Source: Prevotella sp.
Lineage (GTDB): Bacteria; Bacteroidota; Bacteroidia; Bacteroidales; Bacteroidaceae
Assembly (NCBI GenBank): GCA_017619755.1
Contig: JAFZRU010000037.1
Span: forward strand, 49,650 to 113,649
Reading direction: 5' to 3'
DNA length: 64,000 nt
Shown: one piece after another, positions 1-64,000 of the stretch
How the letters are laid out: the number at the start of each line of letters is the position of its first letter
Position numbering within the stretch: the stretch's first letter is position 1
The notes under the pieces: generated by a model
What the model was told of the DNA's origin: nothing
The model's input: the letters and a program-made list of their open reading frames with translations, nothing else
The model's database searches: none
Made by a program: the position numbers and the translations under genes

Positions 1-359
1 AACTGGCGCAGGAACCGCTCCCTGGCTCTCACGTCGTATATCGAAAAGAAGATGCCGTGAGCGAAGAAGCGGGATGTGATTTCACAAAGGAGCAACCTTC
101 CATCGTCCGACACGATGTAATCAGGTCTATAGGTGCCTGCTTTGAAAGGATGCCGCTCCTGCTCCGCAAGGATGTCCATCTCCCGCTGAGACAAAGGCAT
201 GCATGCCGGTAGGAAATCCCTGTAATGAGCGACGAAATGACAGATACAGGCATACAACACGCGGTGCAACCGTCGTAACTCGTCTCTCCTCTCCGTAGTG
301 ATGGCCACCGGCTTTGAATGAAACCATCGGAGATAATAATCAGTCAGGTCCTTAATCAT
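1..359 (-). CDS. Partial protein of unknown function, cut by the window edge
   Basis: An open frame on the minus strand starts with ATG at 359 and is still open at base 1, giving about 119 residues of the N-terminal part. The start lies inside the last codons of the upstream radical SAM gene (shared ATGATTAA, 8 bases), so translation is probably coupled. I do not recognise the family. Residues 75-105 (GTYRPDYIVSDDGRLLLCEI and following) resemble the acidic end of ATP-grasp-like folds, with an Asp-rich turn and a Glu-Ile segment, but this is only a weak resemblance. The coupling suggests that it works with the radical SAM protein. Confidence 0.6.
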   Translation of the reverse strand, partial: MIKDLTDYYLRWFHSKPVAITTERRDELRRLHRVLYACICHFVAHYRDFLPACMPLSQREMDILAEQERHPFKAGTYRPDYIVSDDGRLLLCEITSRFFAHGIFFSIYDVRARERFLRQ

Positions 360-1581
360 GTTTGAAAAGCTCTGATTGGTAACCGAGGCACTGGAAGCCA
401 TTCTTGTTGATGATAGGTATGACATCCTCACTAATGCCGAGTTGCTTTCTCACCCAATAGCAGATACTGGTGCTCATGCCAAGCGTTTCAGTGTATTGCA
501 TCATCTTCCGTATGTATCGGATGCTGGTGTCCCTGTCGGGCGCCGTCCTTCCTCGCTGCTTCCTGTGGTCTGCATTGGAGGGTCGGAGGTAGTCGTCATA
601 CAACTGCCTTTCGAGCGACGGGTCGAAGAAGGCGAGGTATTGTCCAAGCATGGCGAGGTTTTCCATGCATGCGGTGAGAAATTCGGGCTTGTAATTGATG
701 ATACCGGCTTCTTTGAGTGCATCGAAGAACTGTGTGATGTGCTCATCGGTGAGATAGGGCGTGAGGATGGGTTGGACGAGGGCGGAGTTGGCCTGGACAC
801 CTCTCTGACGACACAATTCCACTGCCTTGAGCCGCTCCTCGATGGGTGCGGCGGCGGGTTCGATGAGGTCGCGCATCGCCTTGGGCATGATGGAGACGCT
901 GGTGTTGAACTGCATCTTGCCCTTGAGTTGCTCGAAGAGGTCGAGGATGCTTACTCCCTCATACTCATAAAGCAAATGCTTGGTTCCGGCCTTGGATGCG
1001 ATGAAGAGTCGGGCCTGGGAGTCGGGATTCCTCTTGAAGTGGTCGATAAACTCCTGAAGGACACGGTGTGCAATGCCCGGCAAGAGCGACGCTTCCTGGA
1101 ATGCCTCTGTCTTGGGCGAGAAATAATAGTAGTGGTTGGCGTTCTTGCTGCCCTTCCCATTGTGTTCGTCGAGCAGGTTTCGCACGTAGAGGTGATAGTT
1201 GTCGAGGGCCACGAGGGGCTGCTCGTGCACACCGTCTGTGACGAGACAATAGAGGCATCCCACGGTACAGCCTCTGACAGGGTTGATTTCGTAAGTGAGC
1301 GTGGGGCACCTGCCGGTGTAGTTATGTATCTCGGTTTTGACAGTGTCGGGATCAGTTTCCTCTATTCGGAATGTGTTTTTGGGGACAAGCGTCTTTTCCT
1401 TCAGTCGCTGTGCGAAGAGCCGCGAACCACGTACAAGCCCGTCCAACGTGTCCTGGGAGGGACAAACCGACACTCCTAAATGATGAAGATATTCGGCATC
1501 GACAATGGCAGGTTGGAAACCCTCCAAATGATAGACATTGTTATTATGTCTATAGAAAGGAGTGAAAGTCACATTTTCCAT
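352..1581 (-). CDS. Radical SAM protein, SPL-like
   Basis: A 409-residue protein with the radical SAM cluster motif CTVGCLYC at Cys105, Cys109 and Cys112, which should hold a 4Fe-4S cluster and cleave S-adenosylmethionine. About 100 residues precede the motif, and the flanking Tyr-Glu-Ile-Asn-Pro and Gly-Cys-Leu-Tyr-Cys context resembles spore-photoproduct-lyase-like radical SAM proteins. There is no second Cys-rich SPASM region that I can see. The substrate is unknown. It is the first gene of a minus-strand operon with the truncated downstream gene, which overlaps it by 8 bases. A TAnnTTTG promoter box lies 58 bases upstream of the start. Confidence 0.75.
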   Translation of the reverse strand: MENVTFTPFYRHNNNVYHLEGFQPAIVDAEYLHHLGVSVCPSQDTLDGLVRGSRLFAQRLKEKTLVPKNTFRIEETDPDTVKTEIHNYTGRCPTLTYEINPVRGCTVGCLYCLVTDGVHEQPLVALDNYHLYVRNLLDEHNGKGSKNANHYYYFSPKTEAFQEASLLPGIAHRVLQEFIDHFKRNPDSQARLFIASKAGTKHLLYEYEGVSILDLFEQLKGKMQFNTSVSIMPKAMRDLIEPAAAPIEERLKAVELCRQRGVQANSALVQPILTPYLTDEHITQFFDALKEAGIINYKPEFLTACMENLAMLGQYLAFFDPSLERQLYDDYLRPSNADHRKQRGRTAPDRDTSIRYIRKMMQYTETLGMSTSICYWVRKQLGISEDVIPIINKNGFQCLGYQSELFKHD

Positions 1582-1638
1582 TGAAAAACATTTTATGAAA
1601 AGGCTTCTATTATTTGAATTGCTTTTTTATTTAAGGTG

Positions 1639-1646
1639 CAAAGTTA
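1639..1646 (-). promoter_or_regulatory. Promoter -7 box for the radical SAM operon
   Basis: TAACTTTG on the minus strand matches the Bacteroidetes -7 consensus TAnnTTTG. No good TTG is seen at the -33 spacing. The inferred leader is about 50 bases. Confidence 0.5.
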
Positions 1647-1696
1647 GTCAATAAATTTCTTTCATCATAGATAAACAAGAAAAAAAGGGCAAAAAA

Positions 1697-2710
1697 TCAG
1701 TATCTCTTGATGTTCAGCCTAAAGTGAGGATAATACCATTTGCGTATTCTCCATAGCAGGGGGAGCCGTGTCGTTCCAACAAAATGGTCAATGCGCCATG
1801 GTATTGAGAACTGGCGTATTTCCGGTGCGAACTCTTCCTGATAGGCTTTTCTGATGTATGCGGGCATTTCCTTCCCTGGGGCGAACCTGTTGATATGGTT
1901 GGCTATTTTGTTTTTAAAGAGGTGGGCATGGCGTGGATAGTCTTGGGCGAAGCCCTTGAGCATGTTCACCCGAGAGCGCTCCAATATGATACGTTCCTTG
2001 TAACGCTCCTTGTTCCATGTCAGCTTGCCCACCCAGGAAAGGGGGTTGTCGATACGATAGACCGACATAGGCTCGTTCATGTAATACACTCTTCCTTTCA
2101 TGGCGGACATTAACTGAACGGAGTAGTCTCCCGCCTCGCAATGTCTGCAATAATCAGGGTAATCACGCTTCACTTCGGGGCGGAAAAGGATGCTGCAAGT
2201 GGAGATGAACAACCCACCTTTATAAATAATGTCCTTGGTGCTGACGAAGCGGCTCTCACAGTAGCAGTAGTTCTCCCCTACGATGGAATGGTTCTTCAGG
2301 GAGTAGAGCAAGGTTCGGTTGCACACCAACATGCAATCGGGATGGGCCTCCATCACCTCCACCTGCTTTTGGAGTTTGAGAGGGTCGATCCAATAGTCGT
2401 CGCCCTCGCAAACAGCCCAGTATTTCCCTCTTGTCAAAGCGTCAACCTTTTCCATATTGACTCCCAAGGCAAATTGGTTTTCCTCCTCGTAAATGACCCT
2501 GATGACATCAGGATGACATTCTTCGTATTCTTTCAGGATTTCTATCGTGCCGTCGGTGGAGGCATCGTCATGTACGATGACCTCGAAACGGAAGTCGGTT
2601 TTCTGCATGAGAATACCATCGAGGCACTCACGGATGTAGGGGGCATGGTTGTAGGTGAGGCACTTGACGCTCACTAACACCGGTCGTTGGTCTTGGAATG
2701 TATTCGTCAA
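1697..2710 (-). CDS. Family 2 glycosyltransferase
   Basis: A 337-residue GT-A fold glycosyltransferase. The N-terminal strand VLVSVKCLTYNHAPYI is followed by HDDASTDGT near residues 47-55, which binds the nucleotide, and EGDDYW at 102-107, which carries the metal-binding acidic pair. It probably transfers a sugar from a nucleotide-sugar donor to a surface polysaccharide or lipid. No membrane span is evident, so it is probably cytoplasmic or peripheral. It stands alone between the radical SAM gene and the gapA terminator. Donor and acceptor cannot be told from sequence. Confidence 0.85.
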   Translation of the reverse strand: MTNTFQDQRPVLVSVKCLTYNHAPYIRECLDGILMQKTDFRFEVIVHDDASTDGTIEILKEYEECHPDVIRVIYEEENQFALGVNMEKVDALTRGKYWAVCEGDDYWIDPLKLQKQVEVMEAHPDCMLVCNRTLLYSLKNHSIVGENYCYCESRFVSTKDIIYKGGLFISTCSILFRPEVKRDYPDYCRHCEAGDYSVQLMSAMKGRVYYMNEPMSVYRIDNPLSWVGKLTWNKERYKERIILERSRVNMLKGFAQDYPRHAHLFKNKIANHINRFAPGKEMPAYIRKAYQEEFAPEIRQFSIPWRIDHFVGTTRLPLLWRIRKWYYPHFRLNIKRY

Positions 2711-2737
2711 AATAGAACAGAGCTATATGATATTACC

Positions 2738-2766
2738 TAAAAAAGCCGCCGGCTGTGCCGGCGGCT
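2738..2766 (-). terminator. Intrinsic terminator of gapA
   Basis: On the minus strand AGCCGCCGGC, a 3-base loop and GCCGGCGGCT form a perfect 10-bp hairpin followed by a run of T. It lies 30 bases past the gapA stop and separates it from the glycosyltransferase gene. Confidence 0.9.
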
Positions 2767-2796
2767 GTAAGCATACACTTGATCTCTTGCCAAAGA

Positions 2797-3864
2797 TTAT
2801 TTGAGTTCGGCGAGGTACTTGATGGTGCGAACCATCTGAGAGGTATAGGAGTTCTCGTTGTCATACCATGACACGACCTGCACCTGATAGGTCTCGTCGT
2901 CAATCTTGGAAACCATGGTCTGAGTAGCGTCGAAGAGCGAGCCGAACTTCATACCGATGATGTCGGAAGAAACAATCTGATCCTCGTTGTATCCGAAAGA
3001 CTCGGAAGCGGCAGCCTTCATGGCCTCGTTGATGCCCTCCACGGTGATGTCCTTGCCCTTGACAACGGCAATGAGGATGGTGGTGGATCCAGTGGGAGTC
3101 GGAACGCGTTGTGCGGAACCGATGAGTTTTCCGTTGAGCTCGGGGATGACAAGACCGATGGCCTTGGCAGCGCCGGTGGAGTTGGGCACGATGTTCTGTG
3201 CGCCGGCACGTGAACGACGGAGGTCACCCTTGCGCTGCGGTCCGTCAAGAATCATCTGGTCACCAGTATAAGCGTGGATGGTGGACATGATGCCGGAGGC
3301 AATGGGAGCGTACTTGTTGAGGGCGTCAGCCATCGGAGCGAGACAGTTGGTGGTGCAAGAAGCAGCGGAGATAACGGTGTCCTCCGGTGTCAGGGTCTTA
3401 TGGTTGACATTGTAAACGATGGTGGGGAGGTCTTTTCCGGCGGGAGCGGAGATGACGACCTTCTTGGCACCAGCCTCAATATGAGCGGAGGCCTTTGCCT
3501 TTGATGTATAGAAGCCTGTGCACTCGAGCACGACGTCAACACCCAGTTCAGCCCAAGGCAGCTCGGCTGCATTTGGCTTGGCATAGATGGTGATTTCCTT
3601 TCCATCGACGGTGATGGAGCCCGGAGTAACGACAGTCTTTCCATCCTCGCCGAGAACAGCGTCCTTGCAGGTCACAGTGTGCTTGCCCTCGCCATACTTG
3701 CCGGCGAAGCCACCCTGTGCTGTATCGTACTTGAGAAGGTGAGCAAGCATTTTGGGACTTGTCAAGTCGTTGATAGCGACAACTTCATAACCCTCAGCCT
3801 CGAACATCTGACGGAAAGCGAGACGACCGATGCGGCCGAACCCATTGATAGCAATTTTAATCAT
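2797..3864 (-). CDS. gapA: Glyceraldehyde-3-phosphate dehydrogenase, type I
   Basis: A 355-residue NAD-dependent glycolytic enzyme that converts glyceraldehyde 3-phosphate to 1,3-bisphosphoglycerate. The N-terminus [14 protein letters not shown] is the Rossmann nucleotide-binding loop and Asp33 in AINDL suggests NAD preference. The catalytic motif SCTTNC places the nucleophile at Cys170 and [10 protein letters not shown] supplies the base His197. An upstream in-frame ATG at 3975 would add 37 unrelated residues. I chose 3864 because family homology begins there. It is monocistronic, with its own promoter and terminator. Confidence 0.97.
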
Positions 3865-3994
3865 TTTGTTAAATTTAATATTATAAAGGTTTGAAAATAA
3901 TATATGCAGGTCTTTTAAATCCCTCAAACATGCCCTTGAACACAAAAAAATTACAAATTTTGCCTCTCGGAACATTTTTTTCTTAATTTGCGTG

Positions 3995-4002
3995 CAAAGT
4001 TA
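3995..4002 (-). promoter_or_regulatory. Promoter -7 box for gapA
   Basis: TAACTTTG on the minus strand matches TAnnTTTG, about 130 bases before the chosen gapA start. The intergenic stretch 3865-4208 (344 bases) between divergent gapA and mscL is very A/T rich. Apart from this box I see only a poor TAGTTTTA candidate at 4166-4173 for mscL. Confidence 0.55.
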
Positions 4003-4208
4003 CGGATTTTTTTTTAATTTTGCATCAAATTTGAGTATTAATAAAATGAAAATTGGCGGTTGAAGTTACAAAAAACGTGAAATCGCCCTTTAGGAAATGT
4101 AGGATTGCAAAATGTACTTGGCAAAATGCCCTTCCGGCAACCAAGCGCATGGTCAAGAAGAAGAATAGTTTTACACATATTTTATACATCAACCAAAATT
4201 TTTAAACT

Positions 4209-4619
4209 ATGGGATTTATTAAAGAATTCAAGGAGTTTGCCATGAAAGGCAACGTGATGGACATGGCCGTCGGTGTAATCATCGGCGGTGCGTTTGGCAA
4301 GATTGTCACCTCCTTAGTTGACGACGTGTTGATGCCATTCATCGGCATGCTCACGGGCGGTATCGACCTCTCTGGCTTGGAGTACAAGATGATGATTCCC
4401 AGTCCCGATGGCGGCGAGCCACTCGCCGGAGCCGTATTGAAATACGGAGCGTTCATTCAGAACATCATCGACTTCCTGATCATCGCCTTCTGTATCTTCT
4501 TGATGGTGAAAGCTATGAACAAGCTGACCGCAAAGAAGGAAGAAGAGCCTGCCGCTCCTGCCGGCCCAACCCAGGAGGAACTTCTCACCGAGATTCGCGA
4601 CTTGCTGAAGAAGAAGTAA
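4209..4619 (+). CDS. mscL: Large-conductance mechanosensitive channel
   Basis: A 136-residue channel of the expected length. The amphipathic N-terminus [20 protein letters not shown] precedes the pore-lining first membrane helix [13 protein letters not shown], and a second helix (about residues 79-100, [15 protein letters not shown]) is followed by a charged cytoplasmic bundle ending in EIRDLLKKK. It opens under membrane tension to release solutes during hypo-osmotic shock. It is a single gene closed by a strong terminator. Confidence 0.96.
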
Positions 4620-4639
4620 ATCTCCTTTCATTCACTACA

Positions 4640-4672
4640 AGCGGCTCCTCTCATGGAGGAGCCGCTTTTTTC
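4640..4672 (+). terminator. Intrinsic terminator of mscL
   Basis: AGCGGCTCCTC and GAGGAGCCGCT form an 11-bp stem around a 5-base loop, followed by six T, 20 bases after the mscL stop. Confidence 0.9.
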
Positions 4673-4689
4673 AAGCACCCAATAGATTA

Positions 4690-5448
4690 ATGATGAAAAA
4701 GTCCCTCCTCACCATCCTCCTTCTCACCCTTTCCTTCCTCGCGGTGGAGGCTCAATCCGTCAAGGAACGCTTCGCCTTCGAAGGCACCCTTGACGGCAAA
4801 ACTGCTGTCCGCCTGGCTTTCGAAGTCAACTCCTCCAACATCGCCGCCGGCCACATTTACTACCCCAAGGCAAAGCACCCTGCCCGCATCATGATCATCG
4901 GCTACAAGCACTCCAACGGCACTTACCACTTGGACGAGTACCAAGCCGACGGAGAAATCACCGGCAATCTTTCCCTCATCATCAAAGGCGGCAAACTGAC
5001 CGGCCAATGGACTAATCCCCGGACGGAGAAAGACATGAGTTTCACCAATATGCGAACTATCTCCTTTCCCAAAGGCTTTGGCGGCCTTCTCACTCCTGAT
5101 AGTCCCGACAAGTTAGGCCACGAGTATGCTTACAAGCGATATCACACCGGCATGCGCGAACTGATGGGCGGCCATGTTAGCCTGAAAGCTGCCGGCAAGA
5201 ACCGTGTGCATTTCGACATCTGCAACGTTCCCAGCAATATCGCCGAGGGAAAAAGTGCCCCCGGACGCCCCGCCGTGCTTCAAGGCAACACGTTCACCTA
5301 CACAAAGGTCAACGAATGTGGCTATGGCTTCAAGGCCATTTTCTTCCCCCGCTTTGTCGTCTTGGAGACAACCACAAGTTATGAAACACTGGGGTGTTTC
5401 GGCGCCCACACCGCCTTTGACGGCATCTATATCAAGACAAAAGACTAA
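4690..5448 (+). CDS. Exported protein of unknown function
   Basis: A 252-residue protein with a classic signal peptide (MMKKSLLTILLLTLSFLAVEAQ), cut after Ala-Gln or nearby. The mature part is rich in beta-strand-like alternation and begins with a segment (residues about 25-110) of the type seen in small Bacteroidetes periplasmic proteins: short strands with GKTAVRL and GHIYYPKAKH. I do not recognise a named family. Two adjacent ATG codons are possible starts (4690 and 4693). It is 43 bases from the following epimerase gene and may share its transcript. Confidence 0.75.
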   Translation: MMKKSLLTILLLTLSFLAVEAQSVKERFAFEGTLDGKTAVRLAFEVNSSNIAAGHIYYPKAKHPARIMIIGYKHSNGTYHLDEYQADGEITGNLSLIIKGGKLTGQWTNPRTEKDMSFTNMRTISFPKGFGGLLTPDSPDKLGHEYAYKRYHTGMRELMGGHVSLKAAGKNRVHFDICNVPSNIAEGKSAPGRPAVLQGNTFTYTKVNECGYGFKAIFFPRFVVLETTTSYETLGCFGAHTAFDGIYIKTKD

Positions 5449-5491
5449 GGATAAAAATCCTTATTATCCTTGACAAGCCAAAAAGAAGAAT

Positions 5492-6535
5492 ATGAAAATA
5501 TTGGTAACGGGAGCCGCTGGCTTCATCGGTTCGAAACTCTGCCATCAACTGGCCCTTCGCGGTGACGAGGTGGTGGGTTTGGACAACCTCAACGACTATT
5601 ACGACGTGCGACTGAAAGCCGGTCGCCTACGCGAATTAGGCATCGCAGCCAGCGACGACTGCGCCATTACCTGGGGCGAACTGCTCGCCAGCTCCACCCT
5701 CCCCACATTCCGCTTCATACGCATGGGCATAGAAAACAAGGAGGGGCTTTCCCGCCTTTTCGAAGCCGAGGGTTTCGACAAAGTGGCCAACCTGGCGGCC
5801 CAGGCCGGCGTGCGCTATTCCATCACCAACCCATACGCCTACCTGACGAGCAATCTTTTGGGCTTCCTCAATATTTTGGAATGTTGCCGTCATCACCCTG
5901 TTGAACACCTGCTTTACGCCTCCTCAAGCTCTGTGTATGGCCTGAACACAAAAGCCCCCTTTTCCGAGGACGACAAGGTAGATGCACCAGTGAGTTTGTA
6001 TGCCGCGAGCAAGAAGTCCAACGAACTGATGGCGCACAGTTACAGCAAACTCTACGGCATCCCCTGCACCGGCCTTCGCTATTTCACCGTCTATGGCCCA
6101 TGGGGGCGCCCCGACATGGCCCCGATGCTCTTCGCCTCGGCCATCTCGCAAGGCAAGAGCATCAACGTCTTCAACAACGGTGACATGATTCGCGACTTCA
6201 CCTACATCGATGACATCGTGGCCGGCACCATGCTTTGCCTCGACCAACCACCCTTGGCGGCAACCTGTCCCAACGGCGTTGCTGCCAGGGTGTATAACAT
6301 CGGCTGCTCCCACCCAGTGAAACTAATGGATTTCATCACCGAGATAGAGAATGCTTTGGGTATGAAAGCGCAAATGGTAATGAAACCCATGCAACCTGGC
6401 GATGTCTATATGACCAACGCAGACACCACCAAGTTGGAGCAAGAAATAGGCTACAAGCCCCGTGTGCACCTCCATGAGGGCATCACCCGCTTCATCAACT
6501 GGTATCAATCAGAGAAAAATCCTCTGAAAGGATAG
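5492..6535 (+). CDS. NAD-dependent epimerase, UDP-glucuronate 4-epimerase-like
   Basis: A 347-residue extended short-chain dehydrogenase. GAAGFIGSKL at residues 7-16 is the NAD-binding loop, SSSSVYG holds the catalytic Ser/Thr, and YAASKKSNE is the YxxxK catalytic motif. The block GLRYFTVYGPWGRPDMAP is typical of UDP-glucuronate 4-epimerases that make UDP-galacturonate for capsule or LPS. The cytoplasmic product would feed surface glycan synthesis. Its stop codon TAG is also part of the first unit of the 10-bp tandem array that follows. Confidence 0.88.
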   Translation: MKILVTGAAGFIGSKLCHQLALRGDEVVGLDNLNDYYDVRLKAGRLRELGIAASDDCAITWGELLASSTLPTFRFIRMGIENKEGLSRLFEAEGFDKVANLAAQAGVRYSITNPYAYLTSNLLGFLNILECCRHHPVEHLLYASSSSVYGLNTKAPFSEDDKVDAPVSLYAASKKSNELMAHSYSKLYGIPCTGLRYFTVYGPWGRPDMAPMLFASAISQGKSINVFNNGDMIRDFTYIDDIVAGTMLCLDQPPLAATCPNGVAARVYNIGCSHPVKLMDFITEIENALGMKAQMVMKPMQPGDVYMTNADTTKLEQEIGYKPRVHLHEGITRFINWYQSEKNPLKG

Positions 6536-6590
6536 GAGGTCATAGGAAATCATAGGATGTCATAGGATATCATAGGAGTTCATAGGGAGG
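6531..6590. repeat. 10-bp tandem array (CATAGGANNT), stop-codon anchored
   Basis: Six consecutive 10-bp units run exactly in phase: gataggaggt, cataggaaat, cataggatgt, cataggatat, cataggagtt, catagggagg. The TAG of unit one is the stop codon of the epimerase gene. Because 10 is not a multiple of 3, the TAG of successive units falls in all three frames. The opposite strand has TGA in most units. The array fills the gap between two convergent genes. Confidence 0.9.
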
Positions 6591-6595
6591 ACCTC

Positions 6596-7912
6596 CTACT
6601 CTATCACCACGTTGGTGGCGGTGCAGTTTTCAATCATCGAGGGGTCAAAGGCTTTTTTTTGGTCTTTGACCTTGATATTTTCGAAGGTGAAATCAGTGAG
6701 GCGATATTTGTCGGATGTTCCCACGTCAAAGAAATTCTTGCAGTCCATGTTGATGTTGCGCATCACGATGTTGTTGCAAGTGGAGAGCGGCATGTCCTCC
6801 CTGTCTTCCGGTTTGAAGAACTGCGTCCATGGCCTGACAACAAGGAAACTGGAGCAGTTGCCCTCTATGTCCTCCACGGTGACATATTCATAGTGCTGGG
6901 GCGTGTCGGGCCTCATCTTGAGCCACAGCACGCGACTGGCGTCGGTCACCTTGCACCGTCTGAGCACGATGTTCTTATCATGCAGCGACTCGCTGCCAAG
7001 CGTGAGGCATCCATGCACCTTCCCGTAAGTGCAGTCCTCCACGATGATGTTATAATTAGGGCCGTTTTCAGGAGCTTTGTCGGCCCAAGTGCCTTTGCCC
7101 CCCTTGAGTACGACGGCATCGTCGTTGACACTCATGTAGCAGCCTTTCACCAACACGTCATGGCATACGTCGAGGTCGATGGCGTCGCTGCTCGGCGCCT
7201 TCACTCCAGAGGTGGGTGAGAAGATGTAGCAGTCGAGGAAGCGCACATGGTCGCACTTATAGACGTGATTGGTCCAGAAGGGACTGTTCATAAGCCTGAC
7301 ATCCTGCACGGTGACATTCTTGCTGTTGGAGATGTATGTCAGTCGTGGGCGGAGAGCCTCCAAATTGGTACACTGCTTGTTATACTCCCTTCTAATCCAA
7401 AACTCCTCCCAATAATTGTATCCGTTGCCGTCGATGGTGCCACGCCCGGTGATGGTGAATCCATCCACTCCATCGGCGTTGACCAAAGCGGCGAAATATT
7501 TGATGGACTGTCCCTCCATCCTCGTGTCGAGAATCTTGAAATTTCTGATGCGGTCGGAACCCTTGAGTTTTCCGCCCTCCATCACATGGAGGTGTGTGCC
7601 AGGTTTGAAAAAGAGCGAACCACTGAGGAAAGTGCCTTGTGGAATGACCACCACCCCGCCACCTTCGGCAGCAGCCTTGTCGATGACCGCCTGCAAACGC
7701 TCCGTTTGAATAATGTTGCTATCGTTAGCCACGCCATGCTCCGTCACCACGTATTTCCTCCCCAGTGTCTCCACGTCCACCTTCTCGGTTTTGGAAAACC
7801 ACTCGGGAATGGGTGTTCCGTCGGGGAACACTGCCACTTTCACCTTTTTCTTTGCACCGGCCAACGTAATGGCAGCACACATAATCACCACGAAAAAAAG
7901 TCTCTTCATCAT
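6596..7912 (-). CDS. Exported glycoside hydrolase family 28 (polygalacturonase-like)
   Basis: A 438-residue protein with signal peptide MMKRLFFVVIMCAAITLAGA and a right-handed beta-helix. Conserved GH28 blocks are visible: SSDAIDLD, NDDAVVLK with the catalytic Asp pair, and VHGCLTLGSE. The usual RIK is replaced by LWLKMRP. It probably cleaves alpha-galacturonide or rhamnogalacturonan linkages of pectin in the periplasm or at the surface. The frame extends upstream to 8050, but that part overlaps the promoter. I chose 7912 (or 7909), which gives a signal peptide. Confidence 0.87.
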   Translation of the reverse strand: MMKRLFFVVIMCAAITLAGAKKKVKVAVFPDGTPIPEWFSKTEKVDVETLGRKYVVTEHGVANDSNIIQTERLQAVIDKAAAEGGGVVVIPQGTFLSGSLFFKPGTHLHVMEGGKLKGSDRIRNFKILDTRMEGQSIKYFAALVNADGVDGFTITGRGTIDGNGYNYWEEFWIRREYNKQCTNLEALRPRLTYISNSKNVTVQDVRLMNSPFWTNHVYKCDHVRFLDCYIFSPTSGVKAPSSDAIDLDVCHDVLVKGCYMSVNDDAVVLKGGKGTWADKAPENGPNYNIIVEDCTYGKVHGCLTLGSESLHDKNIVLRRCKVTDASRVLWLKMRPDTPQHYEYVTVEDIEGNCSSFLVVRPWTQFFKPEDREDMPLSTCNNIVMRNINMDCKNFFDVGTSDKYRLTDFTFENIKVKDQKKAFDPSMIENCTATNVVIE

Positions 7913-7932
7913 ATTCAAGTAATTTGTTTGTG

Positions 7933-7963
7933 CAAAATTAGCGAAAAAAACGTCATGTGCCAA
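7933..7963 (-). promoter_or_regulatory. Promoter of the GH28 gene
   Basis: TTG (7963-7961), 20 bases, then TAATTTTG (7940-7933) on the minus strand. This is a full match to the Bacteroidetes promoter. It supports the start at 7912 and a leader of about 13 bases. Confidence 0.75.
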
Positions 7964-8014
7964 CGAAATGAAAAATATTTTCACTGACAAAGTGTTCATG
8001 TCGATATTTTTTCC

Positions 8015-8022
8015 TAATTTTG
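8015..8022 (+). promoter_or_regulatory. Promoter -7 box of the sppA-lpxK-thiL operon
   Basis: TAATTTTG lies 31 bases before the sppA start, back to back with the GH28 promoter. The -33 TTG is weak. Confidence 0.6.
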
Positions 8023-8052
8023 CACAATAATTACCAAAACAAGACAACAAGA

Positions 8053-9834
8053 ATGAAAGAGTTTTTCAAAATGGTATTTGCCACCATCGTAGGCATTTTC
8101 CTTTTCAGTCTTATCATAGGCCTTTTCGCCGTGATGAGCCTTGTAGGCATGGTGGCTTCAGGGAGCAGTGTGAAATCAGTAGATGACAACAGCGTGATGG
8201 TGCTCAAGCTCACCGGAGATTTGGAAGAGCGTTCCCAGAGCGATGTCAAGAGCATGCTCATGGGAGGCTCCACCAGTGGCAGCATCGGCCTCGACGACGT
8301 GCTCTCCTCCATCAAGAAAGCGAAGAGCAACGATGACATCAAGGGCATCTACATCGAGGCAGGGATGTTCTCTTCCGACTCTTACGCCTCGCTGCAAGCC
8401 ATCCGCCGCGCATTGGATGATTTCAAGAAGAGCGGCAAATGGGTGGTGGCCTACGCCGACACCTACACGCAAGGAGCCTATTACCTCGCCTCCGTGGCCA
8501 ACAAGGTTTACATCAACCCGCAAGGAATGGTTGACTGGCACGGTATCGCCTCAACCCCCATTTTCCTCAAGGACGCCTTGGCCAAATTTGGCGTGAAAAT
8601 ACAGTTGTCGAAAGTGGGCACCTACAAGAGTGCGCCGGAGATGTTCACTGCCGACCACATGAGCGACGCCAACCGCGAACAGGTGACGGCCTATATCAAC
8701 GGTATTTGGGAGAACGTGCTCAAAGAGGTGTCGGCCAGCCGCAACATCCCCGTGGATTCTCTTAACAAGTACGCCGACGAAATGGTTCCGCTTGCCTCTA
8801 CGGAGCAACTGATGGCCATGAAGTTGGTGGATGGTGTCTGCTACACCGACGAGGTGAAAGGCATCGTGAAAAAACTCCTCAAGATAGATGAAAAAGACGA
8901 CATCAACCAGTTGAGCCTCGCCGATATGAGCGGTGTGAAGGAACCTGAGAGCGAGGGCGAACAGATAGCCGTCTATTACGCTTTTGGCGACATTGTTGAC
9001 GGCGACTCCCAAAGCCTCACGAGCGATGGTGCAGTCATCGACGCACAAGTGGTGTGCAAAGACTTGGAAAAACTCACCGACGACGACGATGTGAAAGCCG
9101 TGGTGCTGCGTGTGAACAGCGGCGGCGGCAGTGCCTACGCTTCCGAGCAGATATGGCATCAGGTGGAACTGCTCAAGCAGAAGAAGCCCGTGGTGGTGTC
9201 GATGGGCGGCATGGCAGCCTCCGGAGGATACTACATCAGCTGCAACAGCAACTGGATTGTCGCCGAACCCACCACGCTCACCGGAAGCATCGGCATCTTT
9301 GGCATGTTCCCCGACTTCAGCGGCCTGCTCAAGGACAAGCTCGGCGTGAAATTCGACGAGGTGAAGACCAACAAGAACAGTGCTTTCGGCACCAGGGCGC
9401 GCCCCTTCAACGAGGAAGAGATGGGTTACCTGAACACTTATATCGACAGAGGTTACAAACTGTTCCGCCAACGTGTGGCCGACGGCCGCAAGCTTAGCAC
9501 CGATGCCGTGGAGGCCGTGGCCCAGGGCCGTGTGTGGCTTGGGCAAGACGCCCTGAAACACAAACTCGTGGACCAGTTGGGCAGCCTCGACGACGCCGTT
9601 GCCAAAGCCGCCAAACTGGCGAAACTCGACAAATACTACACCGAGTCCTATCCCGCCATGCCCGACTTCTTCGAACAGCTGATGTCCAGCATGGATGAGA
9701 ATACCGGCAGTTACCTCGACAAGACGATGCGTGCCAACCTGGGCGAATATTACGAGCCGCTTCAGTTGTTGCGCAACATCAATCGTTACAACGCCATCCA
9801 GGCCCGCATCCCCTACCAGCCCAACATTCACTGA
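8053..9834 (+). CDS. sppA: Signal peptide peptidase SppA, 67K type
   Basis: A 593-residue membrane-bound serine protease with an N-terminal membrane helix (residues about 8-35) and two homologous S49 domains. The catalytic dyad is visible: Lys192 in SKVGTYKSAPE of the N-terminal domain and Ser390 in MAASGGYY of the C-terminal domain, the arrangement of the long E. coli-type enzyme. It degrades cleaved signal peptides in the inner membrane facing the periplasm. I chose the start MKEFFKM at 8053, because the upstream ATG at 8020 lies within the promoter box. It is first in an operon: lpxK begins one base after its stop. Confidence 0.95.
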   Translation: MKEFFKMVFATIVGIFLFSLIIGLFAVMSLVGMVASGSSVKSVDDNSVMVLKLTGDLEERSQSDVKSMLMGGSTSGSIGLDDVLSSIKKAKSNDDIKGIYIEAGMFSSDSYASLQAIRRALDDFKKSGKWVVAYADTYTQGAYYLASVANKVYINPQGMVDWHGIASTPIFLKDALAKFGVKIQLSKVGTYKSAPEMFTADHMSDANREQVTAYINGIWENVLKEVSASRNIPVDSLNKYADEMVPLASTEQLMAMKLVDGVCYTDEVKGIVKKLLKIDEKDDINQLSLADMSGVKEPESEGEQIAVYYAFGDIVDGDSQSLTSDGAVIDAQVVCKDLEKLTDDDDVKAVVLRVNSGGGSAYASEQIWHQVELLKQKKPVVVSMGGMAASGGYYISCNSNWIVAEPTTLTGSIGIFGMFPDFSGLLKDKLGVKFDEVKTNKNSAFGTRARPFNEEEMGYLNTYIDRGYKLFRQRVADGRKLSTDAVEAVAQGRVWLGQDALKHKLVDQLGSLDDAVAKAAKLAKLDKYYTESYPAMPDFFEQLMSSMDENTGSYLDKTMRANLGEYYEPLQLLRNINRYNAIQARIPYQPNIH

Positions 9835-9835
9835 C

Positions 9836-10927
9836 ATGCGCATATACAGGAGCTTGCTGCCTGCCAGCTGGCTCTACGGCATGGCCGTATGGGTGCGCAA
9901 CCGCCTCTTTGATTGCGGCATGCTGAAAAGCCGCCAATTCGACATACCCGTCATCTGCATAGGCAACTTGGCTGTGGGAGGTACGGGGAAGACCCCCCAT
10001 GTGGAGCATTTGCTGCGACTGCTGCAAGAGCGTTATCGCGTGGCGGTGCTCAGCCGTGGCTACAAACGTCGAACAACAGGCTTCGTCTTGGCCAACGCCC
10101 ACAGCACAGCCCTCGACCTCGGCGACGAACCCATGCAACTGCATAGCAAATTCGCCGATGTCACCGTGGCCGTGGACGAAAATCGATGCGAGGGCGTCGA
10201 GCACCTCAAGAACCTCGGCATGGAGGTGGTGGTGCTCGACGATGCCTTTCAGCATCGCCACATCCACCCCAGTCTGAGCATCCTCCTCATCGAACACGAC
10301 CGTCTGTCAGGCGACCGCCTACTGCCCGCCGGACGGCTGCGCGAGCCGATGGATGGCATTCGTCGTGCCGACATCGTAGTAGTAACGAAATGTCCGTCGG
10401 GGATGTCCGAGGCCGAATACGCCGCCGCCGCACGCAACCTTCCCCTCTCCACCAAGCAACAACTCTATTTCTCGCAGATGGAATACTTGGGGCTGGAACC
10501 GGTTTTCCCGGAAATAGCAAGCACAATCACCACCATCCACCCCGACACCAGCGTGCTGCTTGTCAGTGGCATAGCCAATCCGTTGCCCATAGAGGCGGAA
10601 GTGCGTCGCCACAGCCCTCATGTCACCCATCTGGCTTGGGGCGACCACCATGCTTTCCAGACACAAGACATCAAAGACATAAACAACACCTTTGCAAGCT
10701 TGCCAACACCACGGATACTCGTAACCACGGAGAAAGATGCCGCACGACTGAAGACCACTCCTGGTCTCTCCTCCGAGGTGATGCACCATGCATTCCAACT
10801 CCCCATCCGTGTTAAATGGCTTCAAGGCGAGACAAACAAATTCAACCAACATATTTTTCACCATATTTCTTCATTTGTTGGAACAAATATGGATGAAACT
10901 GAACAGAGCCACTCAAAACATACATAA
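9836..10927 (+). CDS. lpxK: Tetraacyldisaccharide 4'-kinase
   Basis: A 363-residue enzyme that phosphorylates the 4' position of the lipid A disaccharide precursor at the inner membrane. The N-terminal hydrophobic segment SLLPASWLYGMAVWVRN is followed by GNLAVGGTGKTPH, the Walker A loop of LpxK, and by VVVLDDAFQHR, the conserved acidic and His motif. The start at 9836 begins one base after the sppA stop. Its own stop overlaps the thiL start as TAATG. The frame is open further upstream inside sppA, but that part is unrelated to LpxK. Confidence 0.95.
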   Translation: MRIYRSLLPASWLYGMAVWVRNRLFDCGMLKSRQFDIPVICIGNLAVGGTGKTPHVEHLLRLLQERYRVAVLSRGYKRRTTGFVLANAHSTALDLGDEPMQLHSKFADVTVAVDENRCEGVEHLKNLGMEVVVLDDAFQHRHIHPSLSILLIEHDRLSGDRLLPAGRLREPMDGIRRADIVVVTKCPSGMSEAEYAAAARNLPLSTKQQLYFSQMEYLGLEPVFPEIASTITTIHPDTSVLLVSGIANPLPIEAEVRRHSPHVTHLAWGDHHAFQTQDIKDINNTFASLPTPRILVTTEKDAARLKTTPGLSSEVMHHAFQLPIRVKWLQGETNKFNQHIFHHISSFVGTNMDETEQSHSKHT

Positions 10928-12000
10928 TGGAAATATCACAACTCGGAGAATTCGGCCTCATCAGCCACCTCACCAAAGACCTGAAAATGAAAAATCCCTC
11001 CACACGAATGGGTGTGGGCGACGACTGCGCCGTGATGCGCTATCCCGACCGCGACGTGCTCATGACCACCGACATGCTCATGGAGGGCATACATTTCGAC
11101 CTCACCTACATCGACCTGAAGCACTTGGGCTACAAGGCGGCGATGGTGAACATCAGCGACATCTTCGCCATGAACGGCACGCCTCGACAAATGGTGGTGA
11201 GCATCGCACTCAGCCGCCGCTTTCAAGTAGAAGACTTGGAGGCCTTCTACGCCGGTCTGCGCTTAGCCTGCGACAAATGGGGCGTGGACGTTGTGGGAGG
11301 CGACACCACATCGTCGGTCACCGGCCTGGCCATCAGCATCACTTGCATTGGAGAGGCGAAAGCAGAGGACATCGTATATAGGAGCGGTGCTCGCGACACC
11401 GACCTCATCTGCGTGAGCGGCGACCTCGGAGCAGCCTACATGGGTTTGCAACTTTTGGAGCGCGAAAAGCGCGTCTATTTCCAACAAGTGAACGAGGCGA
11501 AAAAAGCCGGTAACAAGGCCGCTTTAGAGCAACTCGCCTACTTCCAACCCGACTTCGCCGGCAAAGAATACATCATCCAGCGCCAAATCATGCCAGAGGC
11601 CCGTGGCGACATCATTCGCCAACTACGCGAGATGAACATACACCCCACGTCGATGATGGACATCAGCGACGGACTGAGCAGTGAACTTCATCATATCTGC
11701 GAGCGCAGCGGCTGCGGCTGCCGCGTGTTTGAGAAAAACATACCCATCGACTATCAGACAGCCCTCATGGCCGAAGAGTTCAATATGAACGTCACCACCT
11801 GCGCACTCAATGGTGGCGAAGATTATGAACTGCTCTTCACTGTGAACATCGGCGACTATGAGAAGGTGGAACAGATGGAGGGGGTACGCCTCATCGGCCA
11901 CATCACAGACAAGAGCTTGGGGCTTATGCTCGTGACCCGCGACGGATCGGAATTGGAGATGAAGGCCCAAGGATGGAATCCATTAGGAAAAGACAAATGA
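10927..12000 (+). CDS. thiL: Thiamine-monophosphate kinase
   Basis: A 357-residue ThiL that converts thiamine phosphate to thiamine diphosphate with ATP. Family blocks are present: GEFGLI near the N-terminus, MGVGDDCAV, DMLMEGIHFD, VGGDTTSS, MDISDGLSSEL and GGEDYELLF, all in the AIR-synthase-like fold. The start overlaps the lpxK stop by one base (TAATG), so translation is probably coupled. The operon ends with a hairpin 20 bases downstream. I see no TPP riboswitch in front of it, which fits its place as third gene. Confidence 0.96.
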   Translation: MEISQLGEFGLISHLTKDLKMKNPSTRMGVGDDCAVMRYPDRDVLMTTDMLMEGIHFDLTYIDLKHLGYKAAMVNISDIFAMNGTPRQMVVSIALSRRFQVEDLEAFYAGLRLACDKWGVDVVGGDTTSSVTGLAISITCIGEAKAEDIVYRSGARDTDLICVSGDLGAAYMGLQLLEREKRVYFQQVNEAKKAGNKAALEQLAYFQPDFAGKEYIIQRQIMPEARGDIIRQLREMNIHPTSMMDISDGLSSELHHICERSGCGCRVFEKNIPIDYQTALMAEEFNMNVTTCALNGGEDYELLFTVNIGDYEKVEQMEGVRLIGHITDKSLGLMLVTRDGSELEMKAQGWNPLGKDK

Positions 12001-12020
12001 GATATTTGCGTATTTAAAAT

Positions 12021-12055
12021 AAGGTGTGACGGCCATGCCGCCACACCTTTCTTTT
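12021..12055 (+). terminator. Terminator between thiL and the convergent secreted-protein gene
   Basis: AAGGTGTG and CACACCTT form an 8-bp stem extended by CGGC/GCCG with a one-base mismatch, followed by TTTCTTTT. On the other strand it is followed by A/T-rich sequence, so it may serve both genes. Confidence 0.8.
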
Positions 12056-12089
12056 GCAAGGATGCGAGTGAATATAAAAGGATGATAAC

Positions 12090-12869
12090 TTACTTGACAA
12101 ATACCTTTTGGCCATTGACCACATAGATGCCCGGCTGGAGTTTGCCCATCTCCTTGGCGCTTACGCCCTTTGCTATACGCATACCGGAGAGGTTGTAAAC
12201 ATCCATCTTCTCATTGGACTTGGCGATGGCGGCGATGCTGGTCACCTCGTTGGCACCCATATGGATGGTGTTGAGCTGGATGTCGTTGCCGGAAGCCACC
12301 TTGATGTAGCAACGTGAAGCATAGAAGCCGCTCTTGGTGTTATCGACAGCCACGAAACGAGCCTCGGAATTGTCTGCGGCAAGGATGCCATAGAGACCCT
12401 CACCCGGGGTATGTTGGCGTGCGCCAGCCATGGTCACAGTCTCTACATTGCCTTTTGCCATGAGGGTGATGGCAGCCTCAGCGTCGGTGACGACAGCGGT
12501 CTTTGCAATGCGTCTGTAGCCATTCTCACCCGTGAAGTGGATGATATAAGGTGTGTTGGCCTCAATTCCTGCGGCCTTGCAGTCCTGGAAATAGAGATTC
12601 ATAGCCGAACCGTTGTTTTCCACAGCCACAAGTTTCTCCAGTTGGCAGTCAGTTCCAAAAGCCTCGTTCACCTCGCTCTCCGTGAGTGCGAAAGGCAGTG
12701 CGATGGTGTTCCATCCATTGAACATGTAGCGGTTGACCACGACATTGCATTCCTGCCCGTCAAAGCGAGAAAGGTTGGTGCCGTTTAAGGTGCTGATGTT
12801 AAGTGTCTGCTGTGCGCTTGCAGCGAGGCTCATAACGGCCAGAGCTGCGATAAGGTAGATTTTCTTCAT
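12090..12869 (-). CDS. Secreted protein with T9SS-like C-terminal tail
   Basis: A 259-residue protein with signal peptide MKKIYLIAALAVMSLAASAQ. The middle is a beta-rich region of unknown function with FNGWNTIALPFALTESEV, a phrase common in Bacteroidales surface proteins. The last 40 residues (VYNLSGMRIAKG to GIYVVNGQKVFVK) have the pattern of a type A sorting domain of the type IX secretion system. It is therefore probably carried over the outer membrane and anchored or released. It is monocistronic with its own promoter. Confidence 0.8.
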   Translation of the reverse strand: MKKIYLIAALAVMSLAASAQQTLNISTLNGTNLSRFDGQECNVVVNRYMFNGWNTIALPFALTESEVNEAFGTDCQLEKLVAVENNGSAMNLYFQDCKAAGIEANTPYIIHFTGENGYRRIAKTAVVTDAEAAITLMAKGNVETVTMAGARQHTPGEGLYGILAADNSEARFVAVDNTKSGFYASRCYIKVASGNDIQLNTIHMGANEVTSIAAIAKSNEKMDVYNLSGMRIAKGVSAKEMGKLQPGIYVVNGQKVFVK

Positions 12870-12926
12870 AGCTATACAGTTTTGGTGAATATTTCAAGAT
12901 AAAGACAAACTTTGTTATTGATGTTG

Positions 12927-12956
12927 CAAAGATAATAAAATAAGATAAAAGGCCAA
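12927..12956 (-). promoter_or_regulatory. Promoter of the T9SS-tail protein
   Basis: TTG (12956-12954), 19 bases, TATCTTTG (12934-12927) on the minus strand, a full consensus match. The leader is about 50 bases. Confidence 0.75.
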
Positions 12957-13083
12957 AGAAAAACCAGTTTTTTTTATTCATTCATGACAAATTGCATATT
13001 TTTTCACAAAATGAGTGACAATAACATCCAACACGAATATGGATAAAAATGGCGAAAACCTTTTTTGTCTCATACGAAATTCG

Positions 13084-13091
13084 TATCTTTG
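13084..13091 (+). promoter_or_regulatory. Promoter -7 box of the GH43 gene at 13112
   Basis: TATCTTTG matches TAnnTTTG. The TTG upstream is 16 bases away, which is short. It places transcription start near 13098 and rules out the ATG at 13049 as the real start. Confidence 0.6.
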
Positions 13092-13111
13092 TCGGCAAAA
13101 CAACAACACTC

Positions 13112-14143
13112 ATGATTATGAACAAGCTTTTACTCACTGTGGCCATGACAATCATTTTCCAAATGGTTGCAGCTCAAGATTCTCGAAACCGCTTCCGACG
13201 CGAAGCTTTCACCACCGACAATCCCATGGTACACGACCCCGTGATGGCCAAGGAGGGCGACACCTACCACATTTATTCCACGGGCATGGGCATACAGCAG
13301 ATGACCTCCAAAGACCTCAAGACCTGGACGATATCCCCCATCCCTGTAATGACCGTCATCCCCGGATGGACGACCGACTCTGTTCCTGGCTTCAACAGCC
13401 ATGTGTGGGCGCCCGATATCATTCGCTGGCACGACCGTTGGTGGATGGCCTATAGTTGCTCCACTTTCGGAAAGAACGGCTCAGCCATCGGTCTGCTTAG
13501 CAGTCGCTCACTCGATGCCAACATCTGGAAAGACGAGGGCTGCATCGTCACCTCTCGTGAAAAACGCGACAATTGGAATGCCATCGACCCCAATTTCGTC
13601 ATCGACGAGGCCACCGACACTCCGTGGCTTGTCTGGGGTTCTTTCTGGGACGGCATCCAACTGGCCCGTCTCGACACCACGATGCACATCACCAAGGGGG
13701 AGAAACCCCATACCATCGCCCGTCGTTATCATCCCGATTACAAGGCCTCTGAACCCAATCCCACATCTAAATATGCCGGCACCAACGCCATTGAGGCACC
13801 TTTTATCTTCAAGCACGATGGTTATTACTACCTCTTCGTCTCATGGGACTACTGCTGCCGTGGCTCCAAGAGCAACTACCGCGTGGCAGTGGGTCGCAGC
13901 AAAACTGTGGAAGGCCCTTATTTCGACCGCAAGGGCATTGACATGGCCAACGGTGGTGGCGACCTCTTCTTAGAAGGCGACAAGAAGGAATGGGAGGCCG
14001 CCGGACACTGTGCCGCCTACACCATCGATGGTGAAGACATCTTCATCTGCCACGGCTATAGCACCACACGCAATGGCTCCGCCATGCTCATCCTCCGCAA
14101 CATCGCCTGGACAGCTGATGGATGGCCGGAACTCAAACCATGA
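13112..14143 (+). CDS. Exported glycoside hydrolase family 43 (endo-arabinanase-like)
   Basis: A 343-residue protein with signal peptide MIMNKLLLTVAMTIIFQMVAAQ. The GH43 catalytic triad can be seen in five-bladed propeller context: base Asp in MVHDPVM, pKa-tuning Asp in NAIDPNF and acid Glu in NAIEAPF. The tract HVWAPDI is typical of arabinan endo-1,5-alpha-arabinosidases. It would trim the arabinan side chains of pectin, complementing the GH28 enzyme 6 kb away. The true start is 13112 or 13118, because the earlier ATG lies before the promoter. An 8-bp tandem array follows the stop codon. Confidence 0.88.
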   Translation: MIMNKLLLTVAMTIIFQMVAAQDSRNRFRREAFTTDNPMVHDPVMAKEGDTYHIYSTGMGIQQMTSKDLKTWTISPIPVMTVIPGWTTDSVPGFNSHVWAPDIIRWHDRWWMAYSCSTFGKNGSAIGLLSSRSLDANIWKDEGCIVTSREKRDNWNAIDPNFVIDEATDTPWLVWGSFWDGIQLARLDTTMHITKGEKPHTIARRYHPDYKASEPNPTSKYAGTNAIEAPFIFKHDGYYYLFVSWDYCCRGSKSNYRVAVGRSKTVEGPYFDRKGIDMANGGGDLFLEGDKKEWEAAGHCAAYTIDGEDIFICHGYSTTRNGSAMLILRNIAWTADGWPELKP

Positions 14144-14180
14144 TTTTATCTGGCTTGGAACGGCGGGATGACATGATGGC

Positions 14181-14229
14181 GGGATAACGGAATAACGGAA
14201 TAACGGGATAACGGAATAACGTCAGAACG
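14181..14229. repeat. 8-bp tandem array (GRATAACG)
   Basis: Units ggataacg, gaataacg, gaataacg, ggataacg, gaataacg and the degenerate tcagaacg run in phase from 14182, preceded by two diverged copies. It starts about 40 bases after the GH43 stop codon. Each intact unit carries TAA, and with an 8-bp period the stops rotate through all frames. Confidence 0.85.
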
Positions 14230-14301
14230 AAGGAAAAAAATGATGGCAGCGGCATTATATTAATAAGGTGAAAAGAATGGATCCTCCCCCAATTATGCAC
14301 A

Positions 14302-14336
14302 CGAAAAAACCCGGCTCCTTGCGGAAAACCGGGCTG
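14302..14336 (-). terminator. Terminator of tRNA-Phe
   Basis: On the minus strand AGCCCGG and CCGGGTT pair around a 14-base loop, followed by a run of six T. It lies 14 bases past the tRNA 3' end. Confidence 0.75.
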
Positions 14337-14349
14337 ATGAAAGGAGGAG

Positions 14350-14422
14350 TGGTACCTCCAGGAATCGAACCGGGGACACACGGATTTTCAGTCCGATGCT
14401 CTACCAACTGAGCTAAGGCACC
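14350..14422 (-). tRNA. tRNA-Phe (GAA)
   Basis: A 73-base cloverleaf on the minus strand. The acceptor arms GGTGCCT and AGGTACC pair with one G-U. The D arm is GCTCAGTTGGTAGAGC, the anticodon loop CTGAAAA carries anticodon GAA, and the T arm GGTTCGATTCC is canonical. The discriminator is A and CCA is not encoded, as is usual in Bacteroidetes. It decodes UUC and UUU. It is a single tRNA gene with its own promoter and terminator. Confidence 0.96.
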
Positions 14423-14442
14423 ATTTCTTTCGTTTTGCGGTG

Positions 14443-14472
14443 CAAAGGTAAGCATATTTCTGCAAACTCCAA
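14443..14472 (-). promoter_or_regulatory. Promoter of tRNA-Phe
   Basis: TTG (14472-14470), 19 bases, TACCTTTG (14450-14443) on the minus strand, 20 bases before the mature tRNA 5' end. Confidence 0.75.
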
Positions 14473-14634
14473 CTAAAACCACAAGAAAAATGTATTTATT
14501 AACTTTTATTAACAGCCAAGCCATACCTATCATTCCCATAGTATCATAGATGCAATAGTCACAAAAAAAGCCATATCCTCCACCGCCCCATATTCAAAAT
14601 GTCACCATTATCGTAGAAAAAGTGACATTTTTCT

Positions 14635-14663
14635 TTGAGTTTGCAAAAAAAGCAGTAATTTTG
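14635..14663 (+). promoter_or_regulatory. Promoter of the porin-symporter pair
   Basis: TTG (14635-14637), 18 bases, TAATTTTG (14656-14663). The stretch 14423-14728 between the tRNA and the porin gene (306 bases) holds the two divergent promoters and nothing else that I can identify. It leaves a 60-base A/T-rich leader. Confidence 0.65.
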
Positions 14664-14728
14664 CAACCGAAAATTTTTAATTAAGAATCATAAAACATGT
14701 AGAACAATATTCTAAAAATTTTCAATCA

Positions 14729-15772
14729 ATGAGGAAACAAACATTCAAGAGTTCCTCACTGGCCGTTGCCCTGGCTGTTTTCAGTTCGGTGGCGGCCATG
14801 GGGCAACGTAGTGATGAGCAGTCTGTTGACTGGCTCAAGGAACTAACTAACCGTATTGAACTTCACGGTTATGCACAAGGCGGTTATTCTTACGATGACA
14901 ATGGGAAAACGAGCAGTTCGTTCAACTTGAAGCGCACCCTGTTTTGGGCCAAGGCACGTGTGACCGATCGTTTTTCCTTTCTTTTTATGCATGACTTTTC
15001 GAGCGTAGTACAAGAATATTATTTGGATTATCGTTTTTCCAAAGACAAGTCGCTCAACGTCCGTTTGGGTCAGTTCAAGCATAGCTACAGTATGGAGAAC
15101 CCCCTCTCCCCCACCATGCTTGAGTTAATCGACGTCTATTCACAAGCCGTGCTTTTCCTTGCCGGTGAAGGTCCAGACCCTCTCAACGGTGTCAACTACG
15201 GTCGCGACCTTGGCATGATGGTCTATGGCGACCTTTTCAACAACAAGATTCACTATGAGTTGGCCGTGATGAACGGCCAGGGCATCAACCGCAAGGACTT
15301 GAACACCGACAAGGACTTGATTGTCCATTTGGAATACAAGCCAACAGAGCATTTCCGCATCGTTGGCACTGCCCAGAAGGGTCGCGGACATGCCGTGGGC
15401 ACTGCCGCATGGAATCCCAGTGTCAACTTAGGCGACAACTACCGTCGCGACCGCGTGAGCCTTGGTGCAGAGTGGAAGAGCAAAGAGCTGAACGTCCGCG
15501 CCGAATATCTTGGTGGCAAGGACGGCGACGTGGACAGCTATGGCGGCTATGTCACCGCGAGTGTTCCTGTGGCCAAAGGCCTCGACATCGTAGCCTCCGC
15601 CGACTATTACGACCGTAATACCGACATGGACTACTACCAGACCAACCTCACTGGCGGCCTTCAATATTGGTTTTACAAGAAATGCCGTCTTCAGCTGCAA
15701 TACACACGCTGCCTGAGCCATTTCTCCGATGACTACAACTGGCTTCAGGCCCAAGTTCAAGTGGCATTCTAA
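14729..15772 (+). CDS. Outer-membrane porin, OprP/OprO-like
   Basis: A 347-residue beta-barrel protein with signal peptide ending AAMGQ. The mature part alternates short amphipathic strands and periplasmic turns, with RVTDRFSFLFMHDFSS, LNVRLGQFKHSYSMENP and RLQLQYTRCLSHFSDDYN typical of phosphate-selective porin O/P-like proteins. The last residue is Phe after Gln-Val-Ala, the usual recognition signal for the BAM machine. It lies 20 bases before a sodium:solute symporter gene, so the two probably pass the same small solute through the outer and then the inner membrane. The substrate is unknown. Confidence 0.82.
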   Translation: MRKQTFKSSSLAVALAVFSSVAAMGQRSDEQSVDWLKELTNRIELHGYAQGGYSYDDNGKTSSSFNLKRTLFWAKARVTDRFSFLFMHDFSSVVQEYYLDYRFSKDKSLNVRLGQFKHSYSMENPLSPTMLELIDVYSQAVLFLAGEGPDPLNGVNYGRDLGMMVYGDLFNNKIHYELAVMNGQGINRKDLNTDKDLIVHLEYKPTEHFRIVGTAQKGRGHAVGTAAWNPSVNLGDNYRRDRVSLGAEWKSKELNVRAEYLGGKDGDVDSYGGYVTASVPVAKGLDIVASADYYDRNTDMDYYQTNLTGGLQYWFYKKCRLQLQYTRCLSHFSDDYNWLQAQVQVAF

Positions 15773-15792
15773 CCCAAAAACACCATCATAAA

Positions 15793-17322
15793 ATGATCAT
15801 AAAAGTACTTCTCACCGTCATTTTCCTGGCTGTTCTCATTGGCGTGGGCATTTACTCCCGCAAGCAAGCCAGGACCGTTGAAGGTTTCGTCCTTGGTGGC
15901 CGCGCCGTGGGTCCCTGGCTCACCGCTTTTGCTTTTGGCACCAGTTATTTCTCCGCCGTGGTCTTCGTGGGCTACGCCGGACAGTTTGGTTGGAAATATG
16001 GCTTGTCAGCCTCCTGGATTGGCGTGGGCAACGCCGTGATTGGCTCCCTGTTAGCATGGATTCTCCTTGGCAAACGCACCAAGTTGATGACACAGCACAT
16101 CGAGAGCCGCACCATGCCCGACTTCTTCGGCACACGCTATCATAGCGAGTGGCTGCGCGTGACGGCCTCCATCATCGTCTTCGTCTTCCTCATCCCCTAT
16201 ACAGCGGGTGTTTACAAGGGTATCTCCACTCTCTTCGAGATGGGTTTCGGCATCCCTTATGAGTATTGCGTGGTGCTGATGGCCATCCTCACTGCCGTCT
16301 ATGTCATCTTGGGCGGCTACAAGGCAACAGCCATGAACGATTTCGTCCAGGGTGTCATCATGCTCGTGGGCATCGTGGTGGTGATAGCCGCCGTGCTCAA
16401 CGCCCAGGGTGGCTTGTCAGCCGCCGTGGAGAAAATGGCCGCCCTTCCGTCGGACGCCGACACCACCGTCAATGGCGGCTTCGCCACCTTGTTCGGCCCC
16501 GACCCCTGGAACCTTCTCGGCGTGGTGGTGCTCACCTCGCTCGGCACATGGGGTCTTCCTCAGATGGTGGGCAAATTCTATTCCATCACTGACGAGCAAG
16601 CCATCCACCGAGGCACGGTGATTTCCACCATCTTCGCATTCGTCGTGGCTGGCGGTTGCTATTTCCTTGGCGGGTTCGGCCGACTTTTCGGCATGCCTCC
16701 CACTCTTCCCAATGGTCGTTTGGACTTCGATTCCATCGTCCCATCGATGCTCGTCACCCTCCCCGACATCCTCATCGCCTTGGTGGTTTTATTAGTGCTA
16801 TCCGCTTCGATGTCCACACTGGCCTCCTTGGTGCTCACCTCATCTTCCACCATGACCCTCGACTTGATCTACCGCGACAAAAAGTCGGCCCCTGGCGAGG
16901 TGGCCGAGGGAACGATTGACGACATCGTTTCGGAGAAGATCGAGCGTCGCAAAGTAGTGGTGATGCGCGTGCTCATCATGTTCTTCATTGCCATCTCTCT
17001 TCTCATCGCCCTCAACCCGCCCACATTCATCGCACAGATGATGGGCATTTCATGGGGAGCCTTGGCAGGTGCTTTCTTGGCGCCCTTCATGCTTGGCCTT
17101 TACTGGCGCGGAGTGACTCCCGCTTCCGTGTGGGCTTGCTTCGTCTGGGGTGTGGGTCTCACCGTCATCAACATGCTCATAGGCAATCCCATCAATCCCA
17201 TCAACTGCGGCGCCATCGCCATGGTGGGCGGATTCGTGGTAGTGTTCCTCGTCAGTCTTTTCACCAAGAAGATGCCCAAGGCAGAAGTGGAAAAGATTTT
17301 TGAGTGCTACAAGAAGGGATAG
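15793..17322 (+). CDS. Sodium:solute symporter (SSS family)
   Basis: A 509-residue inner-membrane transporter with about 13 hydrophobic helices. Family features include the N-terminal GFVLGGRAVGPWLTAFAFG, the signature region GGYKATAMNDFVQG (residues about 174-187) and LSASMSTLASLVLTSSS in helix 8, which carries the sodium-site serines. It imports a small organic solute with Na+, and family members move proline, acetate, sugars or pantothenate. Here the substrate is undetermined. Cotranscription with the upstream porin is likely. Its TAG stop lies inside the first unit of a long 10-bp array. Confidence 0.9.
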   Translation: MIIKVLLTVIFLAVLIGVGIYSRKQARTVEGFVLGGRAVGPWLTAFAFGTSYFSAVVFVGYAGQFGWKYGLSASWIGVGNAVIGSLLAWILLGKRTKLMTQHIESRTMPDFFGTRYHSEWLRVTASIIVFVFLIPYTAGVYKGISTLFEMGFGIPYEYCVVLMAILTAVYVILGGYKATAMNDFVQGVIMLVGIVVVIAAVLNAQGGLSAAVEKMAALPSDADTTVNGGFATLFGPDPWNLLGVVVLTSLGTWGLPQMVGKFYSITDEQAIHRGTVISTIFAFVVAGGCYFLGGFGRLFGMPPTLPNGRLDFDSIVPSMLVTLPDILIALVVLLVLSASMSTLASLVLTSSSTMTLDLIYRDKKSAPGEVAEGTIDDIVSEKIERRKVVVMRVLIMFFIAISLLIALNPPTFIAQMMGISWGALAGAFLAPFMLGLYWRGVTPASVWACFVWGVGLTVINMLIGNPINPINCGAIAMVGGFVVVFLVSLFTKKMPKAEVEKIFECYKKG

Positions 17323-17427
17323 GAAATTATAGGAGATAATAGGAGGAGATAGGAGTCTATAGGAAGTAATAGGAGCCTATAGGAGATAATAGGAGCCTAT
17401 AGAAGCCTATAGGAGGAAATAGGAATC
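17318..17427. repeat. 10-bp tandem array (ATAGGANNNN), 11 units, stop-codon anchored
   Basis: Starting in the last codons of the symporter gene, ATAGGA recurs every 10 bases for about 110 bases with a variable four-base filler (gata, ggag, gtct, agta, gcct, gata, gcct, ggaa and others). The TAG in nearly every unit rotates through all reading frames. It shares its core with the array at 6531. It does not have the repeat-spacer form of CRISPR. Confidence 0.9.
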
Positions 17428-17452
17428 CTATGAAGACTAATGACTACCCCTC

Positions 17453-17488
17453 AATGAAAAATCCCCCCGGTTGGGGGGATTTTTCATT
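17453..17488. terminator. Bidirectional terminator
   Basis: A perfect 16-bp inverted repeat (AATGAAAAATCCCCCC and its complement) surrounds the loop GGTT. A/T-rich outer stems give a T run in both directions, serving the symporter gene and the convergent C1 peptidase gene. Confidence 0.9.
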
Positions 17489-17491
17489 TGT

Positions 17492-18895
17492 TTATTCATC
17501 TTCGAGGAAGAGTGGGTCGTCAGGCATGACGATTTCCGGTTTTTGTTTTTCGGCCTTGAGGATGTTCTCCGGCACGTATTTCTTGTCCACGACGAGGCGG
17601 AACATATACTCCCGGAACCAAGGGTCAGACATGATAAGGCATCCCGCCTTTCCGGAAGAAGCGCCCCAACTATTCTCCACCTTCCATTTTTTTGCCTTTC
17701 CCTGCTCGTCAAGGTCAACGGCGGTGAGTGTCATGGCATGTGTGGAACCGCTGTCGAAAGTGGTGATGCGCTGCGCCTTATCCATCGGAAAGTTGGTGCC
17801 GAAAAGCGAGGCATAATCATACACGTCAATGTCGAGGAAACCATTTTTCCTATCAAACTGTTTCCCCACGTCGTAGGATGAGTATAGCTTTGTCCCATCC
17901 TTGATGGATGCGATGGCAAGTTGCTCGATGTCATCCATGGGCAAGTTGATGTACTTCCAGTTATGGCCGTCATAGGTATGCCTATCCCATTCCACTTCGA
18001 ATGTCTTGTAGTATTCCCTCCTTGGGTCGTTCATGGCCATGATGAATGTTCCGTTGAGCGGTCCTCCCACGGTTTCCTTGTAGAATTCAAGCGGAGTATA
18101 GGTTTTTATCGGCGTTACCACCTTTCCCTTTGAGTTGAGGAAAGCGTATGAGAACTGCTTCACCGGCTCACCGAGAGTGATGGCGAGGATGTGATAGATG
18201 GTGGCGAGCATCTGTGTCTTCCGCTCTTTGATGTCCTTGGTGCTCTTCTTTTCGGCCACCATCTGCCTCAGCTCCAGTCCGTACTCACGCAGTTTGGAAT
18301 CGATGATTCTTGACATTCGGCTGGTGTTTTCCGCAGAGTAAGTCTCCGGTTGGACGCTCATAGGCACGAGACCATATTTTTCTGCCAAGTCCGCCACGCC
18401 GCAGAATGTTCCTCCGTCGCTGATGGGCGATTTGAAAAGCATTCTTACAAATTTGTCATCCATGGGTTTGTCGGCCATGTCAATGACACCCTGTAGCATG
18501 AGATTGGCCTTTTCCAGTTGGTCATAGAAGAAGAGGTAGTCGTGTGAGAATTCCACGACGATGCTGTCGTTGTGGCGCTTGGCGAAGTTCGCCCTCAACA
18601 CGTTGAGGCCGCTGAACATCCAGCATCTCCCACTGCTTTTCTGGTTGTGGATGGACTGGCTCTTCGTCTCATGGCTGAAATAACTGTCGCTTGGACCTCT
18701 GTTGGCGAAATTTTTCGCCAAGTCGTCGATGGAGTTGGCCGCGATGGCATTGAAGAGGGCTTTGTCGGATGGATTACCATTCTGCATGCTTTCGATTTTC
18801 GAAAGCATGTCGGAAGAGATACCCCCCTGCCCCTTTTGTGCCCAAATTCCTGTGGCAAAACATGCCAAGACAATGAAAATGAGTGTTTTTTTCAT
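17492..18895 (-). CDS. Exported C1 peptidase, bleomycin-hydrolase-like
   Basis: A 467-residue papain-like cysteine peptidase of the C1B (aminopeptidase C) type with signal peptide MKKTLIFIVLACFATGIWAQ. Catalytic residues are Gln85 and Cys91 in NQKSSGRCWMFSGLN, a His in STHAMTLTAV and an Asn in VENSWG. C1B enzymes are usually cytoplasmic hexamers that trim peptides from the N-terminus. Bacteroidales often export them, as here. The start at 18895 gives the signal peptide, whereas 18943 would begin upstream of the transcription start. It is related to the gene at 55935 but longer. Confidence 0.9.
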   Translation of the reverse strand: MKKTLIFIVLACFATGIWAQKGQGGISSDMLSKIESMQNGNPSDKALFNAIAANSIDDLAKNFANRGPSDSYFSHETKSQSIHNQKSSGRCWMFSGLNVLRANFAKRHNDSIVVEFSHDYLFFYDQLEKANLMLQGVIDMADKPMDDKFVRMLFKSPISDGGTFCGVADLAEKYGLVPMSVQPETYSAENTSRMSRIIDSKLREYGLELRQMVAEKKSTKDIKERKTQMLATIYHILAITLGEPVKQFSYAFLNSKGKVVTPIKTYTPLEFYKETVGGPLNGTFIMAMNDPRREYYKTFEVEWDRHTYDGHNWKYINLPMDDIEQLAIASIKDGTKLYSSYDVGKQFDRKNGFLDIDVYDYASLFGTNFPMDKAQRITTFDSGSTHAMTLTAVDLDEQGKAKKWKVENSWGASSGKAGCLIMSDPWFREYMFRLVVDKKYVPENILKAEKQKPEIVMPDDPLFLEDE

Positions 18896-18929
18896 AATGA
18901 ACATTTCTTTATAATCGTGAGACATGGTG

Positions 18930-18959
18930 CAAAGATAGCACAAAAGAATTGTTTGACAA
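18930..18959 (-). promoter_or_regulatory. Promoter of the C1 peptidase gene at 18895
   Basis: TTG (18959-18957), 19 bases, TATCTTTG (18937-18930) on the minus strand, a full match. Confidence 0.75.
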
Positions 18960-19086
18960 AAAAAAGAGGATGATTCTTGTAGTTTTAGTGAAACACAGAT
19001 AACAAAAAATTCTCCCAGGATACTCTATGAAAGGTCGTCATGTAGTTGTTTCTTGGCCATGATTGAAATTTTAATGTTAAAAACAA

Positions 19087-19116
19087 TTGAAGTTTCAATA
19101 AAAATCATTAATTTTG
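19087..19116 (+). promoter_or_regulatory. Promoter of the dxs-trkA-trkH operon
   Basis: TTG (19087-19089), 19 bases, TAATTTTG (19109-19116), about 59 bases before the dxs start. Confidence 0.75.
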
Positions 19117-19174
19117 CAATTTACAATAATATGTCTGCGCTTGGCTTCCCCCTTGTTGCGGCTATTAGGATACA

Positions 19175-21085
19175 ATGAAACAGTCAGAATACAACATACT
19201 CAATAAGATAGACAGCCCCTCCGACCTTCGCCAATTGAAGGAGGAGCAGTTGCCATTGCTCTGCGAGGAACTTCGCGACTACATCATCCAAGAGTTGTCG
19301 GTGAACCCCGGGCATTTGGCGTCAAGTCTCGGCGTGGTGGAACTCACCGTGGCGCTCCACTATGTTTTCAACACCCCCGAGGACCGTATCGTATGGGATG
19401 TGGGGCACCAGGCCTACAGTCACAAGATACTCACCGGTCGTCGTGAGACTTTCAACACCAATCGGAAACTCCACGGCCTCCGCCCCTTCCCCTCCCCTTT
19501 GGAGAGCGAGTACGACACGTTCACCTGCGGCCATGCATCCAACTCCATCTCGGCAGCCCTTGGCATGGCCGTTGCAGCCAAAGCCACTGGCAGCAAGCGC
19601 AAGGTGGTGGCAGTAATAGGCGACGGGGCGATGAGCGGCGGCCTGGCCTTCGAGGGTCTCAACAATGCTTCTTCCACCCCCAACGACATGCTCATCATCT
19701 TGAACGACAACAATATGAGCATCGACCGCTCCGTGGGTGGTATGAAGCAATACTTGCTCACTTTGAACACCACTGAGACGTACAACAACGTGCGTTTCCG
19801 CGTCGCCAAATGGCTCCGCCGCAAGGGGATGCTGAGCGATAATCGCCGTCACGGCATCATCCGCCTTACCAACGCCGTGAAGTCGGCCATCAGCCACCAG
19901 CAGAATGTCTTCGAGGGGATGAACATCCGCTATTTCGGCCCCTTCGACGGCCATGACGTGCTTGAGGTAGTGAGGTTGCTGCGCCTGATGCGCAAGATGG
20001 AAGGCCCCAAGTTGCTCCACCTCCACACCATAAAAGGGAAGGGGTACAAGCCAGCGGAGCAGAACGCGCAGGCCTGGCATGCCCCCGGAAAATTCGACGT
20101 GGACACCGGCGAGCGTATCGTAAGCGACTGCACCGGTCTGCCTCCGAAATTCCAGGACGTCTTCGGTCACACCCTCCTCGAACTCGCCCGTGCCAACAAG
20201 AACATCGTCGGCATAACCCCTGCCATGCCCTCCGGCTGCTCCCTGAACATCATGATGAAAGAGATGCCCAAGCGCACCTTCGACGTGGGAATCGCCGAGG
20301 GACATGCCGTGACCTTCTCCGCAGGAATGGCCAAAGACGGCCTCCTGCCTTTCTGCAACATCTACAGCGCCTTTGCCCAGCGTGCCTACGACAACATCAT
20401 CCACGATGCAGCCATCCTGCACCTCCCACTTGTGCTATGCTTCGACCGTGCCGGTTTGGTAGGCGAGGACGGTCCCACCCACCACGGGGCGTTCGACATC
20501 CCCTCGCTGCGCACCATCCCCGGCGTGACCATCTCTTCCCCCATGGACGAGCGCGAGCTTCGCCACTTGATGTATACCGCCCAGCTCCCAGGCAAAGGCG
20601 TGTTCGTCATCCGCTATCCCCGTGGTCGTGGTGTCTGCTGCGACTGGCGCTGCCCCATGGAAGAGATTGCCGTGGGAACAGGACGCCGCCTTCGCGAAGG
20701 CCGCGACGTCGCCGTGCTGAGCCTCGGCCCCATCGGCAACAACGTCAGCAAGGCCATCGAAGCTCTCTCCTCAGAGGGTTCCTCCCTCTCCGTGGCTCAT
20801 TATGACATGCGTTTCGCCAAGCCTCTCGACGAGAAACTATTAAAAGAGGTGTGCTCGCAATTCAGCCGTGTCATCACCGTTGAGGACGGAAGCATCGCCG
20901 GCGGCTTTGGTAGTGCCGTTGCCGAATGGTTCCTCGATCACGGCCACACACCCAAACTACTTCGACTGGGTCTTCCCGACGAGTTTGTGGAGCACGGCAC
21001 TGTGGACGAGCTCCAACATCTGGCCGGCATCGACAGCACCACCATCAAGCAAACCATCATCAACCTATGCGAATCATCATCGTAG
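19175..21085 (+). CDS. dxs: 1-deoxy-D-xylulose-5-phosphate synthase
   Basis: A 636-residue thiamine-diphosphate enzyme that condenses pyruvate and glyceraldehyde 3-phosphate, the first step of the MEP isoprenoid pathway. Visible motifs are [16 protein letters not shown] with the conserved His, GDGAMSGG for the Mg2+ and thiamine diphosphate site, and [16 protein letters not shown] in the C-terminal half. Its length is normal. The last 19 bases overlap the start of trkA. The pairing with potassium uptake genes is a shared layout rather than a shared pathway. Confidence 0.97.
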
Positions 21086-22413
21086 GAGCATCGGCCATCG
21101 GCTCACACTTAGCACGCCTGCTCTCCCGCAGCAACCATGACATCGTATTGATGGACGAGAGCGAGGACAAACTGGACGCCATCAGCAGCGAATACGACCT
21201 GATGACGCTCGTCGGCTCCCCCACGGAAGTGAAGGCGTTACGCAATGCTGACACCGACTTGGCCGACATCTTCATTGCCGTCACTCCCGACGAGAACGCC
21301 AACATGACCAGTTGCGTGATGGCCCACGTGATGGGAGCGAAGAAGACAGTGGCACAAGTGACCAACTATGAGTTGGTGAACGCCGACAACGCCCCACTCA
21401 TCCAAGGCATGGGCATCGACAACATCATCCACCCAGAGAAACTTGCCGCAGACACCATTGTTAAAAGCCTCAAGCTCAGCTGGGTTCGTCAGCGATGGGA
21501 TGTGCATGGCGGTTCACTGGTGATGCTTGGCATCAAACTTCGCGAATCGTGCGAAATCCTCAATCAGCCCCTCCGTCAACTCTGCGGTCCCCAAGACCCG
21601 TATCATGTGGTGGCCATCAAGCGGGGCAACGAAACCATCATCCCCGACGGCAATAGCGAACTCCGCCTTTACGACATCGTGTATTTCATGACCACCACGC
21701 CCTACATTGCCTATATCCGCAAAATCGTGGGAAAAGAGCATTACGCCGACGTGAAGAATCTCATCATCATGGGCGGTGGCAAGACCGCCATACGCGCTGC
21801 CAAGCAGATGCCCACGTTCATCAACACCAAACTCATTGAAATAGACGAGCGACAGTGCGAGCGTTTGAACGAGGAGTTGGACGACACGAAGGTGATGGTG
21901 ATTCACGGCGACGGCCGTGACATCAACCTCCTGAAAGAGGAAAACATCAAGAACACCCAAGGCTTCGTAGCCCTCACCGGCAACGACGAAATCAACATCC
22001 TGGCCTGCCTGACAGCGAAGAAACTCGGTGTGCGCAAGACCATCGCGATGATTGACAACTCCAACTACCTGAGCATGGCAGAGAGTCTCGACATCGGCAC
22101 GGTGATTAACAAAAAGATGCTTGCCGCCGGCAACATCTACCAAATGATGCTGAGTGCCGATGTACAGAACATCGGCTACCTGCCCTCCGTTCAGGCCGAC
22201 GTGGCGGAGTTCACCGCACAGCCCGATTCCAAGGTCACTCGCAAGAAAGTTTACGAACTGGGGCTGCCACGCGGCTGCACTATTGGCGGCCTGGTTCGCG
22301 GCAAGGAGGGAATGCTGGTGTCGGGTGGCACGCAGATAGAGGCAGGTGACAAGGTGGTGGTGATTTGCTACGACCTTGATTTGAAGAAAATAGAAAAGTT
22401 TTTTGCCAGATAA
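21067..22413 (+). CDS. trkA: Trk potassium uptake regulatory subunit
   Basis: A 448-residue cytoplasmic NAD-binding gating subunit with two RCK units. The first begins [20 protein letters not shown] and the second [14 protein letters not shown] near residue 233. An acidic residue ends each nucleotide-binding strand (VLMDESEDK and KLIEIDERQ). The start at 21067 lies 19 bases inside dxs. The open frame continues upstream, but only in dxs sequence. Its stop TAA overlaps the trkH start as TAATG, so the pair is probably made in fixed ratio. Confidence 0.95.
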
Positions 22414-23954
22414 TGTTCAACAAGAAGCTCATCTCCAAGGTGATAGGCTCCCTGCTGGTGCTGGAGGCCGCTTTCATGTTGCTTTGCGTGGTCACCGCGT
22501 TGTTCTATCGCAGTAGTGACGCATGGCCCTTCATCTTCTCCTTCCTCATCACATTGGGAGCCGGGGTGGGCTTGGTGCGTCTGGGCCTTGGCGCACCCAC
22601 GACAATGACCCGACGCGACGCATACATCGTTGTTACCTTCACCTGGGTGACTTTCAGCATTTTCGGTTCCCTTCCCTATCTCTTCGGAGGCTTCTTCGGC
22701 ACGTTCAGCTTTTTTGACCTGAGTTCCCAAATAGCCATCACCACCGACGCTTTTTTCGAGACGATGTCGGGGTTTACCACCACAGGGGCTTCGATGCTCA
22801 ACGATGTGGAGGCCCAATTGGACTCCCACCATGCGATGCTCGCTTGGAGGTCGCTCTCACAATGGATTGGCGGTTTGGGAATTGTATTCTTCACCATCGC
22901 CATCCTCCCCTCCATGGTGGGCAACTCGATGAAGGTGTTCTCTGCAGAGGCAACGGGCCCCATCCGCTCGAAAATGCACCCCCGCCTCAGTGCCACGGCG
23001 ATGCGTATATGGTGGGTTTACATCCTGCTGACCGTGGGTTGCGGTGTGTGCTACGCCCTTGCCGGCATGGACGGCTTCAGTGCTGTCAACTACGCGATGA
23101 CGACGACAGCGACGGGCGGCTTCTCCATCCACAACGACAGCATCGCCCACTTCCACTCCCCCACCATCGAGTACATCGCCATCGTGTTCCAGTTCCTCGC
23201 CGGCATCAATTTCTCCATGCTGTTCATGGTGATGGCCAAGCGCAAGCTGAACAGCTGGCGTGAGTTCAAGCGCAGCGAGAAGAGCAAGTGGAGCGAATTC
23301 TTAGCCAACGAAGAGACACGCTTCTTCATCCTCGCCGTGACGTGCTGCACCCTCGTGATAGCACTCATCCTGATGTTTTCCAACGGCTATGCCTTGGAGA
23401 CAGCTTTCCGCAAGTCACTTTTCCAAGTGGTGTCTCTCATGACAACGACCGGCATCTTCTGCGACCACGTGGGTGCCTGGCCCCACATCACATGGATGAT
23501 TCTCTACATCCTCATGTTCGTCGGCGCCTGCTCCGGCTCCACCACGGGTGGTTTCAAGAGTTCTCGCGCACTCATGATCATCAAAGTCATTCGCAACGAG
23601 TTCGTGCGCATGATGCATCCTCGCGCCGTACTGCCGGTGAAACTCAATGGCAAGGCGATGCCATCCCAGATAGTCAACAGCCTCCTCGCATCCTTCTCCA
23701 TCTACATCTTGGTGTGCTTAGGCACCATAGCCCTCATGATGGCCATTGACATCGACATTACCAACTCCGCCATCATCTCCATCAGTTGCCTGAGCAACGT
23801 GGGTCTGCCTCTCAACGAACTTGGTCCAGACATGACATGGAGCAGCCTGCCCATTTGGACAAAATGGGTGTGCACCGTCCTCATGCTCCTCGGTCGTCTT
23901 GAGATATTCAACGTACTCATCCTATTCACCACCCCATTCTGGGAAGACAGTTAA
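22413..23954 (+). CDS. trkH: Trk potassium uptake membrane subunit
   Basis: A 513-residue TrkH/KtrB-type channel-like transporter with four pore-loop repeats. The selectivity segments are visible as SGFTTTGAS, TTATGGFS, TTTGIF and SNVGLPL. It moves K+ into the cell under control of TrkA. The stop TAA lies in the first unit of a short repeat array (TTAAGTC and variants). Confidence 0.95.
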   Translation: MFNKKLISKVIGSLLVLEAAFMLLCVVTALFYRSSDAWPFIFSFLITLGAGVGLVRLGLGAPTTMTRRDAYIVVTFTWVTFSIFGSLPYLFGGFFGTFSFFDLSSQIAITTDAFFETMSGFTTTGASMLNDVEAQLDSHHAMLAWRSLSQWIGGLGIVFFTIAILPSMVGNSMKVFSAEATGPIRSKMHPRLSATAMRIWWVYILLTVGCGVCYALAGMDGFSAVNYAMTTTATGGFSIHNDSIAHFHSPTIEYIAIVFQFLAGINFSMLFMVMAKRKLNSWREFKRSEKSKWSEFLANEETRFFILAVTCCTLVIALILMFSNGYALETAFRKSLFQVVSLMTTTGIFCDHVGAWPHITWMILYILMFVGACSGSTTGGFKSSRALMIIKVIRNEFVRMMHPRAVLPVKLNGKAMPSQIVNSLLASFSIYILVCLGTIALMMAIDIDITNSAIISISCLSNVGLPLNELGPDMTWSSLPIWTKWVCTVLMLLGRLEIFNVLILFTTPFWEDS

Positions 23955-23998
23955 GTCTTAAAGTCTTTAAAGTCCTTAACGACCCTAAAGTCTGTAAA
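23951..23998. repeat. 8-10 bp tandem array (TTAAAGTCY), stop-codon anchored
   Basis: Units ttaagtc, ttaaagtct, ttaaagtcc, ttaacgaccc, taaagtctg and taaaaagccc follow one another. The TAA of the first is the stop codon of trkH. Unit length is less regular than in the 10-bp arrays. Confidence 0.75.
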
Positions 23999-24021
23999 AA
24001 GCCCAAAACTCCATTTCAAAA

Positions 24022-24978
24022 ATGCTAAAATTCTATCCAATCTATAAATGCACCATTTGGGGAGGCGAGAAAATCGCCGCCCTCAAGCATTTGGAAAATG
24101 CTCCGCTTCAAGTGGGCGAAAGTTGGGAAATCTCAGGCGTACCAGGCCATGAATCCGTGGTAAGCGAGGGTGAGCATGCTGGCAAATCCCTCAACGAATT
24201 GGCTGCCCTCCTTGGCCCCCGCCTTTTGGGTGCGGAGAACTATCGTCGTTTCGGCAATGAGTTTCCCTTGCTGGTCAAGTTCATCGACGCTCACGACGAC
24301 CTCTCCATCCAAGTACATCCCGACGATGCGACGGCTCGCCGCCACGGCAAGAAGCGTGGAAAGACAGAGATGTGGTATGTCTTGGCCTCCGAGAAAGACG
24401 CACAGCTTTACAACGGTCTGCACCACGCCATTACCCCGGAAGAGTACAAATCGATGGTGGCCAACCATACCATCTGCGAGGCCCTTGCCCGCCATACGGT
24501 GAACGAGGGTGATGTTTTCTTCATCCCCGCAGGCCGCATCCACAACATCGGCAAAGGCTGCTTGGTGGCTGAAATCCAGCAGACGTGCGACGTCACCTAC
24601 CGTATTTACGACTTCAACCGCGTTGACAAGCATGGCCATTTGCGAGAGTTGCACACCCAGGAGGCATCCGAGAGCATCGACTACCGTGTTCTTCCCGACT
24701 ACCGCACGCATTACACACCGATGAAGAATCAGGGAGTGGATTTGGTGCGCTGCCCCTATTTCACCACCAGTTTGTATGACTTGGACGAGCCAATGACCAT
24801 CGATTACAGTGACCTCGACAGTTTCGTTATCCTCATCGGGGTAAAGGGTAGCTGCACACTAACCGACGACACAGGCAACAGCATGTCGCTCCGCGTCGGC
24901 GAAAGCATCCTCTTGCCTGCCACCACGAAAACCGTCAAGGTGGAAGGGAAAGTAAGTGTTTTGGAGACTTTTGTGTGA
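24022..24978 (+). CDS. manA: Mannose-6-phosphate isomerase, class I
   Basis: A 318-residue zinc cupin enzyme interconverting mannose 6-phosphate and fructose 6-phosphate. Metal ligands are seen in SIQVHPDD (Gln and His), KTEMWYV (Glu) and IPAGRIHNIGKG (His). The short length fits the compact bacterial form. It feeds GDP-mannose synthesis or mannose use. It has no visible partner gene. It follows the repeat array after trkH by about 25 bases and could be read from that transcript, as no own promoter is clear. Confidence 0.94.
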   Translation: MLKFYPIYKCTIWGGEKIAALKHLENAPLQVGESWEISGVPGHESVVSEGEHAGKSLNELAALLGPRLLGAENYRRFGNEFPLLVKFIDAHDDLSIQVHPDDATARRHGKKRGKTEMWYVLASEKDAQLYNGLHHAITPEEYKSMVANHTICEALARHTVNEGDVFFIPAGRIHNIGKGCLVAEIQQTCDVTYRIYDFNRVDKHGHLRELHTQEASESIDYRVLPDYRTHYTPMKNQGVDLVRCPYFTTSLYDLDEPMTIDYSDLDSFVILIGVKGSCTLTDDTGNSMSLRVGESILLPATTKTVKVEGKVSVLETFV

Positions 24979-25005
24979 AACAGTCACTTTTTCCATATAT
25001 TTTTT

Positions 25006-25035
25006 TTGCAAATCAGTTTTTTTTGACTAATTTTG
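25006..25035 (+). promoter_or_regulatory. Promoter of the 1637-residue surface protein
   Basis: TTG (25006-25008), 19 bases, TAATTTTG (25028-25035). It leaves an unusually long leader of about 170 bases before the ATG at 25213. I see no strong hairpin or known riboswitch in the leader. Confidence 0.7.
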
Positions 25036-25212
25036 CCGTACTATTGGCATAGCCCATTCAACAATCCCCTAAAAGAGTGATTTGGAGTACCGCTCAGACA
25101 ACTTGATGGCTCACCCAAGGATCTCTACATAAACTTTGGACGAAAGACCATTGTGAAGTGAAACATTGAAAAAACTACTTATCTATTTTTATCAACCTAA
25201 TAAATCAACCTT

Positions 25213-28200
25213 ATGAAAAAAATTTTATGGTTATTCCTGAGTTTCCTGCTATTCTTGACAGGAACACAAGCAGTTTCTGCAGAAGGCGAGTTCACAGCCA
25301 CTTACGCCGTGCAAGAGGGCGAGACATTCGCCTCCGGTGAAACCGTCAGCGTGACGGCCAACGGCACGGAAGTGGCCACCCTCACCTTCGGAGAGGCGGG
25401 CGGCAACGAGTTCCAAGCCGGCGCCGCCGACGCACACATCGAAGGCTTCGTGGCCTACACTCCTGGCAACGGCACCAACGGCAACAAGGCCGGCGGCACT
25501 TTCTACACCATCGTACCGAAATACGACGGCAAGGTGACCATCGGCGTGGTTCTCAACAGCGAGAAGGACCTCTTCATTCTGGAAGACGGCACGGCTTTGG
25601 AGGACTACAACGGCATCCGCAAGTCGGAGAAATACTACGGCACTTTCGACTTCGACGTGAAGGGCGGCAGCAGCTACAAGATTTACTGCGCCGGCTCCAA
25701 GCTCGGATTCTACGGTTTCAACTACAGCGGGACTATTTCGGCACCGACAGAGGAAATCTACATCGAGACCGACCTCACCAACCAGTTCGGTTCCCTCACC
25801 GAGTACACCAACTGGGTGGGTGCCAGCGGCTATGCCACATGGGCTGCTCCCCAGGTGACCACCAATGCTGGCAAGACCGTCTACATGTGCGAGAGGTATG
25901 ACACCAACTGCGACACGACGGGTGACGTGTTCTACCAGAACCTCACCGGCCTCACATCCGGCACCTACAAGATTGAACTGTACGGCTCGGCAGCGTTCAC
26001 CTTCGGACGTGGCATCCGTTCCGATGCCTTCGCCGACGACGACACACCTGAAGGCCCGCTGACCGAAAACACCGGCATCAAGCTCTACGCACAAACCTCC
26101 GAAGGCGTTGTGGAGCAGGAAATCGCCGCTTACAAGGCCACCTCGTTCTCCGAGGTTTCCACCGCCGTGCTCGACGGCGTGGTAGTGGGCGAGGACGGTG
26201 CCATGAAACTTGGAATGAGCAAGAGCACCTACTCAACCAACTGGCACATCGTGCAGCTCAAGGGCGTCACCGCCAAGGTGTTGGCCTCCGAGCTATACGC
26301 CACCTACATCGCACAGGCACAAGCCCTCTTGGGCGAACCGATGAACGGCGAGACCCTCGCACAACTGCAGGCCGCCATGGTGGACAACAGCGGCTTCACC
26401 ACCGCTGAGCAGTACGAGCAGGCCATCGCCACACTGGAAGCTGCCATCACCGCTGCCAACAGCTCCGTGGCCGCCTACAAGAACGTGAAGGACGCCCTCG
26501 ACACCTACGCTGCGAAGGCCGCCCAGCTCGACGCCGCCGGCCAGGCAGCCTACAACGTGTCTGCCATTCAGAAAGGCTACGACGAGCGCACCCTGACTGA
26601 CGACAGCGTCATTGCCGACATCGCCAATGCATACATCGCAGCGGTGAAGCAGCAGACCACCCCGGGCTCCGACTACACCGATGCCGGAAGCAAGGCACAG
26701 TCGGCATGGATTGGCTCCACCGGTTCTTACCAAGGAGACTACGCCGAGCGCTTCGGCCAGGAGATGCCCGCCGACACCATCATGCACCAGACCATCAGCG
26801 GTCTGAAGGAAGGCACCTACAAAGTGGAGCTGTACGCCGTAGCCAGCCAGGCATGGAACAGCGCAGCCGTGGGCAACGACATCACCGTGGCCTACGCCAA
26901 CGAAGGCATCTACCCATTGGAGGTCATCGCTCAAGTGGCCTGCGATCCAAGCCAAAGCGTGGCCACCATCGAAGCCACCGTTGGCAGTGACGGTCTGCTT
27001 GACATGGGTATGCGCAACATCGCCGCAGGCGGCAACTGGTTTGTCATCCAGCTCAAGTCCATCACCCTCGAAAGCCTGAAAGCACAGGTGGGTGAGCCAC
27101 TCCAACTCTTCGTCGAGAGCGGCAAGGACATCACCGCCGAACTGGCAGCAGCCCTTGAGAGCAACCCGAATCCCTCAAGCATCGAAATCGATCTCGCCGC
27201 CGGCGGACAGTACACCGTCAGCGGGACCATCGAGACGGCAGCACCACTCACCATCTTAGGTGACGTTTCCGACATCGCCACCATCGACGCTTCCGCACTG
27301 AGCGCACCGATGACGGCCATCAGCACCACCCCGTATGAGAGCACGCTCAACGCCGCCAACAACTTCTACGGCATCGGCGACATCGCCTTCAAGAACGTGA
27401 AGGTGAAGGGTCTCGCCCAGCAGCTCATCTACGGCAACAAGGTGCGCGCATTCATAGAGAACCTGATTGTCGAGAACTGCATCATCGAGATTGCCGGTGG
27501 CAGCAAGACGACCTTCGACTTCAACGGAGGCGGCGTCGTGGGCCACTTAACAGTAAACAACTCCACCATCTACGGTAACCCGCAGCACACCGGACAGCTC
27601 TACAGCTCGCAGAGCGGACAGAAGGCTACTGAGGTGAGCGACGACTTCATCCAGAAGTTCACCTACATCAACAGTACTTTCTACAACTTCTCCTACGCAA
27701 AGAACGTCACTTCTCACCGCCAAAGCAACCAGAAGTGGCTGAGCTACGAACTGACCAACTGCCTCGTCATCGACTGCGGCAAGGACGGACAGTTTGTCAA
27801 GGGTCTCAACGGAGGCCAAGGAGGTGCCAACCCCATCTGGAACATCTCCGGCAACTCCTTCCAGCGCATTGTTGACGGTGCATTTACCGACATCAGTGCC
27901 AACGAGAGCACCGGCGACGACGAGGAGCCTGTGACCTACAACGTGGAAGGCGTGGTGGTCTTCGCCGGCGACTATGCCAACGGTGACTTCACCTTGGGTA
28001 GCTGCCCGCAGAACGGCGCCCTCATCGGCGACCCGCGTTGGTTGAGCATTGACAACACCCTCGTGCTCGACGTGGAGAGTGGCAAGGACATCACCACCGA
28101 ACTGGCAGCAGCCTTGGAGAGCAATCCTGCTCCGTCGGCCATCATCATCAACCTCGCCGCCGGCGGACAATACACCGTCAGCGGAACCATCGAAACGGCC

Positions 28201-30126
28201 GCACCGCTCACCATCTCAGGTGACGCTTCCGACATCGCCACCATTGATGCTTCCGCACTGAGCGCACCGATGACGGCCATCAGCACCACTCCGTATGAGA
28301 GCTCGCTCAATGCCGGCAACAACTTCTATGAAATCGGCGACATCACCTTCCAGAACGTAAAGGTGAAGGGTCTTGCCCAGCAGCTCATCTACGGCAACAA
28401 GGTGCGCGCATTCATAGAAAACCTGCTTGTCGAAAACTGCATCATCGAAATTGCCGGTGGCAGCAAGACGACCTTCGACTTCAACGGAGGCGGCGTCGTG
28501 GGTCACTTAACAGTGAACAACTCCACCATTTACGGCAACCCGCAGCACACTGGACAGCTCTACAGCTCGCAGAGCGGACAGAAGGCAACTGAGGTGAGCG
28601 ACGACTTCATCCAGAAGTTCACCTACACCAACAGCACCTTCTACAACTTCTCCTACGCAAAGAACGTCACTTCTCACCGCCAAAGCAACCAGAAGTGGCT
28701 GAGCTACGAACTGGCCAACTGCATCGTGGTGGATTGCGGCAAGGACGGACAGTTTGTCAAGGGTCTCAACGGTGGCCAAGGAGGTGCCAACCCCATCTGG
28801 AACATCTCCGGCAACTCCTTCCAACGCATTGTTGACGGTGCTTTCACCGACATCAGCGCCAACGAGAGCACTGGCGACGACGAAGAGCCCGTGGATGACA
28901 TTCTGGAAGGCGTGGTGGTCTTCGCCGGCGACTATGCCAACGGCGACTTCACCTTGGGTGTCTGCGTACAGGACATTGTTGGTATTGGCGACCCGAGGTG
29001 GCTAAGTGGCACCAATTACTATGACTTTGTGGCCAGCGAATGGATTGCCGGCGACCCAGGTCGCATCAGTCCCGAGCAGGTGAGCGTCAATGAAGAAGAG
29101 AACACCATCACGGTGAGTCAGACAGGCCAGAACAACGTGAACCTGCTCTTCCGCTCGCAGAACGTCTATACCGTACCGGCAGAAGCCCGCTACTTCATCA
29201 TCACCGCCACCGGTCTCTCCACCAACGACGGCGACAGCTATCTCTGGTGGATGAACAACACCAACGACGGAGGCCAGTACAAGCCCACAGTCATCTACGG
29301 GGAGGACGGCGAGACCGTCTTCGCATGGGATGTCAGCCTGCTTTCCATCGGCGGCACCCTCGGCTTCACAAATACGGAGTTCAAGGACGACGGCGGATGG
29401 AGCACCACCTTCGGCATGACGCTTGCCGACCCGGCAGTGCCGGCAGTCATCAGCTACATCGGCTTCACCAGCACCATCGAGCAACCGACGGAGGAGGCTG
29501 AGTATGCATGGGATGCCACGCTGTGGGTGGCTGGCGACCCAGGACGTATCACCGCCGACAAAGTGGTGGTGGACGAGACCGCCAACACCATCACGGTGAG
29601 CCAGACAGGTGACAACAACGTGGCACTGCTCTACCAGACCGACAAGGTGCTTTACGTGAACAACGCCAAGTACTTCGTCATCCAGGGCAAGGGTCTCTCC
29701 ATTGCCTCCACCAAGTCTTACCTCTGGTGGCTGAACAACACGAACAACGGCACCCAGGTGGAGCCTAACATCGCAGTGGAGGACCAGGACGGCACTGTCA
29801 CCCTCGTGTGGACCATCGCCGACACCGGACTGGGTGCATCCTTTGAGACGGAGACAGGCAAGACCTACCTCGTGGGCAATGCCGGATGGAACACCACCTT
29901 CGGCCTCACCCTGGCCGACGAGAGCGTGCCGGCAGTCATCAGCTACATCGGCTATGAGACGACCGACTCTGACATCGTGAAGCACGCAGAGGAGCTCAGC
30001 GGCATCGTCAACGTGACCATCGACGTGGCCAACGGCGACATCTACGACCTCATGGGCCGCAAGGTGCTTACACCGCGCAAGGGCAATGTCTATATTCAAA
30101 ACGGAAAGAAGTTCGTCGTGAAATAA
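25213..30126 (+). CDS. Large secreted repeat protein with T9SS-like tail, beta-helix domains
   Basis: A 1637-residue exported protein with signal peptide MKKILWLFLSFLLFLTGTQA. After two carbohydrate-binding-like beta domains (about residues 25-370) comes an Ala-rich helical linker (about 370-480), then another beta domain. Two nearly identical 320-residue units follow at about 632-951 and 952-1271. Each has beta-helix character (IENLIVENCIIEI, NNSTIYGNPQ) and ends in GDPRWLS, reminiscent of DUF4957/DUF5123 proteins from pectin-use loci. Two diverged 155-residue repeats (SYLWWMNNTN and SYLWWLNNTN) precede the tail IYDLMGRKVLTPRKGNVYIQ and GKKFVVK, which resembles a T9SS sorting signal. It is probably surface displayed and glycan binding or cleaving. 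Confidence 0.78.
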   Translation: MKKILWLFLSFLLFLTGTQAVSAEGEFTATYAVQEGETFASGETVSVTANGTEVATLTFGEAGGNEFQAGAADAHIEGFVAYTPGNGTNGNKAGGTFYTIVPKYDGKVTIGVVLNSEKDLFILEDGTALEDYNGIRKSEKYYGTFDFDVKGGSSYKIYCAGSKLGFYGFNYSGTISAPTEEIYIETDLTNQFGSLTEYTNWVGASGYATWAAPQVTTNAGKTVYMCERYDTNCDTTGDVFYQNLTGLTSGTYKIELYGSAAFTFGRGIRSDAFADDDTPEGPLTENTGIKLYAQTSEGVVEQEIAAYKATSFSEVSTAVLDGVVVGEDGAMKLGMSKSTYSTNWHIVQLKGVTAKVLASELYATYIAQAQALLGEPMNGETLAQLQAAMVDNSGFTTAEQYEQAIATLEAAITAANSSVAAYKNVKDALDTYAAKAAQLDAAGQAAYNVSAIQKGYDERTLTDDSVIADIANAYIAAVKQQTTPGSDYTDAGSKAQSAWIGSTGSYQGDYAERFGQEMPADTIMHQTISGLKEGTYKVELYAVASQAWNSAAVGNDITVAYANEGIYPLEVIAQVACDPSQSVATIEATVGSDGLLDMGMRNIAAGGNWFVIQLKSITLESLKAQVGEPLQLFVESGKDITAELAAALESNPNPSSIEIDLAAGGQYTVSGTIETAAPLTILGDVSDIATIDASALSAPMTAISTTPYESTLNAANNFYGIGDIAFKNVKVKGLAQQLIYGNKVRAFIENLIVENCIIEIAGGSKTTFDFNGGGVVGHLTVNNSTIYGNPQHTGQLYSSQSGQKATEVSDDFIQKFTYINSTFYNFSYAKNVTSHRQSNQKWLSYELTNCLVIDCGKDGQFVKGLNGGQGGANPIWNISGNSFQRIVDGAFTDISANESTGDDEEPVTYNVEGVVVFAGDYANGDFTLGSCPQNGALIGDPRWLSIDNTLVLDVESGKDITTELAAALESNPAPSAIIINLAAGGQYTVSGTIETAAPLTISGDASDIATIDASALSAPMTAISTTPYESSLNAGNNFYEIGDITFQNVKVKGLAQQLIYGNKVRAFIENLLVENCIIEIAGGSKTTFDFNGGGVVGHLTVNNSTIYGNPQHTGQLYSSQSGQKATEVSDDFIQKFTYTNSTFYNFSYAKNVTSHRQSNQKWLSYELANCIVVDCGKDGQFVKGLNGGQGGANPIWNISGNSFQRIVDGAFTDISANESTGDDEEPVDDILEGVVVFAGDYANGDFTLGVCVQDIVGIGDPRWLSGTNYYDFVASEWIAGDPGRISPEQVSVNEEENTITVSQTGQNNVNLLFRSQNVYTVPAEARYFIITATGLSTNDGDSYLWWMNNTNDGGQYKPTVIYGEDGETVFAWDVSLLSIGGTLGFTNTEFKDDGGWSTTFGMTLADPAVPAVISYIGFTSTIEQPTEEAEYAWDATLWVAGDPGRITADKVVVDETANTITVSQTGDNNVALLYQTDKVLYVNNAKYFVIQGKGLSIASTKSYLWWLNNTNNGTQVEPNIAVEDQDGTVTLVWTIADTGLGASFETETGKTYLVGNAGWNTTFGLTLADESVPAVISYIGYETTDSDIVKHAEELSGIVNVTIDVANGDIYDLMGRKVLTPRKGNVYIQNGKKFVVK
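27106..29025 (+). repeat. Exact-period 960-bp internal tandem duplication
   Basis: Copy one (27106-28065) and copy two (28066-29025) align without any gap at a period of exactly 960 bases (320 codons). Long blocks such as 27601-27750 against 28561-28710 are almost identical, while the first 60 bases and the unit ends differ more. The preserved frame and patchy divergence suggest a fairly recent duplication with later conversion. Confidence 0.93.
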
Positions 30127-30155
30127 CTTACGGACACAAATCCTACCCTAAAACG

Positions 30156-30190
30156 TGGGGGAATGGCCTTGACCATTCCCCCATTTTGTA
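30156..30190 (+). terminator. Terminator of the large repeat protein
   Basis: TGGGGGAATGG and CCATTCCCCCA form an 11-bp stem with a 6-base loop, followed by TTTTG. Confidence 0.85.
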
Positions 30191-30288
30191 TAGTTTGGAA
30201 TTAAAGTGTTCTGTATGTTGTTCTTTTATTCTATCAAGAATTGTAGAATTTAAGAATTTTCGTACAAGCCATTTATTTCTACAATTCG

Positions 30289-32943
30289 CTAATTCTTGAT
30301 AATTGATTTGCTCGGTGAACCAATTTGGACGTATTGTGGCTGTGCGTAGCAATAACCCTGGTAAATCATTGCGTTTGGATAGACCTTCATTCCATCGTAA
30401 CTGTATGAGGCCATCATGTCACCACCATAGTCCACCGAATGAATGTTGTTCATATCGAAAGCTTCCACCTTCTTGGCATAGACCACGTCGATGCCCATGC
30501 AGCCCTTTGATATGTTTGAGGTGTAGAAGCAATGGTCAATTCTGCTGTAATCTTTGTTGTCTATTAATCCCACGATTGCTCCCTCATTGTTGTCGCAATA
30601 AACGTGGTCACCATCATACAAACAATTGACGATTTGCTTGTTAAAGACGGAAGAATTATGACAACAACCTACAAGGCCTCCAAACGAGGTGCCTTTTTCT
30701 TCATCGTTCCACACCTTGAAAACGTTTGCAGCACTCGTGCAGCCGCTGAGTTGCCCCGAACATTCACCTACAATGCCTCCATAGTTGTCGCCATCTACTT
30801 CTGAATTAGAGCCTTTGGTGCAAATCACATCCACGCTCGATGTCACATGGCAGTTGGAAACCGTGGTATTATAACCTGTATATCCCACGATGCCCCCCAC
30901 GCAAGAGCCATTGGCACATATAATTTGCGACTCGGTGAGTGTGAGGTTCTTGACGGAACCATTATATGTAATTCCACCAAAAAGTCCTTGTGGATAATAG
31001 TAAGAAGAGGTGTTGTTGCGTTCAAAATGAACCCCCTTGATGGTGTGTCCCTGTGCATCAAAATACGCAAGAAAACCTACTTCATCTCCCGGATTATTGG
31101 AGCCTATGGGAATCCAGTCGTAGGGAGTGAGGTCCAAGTCTCTTTCCAAACGGATGGTCCACCAGACGTAAGGCACTCTGGAATCCACTGTGCTGTTGAA
31201 GATTGACGCGAGCAGCGCCAGTTCCTCCTCGCTCGTGATGGTGATGACTTTGTTGTCATTGTCGATTTTGGAGAACTCCGCAGCCTTGTATCTGCTCCAA
31301 CTGCCACCCTTGATGATGTGGAAAGACTTGGAAGCCTCTCCTGCGTAATAGCCAATTCCCTCCACCACGAGGGTGTATGCACCAATTTCCTTTATCTCCT
31401 CCACCACATTTCCATTACTGTCCTTGATGTAAAAGATGAAATCCTCGTTGGGGATGGCTTTGCACCGCCCTCCTTCTTCATAAGGAGGATAAACTTCTAT
31501 TGATTGCCCAAGTTCTTCGTAGTAATCAAAACCATCATATTTGAGAAAGCGCGAGGGAATGTAAATGATGGATTTGCTAATGTCGTACATGGTAACGGCG
31601 ACCCGAATTGTTGCAGATTGACCGCACTCCACGTCAGTCACCGTGATGGTAGTATTTCCTGCCTTTTTGCCCGTCACCTTGACCATACCATTCTCTATCA
31701 CCGCTGTGGCTATCTCATTGATGTCAACCTCGACGTTATAGTTGCCACTGCCAGATATGATTTCCACCGTTCTCTGGGTATTGACAGCCATTCGTAAGTT
31801 TTCCTCGGCAAGTCGGAAATTGTAAACTGTGACTTCGATGGTTGCAGTCTGCAAGCTCGTCATATCCGTCACCGTGATGACAGCCTGGCCATCGCCGATG
31901 CCAGTCACTGTGATTTGGGAGCCTTCCATCGCTGCCGTGGCAACAGCCTCGTCGCTGCTCACCACGGAGTAATTGCCACTGCCGGAGGTAACCTCCACCG
32001 TGTTCTGGGAGCCAACGGCAAGGGTGAGAGAGACAGAGGAGAGCTCAAGGTCGAGGCCACACCACACCGGGCGCACCGTGCGACCGTAATAGCGTTCGTA
32101 TTTGGCACAACCCACGGCGTTATTCCCCACGGCGTCCATGCGGAAGTACAGGCAATAGGCGGCGTACGAGCGCGACAGGTCCTGCGTGGACGACGAGTAT
32201 TCGCCACGGCTGCCAGCGTTGCTCAAGGAGCCGTCCCAGTAGTAGCCCGCCGCAGGCAGGAATATGCTGACGCCGTTGGTCTTGCTTGTGAACTTCTCAC
32301 CGTTGACATCACCGATGGTGGTCCATTCGTGGCTGCAGTTGTCCAACAGTTCCTCCAACTGGTCTTGAGATGGCATCATCCAGCCGCCGCCCCATTTCAC
32401 ATGGGCGACATCGTAATCAGTGCCGGCGATGTCTGACCCGAGGTTGTCATAAATGGCATAGGCAGGGGTTTCACTGCCATAAGCATAGGAGTCCAAAGAG
32501 TAAGAGTTATTCTCCTGCACCTCCGTCTCGCCCCAAGCGTAGTAGCCGCCATAGTTGGACGGGCTTTGATTCCCAAGGTTTTTCGTGTCCACATTGCAGC
32601 ACGCCCATAAAGTGCCGGAAGGCAGGCCGAGGTTGATCATGTGCGGGTGGTGGTCGTCGGGGCAGGCGAGGTAGGATGGCAACTCCCCGGGATTGAGAAT
32701 GCCCAAGATTTTGTTAACCAAGCACGACACGTCGGTGACGTTGGTCACGCCGTCGCCGTTGACGTCATAGATGTAGCCTTGTTCATCCTCTCCCGCATTG
32801 GGCACACCAAGGATGTTGTTGACCAGGAACGTCACGTCGGTGATGCTCACCACGCCGTCCTTGTTGACGTCGTAGTGGTAAGTCCTTGCTCCAACCATTG
32901 TCACAGTCAGCAACATTGCAAGGGAGATAGATAGTTTTTTCAT
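30289..32943 (-). CDS. Secreted multidomain protein: dockerin-like, FISUMP-like, Ig-like, GLUG-like
   Basis: An 884-residue exported protein with signal peptide MKKLSISLAMLLTVTMVGA. Two dockerin-type repeats come directly after it (YDVNKDGVVSITDVTFLVNN and YDVNGDGVTNVTDVSCLV, residues about 22-90). A FISUMP-like domain follows (about 105-300, with YYAWGETE and VKWGGGWMMPS), then two BIG2-like beta domains (about 300-455), an MBG-like segment (about 460-560) and GLUG-like repeats (about 600-770, GGIVGYTGYN and GGIVGECSGQ). No T9SS tail is visible at the C-terminus. It is probably a surface adhesin or scaffold. The dockerin pair at the N-terminus is unusual compared with clostridial enzymes. 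It is convergent with the 1637-residue protein. Confidence 0.8.
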   Translation of the reverse strand: MKKLSISLAMLLTVTMVGARTYHYDVNKDGVVSITDVTFLVNNILGVPNAGEDEQGYIYDVNGDGVTNVTDVSCLVNKILGILNPGELPSYLACPDDHHPHMINLGLPSGTLWACCNVDTKNLGNQSPSNYGGYYAWGETEVQENNSYSLDSYAYGSETPAYAIYDNLGSDIAGTDYDVAHVKWGGGWMMPSQDQLEELLDNCSHEWTTIGDVNGEKFTSKTNGVSIFLPAAGYYWDGSLSNAGSRGEYSSSTQDLSRSYAAYCLYFRMDAVGNNAVGCAKYERYYGRTVRPVWCGLDLELSSVSLTLAVGSQNTVEVTSGSGNYSVVSSDEAVATAAMEGSQITVTGIGDGQAVITVTDMTSLQTATIEVTVYNFRLAEENLRMAVNTQRTVEIISGSGNYNVEVDINEIATAVIENGMVKVTGKKAGNTTITVTDVECGQSATIRVAVTMYDISKSIIYIPSRFLKYDGFDYYEELGQSIEVYPPYEEGGRCKAIPNEDFIFYIKDSNGNVVEEIKEIGAYTLVVEGIGYYAGEASKSFHIIKGGSWSRYKAAEFSKIDNDNKVITITSEEELALLASIFNSTVDSRVPYVWWTIRLERDLDLTPYDWIPIGSNNPGDEVGFLAYFDAQGHTIKGVHFERNNTSSYYYPQGLFGGITYNGSVKNLTLTESQIICANGSCVGGIVGYTGYNTTVSNCHVTSSVDVICTKGSNSEVDGDNYGGIVGECSGQLSGCTSAANVFKVWNDEEKGTSFGGLVGCCHNSSVFNKQIVNCLYDGDHVYCDNNEGAIVGLIDNKDYSRIDHCFYTSNISKGCMGIDVVYAKKVEAFDMNNIHSVDYGGDMMASYSYDGMKVYPNAMIYQGYCYAQPQYVQIGSPSKSIIKN

Positions 32944-33088
32944 TTTTTCAAAAAATCAGTGCCATAGAAATTTAGAATCATTTACAAGTCTCAAAGCAAC
33001 AAAAAGTTGCTAAGGATTATTCCATATCAGAAATATCACTTGCCTTTGTGATGCAAACCCAAAGCAATAAAAGCTCCGAAAGAAAGTG

Positions 33089-33096
33089 CAAAGTTA
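33089..33096 (-). promoter_or_regulatory. Promoter -7 box of the dockerin-like protein
   Basis: TAACTTTG on the minus strand, about 145 bases before the start codon. The leader contains a hairpin (AGCAAC, 5-base loop, GTTGCT at 32995-33011). No clear TTG is seen at -33. Confidence 0.5.
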
Positions 33097-33179
33097 GAAA
33101 TAATAAAATGAAAAAACACCTCATTTGCAAAAAAGACGAAAAAAACGCCACAAGGATGTGTGTTTTTCATTTTTTTTGC

Positions 33180-33187
33180 TATCTTTG
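33180..33187 (+). promoter_or_regulatory. Promoter -7 box of the ATPase/DUF4435 cassette
   Basis: TATCTTTG lies 22 bases before the ATG at 33209, so the leader would be only about 15 bases. This excludes the upstream in-frame ATG at 33125. The -33 element is not obvious. Confidence 0.6.
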
Positions 33188-33208
33188 CCGTGCTTAAACC
33201 ATGATGCC

Positions 33209-34030
33209 ATGCAGAAATACGCCGATTACATCGAACAAATAGAGATAGACTCCCTTTGGAGCGGCCGCCGCCACATCAAATGGGACTTGGACCAACACGT
33301 GAACATCCTCAGCGGCACCAACGGCCAGGGAAAGAGCACCATTATCAATAAGGTGGTGAAAGGCCTTGCCGCCGGTGGCGAATACCCCAGTCACCTGCTC
33401 AAGGGCGTACACCTGAAGGTGTACCCTGCCGAGGCGAAATGGATACGCTATGACGTCATCCGCTCCTTCGACCGCCCCTTGATGAACCTCGACACGCTGG
33501 CCAAGATGGACATGAGCCTTGCTACCGAACTCGACTGGCAACTCTTCCAACTCCAGCGCAAGTACTTGGACTATCAGGTGAACATTGGCAACCGCATCAT
33601 CGAGGTGCTTCAGAGCGGAACTCCCGATGCGGCCATAAGGGCTCAGGAACTGTCCGCTCCGAAGAAACGTTTCCAGGACCTGATGGACGACCTCTTCTCC
33701 GACACGGGGAAGAAAATCGTCCGCACTGCCAACGAGATCTTCTTCTCCCAGATAGGCGAGACATTGGTGCCTTACCAACTGTCGAGCGGCGAGAAGCAAA
33801 TGCTCGCCATCCTCCTCACCGTGCTCATCCAAGACAACAAACCCTCGGTGCTCTTCATGGACGAGCCGGAGGTGAGCCTCCACATCGAGTGGCAGAAGCG
33901 CCTCATCGACATGGTATTGGAACTGAACCCCAACGTGCAAATCATCCTCACCACACACTCTCCCGCCGTCATCATGAACGGCTGGATTGACCATGTGACC
34001 GAGGTGTCCGACATCACCGACAGCCTATAA
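33209..34030 (+). CDS. ABC-type/OLD-like ATPase, AriA-like
   Basis: A 273-residue ATPase. Walker A is GTNGQGKST at 36-44, the ABC-type signature is LSSGEKQ at 191-197, Walker B is VLFMDEPE at about 214-221, and the switch His250 lies in TTHSP. This is the head-domain layout of SMC/Rad50/OLD-type ATPases with only a short insert between the halves, so no long coiled coil. No nuclease domain is fused. The partner gene, 39 bases on, encodes a DUF4435 protein, the pairing used by PARIS anti-phage systems (AriA plus AriB). The role here is inferred. A housekeeping role in Bacteroidales is possible. Confidence 0.82.
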   Translation: MQKYADYIEQIEIDSLWSGRRHIKWDLDQHVNILSGTNGQGKSTIINKVVKGLAAGGEYPSHLLKGVHLKVYPAEAKWIRYDVIRSFDRPLMNLDTLAKMDMSLATELDWQLFQLQRKYLDYQVNIGNRIIEVLQSGTPDAAIRAQELSAPKKRFQDLMDDLFSDTGKKIVRTANEIFFSQIGETLVPYQLSSGEKQMLAILLTVLIQDNKPSVLFMDEPEVSLHIEWQKRLIDMVLELNPNVQIILTTHSPAVIMNGWIDHVTEVSDITDSL

Positions 34031-34069
34031 CCCATCCCTTTCCATCCAACCCCACCCTTCCCACCACCC

Positions 34070-35176
34070 ATGGCCAAACGCCTCCGAGACAACCTCAACT
34101 CCGACTACTTCAGCGCTGCCAACAAGCTGAAGCCCAAGATGGCGCGCCGACGAATCGCCGCCTACGTGGAGAGCTACGACGACATCTTCTTCTGGCGGTC
34201 GGTGCTGAGTGAGTTTGAGGACGACACCCGCTATTTCGAGGTGATGCTCCCCTCGAAGGTCAACCTATCAAAAGGCAAGAAGCAAGTGCTGATGAACCTC
34301 GTGAGCGACAACGTGGGGGAGGACCTGATAGCCTGTGTGGATGCCGACTACGACTTTCTTGTTCAAGGAGTTACAAAAACGTCGGAGAAGGTGATTCACA
34401 ACCCCTACGTCTTCCACACCTACGTCTATGCGATAGAAAACTACCAGTGCTACGCCCCCTCCCTTCACAACGTGTGTGTGATGGCCACGCTCAACGACCA
34501 TCAGATATTCGATTTTGAAGAATACCTGCGCCAGTTCTCCCAGGCCATCTTCCCCCTCTTCGTGTGGAGCATCTGGTATTACCGTTCCACGAAATACACC
34601 GATTTCACCATCACCGACTTCAACAAAGTGATTGAGACGGGCCATTTCACCTTGGCCAACGCCGCCGACGGCCTCGCCAACGTGCGCCACAAGGTGGGGC
34701 GGAAAATCATCCAACTGCAAAAGGAGAACCCCGAAGCCAAAGCCTCCTATTTGGCACTTAAAGACGAACTGAAAGCCCTCGGAGTCACGGCCGACACCAC
34801 CTACCTCTACATCCAGGGACACCACCTCTACGACAACGTGGTGGCTCCGATGCTCGGCAAGGTATGCGACCGCCTCCGCCGAGAGCGGGAGGTAGAGATT
34901 CACAACAAAGCCGTCCACCACACCCAGATGCGCAACGAACTGTCGTGCTACGAGCACAGCATAGAGAGCGTGTCGGCGATGCTGAAGAAAAACACAGGCT
35001 ATACCCGCTCCAAACCCTACAACCGCCTTCGCTCCGACTTATCGCACTTCCTCTCCCACCTGCCTCCCTCGCGGGAAACGGAAGCCACCGCTCCTCCCCC
35101 ACAAGCAGAGCCAACACCCACTCCCCTGCCATCACAACAATCCCAAGAGCCGCTCCCGGCTTCCCAAGACCAATAA
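34070..35176 (+). CDS. DUF4435 (TOPRIM-like) protein, AriB-like
   Basis: A 368-residue protein. The N-terminal AYVESYDDIFFWRSVL puts a Glu at residue 34, and IACVDADYDFL gives Asp91, Asp93 and Asp95. This Glu plus DxD layout is the metal site of TOPRIM folds as seen in DUF4435. A middle helical region with conserved aromatic residues follows (HTYVYAIENYQCY). The last 40 residues are Pro/Gln/Thr-rich and probably disordered. In PARIS the equivalent AriB is a toxic nuclease held by the ATPase until triggered. The intact acidic residues suggest an active site. Confidence 0.78.
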   Translation: MAKRLRDNLNSDYFSAANKLKPKMARRRIAAYVESYDDIFFWRSVLSEFEDDTRYFEVMLPSKVNLSKGKKQVLMNLVSDNVGEDLIACVDADYDFLVQGVTKTSEKVIHNPYVFHTYVYAIENYQCYAPSLHNVCVMATLNDHQIFDFEEYLRQFSQAIFPLFVWSIWYYRSTKYTDFTITDFNKVIETGHFTLANAADGLANVRHKVGRKIIQLQKENPEAKASYLALKDELKALGVTADTTYLYIQGHHLYDNVVAPMLGKVCDRLRREREVEIHNKAVHHTQMRNELSCYEHSIESVSAMLKKNTGYTRSKPYNRLRSDLSHFLSHLPPSRETEATAPPPQAEPTPTPLPSQQSQEPLPASQDQ

Positions 35177-35179
35177 CCT

Positions 35180-35566
35180 ATGGAACAGAAAACTGCCTCC
35201 CTCCAGACCGCCCGCCTGCTGCGCAAGCACCGCTTCAACGAGCCCACCACGAGTTACTACGACGCCGACGGCGTATTCCGCACCGTGAGCGCCTCCGACG
35301 CTTGCAATTGGAACAGCCCCACCTACGACAAGAGTCCTCGCAAGAAAGCCTACTCCTCCCCTCCCCTTTCCGTGGCCCACCAATGGCTTCGTGAGAAGAA
35401 GCGGTTCGACGTGCTGGTGGACCGTGACTACCTTTTCGGCAAGGTAGGCAAGTATTTCGCCAAAATCATTCGTCTGAAAGACGGAGCCATCAGCGAGACA
35501 GGCCAATACCGCAGTTTTGAGAAAGCATTGGAGCAAGGCATTGTGAAAGCCCTCCGCACGATGTAA
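35180..35566 (+). CDS. Small protein of unknown function, third gene of the cassette
   Basis: A 128-residue protein starting 3 bases after the DUF4435 stop, so surely cotranscribed. It has no signal peptide or membrane span. The layout (SVAHQWLREKKRFDVLV in the middle, then a beta pair, then SFEKALEQGIVKAL at the end) resembles small proteins common in Bacteroidales mobile elements, but I cannot name a function. Its tight coupling to the ATPase/DUF4435 pair makes an accessory or sensor role possible. The next promoter (nhaD) begins only 60 bases later. Confidence 0.72.
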   Translation: MEQKTASLQTARLLRKHRFNEPTTSYYDADGVFRTVSASDACNWNSPTYDKSPRKKAYSSPPLSVAHQWLREKKRFDVLVDRDYLFGKVGKYFAKIIRLKDGAISETGQYRSFEKALEQGIVKALRTM

Positions 35567-35630
35567 TACCATTGTAATCGTTTTCGTGAAAAAAAGCGTT
35601 GTCAAGCCGCTGGTTTGGCCCAATTATTCG

Positions 35631-35638
35631 TACCTTTG
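35631..35638 (+). promoter_or_regulatory. Promoter -7 box of nhaD
   Basis: TACCTTTG lies 21 bases before the ATG at 35659. It shows that the earlier ATG at 35599 cannot be the start. Confidence 0.6.
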
Positions 35639-35658
35639 CAGCCCAAACCAAACAAACC

Positions 35659-36999
35659 ATGACATCGCTAACCATTGCTATCGTATTCGCATTCGTCGTA
35701 GGCTATCTTTGCATCGCCTTCGAGAGCAGTTTGAAAATCAACAAGGCAGCCATCGCCCTCCTCATGTGCGTGGGCACCTGGACCCTCTACATGCTCGACC
35801 CGGGCATCTACTTGGTCGGTCTTTCTGCCTCCGAGATTCCATTGCGGGTGAGCGAAATCCTCAAGGAGCACCTTGGTGAGACGGGCGAGACGCTCTTCTT
35901 CCTGATGGGTGCCATGACCATTGTGGAAATAGTGGACAAGAACGGCGGTTTCAACTTCGTCCGCGACATGTTGTCCACCACGAACAAACGCAAACTCTTG
36001 TGGCGCATCGCCTTCTTGACGTTCATCCTCTCCGCCATCCTCGACAACCTCACTACCAGCATTGTGATGATCATGGTGCTTCGCAAGTTGGTGAGCGACC
36101 GCAACGACCGCCTCATCTACGCCTCCCTCATCATCATCTCCGCCAACAGCGGCGGTGCCTTCTCGCCCATTGGCGACGTCACCACCATCATGTTGTGGAT
36201 CAAGGGAACCATCACCACGCAGGGTGTCATCAGGGAAATCTTCATCCCCTCCTTGGTGTCGATGGTCATCCCGGCGCTCATCCTGCAATACCACCTCAGT
36301 GGTGAGTTGGTCAAGCCCAAGAGCACAGGCAAACAAGAGGTTGTTGACCTTTTCACCAAGCGTCAGCGCACCACCATCTTCATCTTAGGCGTGGGTGGAC
36401 TGATGTTCGTTCCCATCTTCCGTTACCTCACCGACCTCCCCCCGTTCATGGGCATCTTGCTCATCCTCGGTATTCTTTGGGCAACCACGGAATTATTCTA
36501 CCGTGGCATCAACCCCAAGAACAAAGATACTTTCTCACGGCGCGTGTCGCATCTGTTAGGCAACATCGACATGGCCACGATTCTCTTCTTCCTCGGCATT
36601 CTCATGGCCGTGGCCTGCTTGGAAGAGGTGGGTGTGCTGACCGCCCTTGGCGAAAGTTTGGACAAGATGTCGGGCGGCAACCATTACCTTGTAACAGGTA
36701 TCATCGGTGTGTTGTCGAGCATCGTGGACAACGTGCCGTTGGTGGCTGGCTGCATGGGCATGTATCCGATAGCCGAGACAGGTGCCATGGCCGTTGACGG
36801 CATCTTCTGGCAGTTGCTGGCCTACTGCGCCGGCGTGGGCGGCTCGATGCTCATCATCGGCAGCGCGGCCGGCGTGGTGGTGATGGGCTTGGAGAAAATC
36901 ACCTTCGGTTGGTACATGCGCAAAATCACATGGATCGTCTTCGTGGGCTACTTGGCCGGCATGCTCAGCTACTGGCTCTTGGACACCTTCGTCTTCTAA
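35659..36999 (+). CDS. nhaD: Na+/H+ antiporter, NhaD family
   Basis: A 446-residue inner-membrane antiporter of the ion-transporter superfamily with about 12 hydrophobic segments. Characteristic blocks are SAILDNLTTSIVM, ISANSGGAFSPIGDVTTIMLW and, in the second half, SIVDNVPLVAG and GSAAGV, the inverted repeat halves that hold the transport Asp residues. It exports Na+ in exchange for protons and so maintains pH and sodium balance. It sits before a membrane pyrophosphatase gene, though a strong terminator separates them. Confidence 0.93.
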   Translation: MTSLTIAIVFAFVVGYLCIAFESSLKINKAAIALLMCVGTWTLYMLDPGIYLVGLSASEIPLRVSEILKEHLGETGETLFFLMGAMTIVEIVDKNGGFNFVRDMLSTTNKRKLLWRIAFLTFILSAILDNLTTSIVMIMVLRKLVSDRNDRLIYASLIIISANSGGAFSPIGDVTTIMLWIKGTITTQGVIREIFIPSLVSMVIPALILQYHLSGELVKPKSTGKQEVVDLFTKRQRTTIFILGVGGLMFVPIFRYLTDLPPFMGILLILGILWATTELFYRGINPKNKDTFSRRVSHLLGNIDMATILFFLGILMAVACLEEVGVLTALGESLDKMSGGNHYLVTGIIGVLSSIVDNVPLVAGCMGMYPIAETGAMAVDGIFWQLLAYCAGVGGSMLIIGSAAGVVVMGLEKITFGWYMRKITWIVFVGYLAGMLSYWLLDTFVF

Positions 37000-37011
37000 C
37001 CCACTTGTCAG

Positions 37012-37057
37012 CGAAAAGCGCCTCCCATGTCTCCATGGGAGGCGCTTTTCGTGTATG
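37012..37057 (+). terminator. Terminator of nhaD
   Basis: A perfect 18-bp stem (CGAAAAGCGCCTCCCATG and its complement) with loop TCTC begins 12 bases after the nhaD stop. Confidence 0.9.
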
Positions 37058-37168
37058 TCAGAGTGAAAAAAGTGCTATTTTTGTGAGGCAAAGCCAAAAA
37101 AACGCGGAAAAAAACGTTTGTTAACAAAAATTATTACGCTCCAAGCCCGATATTTTTTCAATTTGAAG

Positions 37169-37176
37169 TAATTTTG
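37169..37176 (+). promoter_or_regulatory. Promoter -7 box of hppA
   Basis: TAATTTTG lies 42 bases before the hppA start. A TTG at the right spacing is not clear. Confidence 0.55.
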
Positions 37177-37217
37177 CGTGTGAAATAGACAATTTCAATT
37201 TTTATATAAAAGTTAGT

Positions 37218-39419
37218 ATGATTATTCCTTACGTGTTTTGGCTTGTTCCCATTGCCTCGGTGTGCGCATTGGGCATGGCTTGGTATTTCTTCAAGCAGAT
37301 GATGCAAGAAGAAGAGGGCACACCCCGAATGGCAGAGATTGCCGAGTATGTACGCCGTGGCGCGATGGCTTATTTGAAACAGCAGTACCGCGTGGTGCTG
37401 ATTGTGTTCATCGTTCTGGCTCTCATTTTCTCCTTCATGGCATACGTGTTGAAGGTGCAGAACCCCTGGGTGCCTTTCGCCTTCCTCACCGGTGGTTTCT
37501 TCAGCGGCCTTGCAGGCTTCTTCGGAATGAAGACGGCAACCTACGCCTCCGCCCGTACGGCCAACGCCGCCCGTCGCAGCATGGACCGCGGCCTCCGCGT
37601 GGCCTTCCGCAGCGGAGCCGTGATGGGCTTGGTGGTGGTGGGCCTCGGCCTTCTCGACATCGCCCTTTGGTTCATCATCCTGAGCTATTTCTATCAAGAT
37701 GACCCGAAGATGCTGATTGTGATCACCACGACGATGCTTACATTCGGCATGGGCGCCTCCACCCAGGCATTGTTCGCCCGTGTGGGTGGCGGCATCTACA
37801 CGAAGGCAGCCGACGTGGGTGCCGACTTGGTAGGCAAGGTGGAGGCCAACATCCCTGAGGACGACCCCCGCAACCCCGCCACCATCGCCGACAACGTGGG
37901 CGACAACGTAGGCGACGTGGCCGGCATGGGCGCCGACTTGTACGAGAGCTACTGCGGCAGCATCCTCTCCACCGCCGCCCTTGGCGCCACCGCTTTCGCC
38001 ATGGACCCGACGATGCAGTTGAAAGCCGTCATCGCCCCGATGATCATCGCCGCCGTGGGCATCTTCCTCTCGCTGATAGGCATCTTCCTGGTACGCACGA
38101 AGGAAGGCGCCACGATGAAAGACCTGCTCCACTCCTTGGGCATCGGCACCAACGTGTCGGCCATCCTCATCGCCGTGGCTTCCTTTGTCATCCTCTACAT
38201 GCTTGGCATAGAGAACTGGGTGGGCGTGTCATTCTCCGTCATCACCGGCTTGGTGGCCGGCGTGATTATCGGCCAAGGCACCGAATACTACACCTCTCAC
38301 AGCTACAAGCCCACACAGAAAATCGCCGAGGCATCGCAGACCGGCTCCGCCACGGTGATTATCAAGGGTATCGGCACAGGTATGATTTCCACGATGATTC
38401 CCGTGGTGACCATCTCCATCGCCATCCTGCTGAGTTATCTTTGCGCCAACGGCTTCGACCTGTCGATGAATGCTGCCAGCATGTCGCACGGTCTCTATGG
38501 CATCGGCATCGCCGCCGTGGGCATGCTCTCCACCCTTGGCATCACCCTTGCCACCGACGCCTACGGCCCCATCGCCGACAATGCCGGTGGAAATGCTGAG
38601 ATGAGCGAGTTGGAGCCTGAGGTACGCAAGCGCACCGACGCCCTCGACGCCCTTGGCAACACCACCGCTGCCACCGGCAAGGGCTTCGCCATCGGCTCTG
38701 CCGCCCTGACCGCCCTGGCCCTGTTGGCCTCTTACGTGGAGGGGGTGAAGATAGCAATGGAGCGCACCGTTGACGCCGCTGGCAACTTCATATCTTCTTA
38801 CGGCACCATCAATCCTTCCTCAGCCACGATGTCCGACTTCATGAGCTACTTCCAAGTGAACTTGATGAACCCGAAAGTGCTTGTGGGCGCCTTCATCGGT
38901 GGCATGGCCGCCTTCCTGTTCTGCGGTCTGACCATGGGCGCCGTGGGTCGTGCAGCCCAGTCGATGGTGGAGGAGGTTCGCCGCCAGTTCCGCGAGATCA
39001 AGGGCATCCTCGAAGGTCAAGCCACTCCCGACTATGGCCGTTGCGTGGAGATTTCCACCCGCAGCGCCCAGCGTGAGATGATATTCCCCTCCCTTCTCGC
39101 CATCGCCATCCCCATCGTGGTGGGCATGCTGCTCGGCGTTGCCGGCGTGATGGGTCTTCTTGTGGGCGGACTGACTGCCGGCTTCACACTTGCCGTCTTT
39201 ATGGCCAATGCAGGTGGTGCCTGGGACAACGCCAAGAAGATGGTGGAGGAAGGCAATTTCGGCGGCAAGGGCTCAGCTTGCCACAAGGCCACGATTGTTG
39301 GCGACACGGTGGGCGACCCCTTCAAGGACACCTCCGGTCCGAGCCTCAACATCCTCATCAAACTGATGTCGATGGTGAGTATCGTGATGGCTGGCCTGAC
39401 CATTGCCTGCGGTATGTAA
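37218..39419 (+). CDS. hppA: Membrane pyrophosphatase, K+-dependent ion pump
   Basis: A 733-residue membrane protein with about 16 helices. The substrate motif DVGADLVGKVEANIPEDDP binds Mg-pyrophosphate, and ATIADNVGDNVGDVAGMGAD and DAYGPIADNAGG complete the active site. The potassium-site block GNTTAATGKGFAIGSA has Ala where K+-independent enzymes have Lys, which indicates the K+-dependent class. Members pump H+, Na+ or both, and relatives in Bacteroides are reported to move both. It salvages energy from biosynthetic pyrophosphate. It is monocistronic, with its own promoter and terminator. Confidence 0.95.
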   Translation: MIIPYVFWLVPIASVCALGMAWYFFKQMMQEEEGTPRMAEIAEYVRRGAMAYLKQQYRVVLIVFIVLALIFSFMAYVLKVQNPWVPFAFLTGGFFSGLAGFFGMKTATYASARTANAARRSMDRGLRVAFRSGAVMGLVVVGLGLLDIALWFIILSYFYQDDPKMLIVITTTMLTFGMGASTQALFARVGGGIYTKAADVGADLVGKVEANIPEDDPRNPATIADNVGDNVGDVAGMGADLYESYCGSILSTAALGATAFAMDPTMQLKAVIAPMIIAAVGIFLSLIGIFLVRTKEGATMKDLLHSLGIGTNVSAILIAVASFVILYMLGIENWVGVSFSVITGLVAGVIIGQGTEYYTSHSYKPTQKIAEASQTGSATVIIKGIGTGMISTMIPVVTISIAILLSYLCANGFDLSMNAASMSHGLYGIGIAAVGMLSTLGITLATDAYGPIADNAGGNAEMSELEPEVRKRTDALDALGNTTAATGKGFAIGSAALTALALLASYVEGVKIAMERTVDAAGNFISSYGTINPSSATMSDFMSYFQVNLMNPKVLVGAFIGGMAAFLFCGLTMGAVGRAAQSMVEEVRRQFREIKGILEGQATPDYGRCVEISTRSAQREMIFPSLLAIAIPIVVGMLLGVAGVMGLLVGGLTAGFTLAVFMANAGGAWDNAKKMVEEGNFGGKGSACHKATIVGDTVGDPFKDTSGPSLNILIKLMSMVSIVMAGLTIACGM

Positions 39420-39443
39420 TTTGCTTCCCATAACACTTGTAGC

Positions 39444-39488
39444 CAAAGACCTTGGAGTACCATATATGCTCCAAGGTCTTTGACTTTT
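39444..39488 (+). terminator. Terminator of hppA
   Basis: CAAAGACCTTGGAG and CTCCAAGGTCTTTG form a 14-bp perfect stem around an 11-base loop, followed by ACTTTTT. Confidence 0.85.
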
Positions 39489-39587
39489 TCAGTCGTTTTA
39501 CTCTTCTCATAAGCCATCAAAATGTTGTCAGTTTGCTGTTTTAACAAAAATTACCATTCCATTTGAGCATAATAAGCGGAATAGTTG

Positions 39588-39595
39588 TAATTTTG
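39588..39595 (+). promoter_or_regulatory. Promoter -7 box of the small Ser/His-rich protein gene
   Basis: TAATTTTG, with TTG at 39563-39565, a spacing of 22 bases that is slightly long. The leader is about 85 bases. Confidence 0.5.
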
Positions 39596-39685
39596 CACAC
39601 AAAATACAAAAACCTTTTGCATATCGTCTTTCACACTTGAACAATCTCAGGTTGATTTTCAGGCAGAAAGCACAAATGGATATGC

Positions 39686-39985
39686 ATGGAAAAAACAAAT
39701 GAAACAATGAGCATCCCCGACAATTACAAGAGCGGTTCATCCCATGGCAGTTCATCCTCCCATGGCAGTTCGTCTTCGCATAGCAGCCATCACCACCACA
39801 GCGGCAAGAAAAAGAGGAAACACATGGATGACTCCGACCGCTTCAAAAAGCATGGATTGACATCCATCCGTCGTCGCAGAATTATGAGCAAATTCCTTTG
39901 GTGGCTATTAGTGCTGGCCGCAATAGCGGTTGTTGTCGCTGCCATCATTGTCTATACCCAAGTACCGGTGACAAAATACAAATAA
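39686..39985 (+). CDS. Small Ser/His-rich single-pass membrane protein
   Basis: A 99-residue protein of unknown function. Residues about 15-40 are almost only Ser, His and Gly, followed by a Lys/Arg-rich stretch (GKKKRKHM, later IRRRRIMSK). A single membrane helix lies near the C-terminus (FLWWLLVLAAIAVVVAAIIV) and a short tail ends it. By the positive-inside rule the His-rich N-terminus faces the cytoplasm. The His/Ser tract could bind metal or phosphate, but this is speculation. The start could also be the ATG at 39707. It is isolated, between two terminators. Confidence 0.7.
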   Translation: MEKTNETMSIPDNYKSGSSHGSSSSHGSSSSHSSHHHHSGKKKRKHMDDSDRFKKHGLTSIRRRRIMSKFLWWLLVLAAIAVVVAAIIVYTQVPVTKYK

Positions 39986-40029
39986 CATCGGACACATTCT
40001 CAAACAAGACGCACATTTTCCATAATTGG

Positions 40030-40063
40030 CAAAAGGCCAAGGGCGCATCCCTTGGCCTTTTGT
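40030..40063. terminator. Bidirectional terminator
   Basis: CAAAAGGCCAAGGG and CCCTTGGCCTTTTG form a 14-bp perfect stem around CGCAT, lying between the small membrane protein gene and the convergent GH43 gene. Confidence 0.85.
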
Positions 40064-40085
40064 TGTGTTGTGGCTTCTTTCTCGC

Positions 40086-41738
40086 TTATTTGCTCACTCT
40101 GAACCAGTCAGCCTCTATCCATCCCCTGTCGGTGTTGCCCGCTGGCTCCACGCTGACGAAACCCATCTTCGCCCCAATCCATTTTCCTTCCTTCATAGTA
40201 AAAGGTTCTCCGGCATCCTTGAATTTCTTTCCATCGAGACTATAGGCGAACTTGCAAATGCCGTTATCGACAGTCATTCTGAGGAAGATGTCGAGGTGTA
40301 TTCCCGGCTTGTAGTCCACCTTGTCTTCCGCTGTGGGCTTGAGGGTGGCGATGTCGATGGTCGCCTCCGGCTTGTTCTTGTCAGCCGCCTTGCACGTCAC
40401 CCTTTGGAGTATGAATTCCTTCCCCACCCTCTTGGCCATGAGTGCGGAGTAGTCGAGGCCCTGCATGATGATGCCCGCCGACTGGTTGTCGGCTTTCGAC
40501 GTGATGCGCACCTTCGCTGTGGCGGTAAACTTGTCGGCCGGTGTTTTCTGCAAAAGCATGTTGGGCACGTCCCACATGTTGGGAGCCTGCAGGTCGTGCT
40601 TGAAATTGAAGATGCGGAAGGTGCCGAAGGTGGTGGGCATGCCAAAAGTCTGGTCGTAGTTGGCCTGCCACTGCCATTGCAGCCCCATTTTGGGTTGGTC
40701 GAACTCATCGCCCTCCACAGGATTGACCACCTTCCAAGGTGTACTCGTCTTGGGTTTCTTGTAAGTGGTCACCGGCTCGCCGCAATAGTCGCCGTCCTTG
40801 TCCACGCCCATGACAGGCCAGTTGTCCTTCCATGTCACGGGTTGCAAGTGCACCACCCTCCCATAACATTCCTTGTCTTGGAAATGCAAGAACCAGTCCT
40901 CCCCCATGGGCGTGCGCACCCATCCTCCCTGATGGGGGCCGTTCACCTTGGTGGTTCCTTGTGCCAGCACCACCTTGGCCTCGTAAGGCCCGTAAGGCGA
41001 CTTGGAGCGCATGGCGAGTTGGAAGCCGGTGGGCACTCCACCAGCCGGACACATGATCCAATACCATCCCTCCCTTTTGTAGAATTTCGGTCCCTCGCAA
41101 GTGCGGTTCTCCGTTCCGTTGCCATCAAAGACGATGACCGGCTGAGAGATGGGCTTCGTGCCATCAGGTGTCATCTCCCTGACCGTGAGTACGGATGCAA
41201 ATCTTGCCCGGCTGTTGGCCCATCCGTTGACGAGGTAGCATCTTCCGTCCTCATCCCACAATGGACAGGTGTCAATCATCCCTTTCCCCGGTATGACGCA
41301 GAGAGGTTCGCTCCAATCCCCCGCTGGGTCCTTTGTCTTCACCATGAAGACCCCATAGTCGGGGTCGCCCCAGTAGATGTAAAACTCCCCGTTGTGGTAC
41401 CTGATGCTTGGTGCCCATATGCCGTTTCCATGGCTTGGCTTGTCAAACTCATCCTTGGGTTGGAGTTCCTTGACGGCATGCCCGATGAGTTCCCAGTTGA
41501 CCAAATCCTTTGAATGGAGGATGGGCAGCCCCGGAATGCATTGGAAAGAGCTGGCGGTGAGGTAATAGTCTTCCCCTGCGACACAGACATCGGGGTCGCT
41601 GTAATCGGCGTTGATGACCGGGTTGGTGTACGTTCCGTCTCCATTGTCCGGCGACCACACCTTTGAGTGGTAGTCGCCCTGTGCCTGCAATGCCACGGCG
41701 AACATCAGCAGGAGCGTTGTTTCAATTAGTTTTTTCAT
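40086..41738 (-). CDS. Exported glycoside hydrolase family 43, beta-xylosidase/arabinofuranosidase-like
   Basis: A 550-residue two-domain enzyme with signal peptide MKKLIETTLLLMFAVALQAQ. The propeller domain (about 35-310) shows the GH43 residues: Asp in NADYSDPDV, Asp in KGMIDTCPL and Glu in RTCEGPKF. The C-terminal domain (about 345-548, from GDEFDQPKMGLQWQWQ on) is the concanavalin-like beta-sandwich of the GH43/beta-xylosidase C2 type, which lends a loop to the active site. It probably releases xylose or arabinose from hemicellulose fragments in the periplasm. No promoter box was identified in the 36 bases before it, so it may be read from the upstream ATP-grasp-like gene. Confidence 0.9.
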   Translation of the reverse strand: MKKLIETTLLLMFAVALQAQGDYHSKVWSPDNGDGTYTNPVINADYSDPDVCVAGEDYYLTASSFQCIPGLPILHSKDLVNWELIGHAVKELQPKDEFDKPSHGNGIWAPSIRYHNGEFYIYWGDPDYGVFMVKTKDPAGDWSEPLCVIPGKGMIDTCPLWDEDGRCYLVNGWANSRARFASVLTVREMTPDGTKPISQPVIVFDGNGTENRTCEGPKFYKREGWYWIMCPAGGVPTGFQLAMRSKSPYGPYEAKVVLAQGTTKVNGPHQGGWVRTPMGEDWFLHFQDKECYGRVVHLQPVTWKDNWPVMGVDKDGDYCGEPVTTYKKPKTSTPWKVVNPVEGDEFDQPKMGLQWQWQANYDQTFGMPTTFGTFRIFNFKHDLQAPNMWDVPNMLLQKTPADKFTATAKVRITSKADNQSAGIIMQGLDYSALMAKRVGKEFILQRVTCKAADKNKPEATIDIATLKPTAEDKVDYKPGIHLDIFLRMTVDNGICKFAYSLDGKKFKDAGEPFTMKEGKWIGAKMGFVSVEPAGNTDRGWIEADWFRVSK

Positions 41739-41774
41739 TGTTTGTTATGTAATTGAGGTTGAATGTATTCCTAT

Positions 41775-42833
41775 TTATGTCAACACGAGCCGGCATTCCG
41801 TATTCCGACATTCCACCGCCATGGTCTTAAAACATCCTATGGTGCGCTTCGCCACGCTGATGGCCGCCATCCCCATGGTCCGCCTGACATTGACCTCCAC
41901 ACATGGATGCACGTACCTCGTGCCTTCTTTTTCCACCACCATCATGTCCACGCCAATGGGTCCAGTGTATGTGTCACACATCCGTCCCAACAAACTCTCC
42001 AAAGCCGGGACGAGTGCGAGCACGTCGTCGCTGCCCGTCTCCCTCCTCAGCACGCCCCACTTCTCCTCCTCAGGAGCCAAACTGTTGCCAAGATAAGCCC
42101 CTCGGTTGGTGAGGAAGAGCGAGAGTCCGGCGAACACCGCCTTCTTTCCTCCGTATGCATGGAACTCCATGGCGAAGTCCATCACCTTGTCGTAAAGAGG
42201 CTCCACGATGATGCTCCCCTGCCTGAGGATGACGTTTCTGACGAATGATGCGAGGTTGGGGTCTTCCAGGTTCTCCACAAATCTCACACCCCTTCCGCTG
42301 CTGCTCCAAGGAGCTTTCACCACCGCCCTTCCCCATCGTTCCATCCATTGCCACGCATCCTCCATGCTCCTCGCCTCCTTCCGCTCGCCAATGGTGGCGG
42401 GCAAGTCTCGGACAAGACAATCCAAAAGGGCGACAGTGGAGTTTCTGTGCGAGAGTTTTCTCACCTTGTCCACCTGCTCCTTGGAGGGCAGCAATTCCTC
42501 GTCAAATCCCGCCTTGAGCAAGGTGTGCCTCAGCGAAGCATCCCATCCCCATGGTTCAACTTGCAGTTGGCCTTGCCAGCCTCTTGCCAGCAACCCCAAG
42601 TGCTTCCCTTCGCAAAACACCACCTTTGGCAGATGGCATGCGAATCGCCGTGCTTCCCTTTCCGCCACCTCCACATCGTCCACAAGCACCATGTCGCCCT
42701 CCGTCGCCCAGAAAGCCGGTATGAAGCCCAGCCCTTTTCGCATGCTCATGGCCGCCGCCGGTGGTGTGAATCCCTCCTTTCCGTATGCCAGTGCCAAGTC
42801 ATGCTCCGGATTGAAAATGTGGATGATTCCCAT
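41775..42833 (-). CDS. ATP-grasp-like protein of unknown substrate
   Basis: A 352-residue cytoplasmic protein. The segment AVVKAPWSSSGRGVRFV (near residue 170) has the Lys and glycine-rich loop of ATP-grasp enzymes, and VEVNVRRTMGMAA near the C-terminus supplies the Glu-x-Asn metal site. The N-terminus IFNPEHDLALA is a conserved phrase of this Bacteroidales family. ATP-grasp enzymes ligate a carboxylate to an amine or similar group. The substrate here is unknown. It lies 36 bases upstream of the GH43 gene, but a functional link is doubtful. Confidence 0.7.
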   Translation of the reverse strand: MGIIHIFNPEHDLALAYGKEGFTPPAAAMSMRKGLGFIPAFWATEGDMVLVDDVEVAEREARRFACHLPKVVFCEGKHLGLLARGWQGQLQVEPWGWDASLRHTLLKAGFDEELLPSKEQVDKVRKLSHRNSTVALLDCLVRDLPATIGERKEARSMEDAWQWMERWGRAVVKAPWSSSGRGVRFVENLEDPNLASFVRNVILRQGSIIVEPLYDKVMDFAMEFHAYGGKKAVFAGLSLFLTNRGAYLGNSLAPEEEKWGVLRRETGSDDVLALVPALESLLGRMCDTYTGPIGVDMMVVEKEGTRYVHPCVEVNVRRTMGMAAISVAKRTIGCFKTMAVECRNTECRLVLT

Positions 42834-42883
42834 TTCTTTGTCTGTTTTCAGGGTTGAAGAGGTGTGAATCTGTAATTTGGATG

Positions 42884-42915
42884 CAAAAATAACAAAAATT
42901 TCTCATATTTTGCAA
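42884..42915 (-). promoter_or_regulatory. Promoter of the ATP-grasp-like gene
   Basis: TTG (42915-42913), 21 bases, TATTTTTG (42891-42884) on the minus strand. It is back to back with the promoter of the AAA ATPase gene. The two -33 elements are about 10 bases apart. Confidence 0.6.
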
Positions 42916-42923
42916 ACTTGACT

Positions 42924-42953
42924 TTGCAATTTAAGAAAAAAGTATTATCTTTG
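42924..42953 (+). promoter_or_regulatory. Promoter of the AAA ATPase gene
   Basis: TTG (42924-42926), 19 bases, TATCTTTG (42946-42953), a full match. It lies inside the longest open frame and moves the real start to 42978. Confidence 0.75.
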
Positions 42954-42977
42954 CCGAATAATCGTGACGCAAGTCGC

Positions 42978-44234
42978 ATGAGCAGTTTGTTTGATGGAAT
43001 AGCGTCATGGTTGAATGTCAATAAAAGAGAAATCCAACGGTTCAATATGGAAGCCTTTTTCCGCACTCACACCTACCTTGTGGAGCATACCTCCGCCTTA
43101 GTCCGTCGCGACCTGATGGACGAGATAGACTGGAGCGACCGCCTGATAGGCATCAAGGGCACCCGTGGTGTGGGAAAGACCACCTTCCTCCTTCAGTATG
43201 CCGGCGAGCACTTTGGCTCCCACGACCGCCAATGCCTCTATGTGAATATGAACAATTTCTATTTCCAAGAGCATGGCATCGAGGAGTTTGCTGGAGAGTT
43301 CTACCGCAATGGCGGCAAGGTTTTATTGGTGGACCAGGTTTTCAAGCAACACAACTGGAGCGAAGGTCTTCGCAAGTGCTATGACAGCTACCCCGGCCTT
43401 CACATCGTGTTCACCGGTTCGAGCGTGATGCGGCTGAAGGAGGAGAACCCCGAGCTCAACGGCATCGTGAAGAGCTACAACCTTCGCGGCTTCTCCTTCC
43501 GTGAGTTTCTCAACTTGCAGACAGGTAACCATTTCCGTGCATACACATTAGATGAGATATTGGAAGGACATGAGCATATCATCAAGGAGATATTGCCCAA
43601 GGCGCGTCCCCAGGATTATTTCCAACCCTATCTCCACCATGGGTTCTACCCGTTTTTCCAGGAGCGTCGCAACTATTCCGAGAACCTTCTTAAGACGATG
43701 AACATGATGACAGAAGTGGACATCTTGCTCATCAAGCAGATAGAATTGAAATACCTCACGCGCATCAAGCGCCTGTTCTACGAGCTGGCCGTTGACGGTC
43801 CCAAGACTCCCAATGTGAGCCAGTTGGCGATGGACATTGACACGAGCCGCGCCACGGTGATGAACTACATCAAGTATCTGGCCGACGCCCGTTTGATCAA
43901 CATGATTTACCCCAAGGGCCAGTATTTTCCCAAGAAACCATCGAAGGTGATGCTTCACAATCCCAACCTGATGTACGCCATCTACCCGAGCAAGGTGGAG
44001 CAACAAGATGTGATGGAGACATTCTTCGTGAACTCCTTGTGGAAAGACCACAAAGTCAACCAATCGAACCACGAGAGCACCTACCTTGTTGATGGCCACC
44101 ACCGTTTCTGTGTGTGCGACGCACAGAATCCTCCCGTCAAGCGCCTTCCTCCAGAGACGGTGTATGCCCGTTACAACACCGAGGTGGGCAAGGGAAACCT
44201 CCTTCCATTGTGGTTGTTTGGTTTCCTCTATTAA
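42978..44234 (+). CDS. AAA ATPase with DUF4143-like C-terminus
   Basis: A 418-residue ATPase. Walker A is GTRGVGKTT (near residue 60), Walker B is GGKVLLVDQV, and the sensor region is HIVFTGSS. After the ATPase (about residues 40-210) a winged-helix-like segment (NVSQLAMDIDTSRATVMNYI) and a DUF4143-type region (DARLINMIYPKGQY) follow, as in the AAA_14 family. No partner gene is adjacent. Such proteins are abundant in Bacteroidales and their role is unclear. The start MSSLFDG at 42978 was chosen because the promoter lies just before it, whereas the ATG at 42918 precedes the promoter. Confidence 0.85.
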   Translation: MSSLFDGIASWLNVNKREIQRFNMEAFFRTHTYLVEHTSALVRRDLMDEIDWSDRLIGIKGTRGVGKTTFLLQYAGEHFGSHDRQCLYVNMNNFYFQEHGIEEFAGEFYRNGGKVLLVDQVFKQHNWSEGLRKCYDSYPGLHIVFTGSSVMRLKEENPELNGIVKSYNLRGFSFREFLNLQTGNHFRAYTLDEILEGHEHIIKEILPKARPQDYFQPYLHHGFYPFFQERRNYSENLLKTMNMMTEVDILLIKQIELKYLTRIKRLFYELAVDGPKTPNVSQLAMDIDTSRATVMNYIKYLADARLINMIYPKGQYFPKKPSKVMLHNPNLMYAIYPSKVEQQDVMETFFVNSLWKDHKVNQSNHESTYLVDGHHRFCVCDAQNPPVKRLPPETVYARYNTEVGKGNLLPLWLFGFLY

Positions 44235-44274
44235 ACAAGAGCGCAAGCATTACACAAACATAATAATTATTTAA

Positions 44275-47860
<3,586 letters not shown>

Positions 47861-47885
47861 GCCTTCACCTCTTCTATATTATCTT

Positions 47886-47916
47886 TCCCGCCAGCAAATT
47901 TGCTGGCGGGATTTTT
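47886..47916 (+). terminator. Terminator of nifJ
   Basis: The perfect palindrome CCCGCCAGCAAATTTGCTGGCGGG (12 bases per arm, with the innermost pairs forming the loop) is followed by ATTTTT, 26 bases after the stop. Confidence 0.9.
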
Positions 47917-48062
47917 AATCATCCACCAAAACCCATCAGTCACTCCCATTCAGCACGGTTGGCAACAGGAACATGCTCACATCCACCCTGTCCTCCACCG
48001 CACCAATGATACCACAAAAGAAAAAAATAGCACAAATCCTTTTTTATTATAACTATAATTAT

Positions 48063-48070
48063 TATATTTG
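48063..48070 (+). promoter_or_regulatory. Promoter -7 box of the TonB-type gene
   Basis: TATATTTG lies 80 bases before the chosen start at 48150. The intergenic stretch 47917-48149 is otherwise without recognisable content. An AAAGGAG, unusual for this genome, lies at about 48132-48138. Confidence 0.55.
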
Positions 48071-48149
48071 CAATAAAATTGTATGCCGTGGATATACCTA
48101 CTATAAAAGTATGCTAAAAGAAAATGGAGTGAAAGGAGAAATACTGACA

Positions 48150-48390
48150 ATGAAAAGAGGAAAAAGAATATGCAACACCCTCAAGGAGGTACGCATGCAG
48201 GTGGCCAAGGCCAACGACATCAAGTATGCACCCACGGAGTGCCGCCACGAGGGCGACTGCTCCGGCTCCTGCCCGAAATGCGAGTCGGAGGTGCGATGGC
48301 TCGAACAACAGCTGCAGCTGCGACGGCAGCTGGGCAAGGCCGTGGCCGTGGTGGGAGTGAGCATGGGACTGACCGCCCTCACGGCGTGTG
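48150..48390 (+). repeat. Long direct repeat, copy 1 (second copy at 49845-50085)
   Basis: About 240 bases repeat with roughly 14 differences at 1695 bases distance, with about 115 bases in the core identical. The repeat covers the start codon through the membrane segment. The direct orientation would allow recombination to delete the lipoprotein gene between the copies. Confidence 0.88.
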
Positions 48391-48887
48391 GCGGGAAGAC
48401 AACACCCCCGGACCCTAATAGCGACAGCCTTTCCATACTATCTGAAACCGCCGGCTTCTTAGACAGGGTTCCCGACTCCATGCAGACTGAAAGGCATTTT
48501 ACTCACACCGAAAAAGACCCGTCTTTTCCCGGAGGCCAGCAAGCCCTCATCAAATATTTGAATGACAACATAAAGTATCCCGAACAAGCAAAAAAAGATA
48601 GTATCTCAGGACGTGTTGTTGTGGGCTTCTTTGTCGAAACCGACGGCAGCATCACCGAACCTAAAGTAGTTCGGAGCGTCCATCCCCTCCTCGACGAAGA
48701 AGCACTGCGCGTGGTCAACCTCATGCCCAAATGGGAACCAGGCTCTCAAAACGGCACCCCTGCCAGAATAAAATACAACCTTCCCATCATTTTCAAGATG
48801 GAAGAACCATCTTCTCTCCCTACCGACACCCCAAAAGACAACAGAGACATGAAGACCATAATGGAAATCTCACATTTTCATTTATAG
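48150..48887 (+). CDS. TonB C-terminal domain protein with Cys4 N-terminal module
   Basis: A 245-residue protein. The N-terminal module (1-60) has Cys31, Cys37, Cys41 and Cys44 in TECRHEGDCSGSCPKCESE, a likely metal-binding or redox site. A membrane segment follows (KAVAVVGVSMGLTALTAC, 63-80), then a linker and a TonB C-terminal domain (about 135-225, FPGGQQALIKYLNDNIKYP to GTPARIKYNLPI). The domain spans inner membrane to periplasm and could energise TonB-dependent receptors or act as a protein-protein module. The start at 48150 matches the paralogue at 49845. The first 240 bases are nearly identical to that gene. The lipoprotein gene begins one base after its stop. Confidence 0.82.
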   Translation: MKRGKRICNTLKEVRMQVAKANDIKYAPTECRHEGDCSGSCPKCESEVRWLEQQLQLRRQLGKAVAVVGVSMGLTALTACGGKTTPPDPNSDSLSILSETAGFLDRVPDSMQTERHFTHTEKDPSFPGGQQALIKYLNDNIKYPEQAKKDSISGRVVVGFFVETDGSITEPKVVRSVHPLLDEEALRVVNLMPKWEPGSQNGTPARIKYNLPIIFKMEEPSSLPTDTPKDNRDMKTIMEISHFHL

Positions 48888-48888
48888 C

Positions 48889-49758
48889 ATGAAGCATTCA
48901 GATAAAAAAAGACTCCAAATGAAAGTTAGTACCTATTCCCTTTCTTTATTATCGTGTATCCTGTTTCTTTCTTCTTGCAAGAAGGAGATTGTTTCAGAGG
49001 ATATTTACGGCATTTGGTTGATGCAAGAGCAAACAACGACGAAGGGTCCGCAATTCAACAAACTCCTATTGGACAAGGATAGTTATTGCTGGATTGACCC
49101 TGTAGTAAGTGACACCATATTCTTTTACAAGAAAGTTGTTGTCAGTGGCGACACGTTGTTGCTGACCGATGGTTTCAACCACCCCACCCTATGCATCATC
49201 GAGGAACTTCATGACAGTGTGTTGACATTATCCCATGTTGATGGTTTTGACAAGGAAATCACCTATAAAAAGGTGCTCGACTACGGTCAAGGTCCAGTTA
49301 TGCCAGGTTCAGAAAGCATCAAGGCTTCAGATCTTTCCAAGGACTCATTGGATGTGATTGTGAAATCCTTTATGGTATGGGATTACTATCGGTATCTGAA
49401 TGAAAATAAAGAAGAAGCCCGAACCTACCATAGTCTGACAAGGGCTGAAATGCTGCAGGCAAGGGAATTATTACGACGGTACATGACAGACGGCTCTCTT
49501 GAGAGAGACCAATACAATAATGAGGATGCCTATCCGTTTGACCAATACATTCGCCAATATGAATCCTATACGGAAAAGGGACATCTATATGTAAGAGTTA
49601 TTTTGAATACTGACATTGACACAGACAAGGGTTGTGGCTATACTGTTTTGAAACGAGATATTTACGATGTGCATGATGGAGGCCCAACCCATGCCCAAGC
49701 GACCATAGATTTGACAGACCAAAAAGTTGTTGATTTTACCACCAATGGCTACGCATGA
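48889..49758 (+). CDS. Lipoprotein of unknown function
   Basis: A 289-residue lipoprotein. The hydrophobic region STYSLSLLSCILFLSSC ends with a lipobox-type Cys (FLSSCKKE). Start codons at 48889 (used here) or 48919 are both possible, and the second gives a more compact signal. The first half of the mature protein (IYGIWLMQEQTT and following) resembles lipocalin-like copper or lipid sensors only in outline. It follows the TonB-type gene by one base, so it is probably cotranscribed. It is noticeably more A/T rich than the neighbours upstream, which may mean transfer. Confidence 0.75.
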   Translation: MKHSDKKRLQMKVSTYSLSLLSCILFLSSCKKEIVSEDIYGIWLMQEQTTTKGPQFNKLLLDKDSYCWIDPVVSDTIFFYKKVVVSGDTLLLTDGFNHPTLCIIEELHDSVLTLSHVDGFDKEITYKKVLDYGQGPVMPGSESIKASDLSKDSLDVIVKSFMVWDYYRYLNENKEEARTYHSLTRAEMLQARELLRRYMTDGSLERDQYNNEDAYPFDQYIRQYESYTEKGHLYVRVILNTDIDTDKGCGYTVLKRDIYDVHDGGPTHAQATIDLTDQKVVDFTTNGYA

Positions 49759-49841
49759 CCCTGTAAAGCTATTATCTGATAAAAGAATGAAAGAAACAAT
49801 ATTTGCAAATTCCCCTGCGTTCTAATATCAAAGAATAAACC

Positions 49842-50204
49842 ATGATGAAAAGAGGAAAAAAGATATGCAACACCCTCAAGGAGGTGCGCATGCAGGTGGC
49901 GAAAGCCAACGACATCAAGTATGCACCCACGGAGTGCCGCCACGAGGGCGACTGCTCCGGCTCCTGCCCGAAATGCGAGTCGGAGGTGCGATGGCTCGAA
50001 CAACAGCTGCAACTCCGCCGCCAGCTGGGAAAGGCCGTGGCCGTGGTGGGGGTGAGCATGGGACTGGCCGCCCTCACGGCGTGCGATGGCAAATTATCAA
50101 ACCAGACTGCCGGTGAATTGGATATTGCCCCCGACACCTTCTCGCAAACAAGCCCTGCTGCAGACCCGAACACCGTCCCCGACACCTTGTTGACAATAAA
50201 GTAA
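49842..50204 (+). CDS. Truncated paralogue of the Cys4-membrane module protein
   Basis: A 120-residue protein whose first 80 residues match those of the 48150 gene almost exactly (Cys4 motif, then AVAVVGVSMGLAALTAC). The TonB domain is missing. Instead a 38-residue Pro/Thr/Asp tail ends at a stop. It looks like a partial duplicate of the upstream gene. It could act as a small membrane or lipid-anchored protein on its own. The start could be 49842 or 49845, and the second matches the paralogue. Confidence 0.78.
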   Translation: MMKRGKKICNTLKEVRMQVAKANDIKYAPTECRHEGDCSGSCPKCESEVRWLEQQLQLRRQLGKAVAVVGVSMGLAALTACDGKLSNQTAGELDIAPDTFSQTSPAADPNTVPDTLLTIK

Positions 50205-50395
50205 GCTATCGGACCACCAAGAACCAGCACCCAATGTAGGGAACAACGGGCTACAGAAATGAGCATAGTGGGATTTTCCAACTTTACTCCATCATAGATA
50301 CTACTGAAGCGGGGTATGGGCAAAGAAGAAATAATAAAATTACGAAAATCTCGTTACTATATATGAAGCGTATTGACAACCTATTAATCGAAAAC

Positions 50396-51100
50396 ATGAT
50401 GATGAGACAGCTGTTAGTCATATTTGCATTGATACTCTTCCTGCCAGTGTCCACCCACGCGCAGGAAAAGAATGCCTTCACACCCGTTGACTGGAAGGAA
50501 GTGAGAAAGGTGGCTGAAAACGACCCACAACAGATAAAAAACCTTGTTGCGAGGATGGCGTCAAGTGAGACCGACACCACGATGACGTGGGATGAGCGCA
50601 TATTGGCATATTATGGGCAGTCATTCCTCACGCCAATGACAGAAATCTCTGAAGGAACGGCGCTGGACAAACTATTGAAAGAGGGGAAGTATGTGGAATG
50701 CCTTGCAGGAGCGAAAGAATTGCTTAAGAAGAACCCAGTAAGTCTGAAAGCCCTCTCCAATGCCATCTATGCCATGTTCCACATGTTCAGGGACTCAACA
50801 AACCATGACATTTCCCGCGACGAAGCGCGAAACTATTACTTTCGCATGCATAACATACTCAATACCATAGCAAAAACAGGTGACGGAACGGAGGAACAGC
50901 CTTTTTATGTGACTGCCGTATCCGACGAATATGTGTTCATGCGCCATTATCTTGAAATCAACAAGAGAAAAGGGCAGTACATCACTGGGCATTTTGACGT
51001 GTTTGAATTGGAAGAGACAAGCAAACATTTCTCACATCCTAAATTATTCTTCGAAATCACCCGTGTGCTGGAAATAGAAAAAGACATGTTTCAAAAGTAA
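50396..51100 (+). CDS. Exported DUF4919 protein
   Basis: A 234-residue protein with signal peptide MMMRQLLVIFALILFLPVSTHAQ. The mature part carries the DUF4919 pattern: a segment of Asp-Pro with RMASSETDTTMTWDERILAYYG near the N-terminus, a middle helix repeat region (KYVECLAGAKELLKKNPVSLKAL) and VTAVSDEYVFMRHYL towards the end. The function is unknown. Such proteins are common in Bacteroidales. An alternative start at 50363 adds 11 residues with no signal character, so 50396 is preferred. It is followed 49 bases later by the MBL-fold gene. Confidence 0.8.
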   Translation: MMMRQLLVIFALILFLPVSTHAQEKNAFTPVDWKEVRKVAENDPQQIKNLVARMASSETDTTMTWDERILAYYGQSFLTPMTEISEGTALDKLLKEGKYVECLAGAKELLKKNPVSLKALSNAIYAMFHMFRDSTNHDISRDEARNYYFRMHNILNTIAKTGDGTEEQPFYVTAVSDEYVFMRHYLEINKRKGQYITGHFDVFELEETSKHFSHPKLFFEITRVLEIEKDMFQK

Positions 51101-51149
51101 AGTATTGAAAGTATTAAAATAGAAGACTGGGTTGAATAACAATTTGTTT

Positions 51150-51956
51150 ATGGACAACCGATTGATATTTCTTGGAACTGGCAATGCGTTGGTGACGCGC
51201 TGCTTCAACACATGTTTCATCCTTGAGAGCGAAGGCAGGCGACTGATGGTCGATGCCGGTGGAGGCAATGGCATCCTGCGCCAAATGGAGGATGCGGGAA
51301 TAAACTTCGACACCATCCACGACCTCTATCTCACCCATGCCCACACCGACCACGTGATGGGTGCCGTATGGGTGGTGCGCAAGGTGACAAGCCTCATGTC
51401 ACAAGGCAAATACGACGGCGAATTGCACATCTACGGCCACGAAAAGGTTCTCCGTGTGCTTCAGACGATGTGCGAGATGATGCTCCCCGGCAAGTTTCTC
51501 AAGATGATTGGCAAGCAAGTGCTTATGGTGGAAGTGACCGACGGTGAGCATTTCGAAGCCGCCGGGATGCACTTGGTCGCCTTCGACATCCACTCCACCA
51601 AGGAGAAGCAATATGGCTTTACCGCCACTCTCCGCGACGGCACAAGGGTGGCTTGCCTTGGCGACGAGCCCTTCAACGCCCATTGCCGATGCCATGTGGC
51701 GGATGCCGACTGGCTGCTAAGTGAGGCTTTTTGTCTCTACGACGCACGCGAGGTGTTCAAACCCTACGAAAAACACCACAGCACGGCACTCGACACAGGC
51801 CGCCTCGCCAAGGAGTTGAACGTGCGCCATTTGGTGATGTATCACACTGAAGACAAGACACTTGCAACACGCAAGAAAGCCTACTCCGAAGAGGCTGCAA
51901 AGGAGTTTGACGGGGAGGTTTTCGTACCCGACGATTTGGAGGTAATATTTTTTTAG
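51150..51956 (+). CDS. MBL-fold metal-dependent hydrolase (RNase Z-like)
   Basis: A 268-residue metallo-beta-lactamase-fold protein. The metal motif THAHTDH (near residue 66) is intact and a distal LGDEP and EKHHSTA supply further ligands. The start MDNRLIFLGTGNAL is typical of RNase Z and related phosphodiesterases, but the flexible arm of tRNase Z is not obvious, so the substrate is unknown. It is cytoplasmic, with no signal peptide. I chose the start at 51150 because the first six residues of the longer frame have no homology. It may share the DUF4919 transcript. Confidence 0.83.
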   Translation: MDNRLIFLGTGNALVTRCFNTCFILESEGRRLMVDAGGGNGILRQMEDAGINFDTIHDLYLTHAHTDHVMGAVWVVRKVTSLMSQGKYDGELHIYGHEKVLRVLQTMCEMMLPGKFLKMIGKQVLMVEVTDGEHFEAAGMHLVAFDIHSTKEKQYGFTATLRDGTRVACLGDEPFNAHCRCHVADADWLLSEAFCLYDAREVFKPYEKHHSTALDTGRLAKELNVRHLVMYHTEDKTLATRKKAYSEEAAKEFDGEVFVPDDLEVIFF

Positions 51957-51999
51957 TTAAATATTACAAAAAAAAGTAACATTTTTGAGATTTAATATC

Positions 52000-52007
52000 T
52001 ACTTTTG
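52000..52007 (+). promoter_or_regulatory. Promoter -7 box of the Ala-rich lipoprotein gene
   Basis: TACTTTTG lies 43 bases before the start at 52050. The -33 TTG is poor. Confidence 0.5.
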
Positions 52008-52049
52008 CGGCGAGAATTCATTTTATGTTTTACTAAACCGAAAAAAACA

Positions 52050-52646
52050 ATGAAAAAGTATTTGTTTATTGCCGTGGCTGCTGTAGCCATTTCATTCACA
52101 AGTTGCAAGAACGAGGCTCCCGCCCCCGTACCAGAGCCCGAGACTCCCGAGGTAGAGCTCGTCTCTGAGGACTCTCTCGCCAGCTTCATCGAGGCTGCCG
52201 ACACCACCGCCATCTCCAACTTCCTTACCGAGGCTCAGGCCAAGATTGAGGAGCTGAAGAGCATCGACCCTGTGAAGGCTAAGGAGTATCTTGCCAAGAT
52301 CCAGGCTCTTCTGAAAGAGAATGCCGACAAGATCAAGGCTTTCGTTGGCACTGGTGCTGTTGCTTCTTTGATTGACACCGTGAACAACCTCCCGGAGATT
52401 GAAGTTCCCGACGTGACCGACGCTGCCGCTGAGGCTGTGGAGGGTGCCAAGGAGGCTGCCGCTGACGCCGTTGACAACGCCAAGGAGGCTGTTGGTGATG
52501 CTGCCGAGGCCGTTAAAGACGCCGCTGCTGACGCCGTTGACAACGCCAAGGAGGCTGTTGAGAACGCCAAGGATGCTGCCGCCGACAAGGCTGCCGAGGC
52601 TGTTGACGCCGCCGCTGACAAGGTCAAGGGTGCTCTTGGCAAATAA
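52050..52646 (+). CDS. Ala-rich lipoprotein with LEA-like 11-residue repeats
   Basis: A 198-residue lipoprotein: MKKYLFIAVAAVAISFTSC is a signal peptide with lipobox Cys19. After an acidic Pro-rich linker and a helical segment (EAQAKIEELKSIDPVKAKEY), the last 70 residues repeat 11-residue-like units such as EAAADAVDNAKEAV. They are rich in Ala, Asp and Lys, and resemble late-embryogenesis-abundant (group 3) proteins or long amphipathic helices. It probably lies at the periplasmic face of a membrane, where such helices may stabilise membranes or proteins. The start at 52050 was chosen for the lipoprotein signal. It is closed by a terminator. Confidence 0.8.
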   Translation: MKKYLFIAVAAVAISFTSCKNEAPAPVPEPETPEVELVSEDSLASFIEAADTTAISNFLTEAQAKIEELKSIDPVKAKEYLAKIQALLKENADKIKAFVGTGAVASLIDTVNNLPEIEVPDVTDAAAEAVEGAKEAAADAVDNAKEAVGDAAEAVKDAAADAVDNAKEAVENAKDAAADKAAEAVDAAADKVKGALGK

Positions 52647-52681
52647 TCCCTTGCAACCAGAAGCATAGAAGAAAGAAATGT

Positions 52682-52717
52682 CCGCGGGTGCCGAAATTTC
52701 GACGCCCGCGGTTTTTT
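52682..52717 (+). terminator. Terminator of the Ala-rich lipoprotein gene
   Basis: CCGCGGG and CCCGCGG enclose a palindromic CGAAATTTCG, followed by TTTTTT. Confidence 0.85.
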
Positions 52718-52742
52718 GTTGGTTATTTTTCTCCAAAAAGCA

Positions 52743-52772
52743 TTGCCATTATTGAAAAAAGTCGTATATTTG
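52743..52772 (+). promoter_or_regulatory. Promoter of the lipocalin-like lipoprotein gene
   Basis: TTG (52743-52745), 19 bases, TATATTTG (52765-52772), a full match, 33 bases before the start. Confidence 0.75.
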
Positions 52773-52804
52773 CAATCGTTTAATTTCTAACCCCTATTTC
52801 AATT

Positions 52805-53338
52805 ATGAGAAAATCAACATTATCAGGAATTTTGATGCTTATTGCCATCTTCTTCGTCTCTTGCAGCAATGAACCCACCCTCGTAGGAAAGTGGCAGATG
52901 AAGAAGTCGCAAGATGAACCGAAGCAGAAGATTGAAAGCACTTGGGTGATGGACCTGAAGGCCGACAACACTGTGACAATGGACATTGACATGCTCCTTG
53001 AGGGCGAGTCCGAGGGCTTCTCAATGAAACTGCCCATGACTCTTGGCTTTGGTGGTAACTGGGCTTCCACCGACAAGACTTTTGTGATTACCGCCGACAC
53101 CACCACCACCAAGTTCGCCATTGACAAGGAGAAAATGGAGTTCAAGTTCACCAAGGCGGAAATGGAGGCTTTCAACGAGAAAATCAAGAAAGCCGTTCTT
53201 GATCAAATGGAAGGGTCTATGAAAAAGAGCATGATGACGCAGTACCTTGGACAGGATACGATGACCTATGTGCTCGACGGTGACAAGTTGCAAATCTTCG
53301 ACAAGAACGACACTCTGAATTTCGAGCGTGTGAAATAA
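52805..53338 (+). CDS. Lipocalin-like lipoprotein
   Basis: A 177-residue lipoprotein. The signal MRKSTLSGILMLIAIFFVSC ends at Cys20 of a lipobox. The mature part starts LVGKWQMKKS and continues with alternating strands (STWVMDLKADNTVTMDI, MTYVLDGDKLQIFD), the pattern of DUF4923/DUF5004-like lipocalin proteins of Bacteroidales. The GxW near the N-terminus is the lipocalin fingerprint. The ligand is unknown. It is a single gene with its own promoter and terminator. Confidence 0.78.
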   Translation: MRKSTLSGILMLIAIFFVSCSNEPTLVGKWQMKKSQDEPKQKIESTWVMDLKADNTVTMDIDMLLEGESEGFSMKLPMTLGFGGNWASTDKTFVITADTTTTKFAIDKEKMEFKFTKAEMEAFNEKIKKAVLDQMEGSMKKSMMTQYLGQDTMTYVLDGDKLQIFDKNDTLNFERVK

Positions 53339-53361
53339 GCATCACCCTCCTTTCATCCAAC

Positions 53362-53415
53362 AAAAGAAGCCAAGGTGCGCACCCTTCCAGGAATGACAGC
53401 ACCTTGGCTTCTTTT
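53362..53415. terminator. Bidirectional terminator
   Basis: AAAAGAAGCCAAGGTGC and its complement form a 17-bp perfect stem with a 20-base loop, between the lipoprotein gene and the convergent MscS gene. Confidence 0.85.
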
Positions 53416-53439
53416 TCGTCTATGGATGTCGGACGAGCG

Positions 53440-54288
53440 TTACTTGTTGAGCATGTTGACGTCGATTTTCTTGCATGGGAACATGAACGCGAGGTCCTTG
53501 AGTTGCTGATAGACGGTCTCGTTCATATAGAAATATACCGTCCAATAGTCCTCACCCTTGCACCATGTACGAGTGTTGACGACAACCCCCTTCTCTGCCA
53601 GTTCGGTGATGCCCACCCATGGCTCAGCCACCACCGGGGAGTCGTCCACAGGCCCTTGTATGATGAGCGGACTGGCCGCCTGCACCTTGTTGATGGCTTT
53701 CTTCACCGCTTCGAGGTCAGCCCCGTAAGCGAAATGGAAGTCGAGGTCCACCCTGCGGTATTTCTCCGAGGAGTAGTTCTTCAGGCTTCCGGTGGAGAGC
53801 CCGCCGTTGGGTATGATGATGGTCTGTGCGTCGTTGGTTCGGATGATGGTGTTGAAAATTTGTATCTCCTTCACTGTGCCTTGGAAGCCTTGAGCCTCGA
53901 TGTAGTCACCCACCTTGAAAGGTTTGAACAACAATATCATCACACCTCCGGCGAAATTCTGCAACGTGCCGCTCAAAGCCAAACCGACAGCGACGCCGGC
54001 GGATGCGAAGAGGGCGATGAACGACGATGTCTCTATGCCAAGGATGGAGATGATGATGATGAGGAGGCACAACCAGCACACGACGCTGACGATGCTCTTG
54101 AGGAAGGACGAGAGCGATGGATCCACCTTGCTTTTCTTGAGCATTTTGGACACCAGTTTGGTAATCCACTTGATGATGTACTTACCGATGAGATAGACAA
54201 TGATAGCCACAACCAGGCTTTTGCAGAAGCCAAGTGCCCACTGCCCCAACATGGAATAGGTTTCGGGCGAGAAGATTTTTTCCAGCAT
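53440..54288 (-). CDS. mscS: Small-conductance mechanosensitive channel
   Basis: A 282-residue MscS with three membrane segments at the N-terminal half. The pore-lining third helix is FASAGVAVGLALSGTLQNFAGGVMIL and the following beta domain begins with KPFKVGDYIEAQG. IPNGGLSTGSLKNYS belongs to the cytoplasmic cage. It opens at moderate membrane tension, and together with MscL gives two thresholds of osmotic release. It is transcribed from its own promoter. Confidence 0.94.
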   Translation of the reverse strand: MLEKIFSPETYSMLGQWALGFCKSLVVAIIVYLIGKYIIKWITKLVSKMLKKSKVDPSLSSFLKSIVSVVCWLCLLIIIISILGIETSSFIALFASAGVAVGLALSGTLQNFAGGVMILLFKPFKVGDYIEAQGFQGTVKEIQIFNTIIRTNDAQTIIIPNGGLSTGSLKNYSSEKYRRVDLDFHFAYGADLEAVKKAINKVQAASPLIIQGPVDDSPVVAEPWVGITELAEKGVVVNTRTWCKGEDYWTVYFYMNETVYQQLKDLAFMFPCKKIDVNMLNK

Positions 54289-54359
54289 GTGTTTTACGTT
54301 TTAAGGATTAGAAATGAATGTCATGATTGCAAGTCAGGCACGCCTGCTGCAATTCGTTG

Positions 54360-54390
54360 CAAATTTAGCGTTTTTCCCATAAAAAAGCAA
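54360..54390 (-). promoter_or_regulatory. Promoter of mscS
   Basis: TTG (54390-54388), 20 bases, TAAATTTG (54367-54360) on the minus strand, 71 bases before the start. Confidence 0.7.
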
Positions 54391-54441
54391 GTTTTTTGTC
54401 AGTTATTATGATAGGAGGATGAAGATAGTAACAAGAATGCT

Positions 54442-54471
54442 TTGCACATGCGAAAAAAAATGCTAACTTTG
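54442..54471 (+). promoter_or_regulatory. Promoter of the Xaa-Pro aminopeptidase gene
   Basis: TTG (54442-54444), 19 bases, TAACTTTG (54464-54471), 28 bases before the start. Confidence 0.75.
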
Positions 54472-54499
54472 CACATTCATCTACATATCTCTATATACC

Positions 54500-55903
54500 A
54501 TGTTTAGCAAAGAAGTGTATATCAGCCGCCGTGCTGAACTCAAAAAACTGGTGGGCTCAGGTGTTGTCATCCTCTTCGGCAACAACGAGTCCCCCTGCAA
54601 TTATCCTGCCAACAGTTACCACCCCATGCGCCAAGACTCCACCTTTCTTTACTATTTTGGTCAGAAGCGCGAGGGTCTGGTGGGCGTGATTGACATTGAC
54701 AACGACATAGAGACACTCATCGGCGACGACATCGACATTGAAGATATCGTGTGGTATGGAAGCGTGGACAGCGTGTCCGACCTTGCCAGCCAAGTGGGCG
54801 TCGCCCATTCCGCCCCGATGTCACAGTTGAAAACCCTGTGCGAGGCAGCTGGCAATCGCACCATTCACTTCCTCCCCCCCTACCGTCACGACATCAAGAT
54901 ACAGTTGATGGACTTGTTGGGTATCCATCCCAAACAACAGAAAGCCTCCGCCTCCATGGCACTCATCCGTGCCGTGGTGAAGATGCGCTCCACAAAGTCA
55001 CCTTTGGAGATAGAGGCCATCGAGGATGCCTGCTCCATCGGCTACAAAATGCACACCACGGCGATGCAACTCGTGCGTCCGGGTGTGACGGAGAAATACA
55101 TCGGCGGACAGATTGACGGCATCGCCTACTCCTTCGGTGCGATGATGAGCTTTGCCACCATCTTCTCGCAGCATGGCGAGATCATGCACGGCGCCCCCTC
55201 CATGGCTCCATTGGAGGACGGCCGCTTGGTACTATGCGACTGCGGCGCCGAAACCATGGAGCATTACTGCTCCGACAACACCCGCACCATGCCGGTGAAC
55301 GGAAAGTTCACACAGCGTCAGTTGGAAATCTATTCCATCGTGGAAGACTGTCACGACTACGTATTGGAAGTGGCCCGTCCCGGAGTGAAATACATGGACG
55401 TGCATTTCGCCGTCTGCCGCATGATGACCGACCGCCTGAAGGAGCTTGGTTTGATGCGTGGTGACACGGAGGAGGCTGTCCGTGCCGGCGCACATGCCAT
55501 GTTCCTCCCCCATGGCTTGGGACACATGATGGGCATGGACGTACACGACATGGAGGGACTGGACCAAGTGAACGTGGGCTTCGACGAGGAGACACGCCCC
55601 ATCCTCGACCAGTTTGGCACCAACTGCCTCCGCATGGGTCGCCGCTTGGAAGAGGGCTTCGTGGTGACCGACGAACCGGGCATCTATTTCATCCCCGCCC
55701 TCATCGACGACTGGAAGCAGTCGGGCCATTGCGCCGAATACCTCAATTTCGAGATGCTGGAGAGTTACAAGGACTTCGGTGGCATCCGCATCGAGGACGA
55801 CGTGCTCATCACCTCCGACGGTTGCCGCTTCTTAGGCAAGGAGCGCATCCCCTACCATCCCAAGGATGTGGAGGAGTACATGGCGTCACACCGCCTGGTA
55901 TGA
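54500..55903 (+). CDS. pepP: Xaa-Pro aminopeptidase (M24B)
   Basis: A 467-residue metallopeptidase of the pita-bread fold that releases an N-terminal residue before proline. The dimetal ligands are visible: Asp pair in LCDCGAETMEHYCSDNTRTM, His in FLPHGLGHMMGMDVHD, Glu in FVVTDEPGIYF and Glu in GGIRIEDDVLIT. An N-terminal regulatory domain (about 1-170) precedes the catalytic part, the length expected for AMP1/PepP. No signal peptide is seen, so it is cytoplasmic. The C1 peptidase gene follows by 31 bases and is probably cotranscribed. Confidence 0.94.
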   Translation: MFSKEVYISRRAELKKLVGSGVVILFGNNESPCNYPANSYHPMRQDSTFLYYFGQKREGLVGVIDIDNDIETLIGDDIDIEDIVWYGSVDSVSDLASQVGVAHSAPMSQLKTLCEAAGNRTIHFLPPYRHDIKIQLMDLLGIHPKQQKASASMALIRAVVKMRSTKSPLEIEAIEDACSIGYKMHTTAMQLVRPGVTEKYIGGQIDGIAYSFGAMMSFATIFSQHGEIMHGAPSMAPLEDGRLVLCDCGAETMEHYCSDNTRTMPVNGKFTQRQLEIYSIVEDCHDYVLEVARPGVKYMDVHFAVCRMMTDRLKELGLMRGDTEEAVRAGAHAMFLPHGLGHMMGMDVHDMEGLDQVNVGFDEETRPILDQFGTNCLRMGRRLEEGFVVTDEPGIYFIPALIDDWKQSGHCAEYLNFEMLESYKDFGGIRIEDDVLITSDGCRFLGKERIPYHPKDVEEYMASHRLV

Positions 55904-55934
55904 AAAGAATTATTCACATAAAACACTACCTATA

Positions 55935-57155
55935 ATGAGAAAAATCACCATGATGGCGCTTGCTGCCCTTGTAGCCATGAGCGCCAACGCCCAAGAAGAG
56001 AAAAAAGACAACAAGCCCGTGTTCACCACGGTGAAGGAAATCCCCATCACGAGCGTGAAGGACCAGAACCGCTCCGGCACCTGCTGGGACTACTCCACCC
56101 TGAGCTATTTCGAGGCTGAAATCCTCAAGGCCACAGGCAAGACCTACGACCTCTGCGAGAGTTTCGTGGCCAACAAGACCTACATGGACCGCGCCATCCA
56201 AGTCATCCGCCTGCATGGCGACTGCCAGTTTGCACAAGGCGGCAGCGCCTACGACGTGCTGTACGCCCTCAAGCATTACGGCATCTGCCCGGAGGACGCC
56301 ATGCCCTTCCCCGGCAGCCTCTACGGCGACTCACTGAACAATTTCAACGAGTTCTTCAGCCTGATGAGCCCCTACGTGAATGCCGTCGCCAAGAACTCAG
56401 CGAGCAAGATTTCCACACAGTGGAAGCCGGGTCTGCAGGGCATCCTCGACGCCTACTTGGGTGCCTGCCCGGAGGAGTTCACTTACGAGGGAAAGACCTA
56501 CACTCCGATGACCTTCGTGAAGAGCCTTGGCATCAACCTCGACGACTACGTGTCCATCACAAGCTACACCCACAAGCCCTTCTACACACAGTTTGCCGTG
56601 GAGGTGCAGGACAACTGGCGCAACCCGCTGTCATGGAACCTTCCTATGGACGACATGATGCGCATCATCGACAACGCCGTGGCCAAAGGCTACACGGTGG
56701 CATGGGGTGGTGACGTCTCCGAGGACGGCTTCACCCGCAAGGGCTTGGCCTACGCCATCGACTCGAAGAAAGCCCAAAGCCTCGCCGGTAGCGACATGGC
56801 CCGTTGGCTGAAACTCACCCGCGTGGAGAAGACCAACCTCCTCGACTCCTTAGGATGCACCGTGCCGGAAATCACCCCGACACAGGAGCGCCGCCAACTG
56901 CGCTATGACAACTGGGAGCTTACCGACGACCATGGCATGCTCATCTACGGCCTCGCCAAGGACCAGAACGGCAAGGAGTACTACATGGTGAAGAACTCCT
57001 GGGGTGAGGCCGGCGACTACAAGGGCATCTGGTACATGACCAAGGCCTTCATCGCCGACAACACGATGGACTACATGGTGAACATCAACGCCATCCCCAA
57101 GGACATCCTCAAGAAGATGCAGGACGCCCGCAAGAACCAGGGATTGGGCGACTAA
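55935..57155 (+). CDS. Exported C1 peptidase, bleomycin-hydrolase-like (second copy)
   Basis: A 406-residue papain-like enzyme with signal peptide MRKITMMALAALVAMSANAQ. Catalytic residues are Gln44 and Cys50 in DQNRSGTCWDYS, His in TDDHGMLIYGLA and Asn in MVKNSWGEAG. It is a shorter relative of the gene at 17492. The start at 55935 was chosen because it gives the signal peptide, whereas the longer frame adds 23 residues overlapping the upstream gene. Cotranscription with pepP would place a Pro-specific aminopeptidase and a cysteine peptidase in one peptide-degrading unit. Confidence 0.9.
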   Translation: MRKITMMALAALVAMSANAQEEKKDNKPVFTTVKEIPITSVKDQNRSGTCWDYSTLSYFEAEILKATGKTYDLCESFVANKTYMDRAIQVIRLHGDCQFAQGGSAYDVLYALKHYGICPEDAMPFPGSLYGDSLNNFNEFFSLMSPYVNAVAKNSASKISTQWKPGLQGILDAYLGACPEEFTYEGKTYTPMTFVKSLGINLDDYVSITSYTHKPFYTQFAVEVQDNWRNPLSWNLPMDDMMRIIDNAVAKGYTVAWGGDVSEDGFTRKGLAYAIDSKKAQSLAGSDMARWLKLTRVEKTNLLDSLGCTVPEITPTQERRQLRYDNWELTDDHGMLIYGLAKDQNGKEYYMVKNSWGEAGDYKGIWYMTKAFIADNTMDYMVNINAIPKDILKKMQDARKNQGLGD

Positions 57156-57177
57156 AGCTTCAGACACCAACCCTCCG

Positions 57178-57209
57178 ACAGGCTTCCCCGGATTTCCGAG
57201 GAAGCCTGT
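57178..57209 (+). terminator. Terminator of the pepP-C1 pair
   Basis: ACAGGCTTCC and GGAAGCCTGT form a 10-bp stem with an inner CGG/CCG pair, followed by a T-rich tail (TGTTGTT). Confidence 0.75.
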
Positions 57210-57402
57210 TGTTGTTATTGCAATCTCCGCACCCAGCCTCCGATATGATAAATAATGTAAAAAAAATCGTGGAAAAAGCGGTTATATGGCATTTTATTTG
57301 TAACTTTACACGCAATTTGCCGTATTGTATCAAAAAACGAGCTACCGCTATGGATGTTACGGCAAGCCTCTGTGAGCAGAAAACAAAATAAAAATAACAT
57401 AA

Positions 57403-59145
57403 ATGCACTTTAAATGGAATTACGAACCACCTACACCAGACGAGAAGAAAGCAGCTGACGAGCTGGCCGAGAAGATAGGGATGACCCCTGTCCTCGCATC
57501 GCTCCTCATCAGGCGAGGCATCACCACGGAGTCGGCGGCCAAGCGCTATTTCCGCCCTCAATTGGCCGACCTGATCAACCCCTACCTCATGAAAGACATG
57601 GACATCGCCGTTGACCGTCTCAACGACGCCATGGGCCGGAAGGAGAGGATCTTGGTATATGGCGACTACGACGTGGACGGATGCACGGCGGTAGCCCTGG
57701 TGTACAAGTTTCTTCAGCAATTCTACTCCAACATCGACTACTACATCCCCGACCGCTACGAAGAGGGGTATGGCATCAGCAAGAAAGGCTTGGAGTATGC
57801 GAAGGAAACCGGTGTGAAACTTATCATTATCCTCGACTGCGGCATCAAGGCCATCGAGGAAATCGCCGAAGCCAAGCGGCTTGGCATCGACTTCATCATT
57901 TGCGACCATCACGTTCCTGACGACGTGATGCCAGAGGCTGTCGCCATCCTCAACCCGAAGCGCCCTGACGACCCCTACCCCTTCAAGCACCTTTGCGGCT
58001 GCGGCGTGGGGTTCAAGTTCATGCAAGCCTTCGCCAAGAACAACGACATCCCCTTCTCTCGCCTCATCCCCCTTCTCGACTTCTGCGCCGTGAGCATCGC
58101 CGCCGACATCGTGCCGGTGACGGAGGAGAACCGCATCCTCGCCTTCCACGGGCTGAAGCAACTCAACCAGAACCCGAGCATCGGACTGAAAGCCATCATC
58201 GACATCTGCGGCCTCAGCGGTCGTGAGATCTCGATGAGCGACATCGTGTTCAAAATCGGCCCCCGCATCAACGCCTCCGGGCGGATGGAGAACGGCAAGG
58301 AGAGTGTTGACCTGCTCATCGAGCGCGACTTCGGCACCGCCCTTCGCAAGGCCCGCCACATCAACCACTACAACGAGCAGCGCAAGGACATCGACAAGCA
58401 GATGACGGAGGAGGCCAACCAGATCGTGTCGAAACTTGAGACACTGAAGCACCGGTCGAGCATCGTGCTATACGACGAAAACTGGAAAAAGGGCGTGATA
58501 GGCATCGTGGCGTCCCGCCTGACGGAAATCTACTACCGCCCCACGGTGGTGCTCACCCGCGATGGCGACTTGGCCACGGGTTCCGCCCGCAGCGTCGCCG
58601 GCTTCGACGTCTATTCAGCCATCAAGAACTGCCGCGACCTGCTTCTCAACTTCGGCGGTCACACCTACGCCGCCGGACTGACGTTGCATTGGAGCGACAT
58701 CAAACGTTTCCGTGAGCGGTTCCAACACTACGTGGACGAGCACATCACCCCGGAGCAGACGGAAGCCATCCTCAACATCGACGCGATGATTGACTTCCGC
58801 GACATCTCCTCCAAGCGTCTTTACAACGACCTGAAACGCTTCGCCCCCTTCGGTCCCGGCAACGACAAGCCCATCTTCTGCACTGTCGGCGTCTATGACT
58901 TCGGCACGAGCAAGGTGGTGGGCCGCGACCAGGAGCACATCAAACTGGAGTTGGTGGACTCGAAGTCGAGCCATGTGATGAACGGCATTGCCTTCGGGCA
59001 GAGTGCGGCAGCGCGTTACATCAAGTCGAAGCGCAGCTTCGACATTGTCTATACCATCGAGGAAAACATCTACAAGCACGGCAGCGTACAGCTCCAGATA
59101 GAGGACATCCGCCAGGCCGAGGAGGAGACACCAGAGGCGAATTAA
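57403..59145 (+). CDS. recJ: Single-strand 5'-3' exonuclease RecJ
   Basis: A 580-residue DHH-family nuclease. Motif I is GDYDVDG (residues 87-93), then DCGIKAI and CDHHVPDD hold metal-binding Asp and His, and GVGFKFMQ follows. The DHHA1 part shows RSVAGFDVYSAI and the GGHTYAAGLT motif near residue 425. It degrades single-stranded DNA with 5' ends in recombination and mismatch repair. The recQ gene starts one base after its stop. No strong promoter was found. TAACTTTA at 57301 is a possible weak box with a 100-base leader. Confidence 0.95.
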   Translation: MHFKWNYEPPTPDEKKAADELAEKIGMTPVLASLLIRRGITTESAAKRYFRPQLADLINPYLMKDMDIAVDRLNDAMGRKERILVYGDYDVDGCTAVALVYKFLQQFYSNIDYYIPDRYEEGYGISKKGLEYAKETGVKLIIILDCGIKAIEEIAEAKRLGIDFIICDHHVPDDVMPEAVAILNPKRPDDPYPFKHLCGCGVGFKFMQAFAKNNDIPFSRLIPLLDFCAVSIAADIVPVTEENRILAFHGLKQLNQNPSIGLKAIIDICGLSGREISMSDIVFKIGPRINASGRMENGKESVDLLIERDFGTALRKARHINHYNEQRKDIDKQMTEEANQIVSKLETLKHRSSIVLYDENWKKGVIGIVASRLTEIYYRPTVVLTRDGDLATGSARSVAGFDVYSAIKNCRDLLLNFGGHTYAAGLTLHWSDIKRFRERFQHYVDEHITPEQTEAILNIDAMIDFRDISSKRLYNDLKRFAPFGPGNDKPIFCTVGVYDFGTSKVVGRDQEHIKLELVDSKSSHVMNGIAFGQSAAARYIKSKRSFDIVYTIEENIYKHGSVQLQIEDIRQAEEETPEAN

Positions 59146-59146
59146 G

Positions 59147-61045
59147 GTGGTGGACAAATACCGTGCAACGCTACGCAAGTACTGGGGCTACGACGACTTC
59201 CGCGGCATCCAGCGTGAGATCATCGAGAGCATCGACAGTGGTCACGACACGTTGGGACTGATGCCCACCGGCGGCGGCAAGAGCATCACCTTCCAAGTGC
59301 CGGCTATGCTCCACGAGGGTGTCTGCGTGGTGGTGACGCCCCTCATCGCCTTGATGAAAGACCAGGTGACCCATCTCCGTGCGAAAGGCATCCTGGCCTC
59401 CGCCATTTACTCCGGCATGAGCCATCAGGAGATTGTCACCACGCTCGACAACGCCGTCTTCGGCGGTGTCGATATTCTTTACGTCTCACCCGAGCGCCTT
59501 GCCTCCGACCTGTTCCTTGTCAAACTCCGTCACATGCGGGTGAGCTTCATCACCGTCGATGAAGCCCACTGCATCAGCCAGTGGGGCTATGACTTCCGCC
59601 CTTCCTACCTCCGCATCGCCGCCATCCGCGAAATCAAGCCCGAGGCTCCCGTGCTGGCCCTCACCGCCACCGCCACCCCGCAGGTGGTGGATGACATCCA
59701 AGAGCGTCTCGCCTTCAAGGAGAAGCGTGTCTTCCGCATGAGTTTCGAGCGGAAGAACCTGGCCTACGTGGTGCGGATGGCCACCGACAAGCAGTCGGAA
59801 CTGCTCCACATCCTCTCCTCGGTACCCGGCAGCGCCATCGTCTATGCCCGCAGCCGGAAGCGGACGAAGGACACTTCGGAATGGTTGAATGCGAGCGGGG
59901 TGAGCGCCACCTTCTACCATGCCGGTTTGGAGAGCGGCGTGAAGGACAAGCGTCAAAAGGAGTGGCAGGCGGGCAAGGTTCGCGTAATGGTGGCCACCAA
60001 CGCCTTCGGCATGGGCATCGACAAGCCCGACGTGCGCATAGTGGCTCACATCGACTGCCCAGACTCCTTGGAGGCTTATTTCCAAGAGGCGGGCCGTGCC
60101 GGGCGCGATGGCAAGAAGGCCTACGCCGTGCTGCTCTACAACTCGTCGGACAAGCGGAAACTGACAAAACGCATCAGCGACACCTTCCCCACGAAGGAGT
60201 ATGTTCGCTTGGTTTACGACCACCTTGCCGACTTCTTCCAAATGGGTGTGGGCAGCGGCGAAGGCACTACGCATGAGTTCGACATCGACAAGTTCTGCCG
60301 CAATTTCCACCATTTCCCCGTTCAGGTGGACTCCGCGCTGAAGATTCTCCAGCGTGCCGGATACTTGGAATACGACGCCGACCCCGACAACAGCGCACGG
60401 CTGCGCTTCATGCTCGCCCGCGACCAACTCTATCTCTTGGAGAGAACCACTCCCGTGGAGGAACGAGTGATTGACGCCCTGCTGCGTCTCTATGGCGGCC
60501 TTTTCTCCGACTACTGCTTCATCGACGAGAGTGCCGTGGCCTACAAGGCCGGTATCGACAGCAGCACCGTCTATCTGACGCTCAAAGATTTGAGCAAGCG
60601 CCGCATCGTGCATTTCATCCCCCGCCGCCAGATGCCCGCCATCTACTACACGCAGCGGCGCGAAGACGGCCACCGCCTCATGCTCACCCACGAGGTGTAT
60701 GAGGACCGCAAGGAAAGTTACGAGGGGCGCATCGGCAGCATGGTGGACTACGCCACCAACGACAGCGTGTGCCGCAGCCGCCAACTGCTGCGCTATTTCG
60801 GCGAGACGCGCTCCACCGACTGCGGACAGTGCGACGTCTGCCTGACACACACACCACCGCCTGGTGCCGAGCAAGCAGTGGCCGGCGCACGGGAACGCAT
60901 CCTCCAACTCCTCTCCGACCACCAACGCCACCACATTGCCGAGTTACACGGCTTGCAGTTGCCTCGCCAGCAACTCGACACCGCGCTGCAGAGTCTCCTC
61001 CACGAGGAACTGGTGCACATTTCGGGGGCGTTCATAACAAGATGA
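59147..61045 (+). CDS. recQ: ATP-dependent DNA helicase RecQ family
   Basis: A 632-residue superfamily 2 helicase. Motif I is MPTGGGKSI, motif II is VDEAHCISQWGYDFRPSY, motif III is LALTATATP and motif VI is YFQEAGRAGRDG. The zinc-binding region carries Cys residues in CRSRQLL and STDCGQCDVC. A short C-terminal winged-helix or HRDC-like part follows. It starts with GTG at 59147, one base after the recJ stop, which points to translational coupling. RecQ unwinds DNA for RecJ to resect, so the operon makes functional sense. Confidence 0.95.
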   Translation: MVDKYRATLRKYWGYDDFRGIQREIIESIDSGHDTLGLMPTGGGKSITFQVPAMLHEGVCVVVTPLIALMKDQVTHLRAKGILASAIYSGMSHQEIVTTLDNAVFGGVDILYVSPERLASDLFLVKLRHMRVSFITVDEAHCISQWGYDFRPSYLRIAAIREIKPEAPVLALTATATPQVVDDIQERLAFKEKRVFRMSFERKNLAYVVRMATDKQSELLHILSSVPGSAIVYARSRKRTKDTSEWLNASGVSATFYHAGLESGVKDKRQKEWQAGKVRVMVATNAFGMGIDKPDVRIVAHIDCPDSLEAYFQEAGRAGRDGKKAYAVLLYNSSDKRKLTKRISDTFPTKEYVRLVYDHLADFFQMGVGSGEGTTHEFDIDKFCRNFHHFPVQVDSALKILQRAGYLEYDADPDNSARLRFMLARDQLYLLERTTPVEERVIDALLRLYGGLFSDYCFIDESAVAYKAGIDSSTVYLTLKDLSKRRIVHFIPRRQMPAIYYTQRREDGHRLMLTHEVYEDRKESYEGRIGSMVDYATNDSVCRSRQLLRYFGETRSTDCGQCDVCLTHTPPPGAEQAVAGARERILQLLSDHQRHHIAELHGLQLPRQQLDTALQSLLHEELVHISGAFITR

Positions 61046-61205
61046 GCGTTGATGTTTTTACATATAATGACCATGTAATTGACCATATAATTGTGTAAAT
61101 CAAGGATCAAGGATTAATGACTAATTCTTCGACAAGCGAAGCGACAAGGTCGAGCGCGTGGCAATTCGTGTAACAATATATCTCATATACAAAAAACGTA
61201 CAAAG

Positions 61206-61865
61206 ATGAGACAACTCAAAAAAAGCATGGCAATAGCACTAACCGCCCTTCTGTCATGGGCATGGGCGACAGACATCGTGGCACAAACCTTCGAATATCC
61301 CGAATCCCCCGAGGGTTTCAACGCAATTGCCGTGAAATACCAGGGCAACCGCCCCACCATCTCTGATTTTGCCACGGCCTACCTCAACGACTCCAAGGAT
61401 CAGGAGTTCTTCAGCACGGTCCATAGTGAATGGCTGCGGTATCAGCAGAAGAAGCCGCTCAAGGGAAAGGCCAGCATCATCGTTGACACCAAGAACGGCT
61501 ATATGCGCTATGAGGTTCGCAATCCCGAGGAAAACGATACGACGATTATGGAAATGTGTTTCTGGAACTGCGCCGACGGCAAACACAAGATGGTGTGTGC
61601 CAACACCGTTTGGAGGATGGATGGCGACTATGGCTCCGCAGAATATACAGGTGCCAGGTTCTTCTTGTACGACAATGCAACTAAAAAGATGAGATGGCTC
61701 TTGCCCGAGGACATCGGAGCGCTCTATGATGGCGACGGGCTGAGCGTGTTCTTCCTTCCCCGCAAAGGCAAGGACATCAAAGTGTCGGCCGCCGGTGCTG
61801 GCAATCGATGGGACGAGGTGCTGGAATGGGACGGTTACCAGTTCTCATCTAAAGAAGAGCCATGA
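61206..61865 (+). CDS. Exported protein of unknown function
   Basis: A 219-residue protein with signal peptide from MRQLKKSMAIAL to Ala-Gln (about residue 27). The mature protein has mixed strands and helices (NAIAVKYQGNRPTISDFATA, SIIVDTKNGYMRYEV, MEMCFWNCADGKHKMV). The pattern of a Trp-rich second half suggests a beta-sandwich or lipoprotein-fold protein, but I do not recognise a family. The start at 61206 was chosen over 61158 because the longer form has 16 residues with no signal character. It is a single gene. Confidence 0.72.
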   Translation: MRQLKKSMAIALTALLSWAWATDIVAQTFEYPESPEGFNAIAVKYQGNRPTISDFATAYLNDSKDQEFFSTVHSEWLRYQQKKPLKGKASIIVDTKNGYMRYEVRNPEENDTTIMEMCFWNCADGKHKMVCANTVWRMDGDYGSAEYTGARFFLYDNATKKMRWLLPEDIGALYDGDGLSVFFLPRKGKDIKVSAAGAGNRWDEVLEWDGYQFSSKEEP

Positions 61866-62222
61866 GGACAAGGTGTCCAATGCCACATATTATTATCTTA
61901 TGACCATCCTTATGAGATAAACCACACATGAATGATTCCAACAATACAGACATACCTATGTCATAAGCAGTGTTGTTGCAAAAAAAATGGTAAAATATTT
62001 GTGGGGAACACTTTAATTGTGTTCTTTTGCAAATAGTAACAGCCATTACCGTAATGACAAATACTATTTTTTCATTATGAGGTTCTACAATAGGGAAAGA
62101 CTTGTTGATCCTCCCGCCTCAGCTGCTCGAAAGCGGAAATGCCATTTATCACGTCAGATGCCGAGTTGAAGTATATGCTATAATGATTATCTGCATATTT
62201 CCGCAAGTGCTTCCCCCAAACG

Positions 62223-62329
62223 CCAAGAGGTCGGTGTTACTGTAGGGGTGGACTTTATGTCCATCCGCACGCCCGTCAGGGCGAATGTGGACCTTATGTT
62301 CACACCTACAGCAGCACCGAACCTCTTGG
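62223..62329. mobile_element. 107-bp palindromic repeat element (MITE-like)
   Basis: The ends CCAAGAGG and CCTCTTGG, then TCGGTGTTACTGTAGGGG and CACCTACAGCAGCACCGAA, form imperfect inverted arms of about 46 bases with one gap, around a further hairpin of CGCCC and GGGCG. No coding capacity exists. The layout fits a small non-autonomous or repeat-palindromic element of the type scattered in Bacteroidales genomes. It is the only copy in this window. Confidence 0.65.
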
Positions 62330-62476
62330 TTCATATTATATAGAATGATATCTTGATTTTTATAGTTTTCACAACCAAATTTCTAATAATTTTGATCGTA
62401 GCGTCCACCTTTAAAAATGGAAGCAGCTTTTTTATTACAACATCGCTTTTCCTTGTTGTCATCTCATAAATGGTTA

Positions 62477-62578
62477 TCATCGTGACTTTTCCCCACCGAA
62501 GGTGATGTTACTCTCTTTGTCAATCATAGAATGAAGTTTGTCGGTATCTATGCCAGGCACGGCATAATAGTCTTCTGA
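62477..62578 (-). pseudogene. Short coding-like fragment without start codon
   Basis: On the minus strand, bases 62578-62477 read as YYAVPGIDTDKLHSMIDKES and similar residues, ending at TGA. A stop codon directly precedes the first residue, so no proper start exists. The composition looks coding but I cannot assign a family. It may be the tail of a decayed gene, or chance. Confidence 0.25.
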
Positions 62579-62888
62579 TTATGTTATTAATTCTTAAATG
62601 TCGTTAAATCAAGGATTTGCAGCGATTCCATTTACTCTTAGTCCGCCATTTTTCCGCCCTTTTGGAAAAGTGAAACGGTATGAAGCGGAATAAAAGATTA
62701 CAACATTTATTTCGTTTTACTGGGCAGAAAAACAGAATGATACCATTTACAGAGATTCATTATTTTTTTGTGGGGAATAATGGCAGGCGTGGTTTTCCAT
62801 TGTGCGAAAAATGATGATGTATTATCCTCGACAAATGATAGAAATGTATCTTTTTGCAAATCATAATTATGCACTAACCATTTTTATT

Positions 62889-63767
62889 ATGAGAGCAAAA
62901 TTGTTTTTATGTGCATCGATGCTGGTGGTGCTGGCATCGTGCGAAAAGTCTTTGTCGTATGATGATCTTGAGGAAAGCATTGACCAAAAGGCCAATGTAT
63001 ATCTTCAAGCCTCTGGAATTGAGCAATTCGAGTCGTCAAATGCCCCGAAAACGGCTACTGGTTCGCCGCAAAGCATCTCTGAACTTTGCAACAAGGTGAC
63101 TTTTGTGGTCTTCAATGGGAGTTCGAAGTTGAAAACTGTCAATCAGTCAAAAGGGGACAATTCTTTTGGGAGTGTTGCCTTGACACTTGACGAGGGAACC
63201 TACAAGGTGTTGATAGTGGCTCACAATGGAGATGGCAATGCCACTGTCACATCAGCCGAGAAAAACACATTCCCAAGCAACCGTGTGACGGACACTTTCT
63301 ATTATTATGGTGACATCACCGTGGAAAAAGTGAAAAAGACCTATAACATGCAACTCCAGCGTGCCGTCTCCATGTTCAGGCTGATCATTTCCGACAACAT
63401 CCCGGGGAATGTCAAGAAAATGAAGTTCTACTATACTGGTGGCTCCAGTACCTTCTCTGCGGCAACAGGCTATGGAAGTGTCAACTCACGTCAAACAGAG
63501 GTCATCACCGTCGATGGTGATGAAATCACATTCGAAGTGTTCACTTTTCCTCATGCGGAGACGGGCAAGCTCAAGATGACCGTCACCGCATTGGATGCTT
63601 CAGACAACGTGATTGCTGAGAAGGTTTTTGAGGAGGTTCCTGTCACGCGCAATCAAATCACATGCTATACTGGATGTTTCTTCAGCAACGGCGGCTCTAC
63701 ATCGGATGATACATTCTATATCACAGCAAATGGGGATTGGGATGCCGTGAACAACTATAGGTTCTAA
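62889..63767 (+). CDS. Lipoprotein, FimB/Mfa2-fimbrillin-like
   Basis: A 292-residue lipoprotein. The signal peptide MRAKLFLCASMLVVLASC ends with Cys18 of a lipobox. The mature protein is beta-rich: FVVFNGSSKLKTVNQ, LTLDEGTYKVLIVAHNGDGN, and later YNMQLQRAVSMFRLIISDNI. This is the pattern of FimB/Mfa2-type fimbrial anchor and fimbrillin-like proteins of Bacteroidales. No fimbrial operon partner lies in the window. The start at 62889 was chosen for the lipoprotein signal, and the longer frame would begin at 62802. It is closed by a terminator. Confidence 0.78.
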   Translation: MRAKLFLCASMLVVLASCEKSLSYDDLEESIDQKANVYLQASGIEQFESSNAPKTATGSPQSISELCNKVTFVVFNGSSKLKTVNQSKGDNSFGSVALTLDEGTYKVLIVAHNGDGNATVTSAEKNTFPSNRVTDTFYYYGDITVEKVKKTYNMQLQRAVSMFRLIISDNIPGNVKKMKFYYTGGSSTFSAATGYGSVNSRQTEVITVDGDEITFEVFTFPHAETGKLKMTVTALDASDNVIAEKVFEEVPVTRNQITCYTGCFFSNGGSTSDDTFYITANGDWDAVNNYRF

Positions 63768-63789
63768 GAGTAAATAATATTCATAATGG

Positions 63790-63820
63790 CACCGTGAACA
63801 GCTTGTTCACGGTGTTTTTT
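63790..63820 (+). terminator. Terminator of the fimbrillin-like lipoprotein gene
   Basis: CACCGTGAACA and TGTTCACGGTG form an 11-bp stem around GCT, followed by seven T. Confidence 0.9.
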
Positions 63821-63891
63821 CAAACAAAATGCAGAATTGCTTTATCCTTCAATCGAAAATTATTATATTTCCTCTAAAAAAGGAAAAGACC

Positions 63892-64000
63892 ATGCTTGTC
63901 TTTACGGTGGAGAAACGAGGTTTTCTAACAGACCTTTTATTTTTTGACATAATTAAGCTAGTTCCGAATGTCTATTCGGAACACACGTTGAAAAAATGCA
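63892..64000 (+). CDS. Possible partial protein, cut by the window edge
   Basis: A frame from ATG at 63892 is open to the last base, giving about 36 residues with no recognisable motif. AAAAAAGGAAAAG precedes the ATG. The support is weak and the frame may be chance. Confidence 0.25.
   Translation, partial: MLVFTVEKRGFLTDLLFFDIIKLVPNVYSEHTLKKC
63961..63982. repeat. 9-bp inverted repeat
   Basis: GTTCCGAAT and ATTCGGAAC flank the loop GTCT. It could be an operator or RNA hairpin near the edge, and no T run follows. Confidence 0.5.

Follow-up and report, generated by a model that had tools for sequence, protein, structure and literature searches.

Within a 64,000-nt stretch of a Prevotella sp. 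genome (GCA_017619755.1, contig JAFZRU010000037.1, positions 49,650–113,649 of the forward strand; hereafter the window, to whose positions all coordinates refer), we analyzed three closely spaced genes that all lie on the plus strand. The first (33209..34030, start ATG 33209) encodes a compact AriA-like ABC ATPase of 273 aa, with Pfam matches to AAA_21 (78.6 bits, cut-off 27) and AAA_15 (64.2 bits, cut-off 32.1). After a gap of 39 nt, the second (34070..35176) encodes an AriB-like protein of 368 aa that matches DUF4435 with 190 bits (7.2e-56; cut-off 27), and a third gene of 128 codons (35180..35566) follows after only 3 nt. Ahead of the ATPase gene, on the same strand, positions 33180..33187 hold TATCTTTG, which we take to be a promoter element of the TAnnTTTG (−7-like) type; when 20 upstream regions were aligned, a TAnnTTTG-like element could be seen by eye in 18, the exceptions being L036 and L038. 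Judging from strand and spacing, a single promoter probably serves all three genes.

The best PADLOC models for the first two proteins were those of the anti-phage system PARIS, namely AriA for the ATPase (6e-56) and AriB for the DUF4435 protein (3.7e-64). Searched against the PDB as a single sequence, the ATPase found PARIS AriA as its first match (1.9e-13), and a profile of 45 ATPase sequences, every one of which matches PADLOC AriA, reached AriA structure 8ux9 at 3.7e-21. The AriB protein, alone or as a profile, gave no convincing match to the PDB by sequence, and neither did the phage-borne AriB-like protein of 813R9, which served as a yardstick; an NCBIfam search returned nothing useful.

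Catalytic residues and selective constraint

At the sequence level, the ABC motifs that characterize AriA and the TOPRIM catalytic Glu and DxD that characterize AriB are all present. Among 173 distinct AriA sequences, the Walker A residues (G36, N38, G39, G41 and K42), the signature LSSGE, the Walker B motif MDEPE and H250 show conservation of 97% or more, which together with the open reading frame and the Pfam matches confirms the ABC-type ATPase with Walker A, signature, Walker B and switch His described in a first-pass annotation of this DNA. The same annotation had given the DUF4435 protein a Glu34 and an Asp91/93/95 cluster, and this too stands: the core of the protein (residues 1 to about 300) carries E34, D91, D93 and D95, identical in all 180 distinct complete AriB homologues of the family. 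When aligned with the AriB-like protein of Escherichia phage 813R9 (BLASTP E 0.004; hhalign probability 88%), the Glu and the DAD motif coincide, and the third Asp of the window's AriB corresponds to a Thr. This alignment, the PADLOC matches and the PDB matches of the ATPase support the proposed homology to PARIS AriA and AriB.

Selective constraint was estimated as Nei-Gojobori dN/dS by comparing the window with as many as 15 close relatives, excluding pairs of unbounded dS and taking medians. Only the ranking of these medians is to be trusted because median dS was near or above 1: they were 0.048 for the H+-pyrophosphatase gene (7 finite pairs), 0.049 for ariA (14), 0.090 for the AriB core (13), 0.142 for the transporter gene (4), 0.156 for the third gene (12), and 0.37 for the AriB tail (11). 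The ATPase gene is under about the same constraint as a core enzyme, the nearby H+-pyrophosphatase, and the Pro/Gln-rich tail that had been noted on the DUF4435 protein does exist, as a variable and fast-evolving segment from about residue 301.

The third gene was found where it had been annotated, 3 bases after the DUF4435 gene, and is a real coding gene. It has neither a Pfam nor a PADLOC match and resembles phrog_12005 (6e-7), a phage protein family of unknown function. Its interpretation as an extra accessory part, which would make the locus a three-gene cassette, draws on the 3-nt spacing, the shared strand, the purifying selection and its position after ariB in 18 of 111 early loci (counting that of the window), but is opposed by the phage family match and above all by a distribution confined to 14 of the 200 genus genomes. 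In seven of these, the window included, the gene lies directly 3′ of ariB; in the other seven it is not on the contig of a listed DUF4435 match, or there is no such match. We rejected the three-gene system on this distribution, consider an accessory role very improbable, and regard the gene as a local addition that is no component of the conserved pair.

Distribution and descent of the pair

Counting the window's own genome at every rank, DUF4435 was detected in 191 of 200 genus genomes, including all 85 that are near-complete; by eye, 165 of the 191 have one match and 26 have two or three. The second copies in G067 and G188 are of the compact type, and both genomes are 5–6% contaminated, which makes paralogy and mixed bins indistinguishable for them. 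At the level of the family Bacteroidaceae, 242 of 249 genomes and all 22 genera were positive. A mobile defence system would in general be patchy and lie in a mobile-element or defence-island context; the family count, the housekeeping genes that flank the pair, the lack of a close AriB relative among phage records and the lack of PADLOC matches in five window neighbours show neither. DUF4435 was present in 41 of 198 genomes across the order (38 of the 41 outside the family) and in 14 of 296 across the phylum (11 of the 14 outside the family). Presence outside Bacteroidaceae may also be clade-wise: in family f54, two added genomes were positive like the two positives already known (4 of 4), and in another family all four genomes of genus g5 were positive and none of three from a second genus, both families having been chosen because they contained positives.

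The two genes travel together. In a set of 210 loci, which counts some genomes twice and includes a few loci from outside the family, ariA adjoins ariB in the same direction with a median gap of 20 nt, and 207 of the gaps fall within −30 to 150 nt. Six of the seven DUF4435-negative family genomes also lack AriA at 1e-20, and in the seventh (G848) AriA sits right at a contig end; in G902, where the DUF4435 match reaches just 1.4e-5, AriA is absent too.

Phylogenies of AriA+AriB and of partial RpoB, built with FastTree for 50 genomes, shared 26 of 47 splits, compared with a mean of 0.2 and a maximum of 3 in 200 label shuffles, and the AriA+AriB tree recovered 23 of 32 well-supported RpoB splits. 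All eight multi-member genera tested were monophyletic in both trees, and the members of a ninth (g305) pair in both drawings. The RpoB tree has flaws of its own: once outgroups and the genomes that have lost the pair are added, genus g2 splits and one genome of another family falls inside it. Distances correlated with those of RpoB at 0.50 for AriA and 0.61 for AriB, or 0.58 and 0.68 without G693 and G710, and the correlation between AriA and AriB (0.72) was higher than that of either gene with RpoB. Replacement or fast divergence does occur, as seen in the divergent pair of G693 (AriA 30% and AriB 35% identical to the window's) and in the AriA of G710 (42%). Overall, inheritance of ariAB is mainly vertical, with partial agreement with RpoB.

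Genomic setting, loss and mobile elements

For the neighbourhood we used the best 80 (L032–L111) of 224 relatives in named genomes. By Pfam, recurrent neighbours of the pair are housekeeping genes: dxs, trkA, trkH, a manA-like gene, EamA, a PLP-dependent enzyme, mscS, a DUF1573 protein and an AAA_11/AAA_12 helicase-like protein, and an annotated Bacteroides finegoldii record, in which the pair lies between the EamA-type transporter and mscS, also names meaB and alpha-2-macroglobulin. At least one of manA, trkH, trkA, dxs, EamA and the PLP enzyme is in the fetched DNA of 68 of these best 80 loci, and EamA or members of dxs-trkA-trkH also lie near the pair in genera g2, g287, g289, g293, g294, g300, g301, g302 and g304, although the flank side is not constant (g304) and the EamA cluster may contain more than one paralogue. 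None of nine tracked flank families was found in nine of the 22 genera (g288, g291, g292, g295–g299 and g305), each represented by one to three loci, some of them short. With flanks recurring in several genera and none of those tracked in these nine, a single old position is likely for part of the family, the pair having since moved or having reached it more than once.

The window itself has a dockerin-type protein, a CitMHS-family ion transporter and the H+-pyrophosphatase as flanks. In L036, a near relative, the pair stands between dxs-trkA-trkH-manA and the same transporter and pyrophosphatase, an arrangement that links the window's site with the dxs-trkA-trkH-manA site. The first-pass annotation had named universal presence at the same syntenic position with vertical inheritance as the finding that would speak against a defence system; universal presence and vertical inheritance largely hold, and constancy of position holds in part, given the nine genera without tracked flanks. 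Its observation that no other defence gene is near agrees with our PADLOC scan, in which none of five window neighbours matched. Two further proteins were noted in the window: one of 1637 aa (25213–30126) contains two near-identical tandem blocks, an internal duplication, with DUF4957, DUF5123 and pectate-lyase-like matches, and one of 884 aa (30289–32943, minus strand) carries a dockerin type I domain near its N-terminus, along with weak GLUG/Ig-like matches.

The pair is missing from five g2 genomes that group as a single clade (support 1.0); at least one lineage can do without it. EamA and mscS are still about 5 kb apart in these genomes, and the interval between them holds three ORFs in the two that were examined in detail; in one of these, Pfam identified the ORFs as aconitase, isocitrate dehydrogenase and citrate synthase. 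Replacement of the lost ariAB by another defence system was rejected for the loci examined, where these TCA-cycle genes lie. The meaB side of the pair-bearing g2 genomes was not found in the five loss loci, which means that the interval corresponds just in part. This loss bears on a reading in which the two genes are housekeeping RNA-processing factors, AriB acting on cellular RNA like the TOPRIM maturase RNase M5 and AriA as its energy-dependent cofactor, with no toxin or defence role. The core distribution, the strong constraint and the resemblance of the AriB active site to RNase M5 (PMC12409363) fit such a pair, but the lack of the pair in one clade of the family and its patchiness elsewhere are not what one would expect of an RNA maturase, and the studied homologues are growth-arresting effectors; we consider RNA processing unlikely.

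A tblastn search of 50,697 phage records with AriB gave no match at E up to 1, a result to be read as the lack of a close AriB relative, since the same collection contains the 813R9 AriB-like protein, which this search missed and which was reached through AriA. With AriA, 19 phage records matched at 1e-3, none of them reaching 60% identity. AriB matched 19 of 72,556 plasmid records, two of them above 50% identity; the annotated one of these two is typed as non-mobilizable and carries A2M-DUF1573-meaB-DMT-ariA-ariB-mscS in the order seen in g2 genomes. Plasmid carriage was rejected for this record on its gene order, and is not settled for the other, which is unannotated. In IMG/VR one relative was confirmed out of 56 pattern matches (L316, 5001–5999), with an AriB 27% identical, an AriA match nearby and an intermediate Walker A–signature spacing of 225.

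Proposed role and comparison with PARIS

AriA of E. coli PARIS forms a hexamer that holds three AriB (PMC12409363), and phage triggers set AriB free to dimerise and to cut tRNA-Lys, among others (PMC12409363, PMC11455837). Having the same parts and residues, the pair described here is most economically explained as an ATPase-gated TOPRIM ribonuclease. By analogy with PARIS, compact AriA, an ABC-type ATPase, most likely binds and restrains the predicted TOPRIM ribonuclease AriB; an intracellular signal would cause AriA to release or activate it, and AriB would then cleave tRNA or a similar folded RNA and stop translation. It cannot be assumed that AriA simply sequesters a lethal AriB, because deletion of ariA is non-toxic in E. 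coli B185 (PMC9122126). As the ATPase bears no sign of an arms race, our guess is that the trigger would be a general signal of cell state or DNA/RNA integrity, for which phage attack may be one cause but not the only one.

We favour, with about even confidence, the reading that ariAB is a core, mainly vertically inherited two-gene PARIS homologue that works as such a switch and either became resident or always was. Near-universality, adjacency of ariA and ariB, co-loss, agreement with RpoB, housekeeping flanks, purifying selection, active-site invariance and the lack of a close phage AriB all support it, against which stand the loss clade, the divergent G693 and G710 sequences, the partial tree agreement, the nine of 22 genera without tracked flanks, the B185 result and the absence of a PDB sequence match for AriB. 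The history of the pair and its constraint favour a resident, general role over an arms-race weapon, though only moderately, and suggest a safeguard built into the cell rather than an acquired weapon.

A strong rival, in our view quite possible if somewhat doubtful, is that a true PARIS anti-phage system was fixed in the ancestor of Bacteroidaceae as core abortive-infection immunity, triggered by phage anti-restriction or DNA-mimic proteins. Intact catalytic residues and the PADLOC matches to AriA (45 of 45 in the alignment) and AriB speak for it, as does agreement with the published detection rule of Rousset et al., which calls PARIS from an adjacent AAA_15 or AAA_21 ATPase and DUF4435 protein scoring above 32, 27 and 27 bits, respectively (PMC9122126); the window pair scores 64.2, 78.6 and 190 bits. 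Fixed immunity accords less well with the core distribution and housekeeping flanks, an ATPase dN/dS ranking with that of a core enzyme (about 0.05), the shortened ATPase, the lack of a close phage-borne relative and the lack of a defence gene among the five window neighbours in PADLOC.

Returning to the resident switch, we propose tentatively, with rather less than even confidence, that a PARIS-type nuclease switch, its ATPase trimmed and its trigger endogenous, is a core module of the whole family, as a domesticated immune system or as the resident ancestor of mobile PARIS. Were this true, published PARIS counts in gut Bacteroidales would largely measure taxonomy rather than immunity, and should the pair be a core set passed on vertically, the PARIS pattern may largely reflect community composition. 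PARIS calls in gut Bacteroidales are already in print (PMC10924106), and surveys may count this pair as PARIS because the published rule would call it and it matches the PADLOC PARIS models; a strong version of this view is weakened by a Prevotella-rich rumen survey whose main text has 0 occurrences of PARIS (PMC13356809). Our literature searches found no statement of the pair as a core, vertically inherited gene set and no Bacteroides mutant phenotype. The case allows one to ask, in gut commensals, whether an immune effector can turn housekeeping or the reverse, with the loss clade as a natural control.

Among known systems, the PtuA-type ATPases (Septu and retron-associated) resemble the window ATPase in their ATPase domain (PADLOC 5.8e-24; PDB PtuA) but match it more weakly than AriA does, and the partner in the window is a DUF4435 protein. 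A fused form of PARIS has been described (PMC9122126), and in other Bacteroidales families DUF4435 occurs in open frames of 519–574 aa (L113, L116, L117, L119–L125, L127, L128, L132 and L137) that are likely single-gene AriA-AriB fusions; they share DUF4435 with the window pair and differ in being probably fused and in matching the compact AriA profile weakly (8e-10 to 9e-6 in the matching order-level loci). A suspected fusion in L207 (646-aa open frame) was rejected, its two genes being 44 nt apart in different frames. Family f103 has AriB-like proteins (about 330 bits; L115/L242 and L118/L245) with no compact-AriA profile match in the fetched DNA, which may be AriB with another partner or none.

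Closer in organization is a PARIS-like pair of two genes in Escherichia phage vB_EcoM-813R9 (Peduoviridae; L319, 3987–6090), with a 419-aa ATPase (PADLOC AriA 5.7e-40, PDB AriA 6e-17) and the 283-aa AriB-like protein (PADLOC AriB 2.3e-24) whose Glu and DAD align with those of the window's AriB. It differs in being phage-borne among tail genes, in the Thr at the third Asp and in an AriA Walker A–signature spacing of 308. This spacing is 151–173 in 193 of 197 family AriA (the others 123, 242 and two unmeasured), 129–225 in short and intermediate forms outside the family, and 308–354 in five long-form loci (L319, L141, L143, L149 and L150).

E. coli-type PARIS (AriA structures 8ux9 and 8v45–8v49) likewise consists of adjacent ABC ATPase and DUF4435 genes, and the window ATPase profile matches both the N-terminal Walker A and the C-terminal signature/Walker B regions of E. 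coli AriA. Between these two conserved blocks, however, E. coli AriA has 312 residues and compact AriA 137, about 175 fewer; the long stretch that is absent here is a feature of the studied AriA that may or may not define PARIS. Of the idea that the locus is a Bacteroidales version of PARIS, the homology and the compact ATPase hold good, the extra accessory gene does not, and a role against phage is quite possible. PARIS overall is found in 5.2% of genomes (PMC9122126), whereas the pair described here is found in nearly all genomes of its family.
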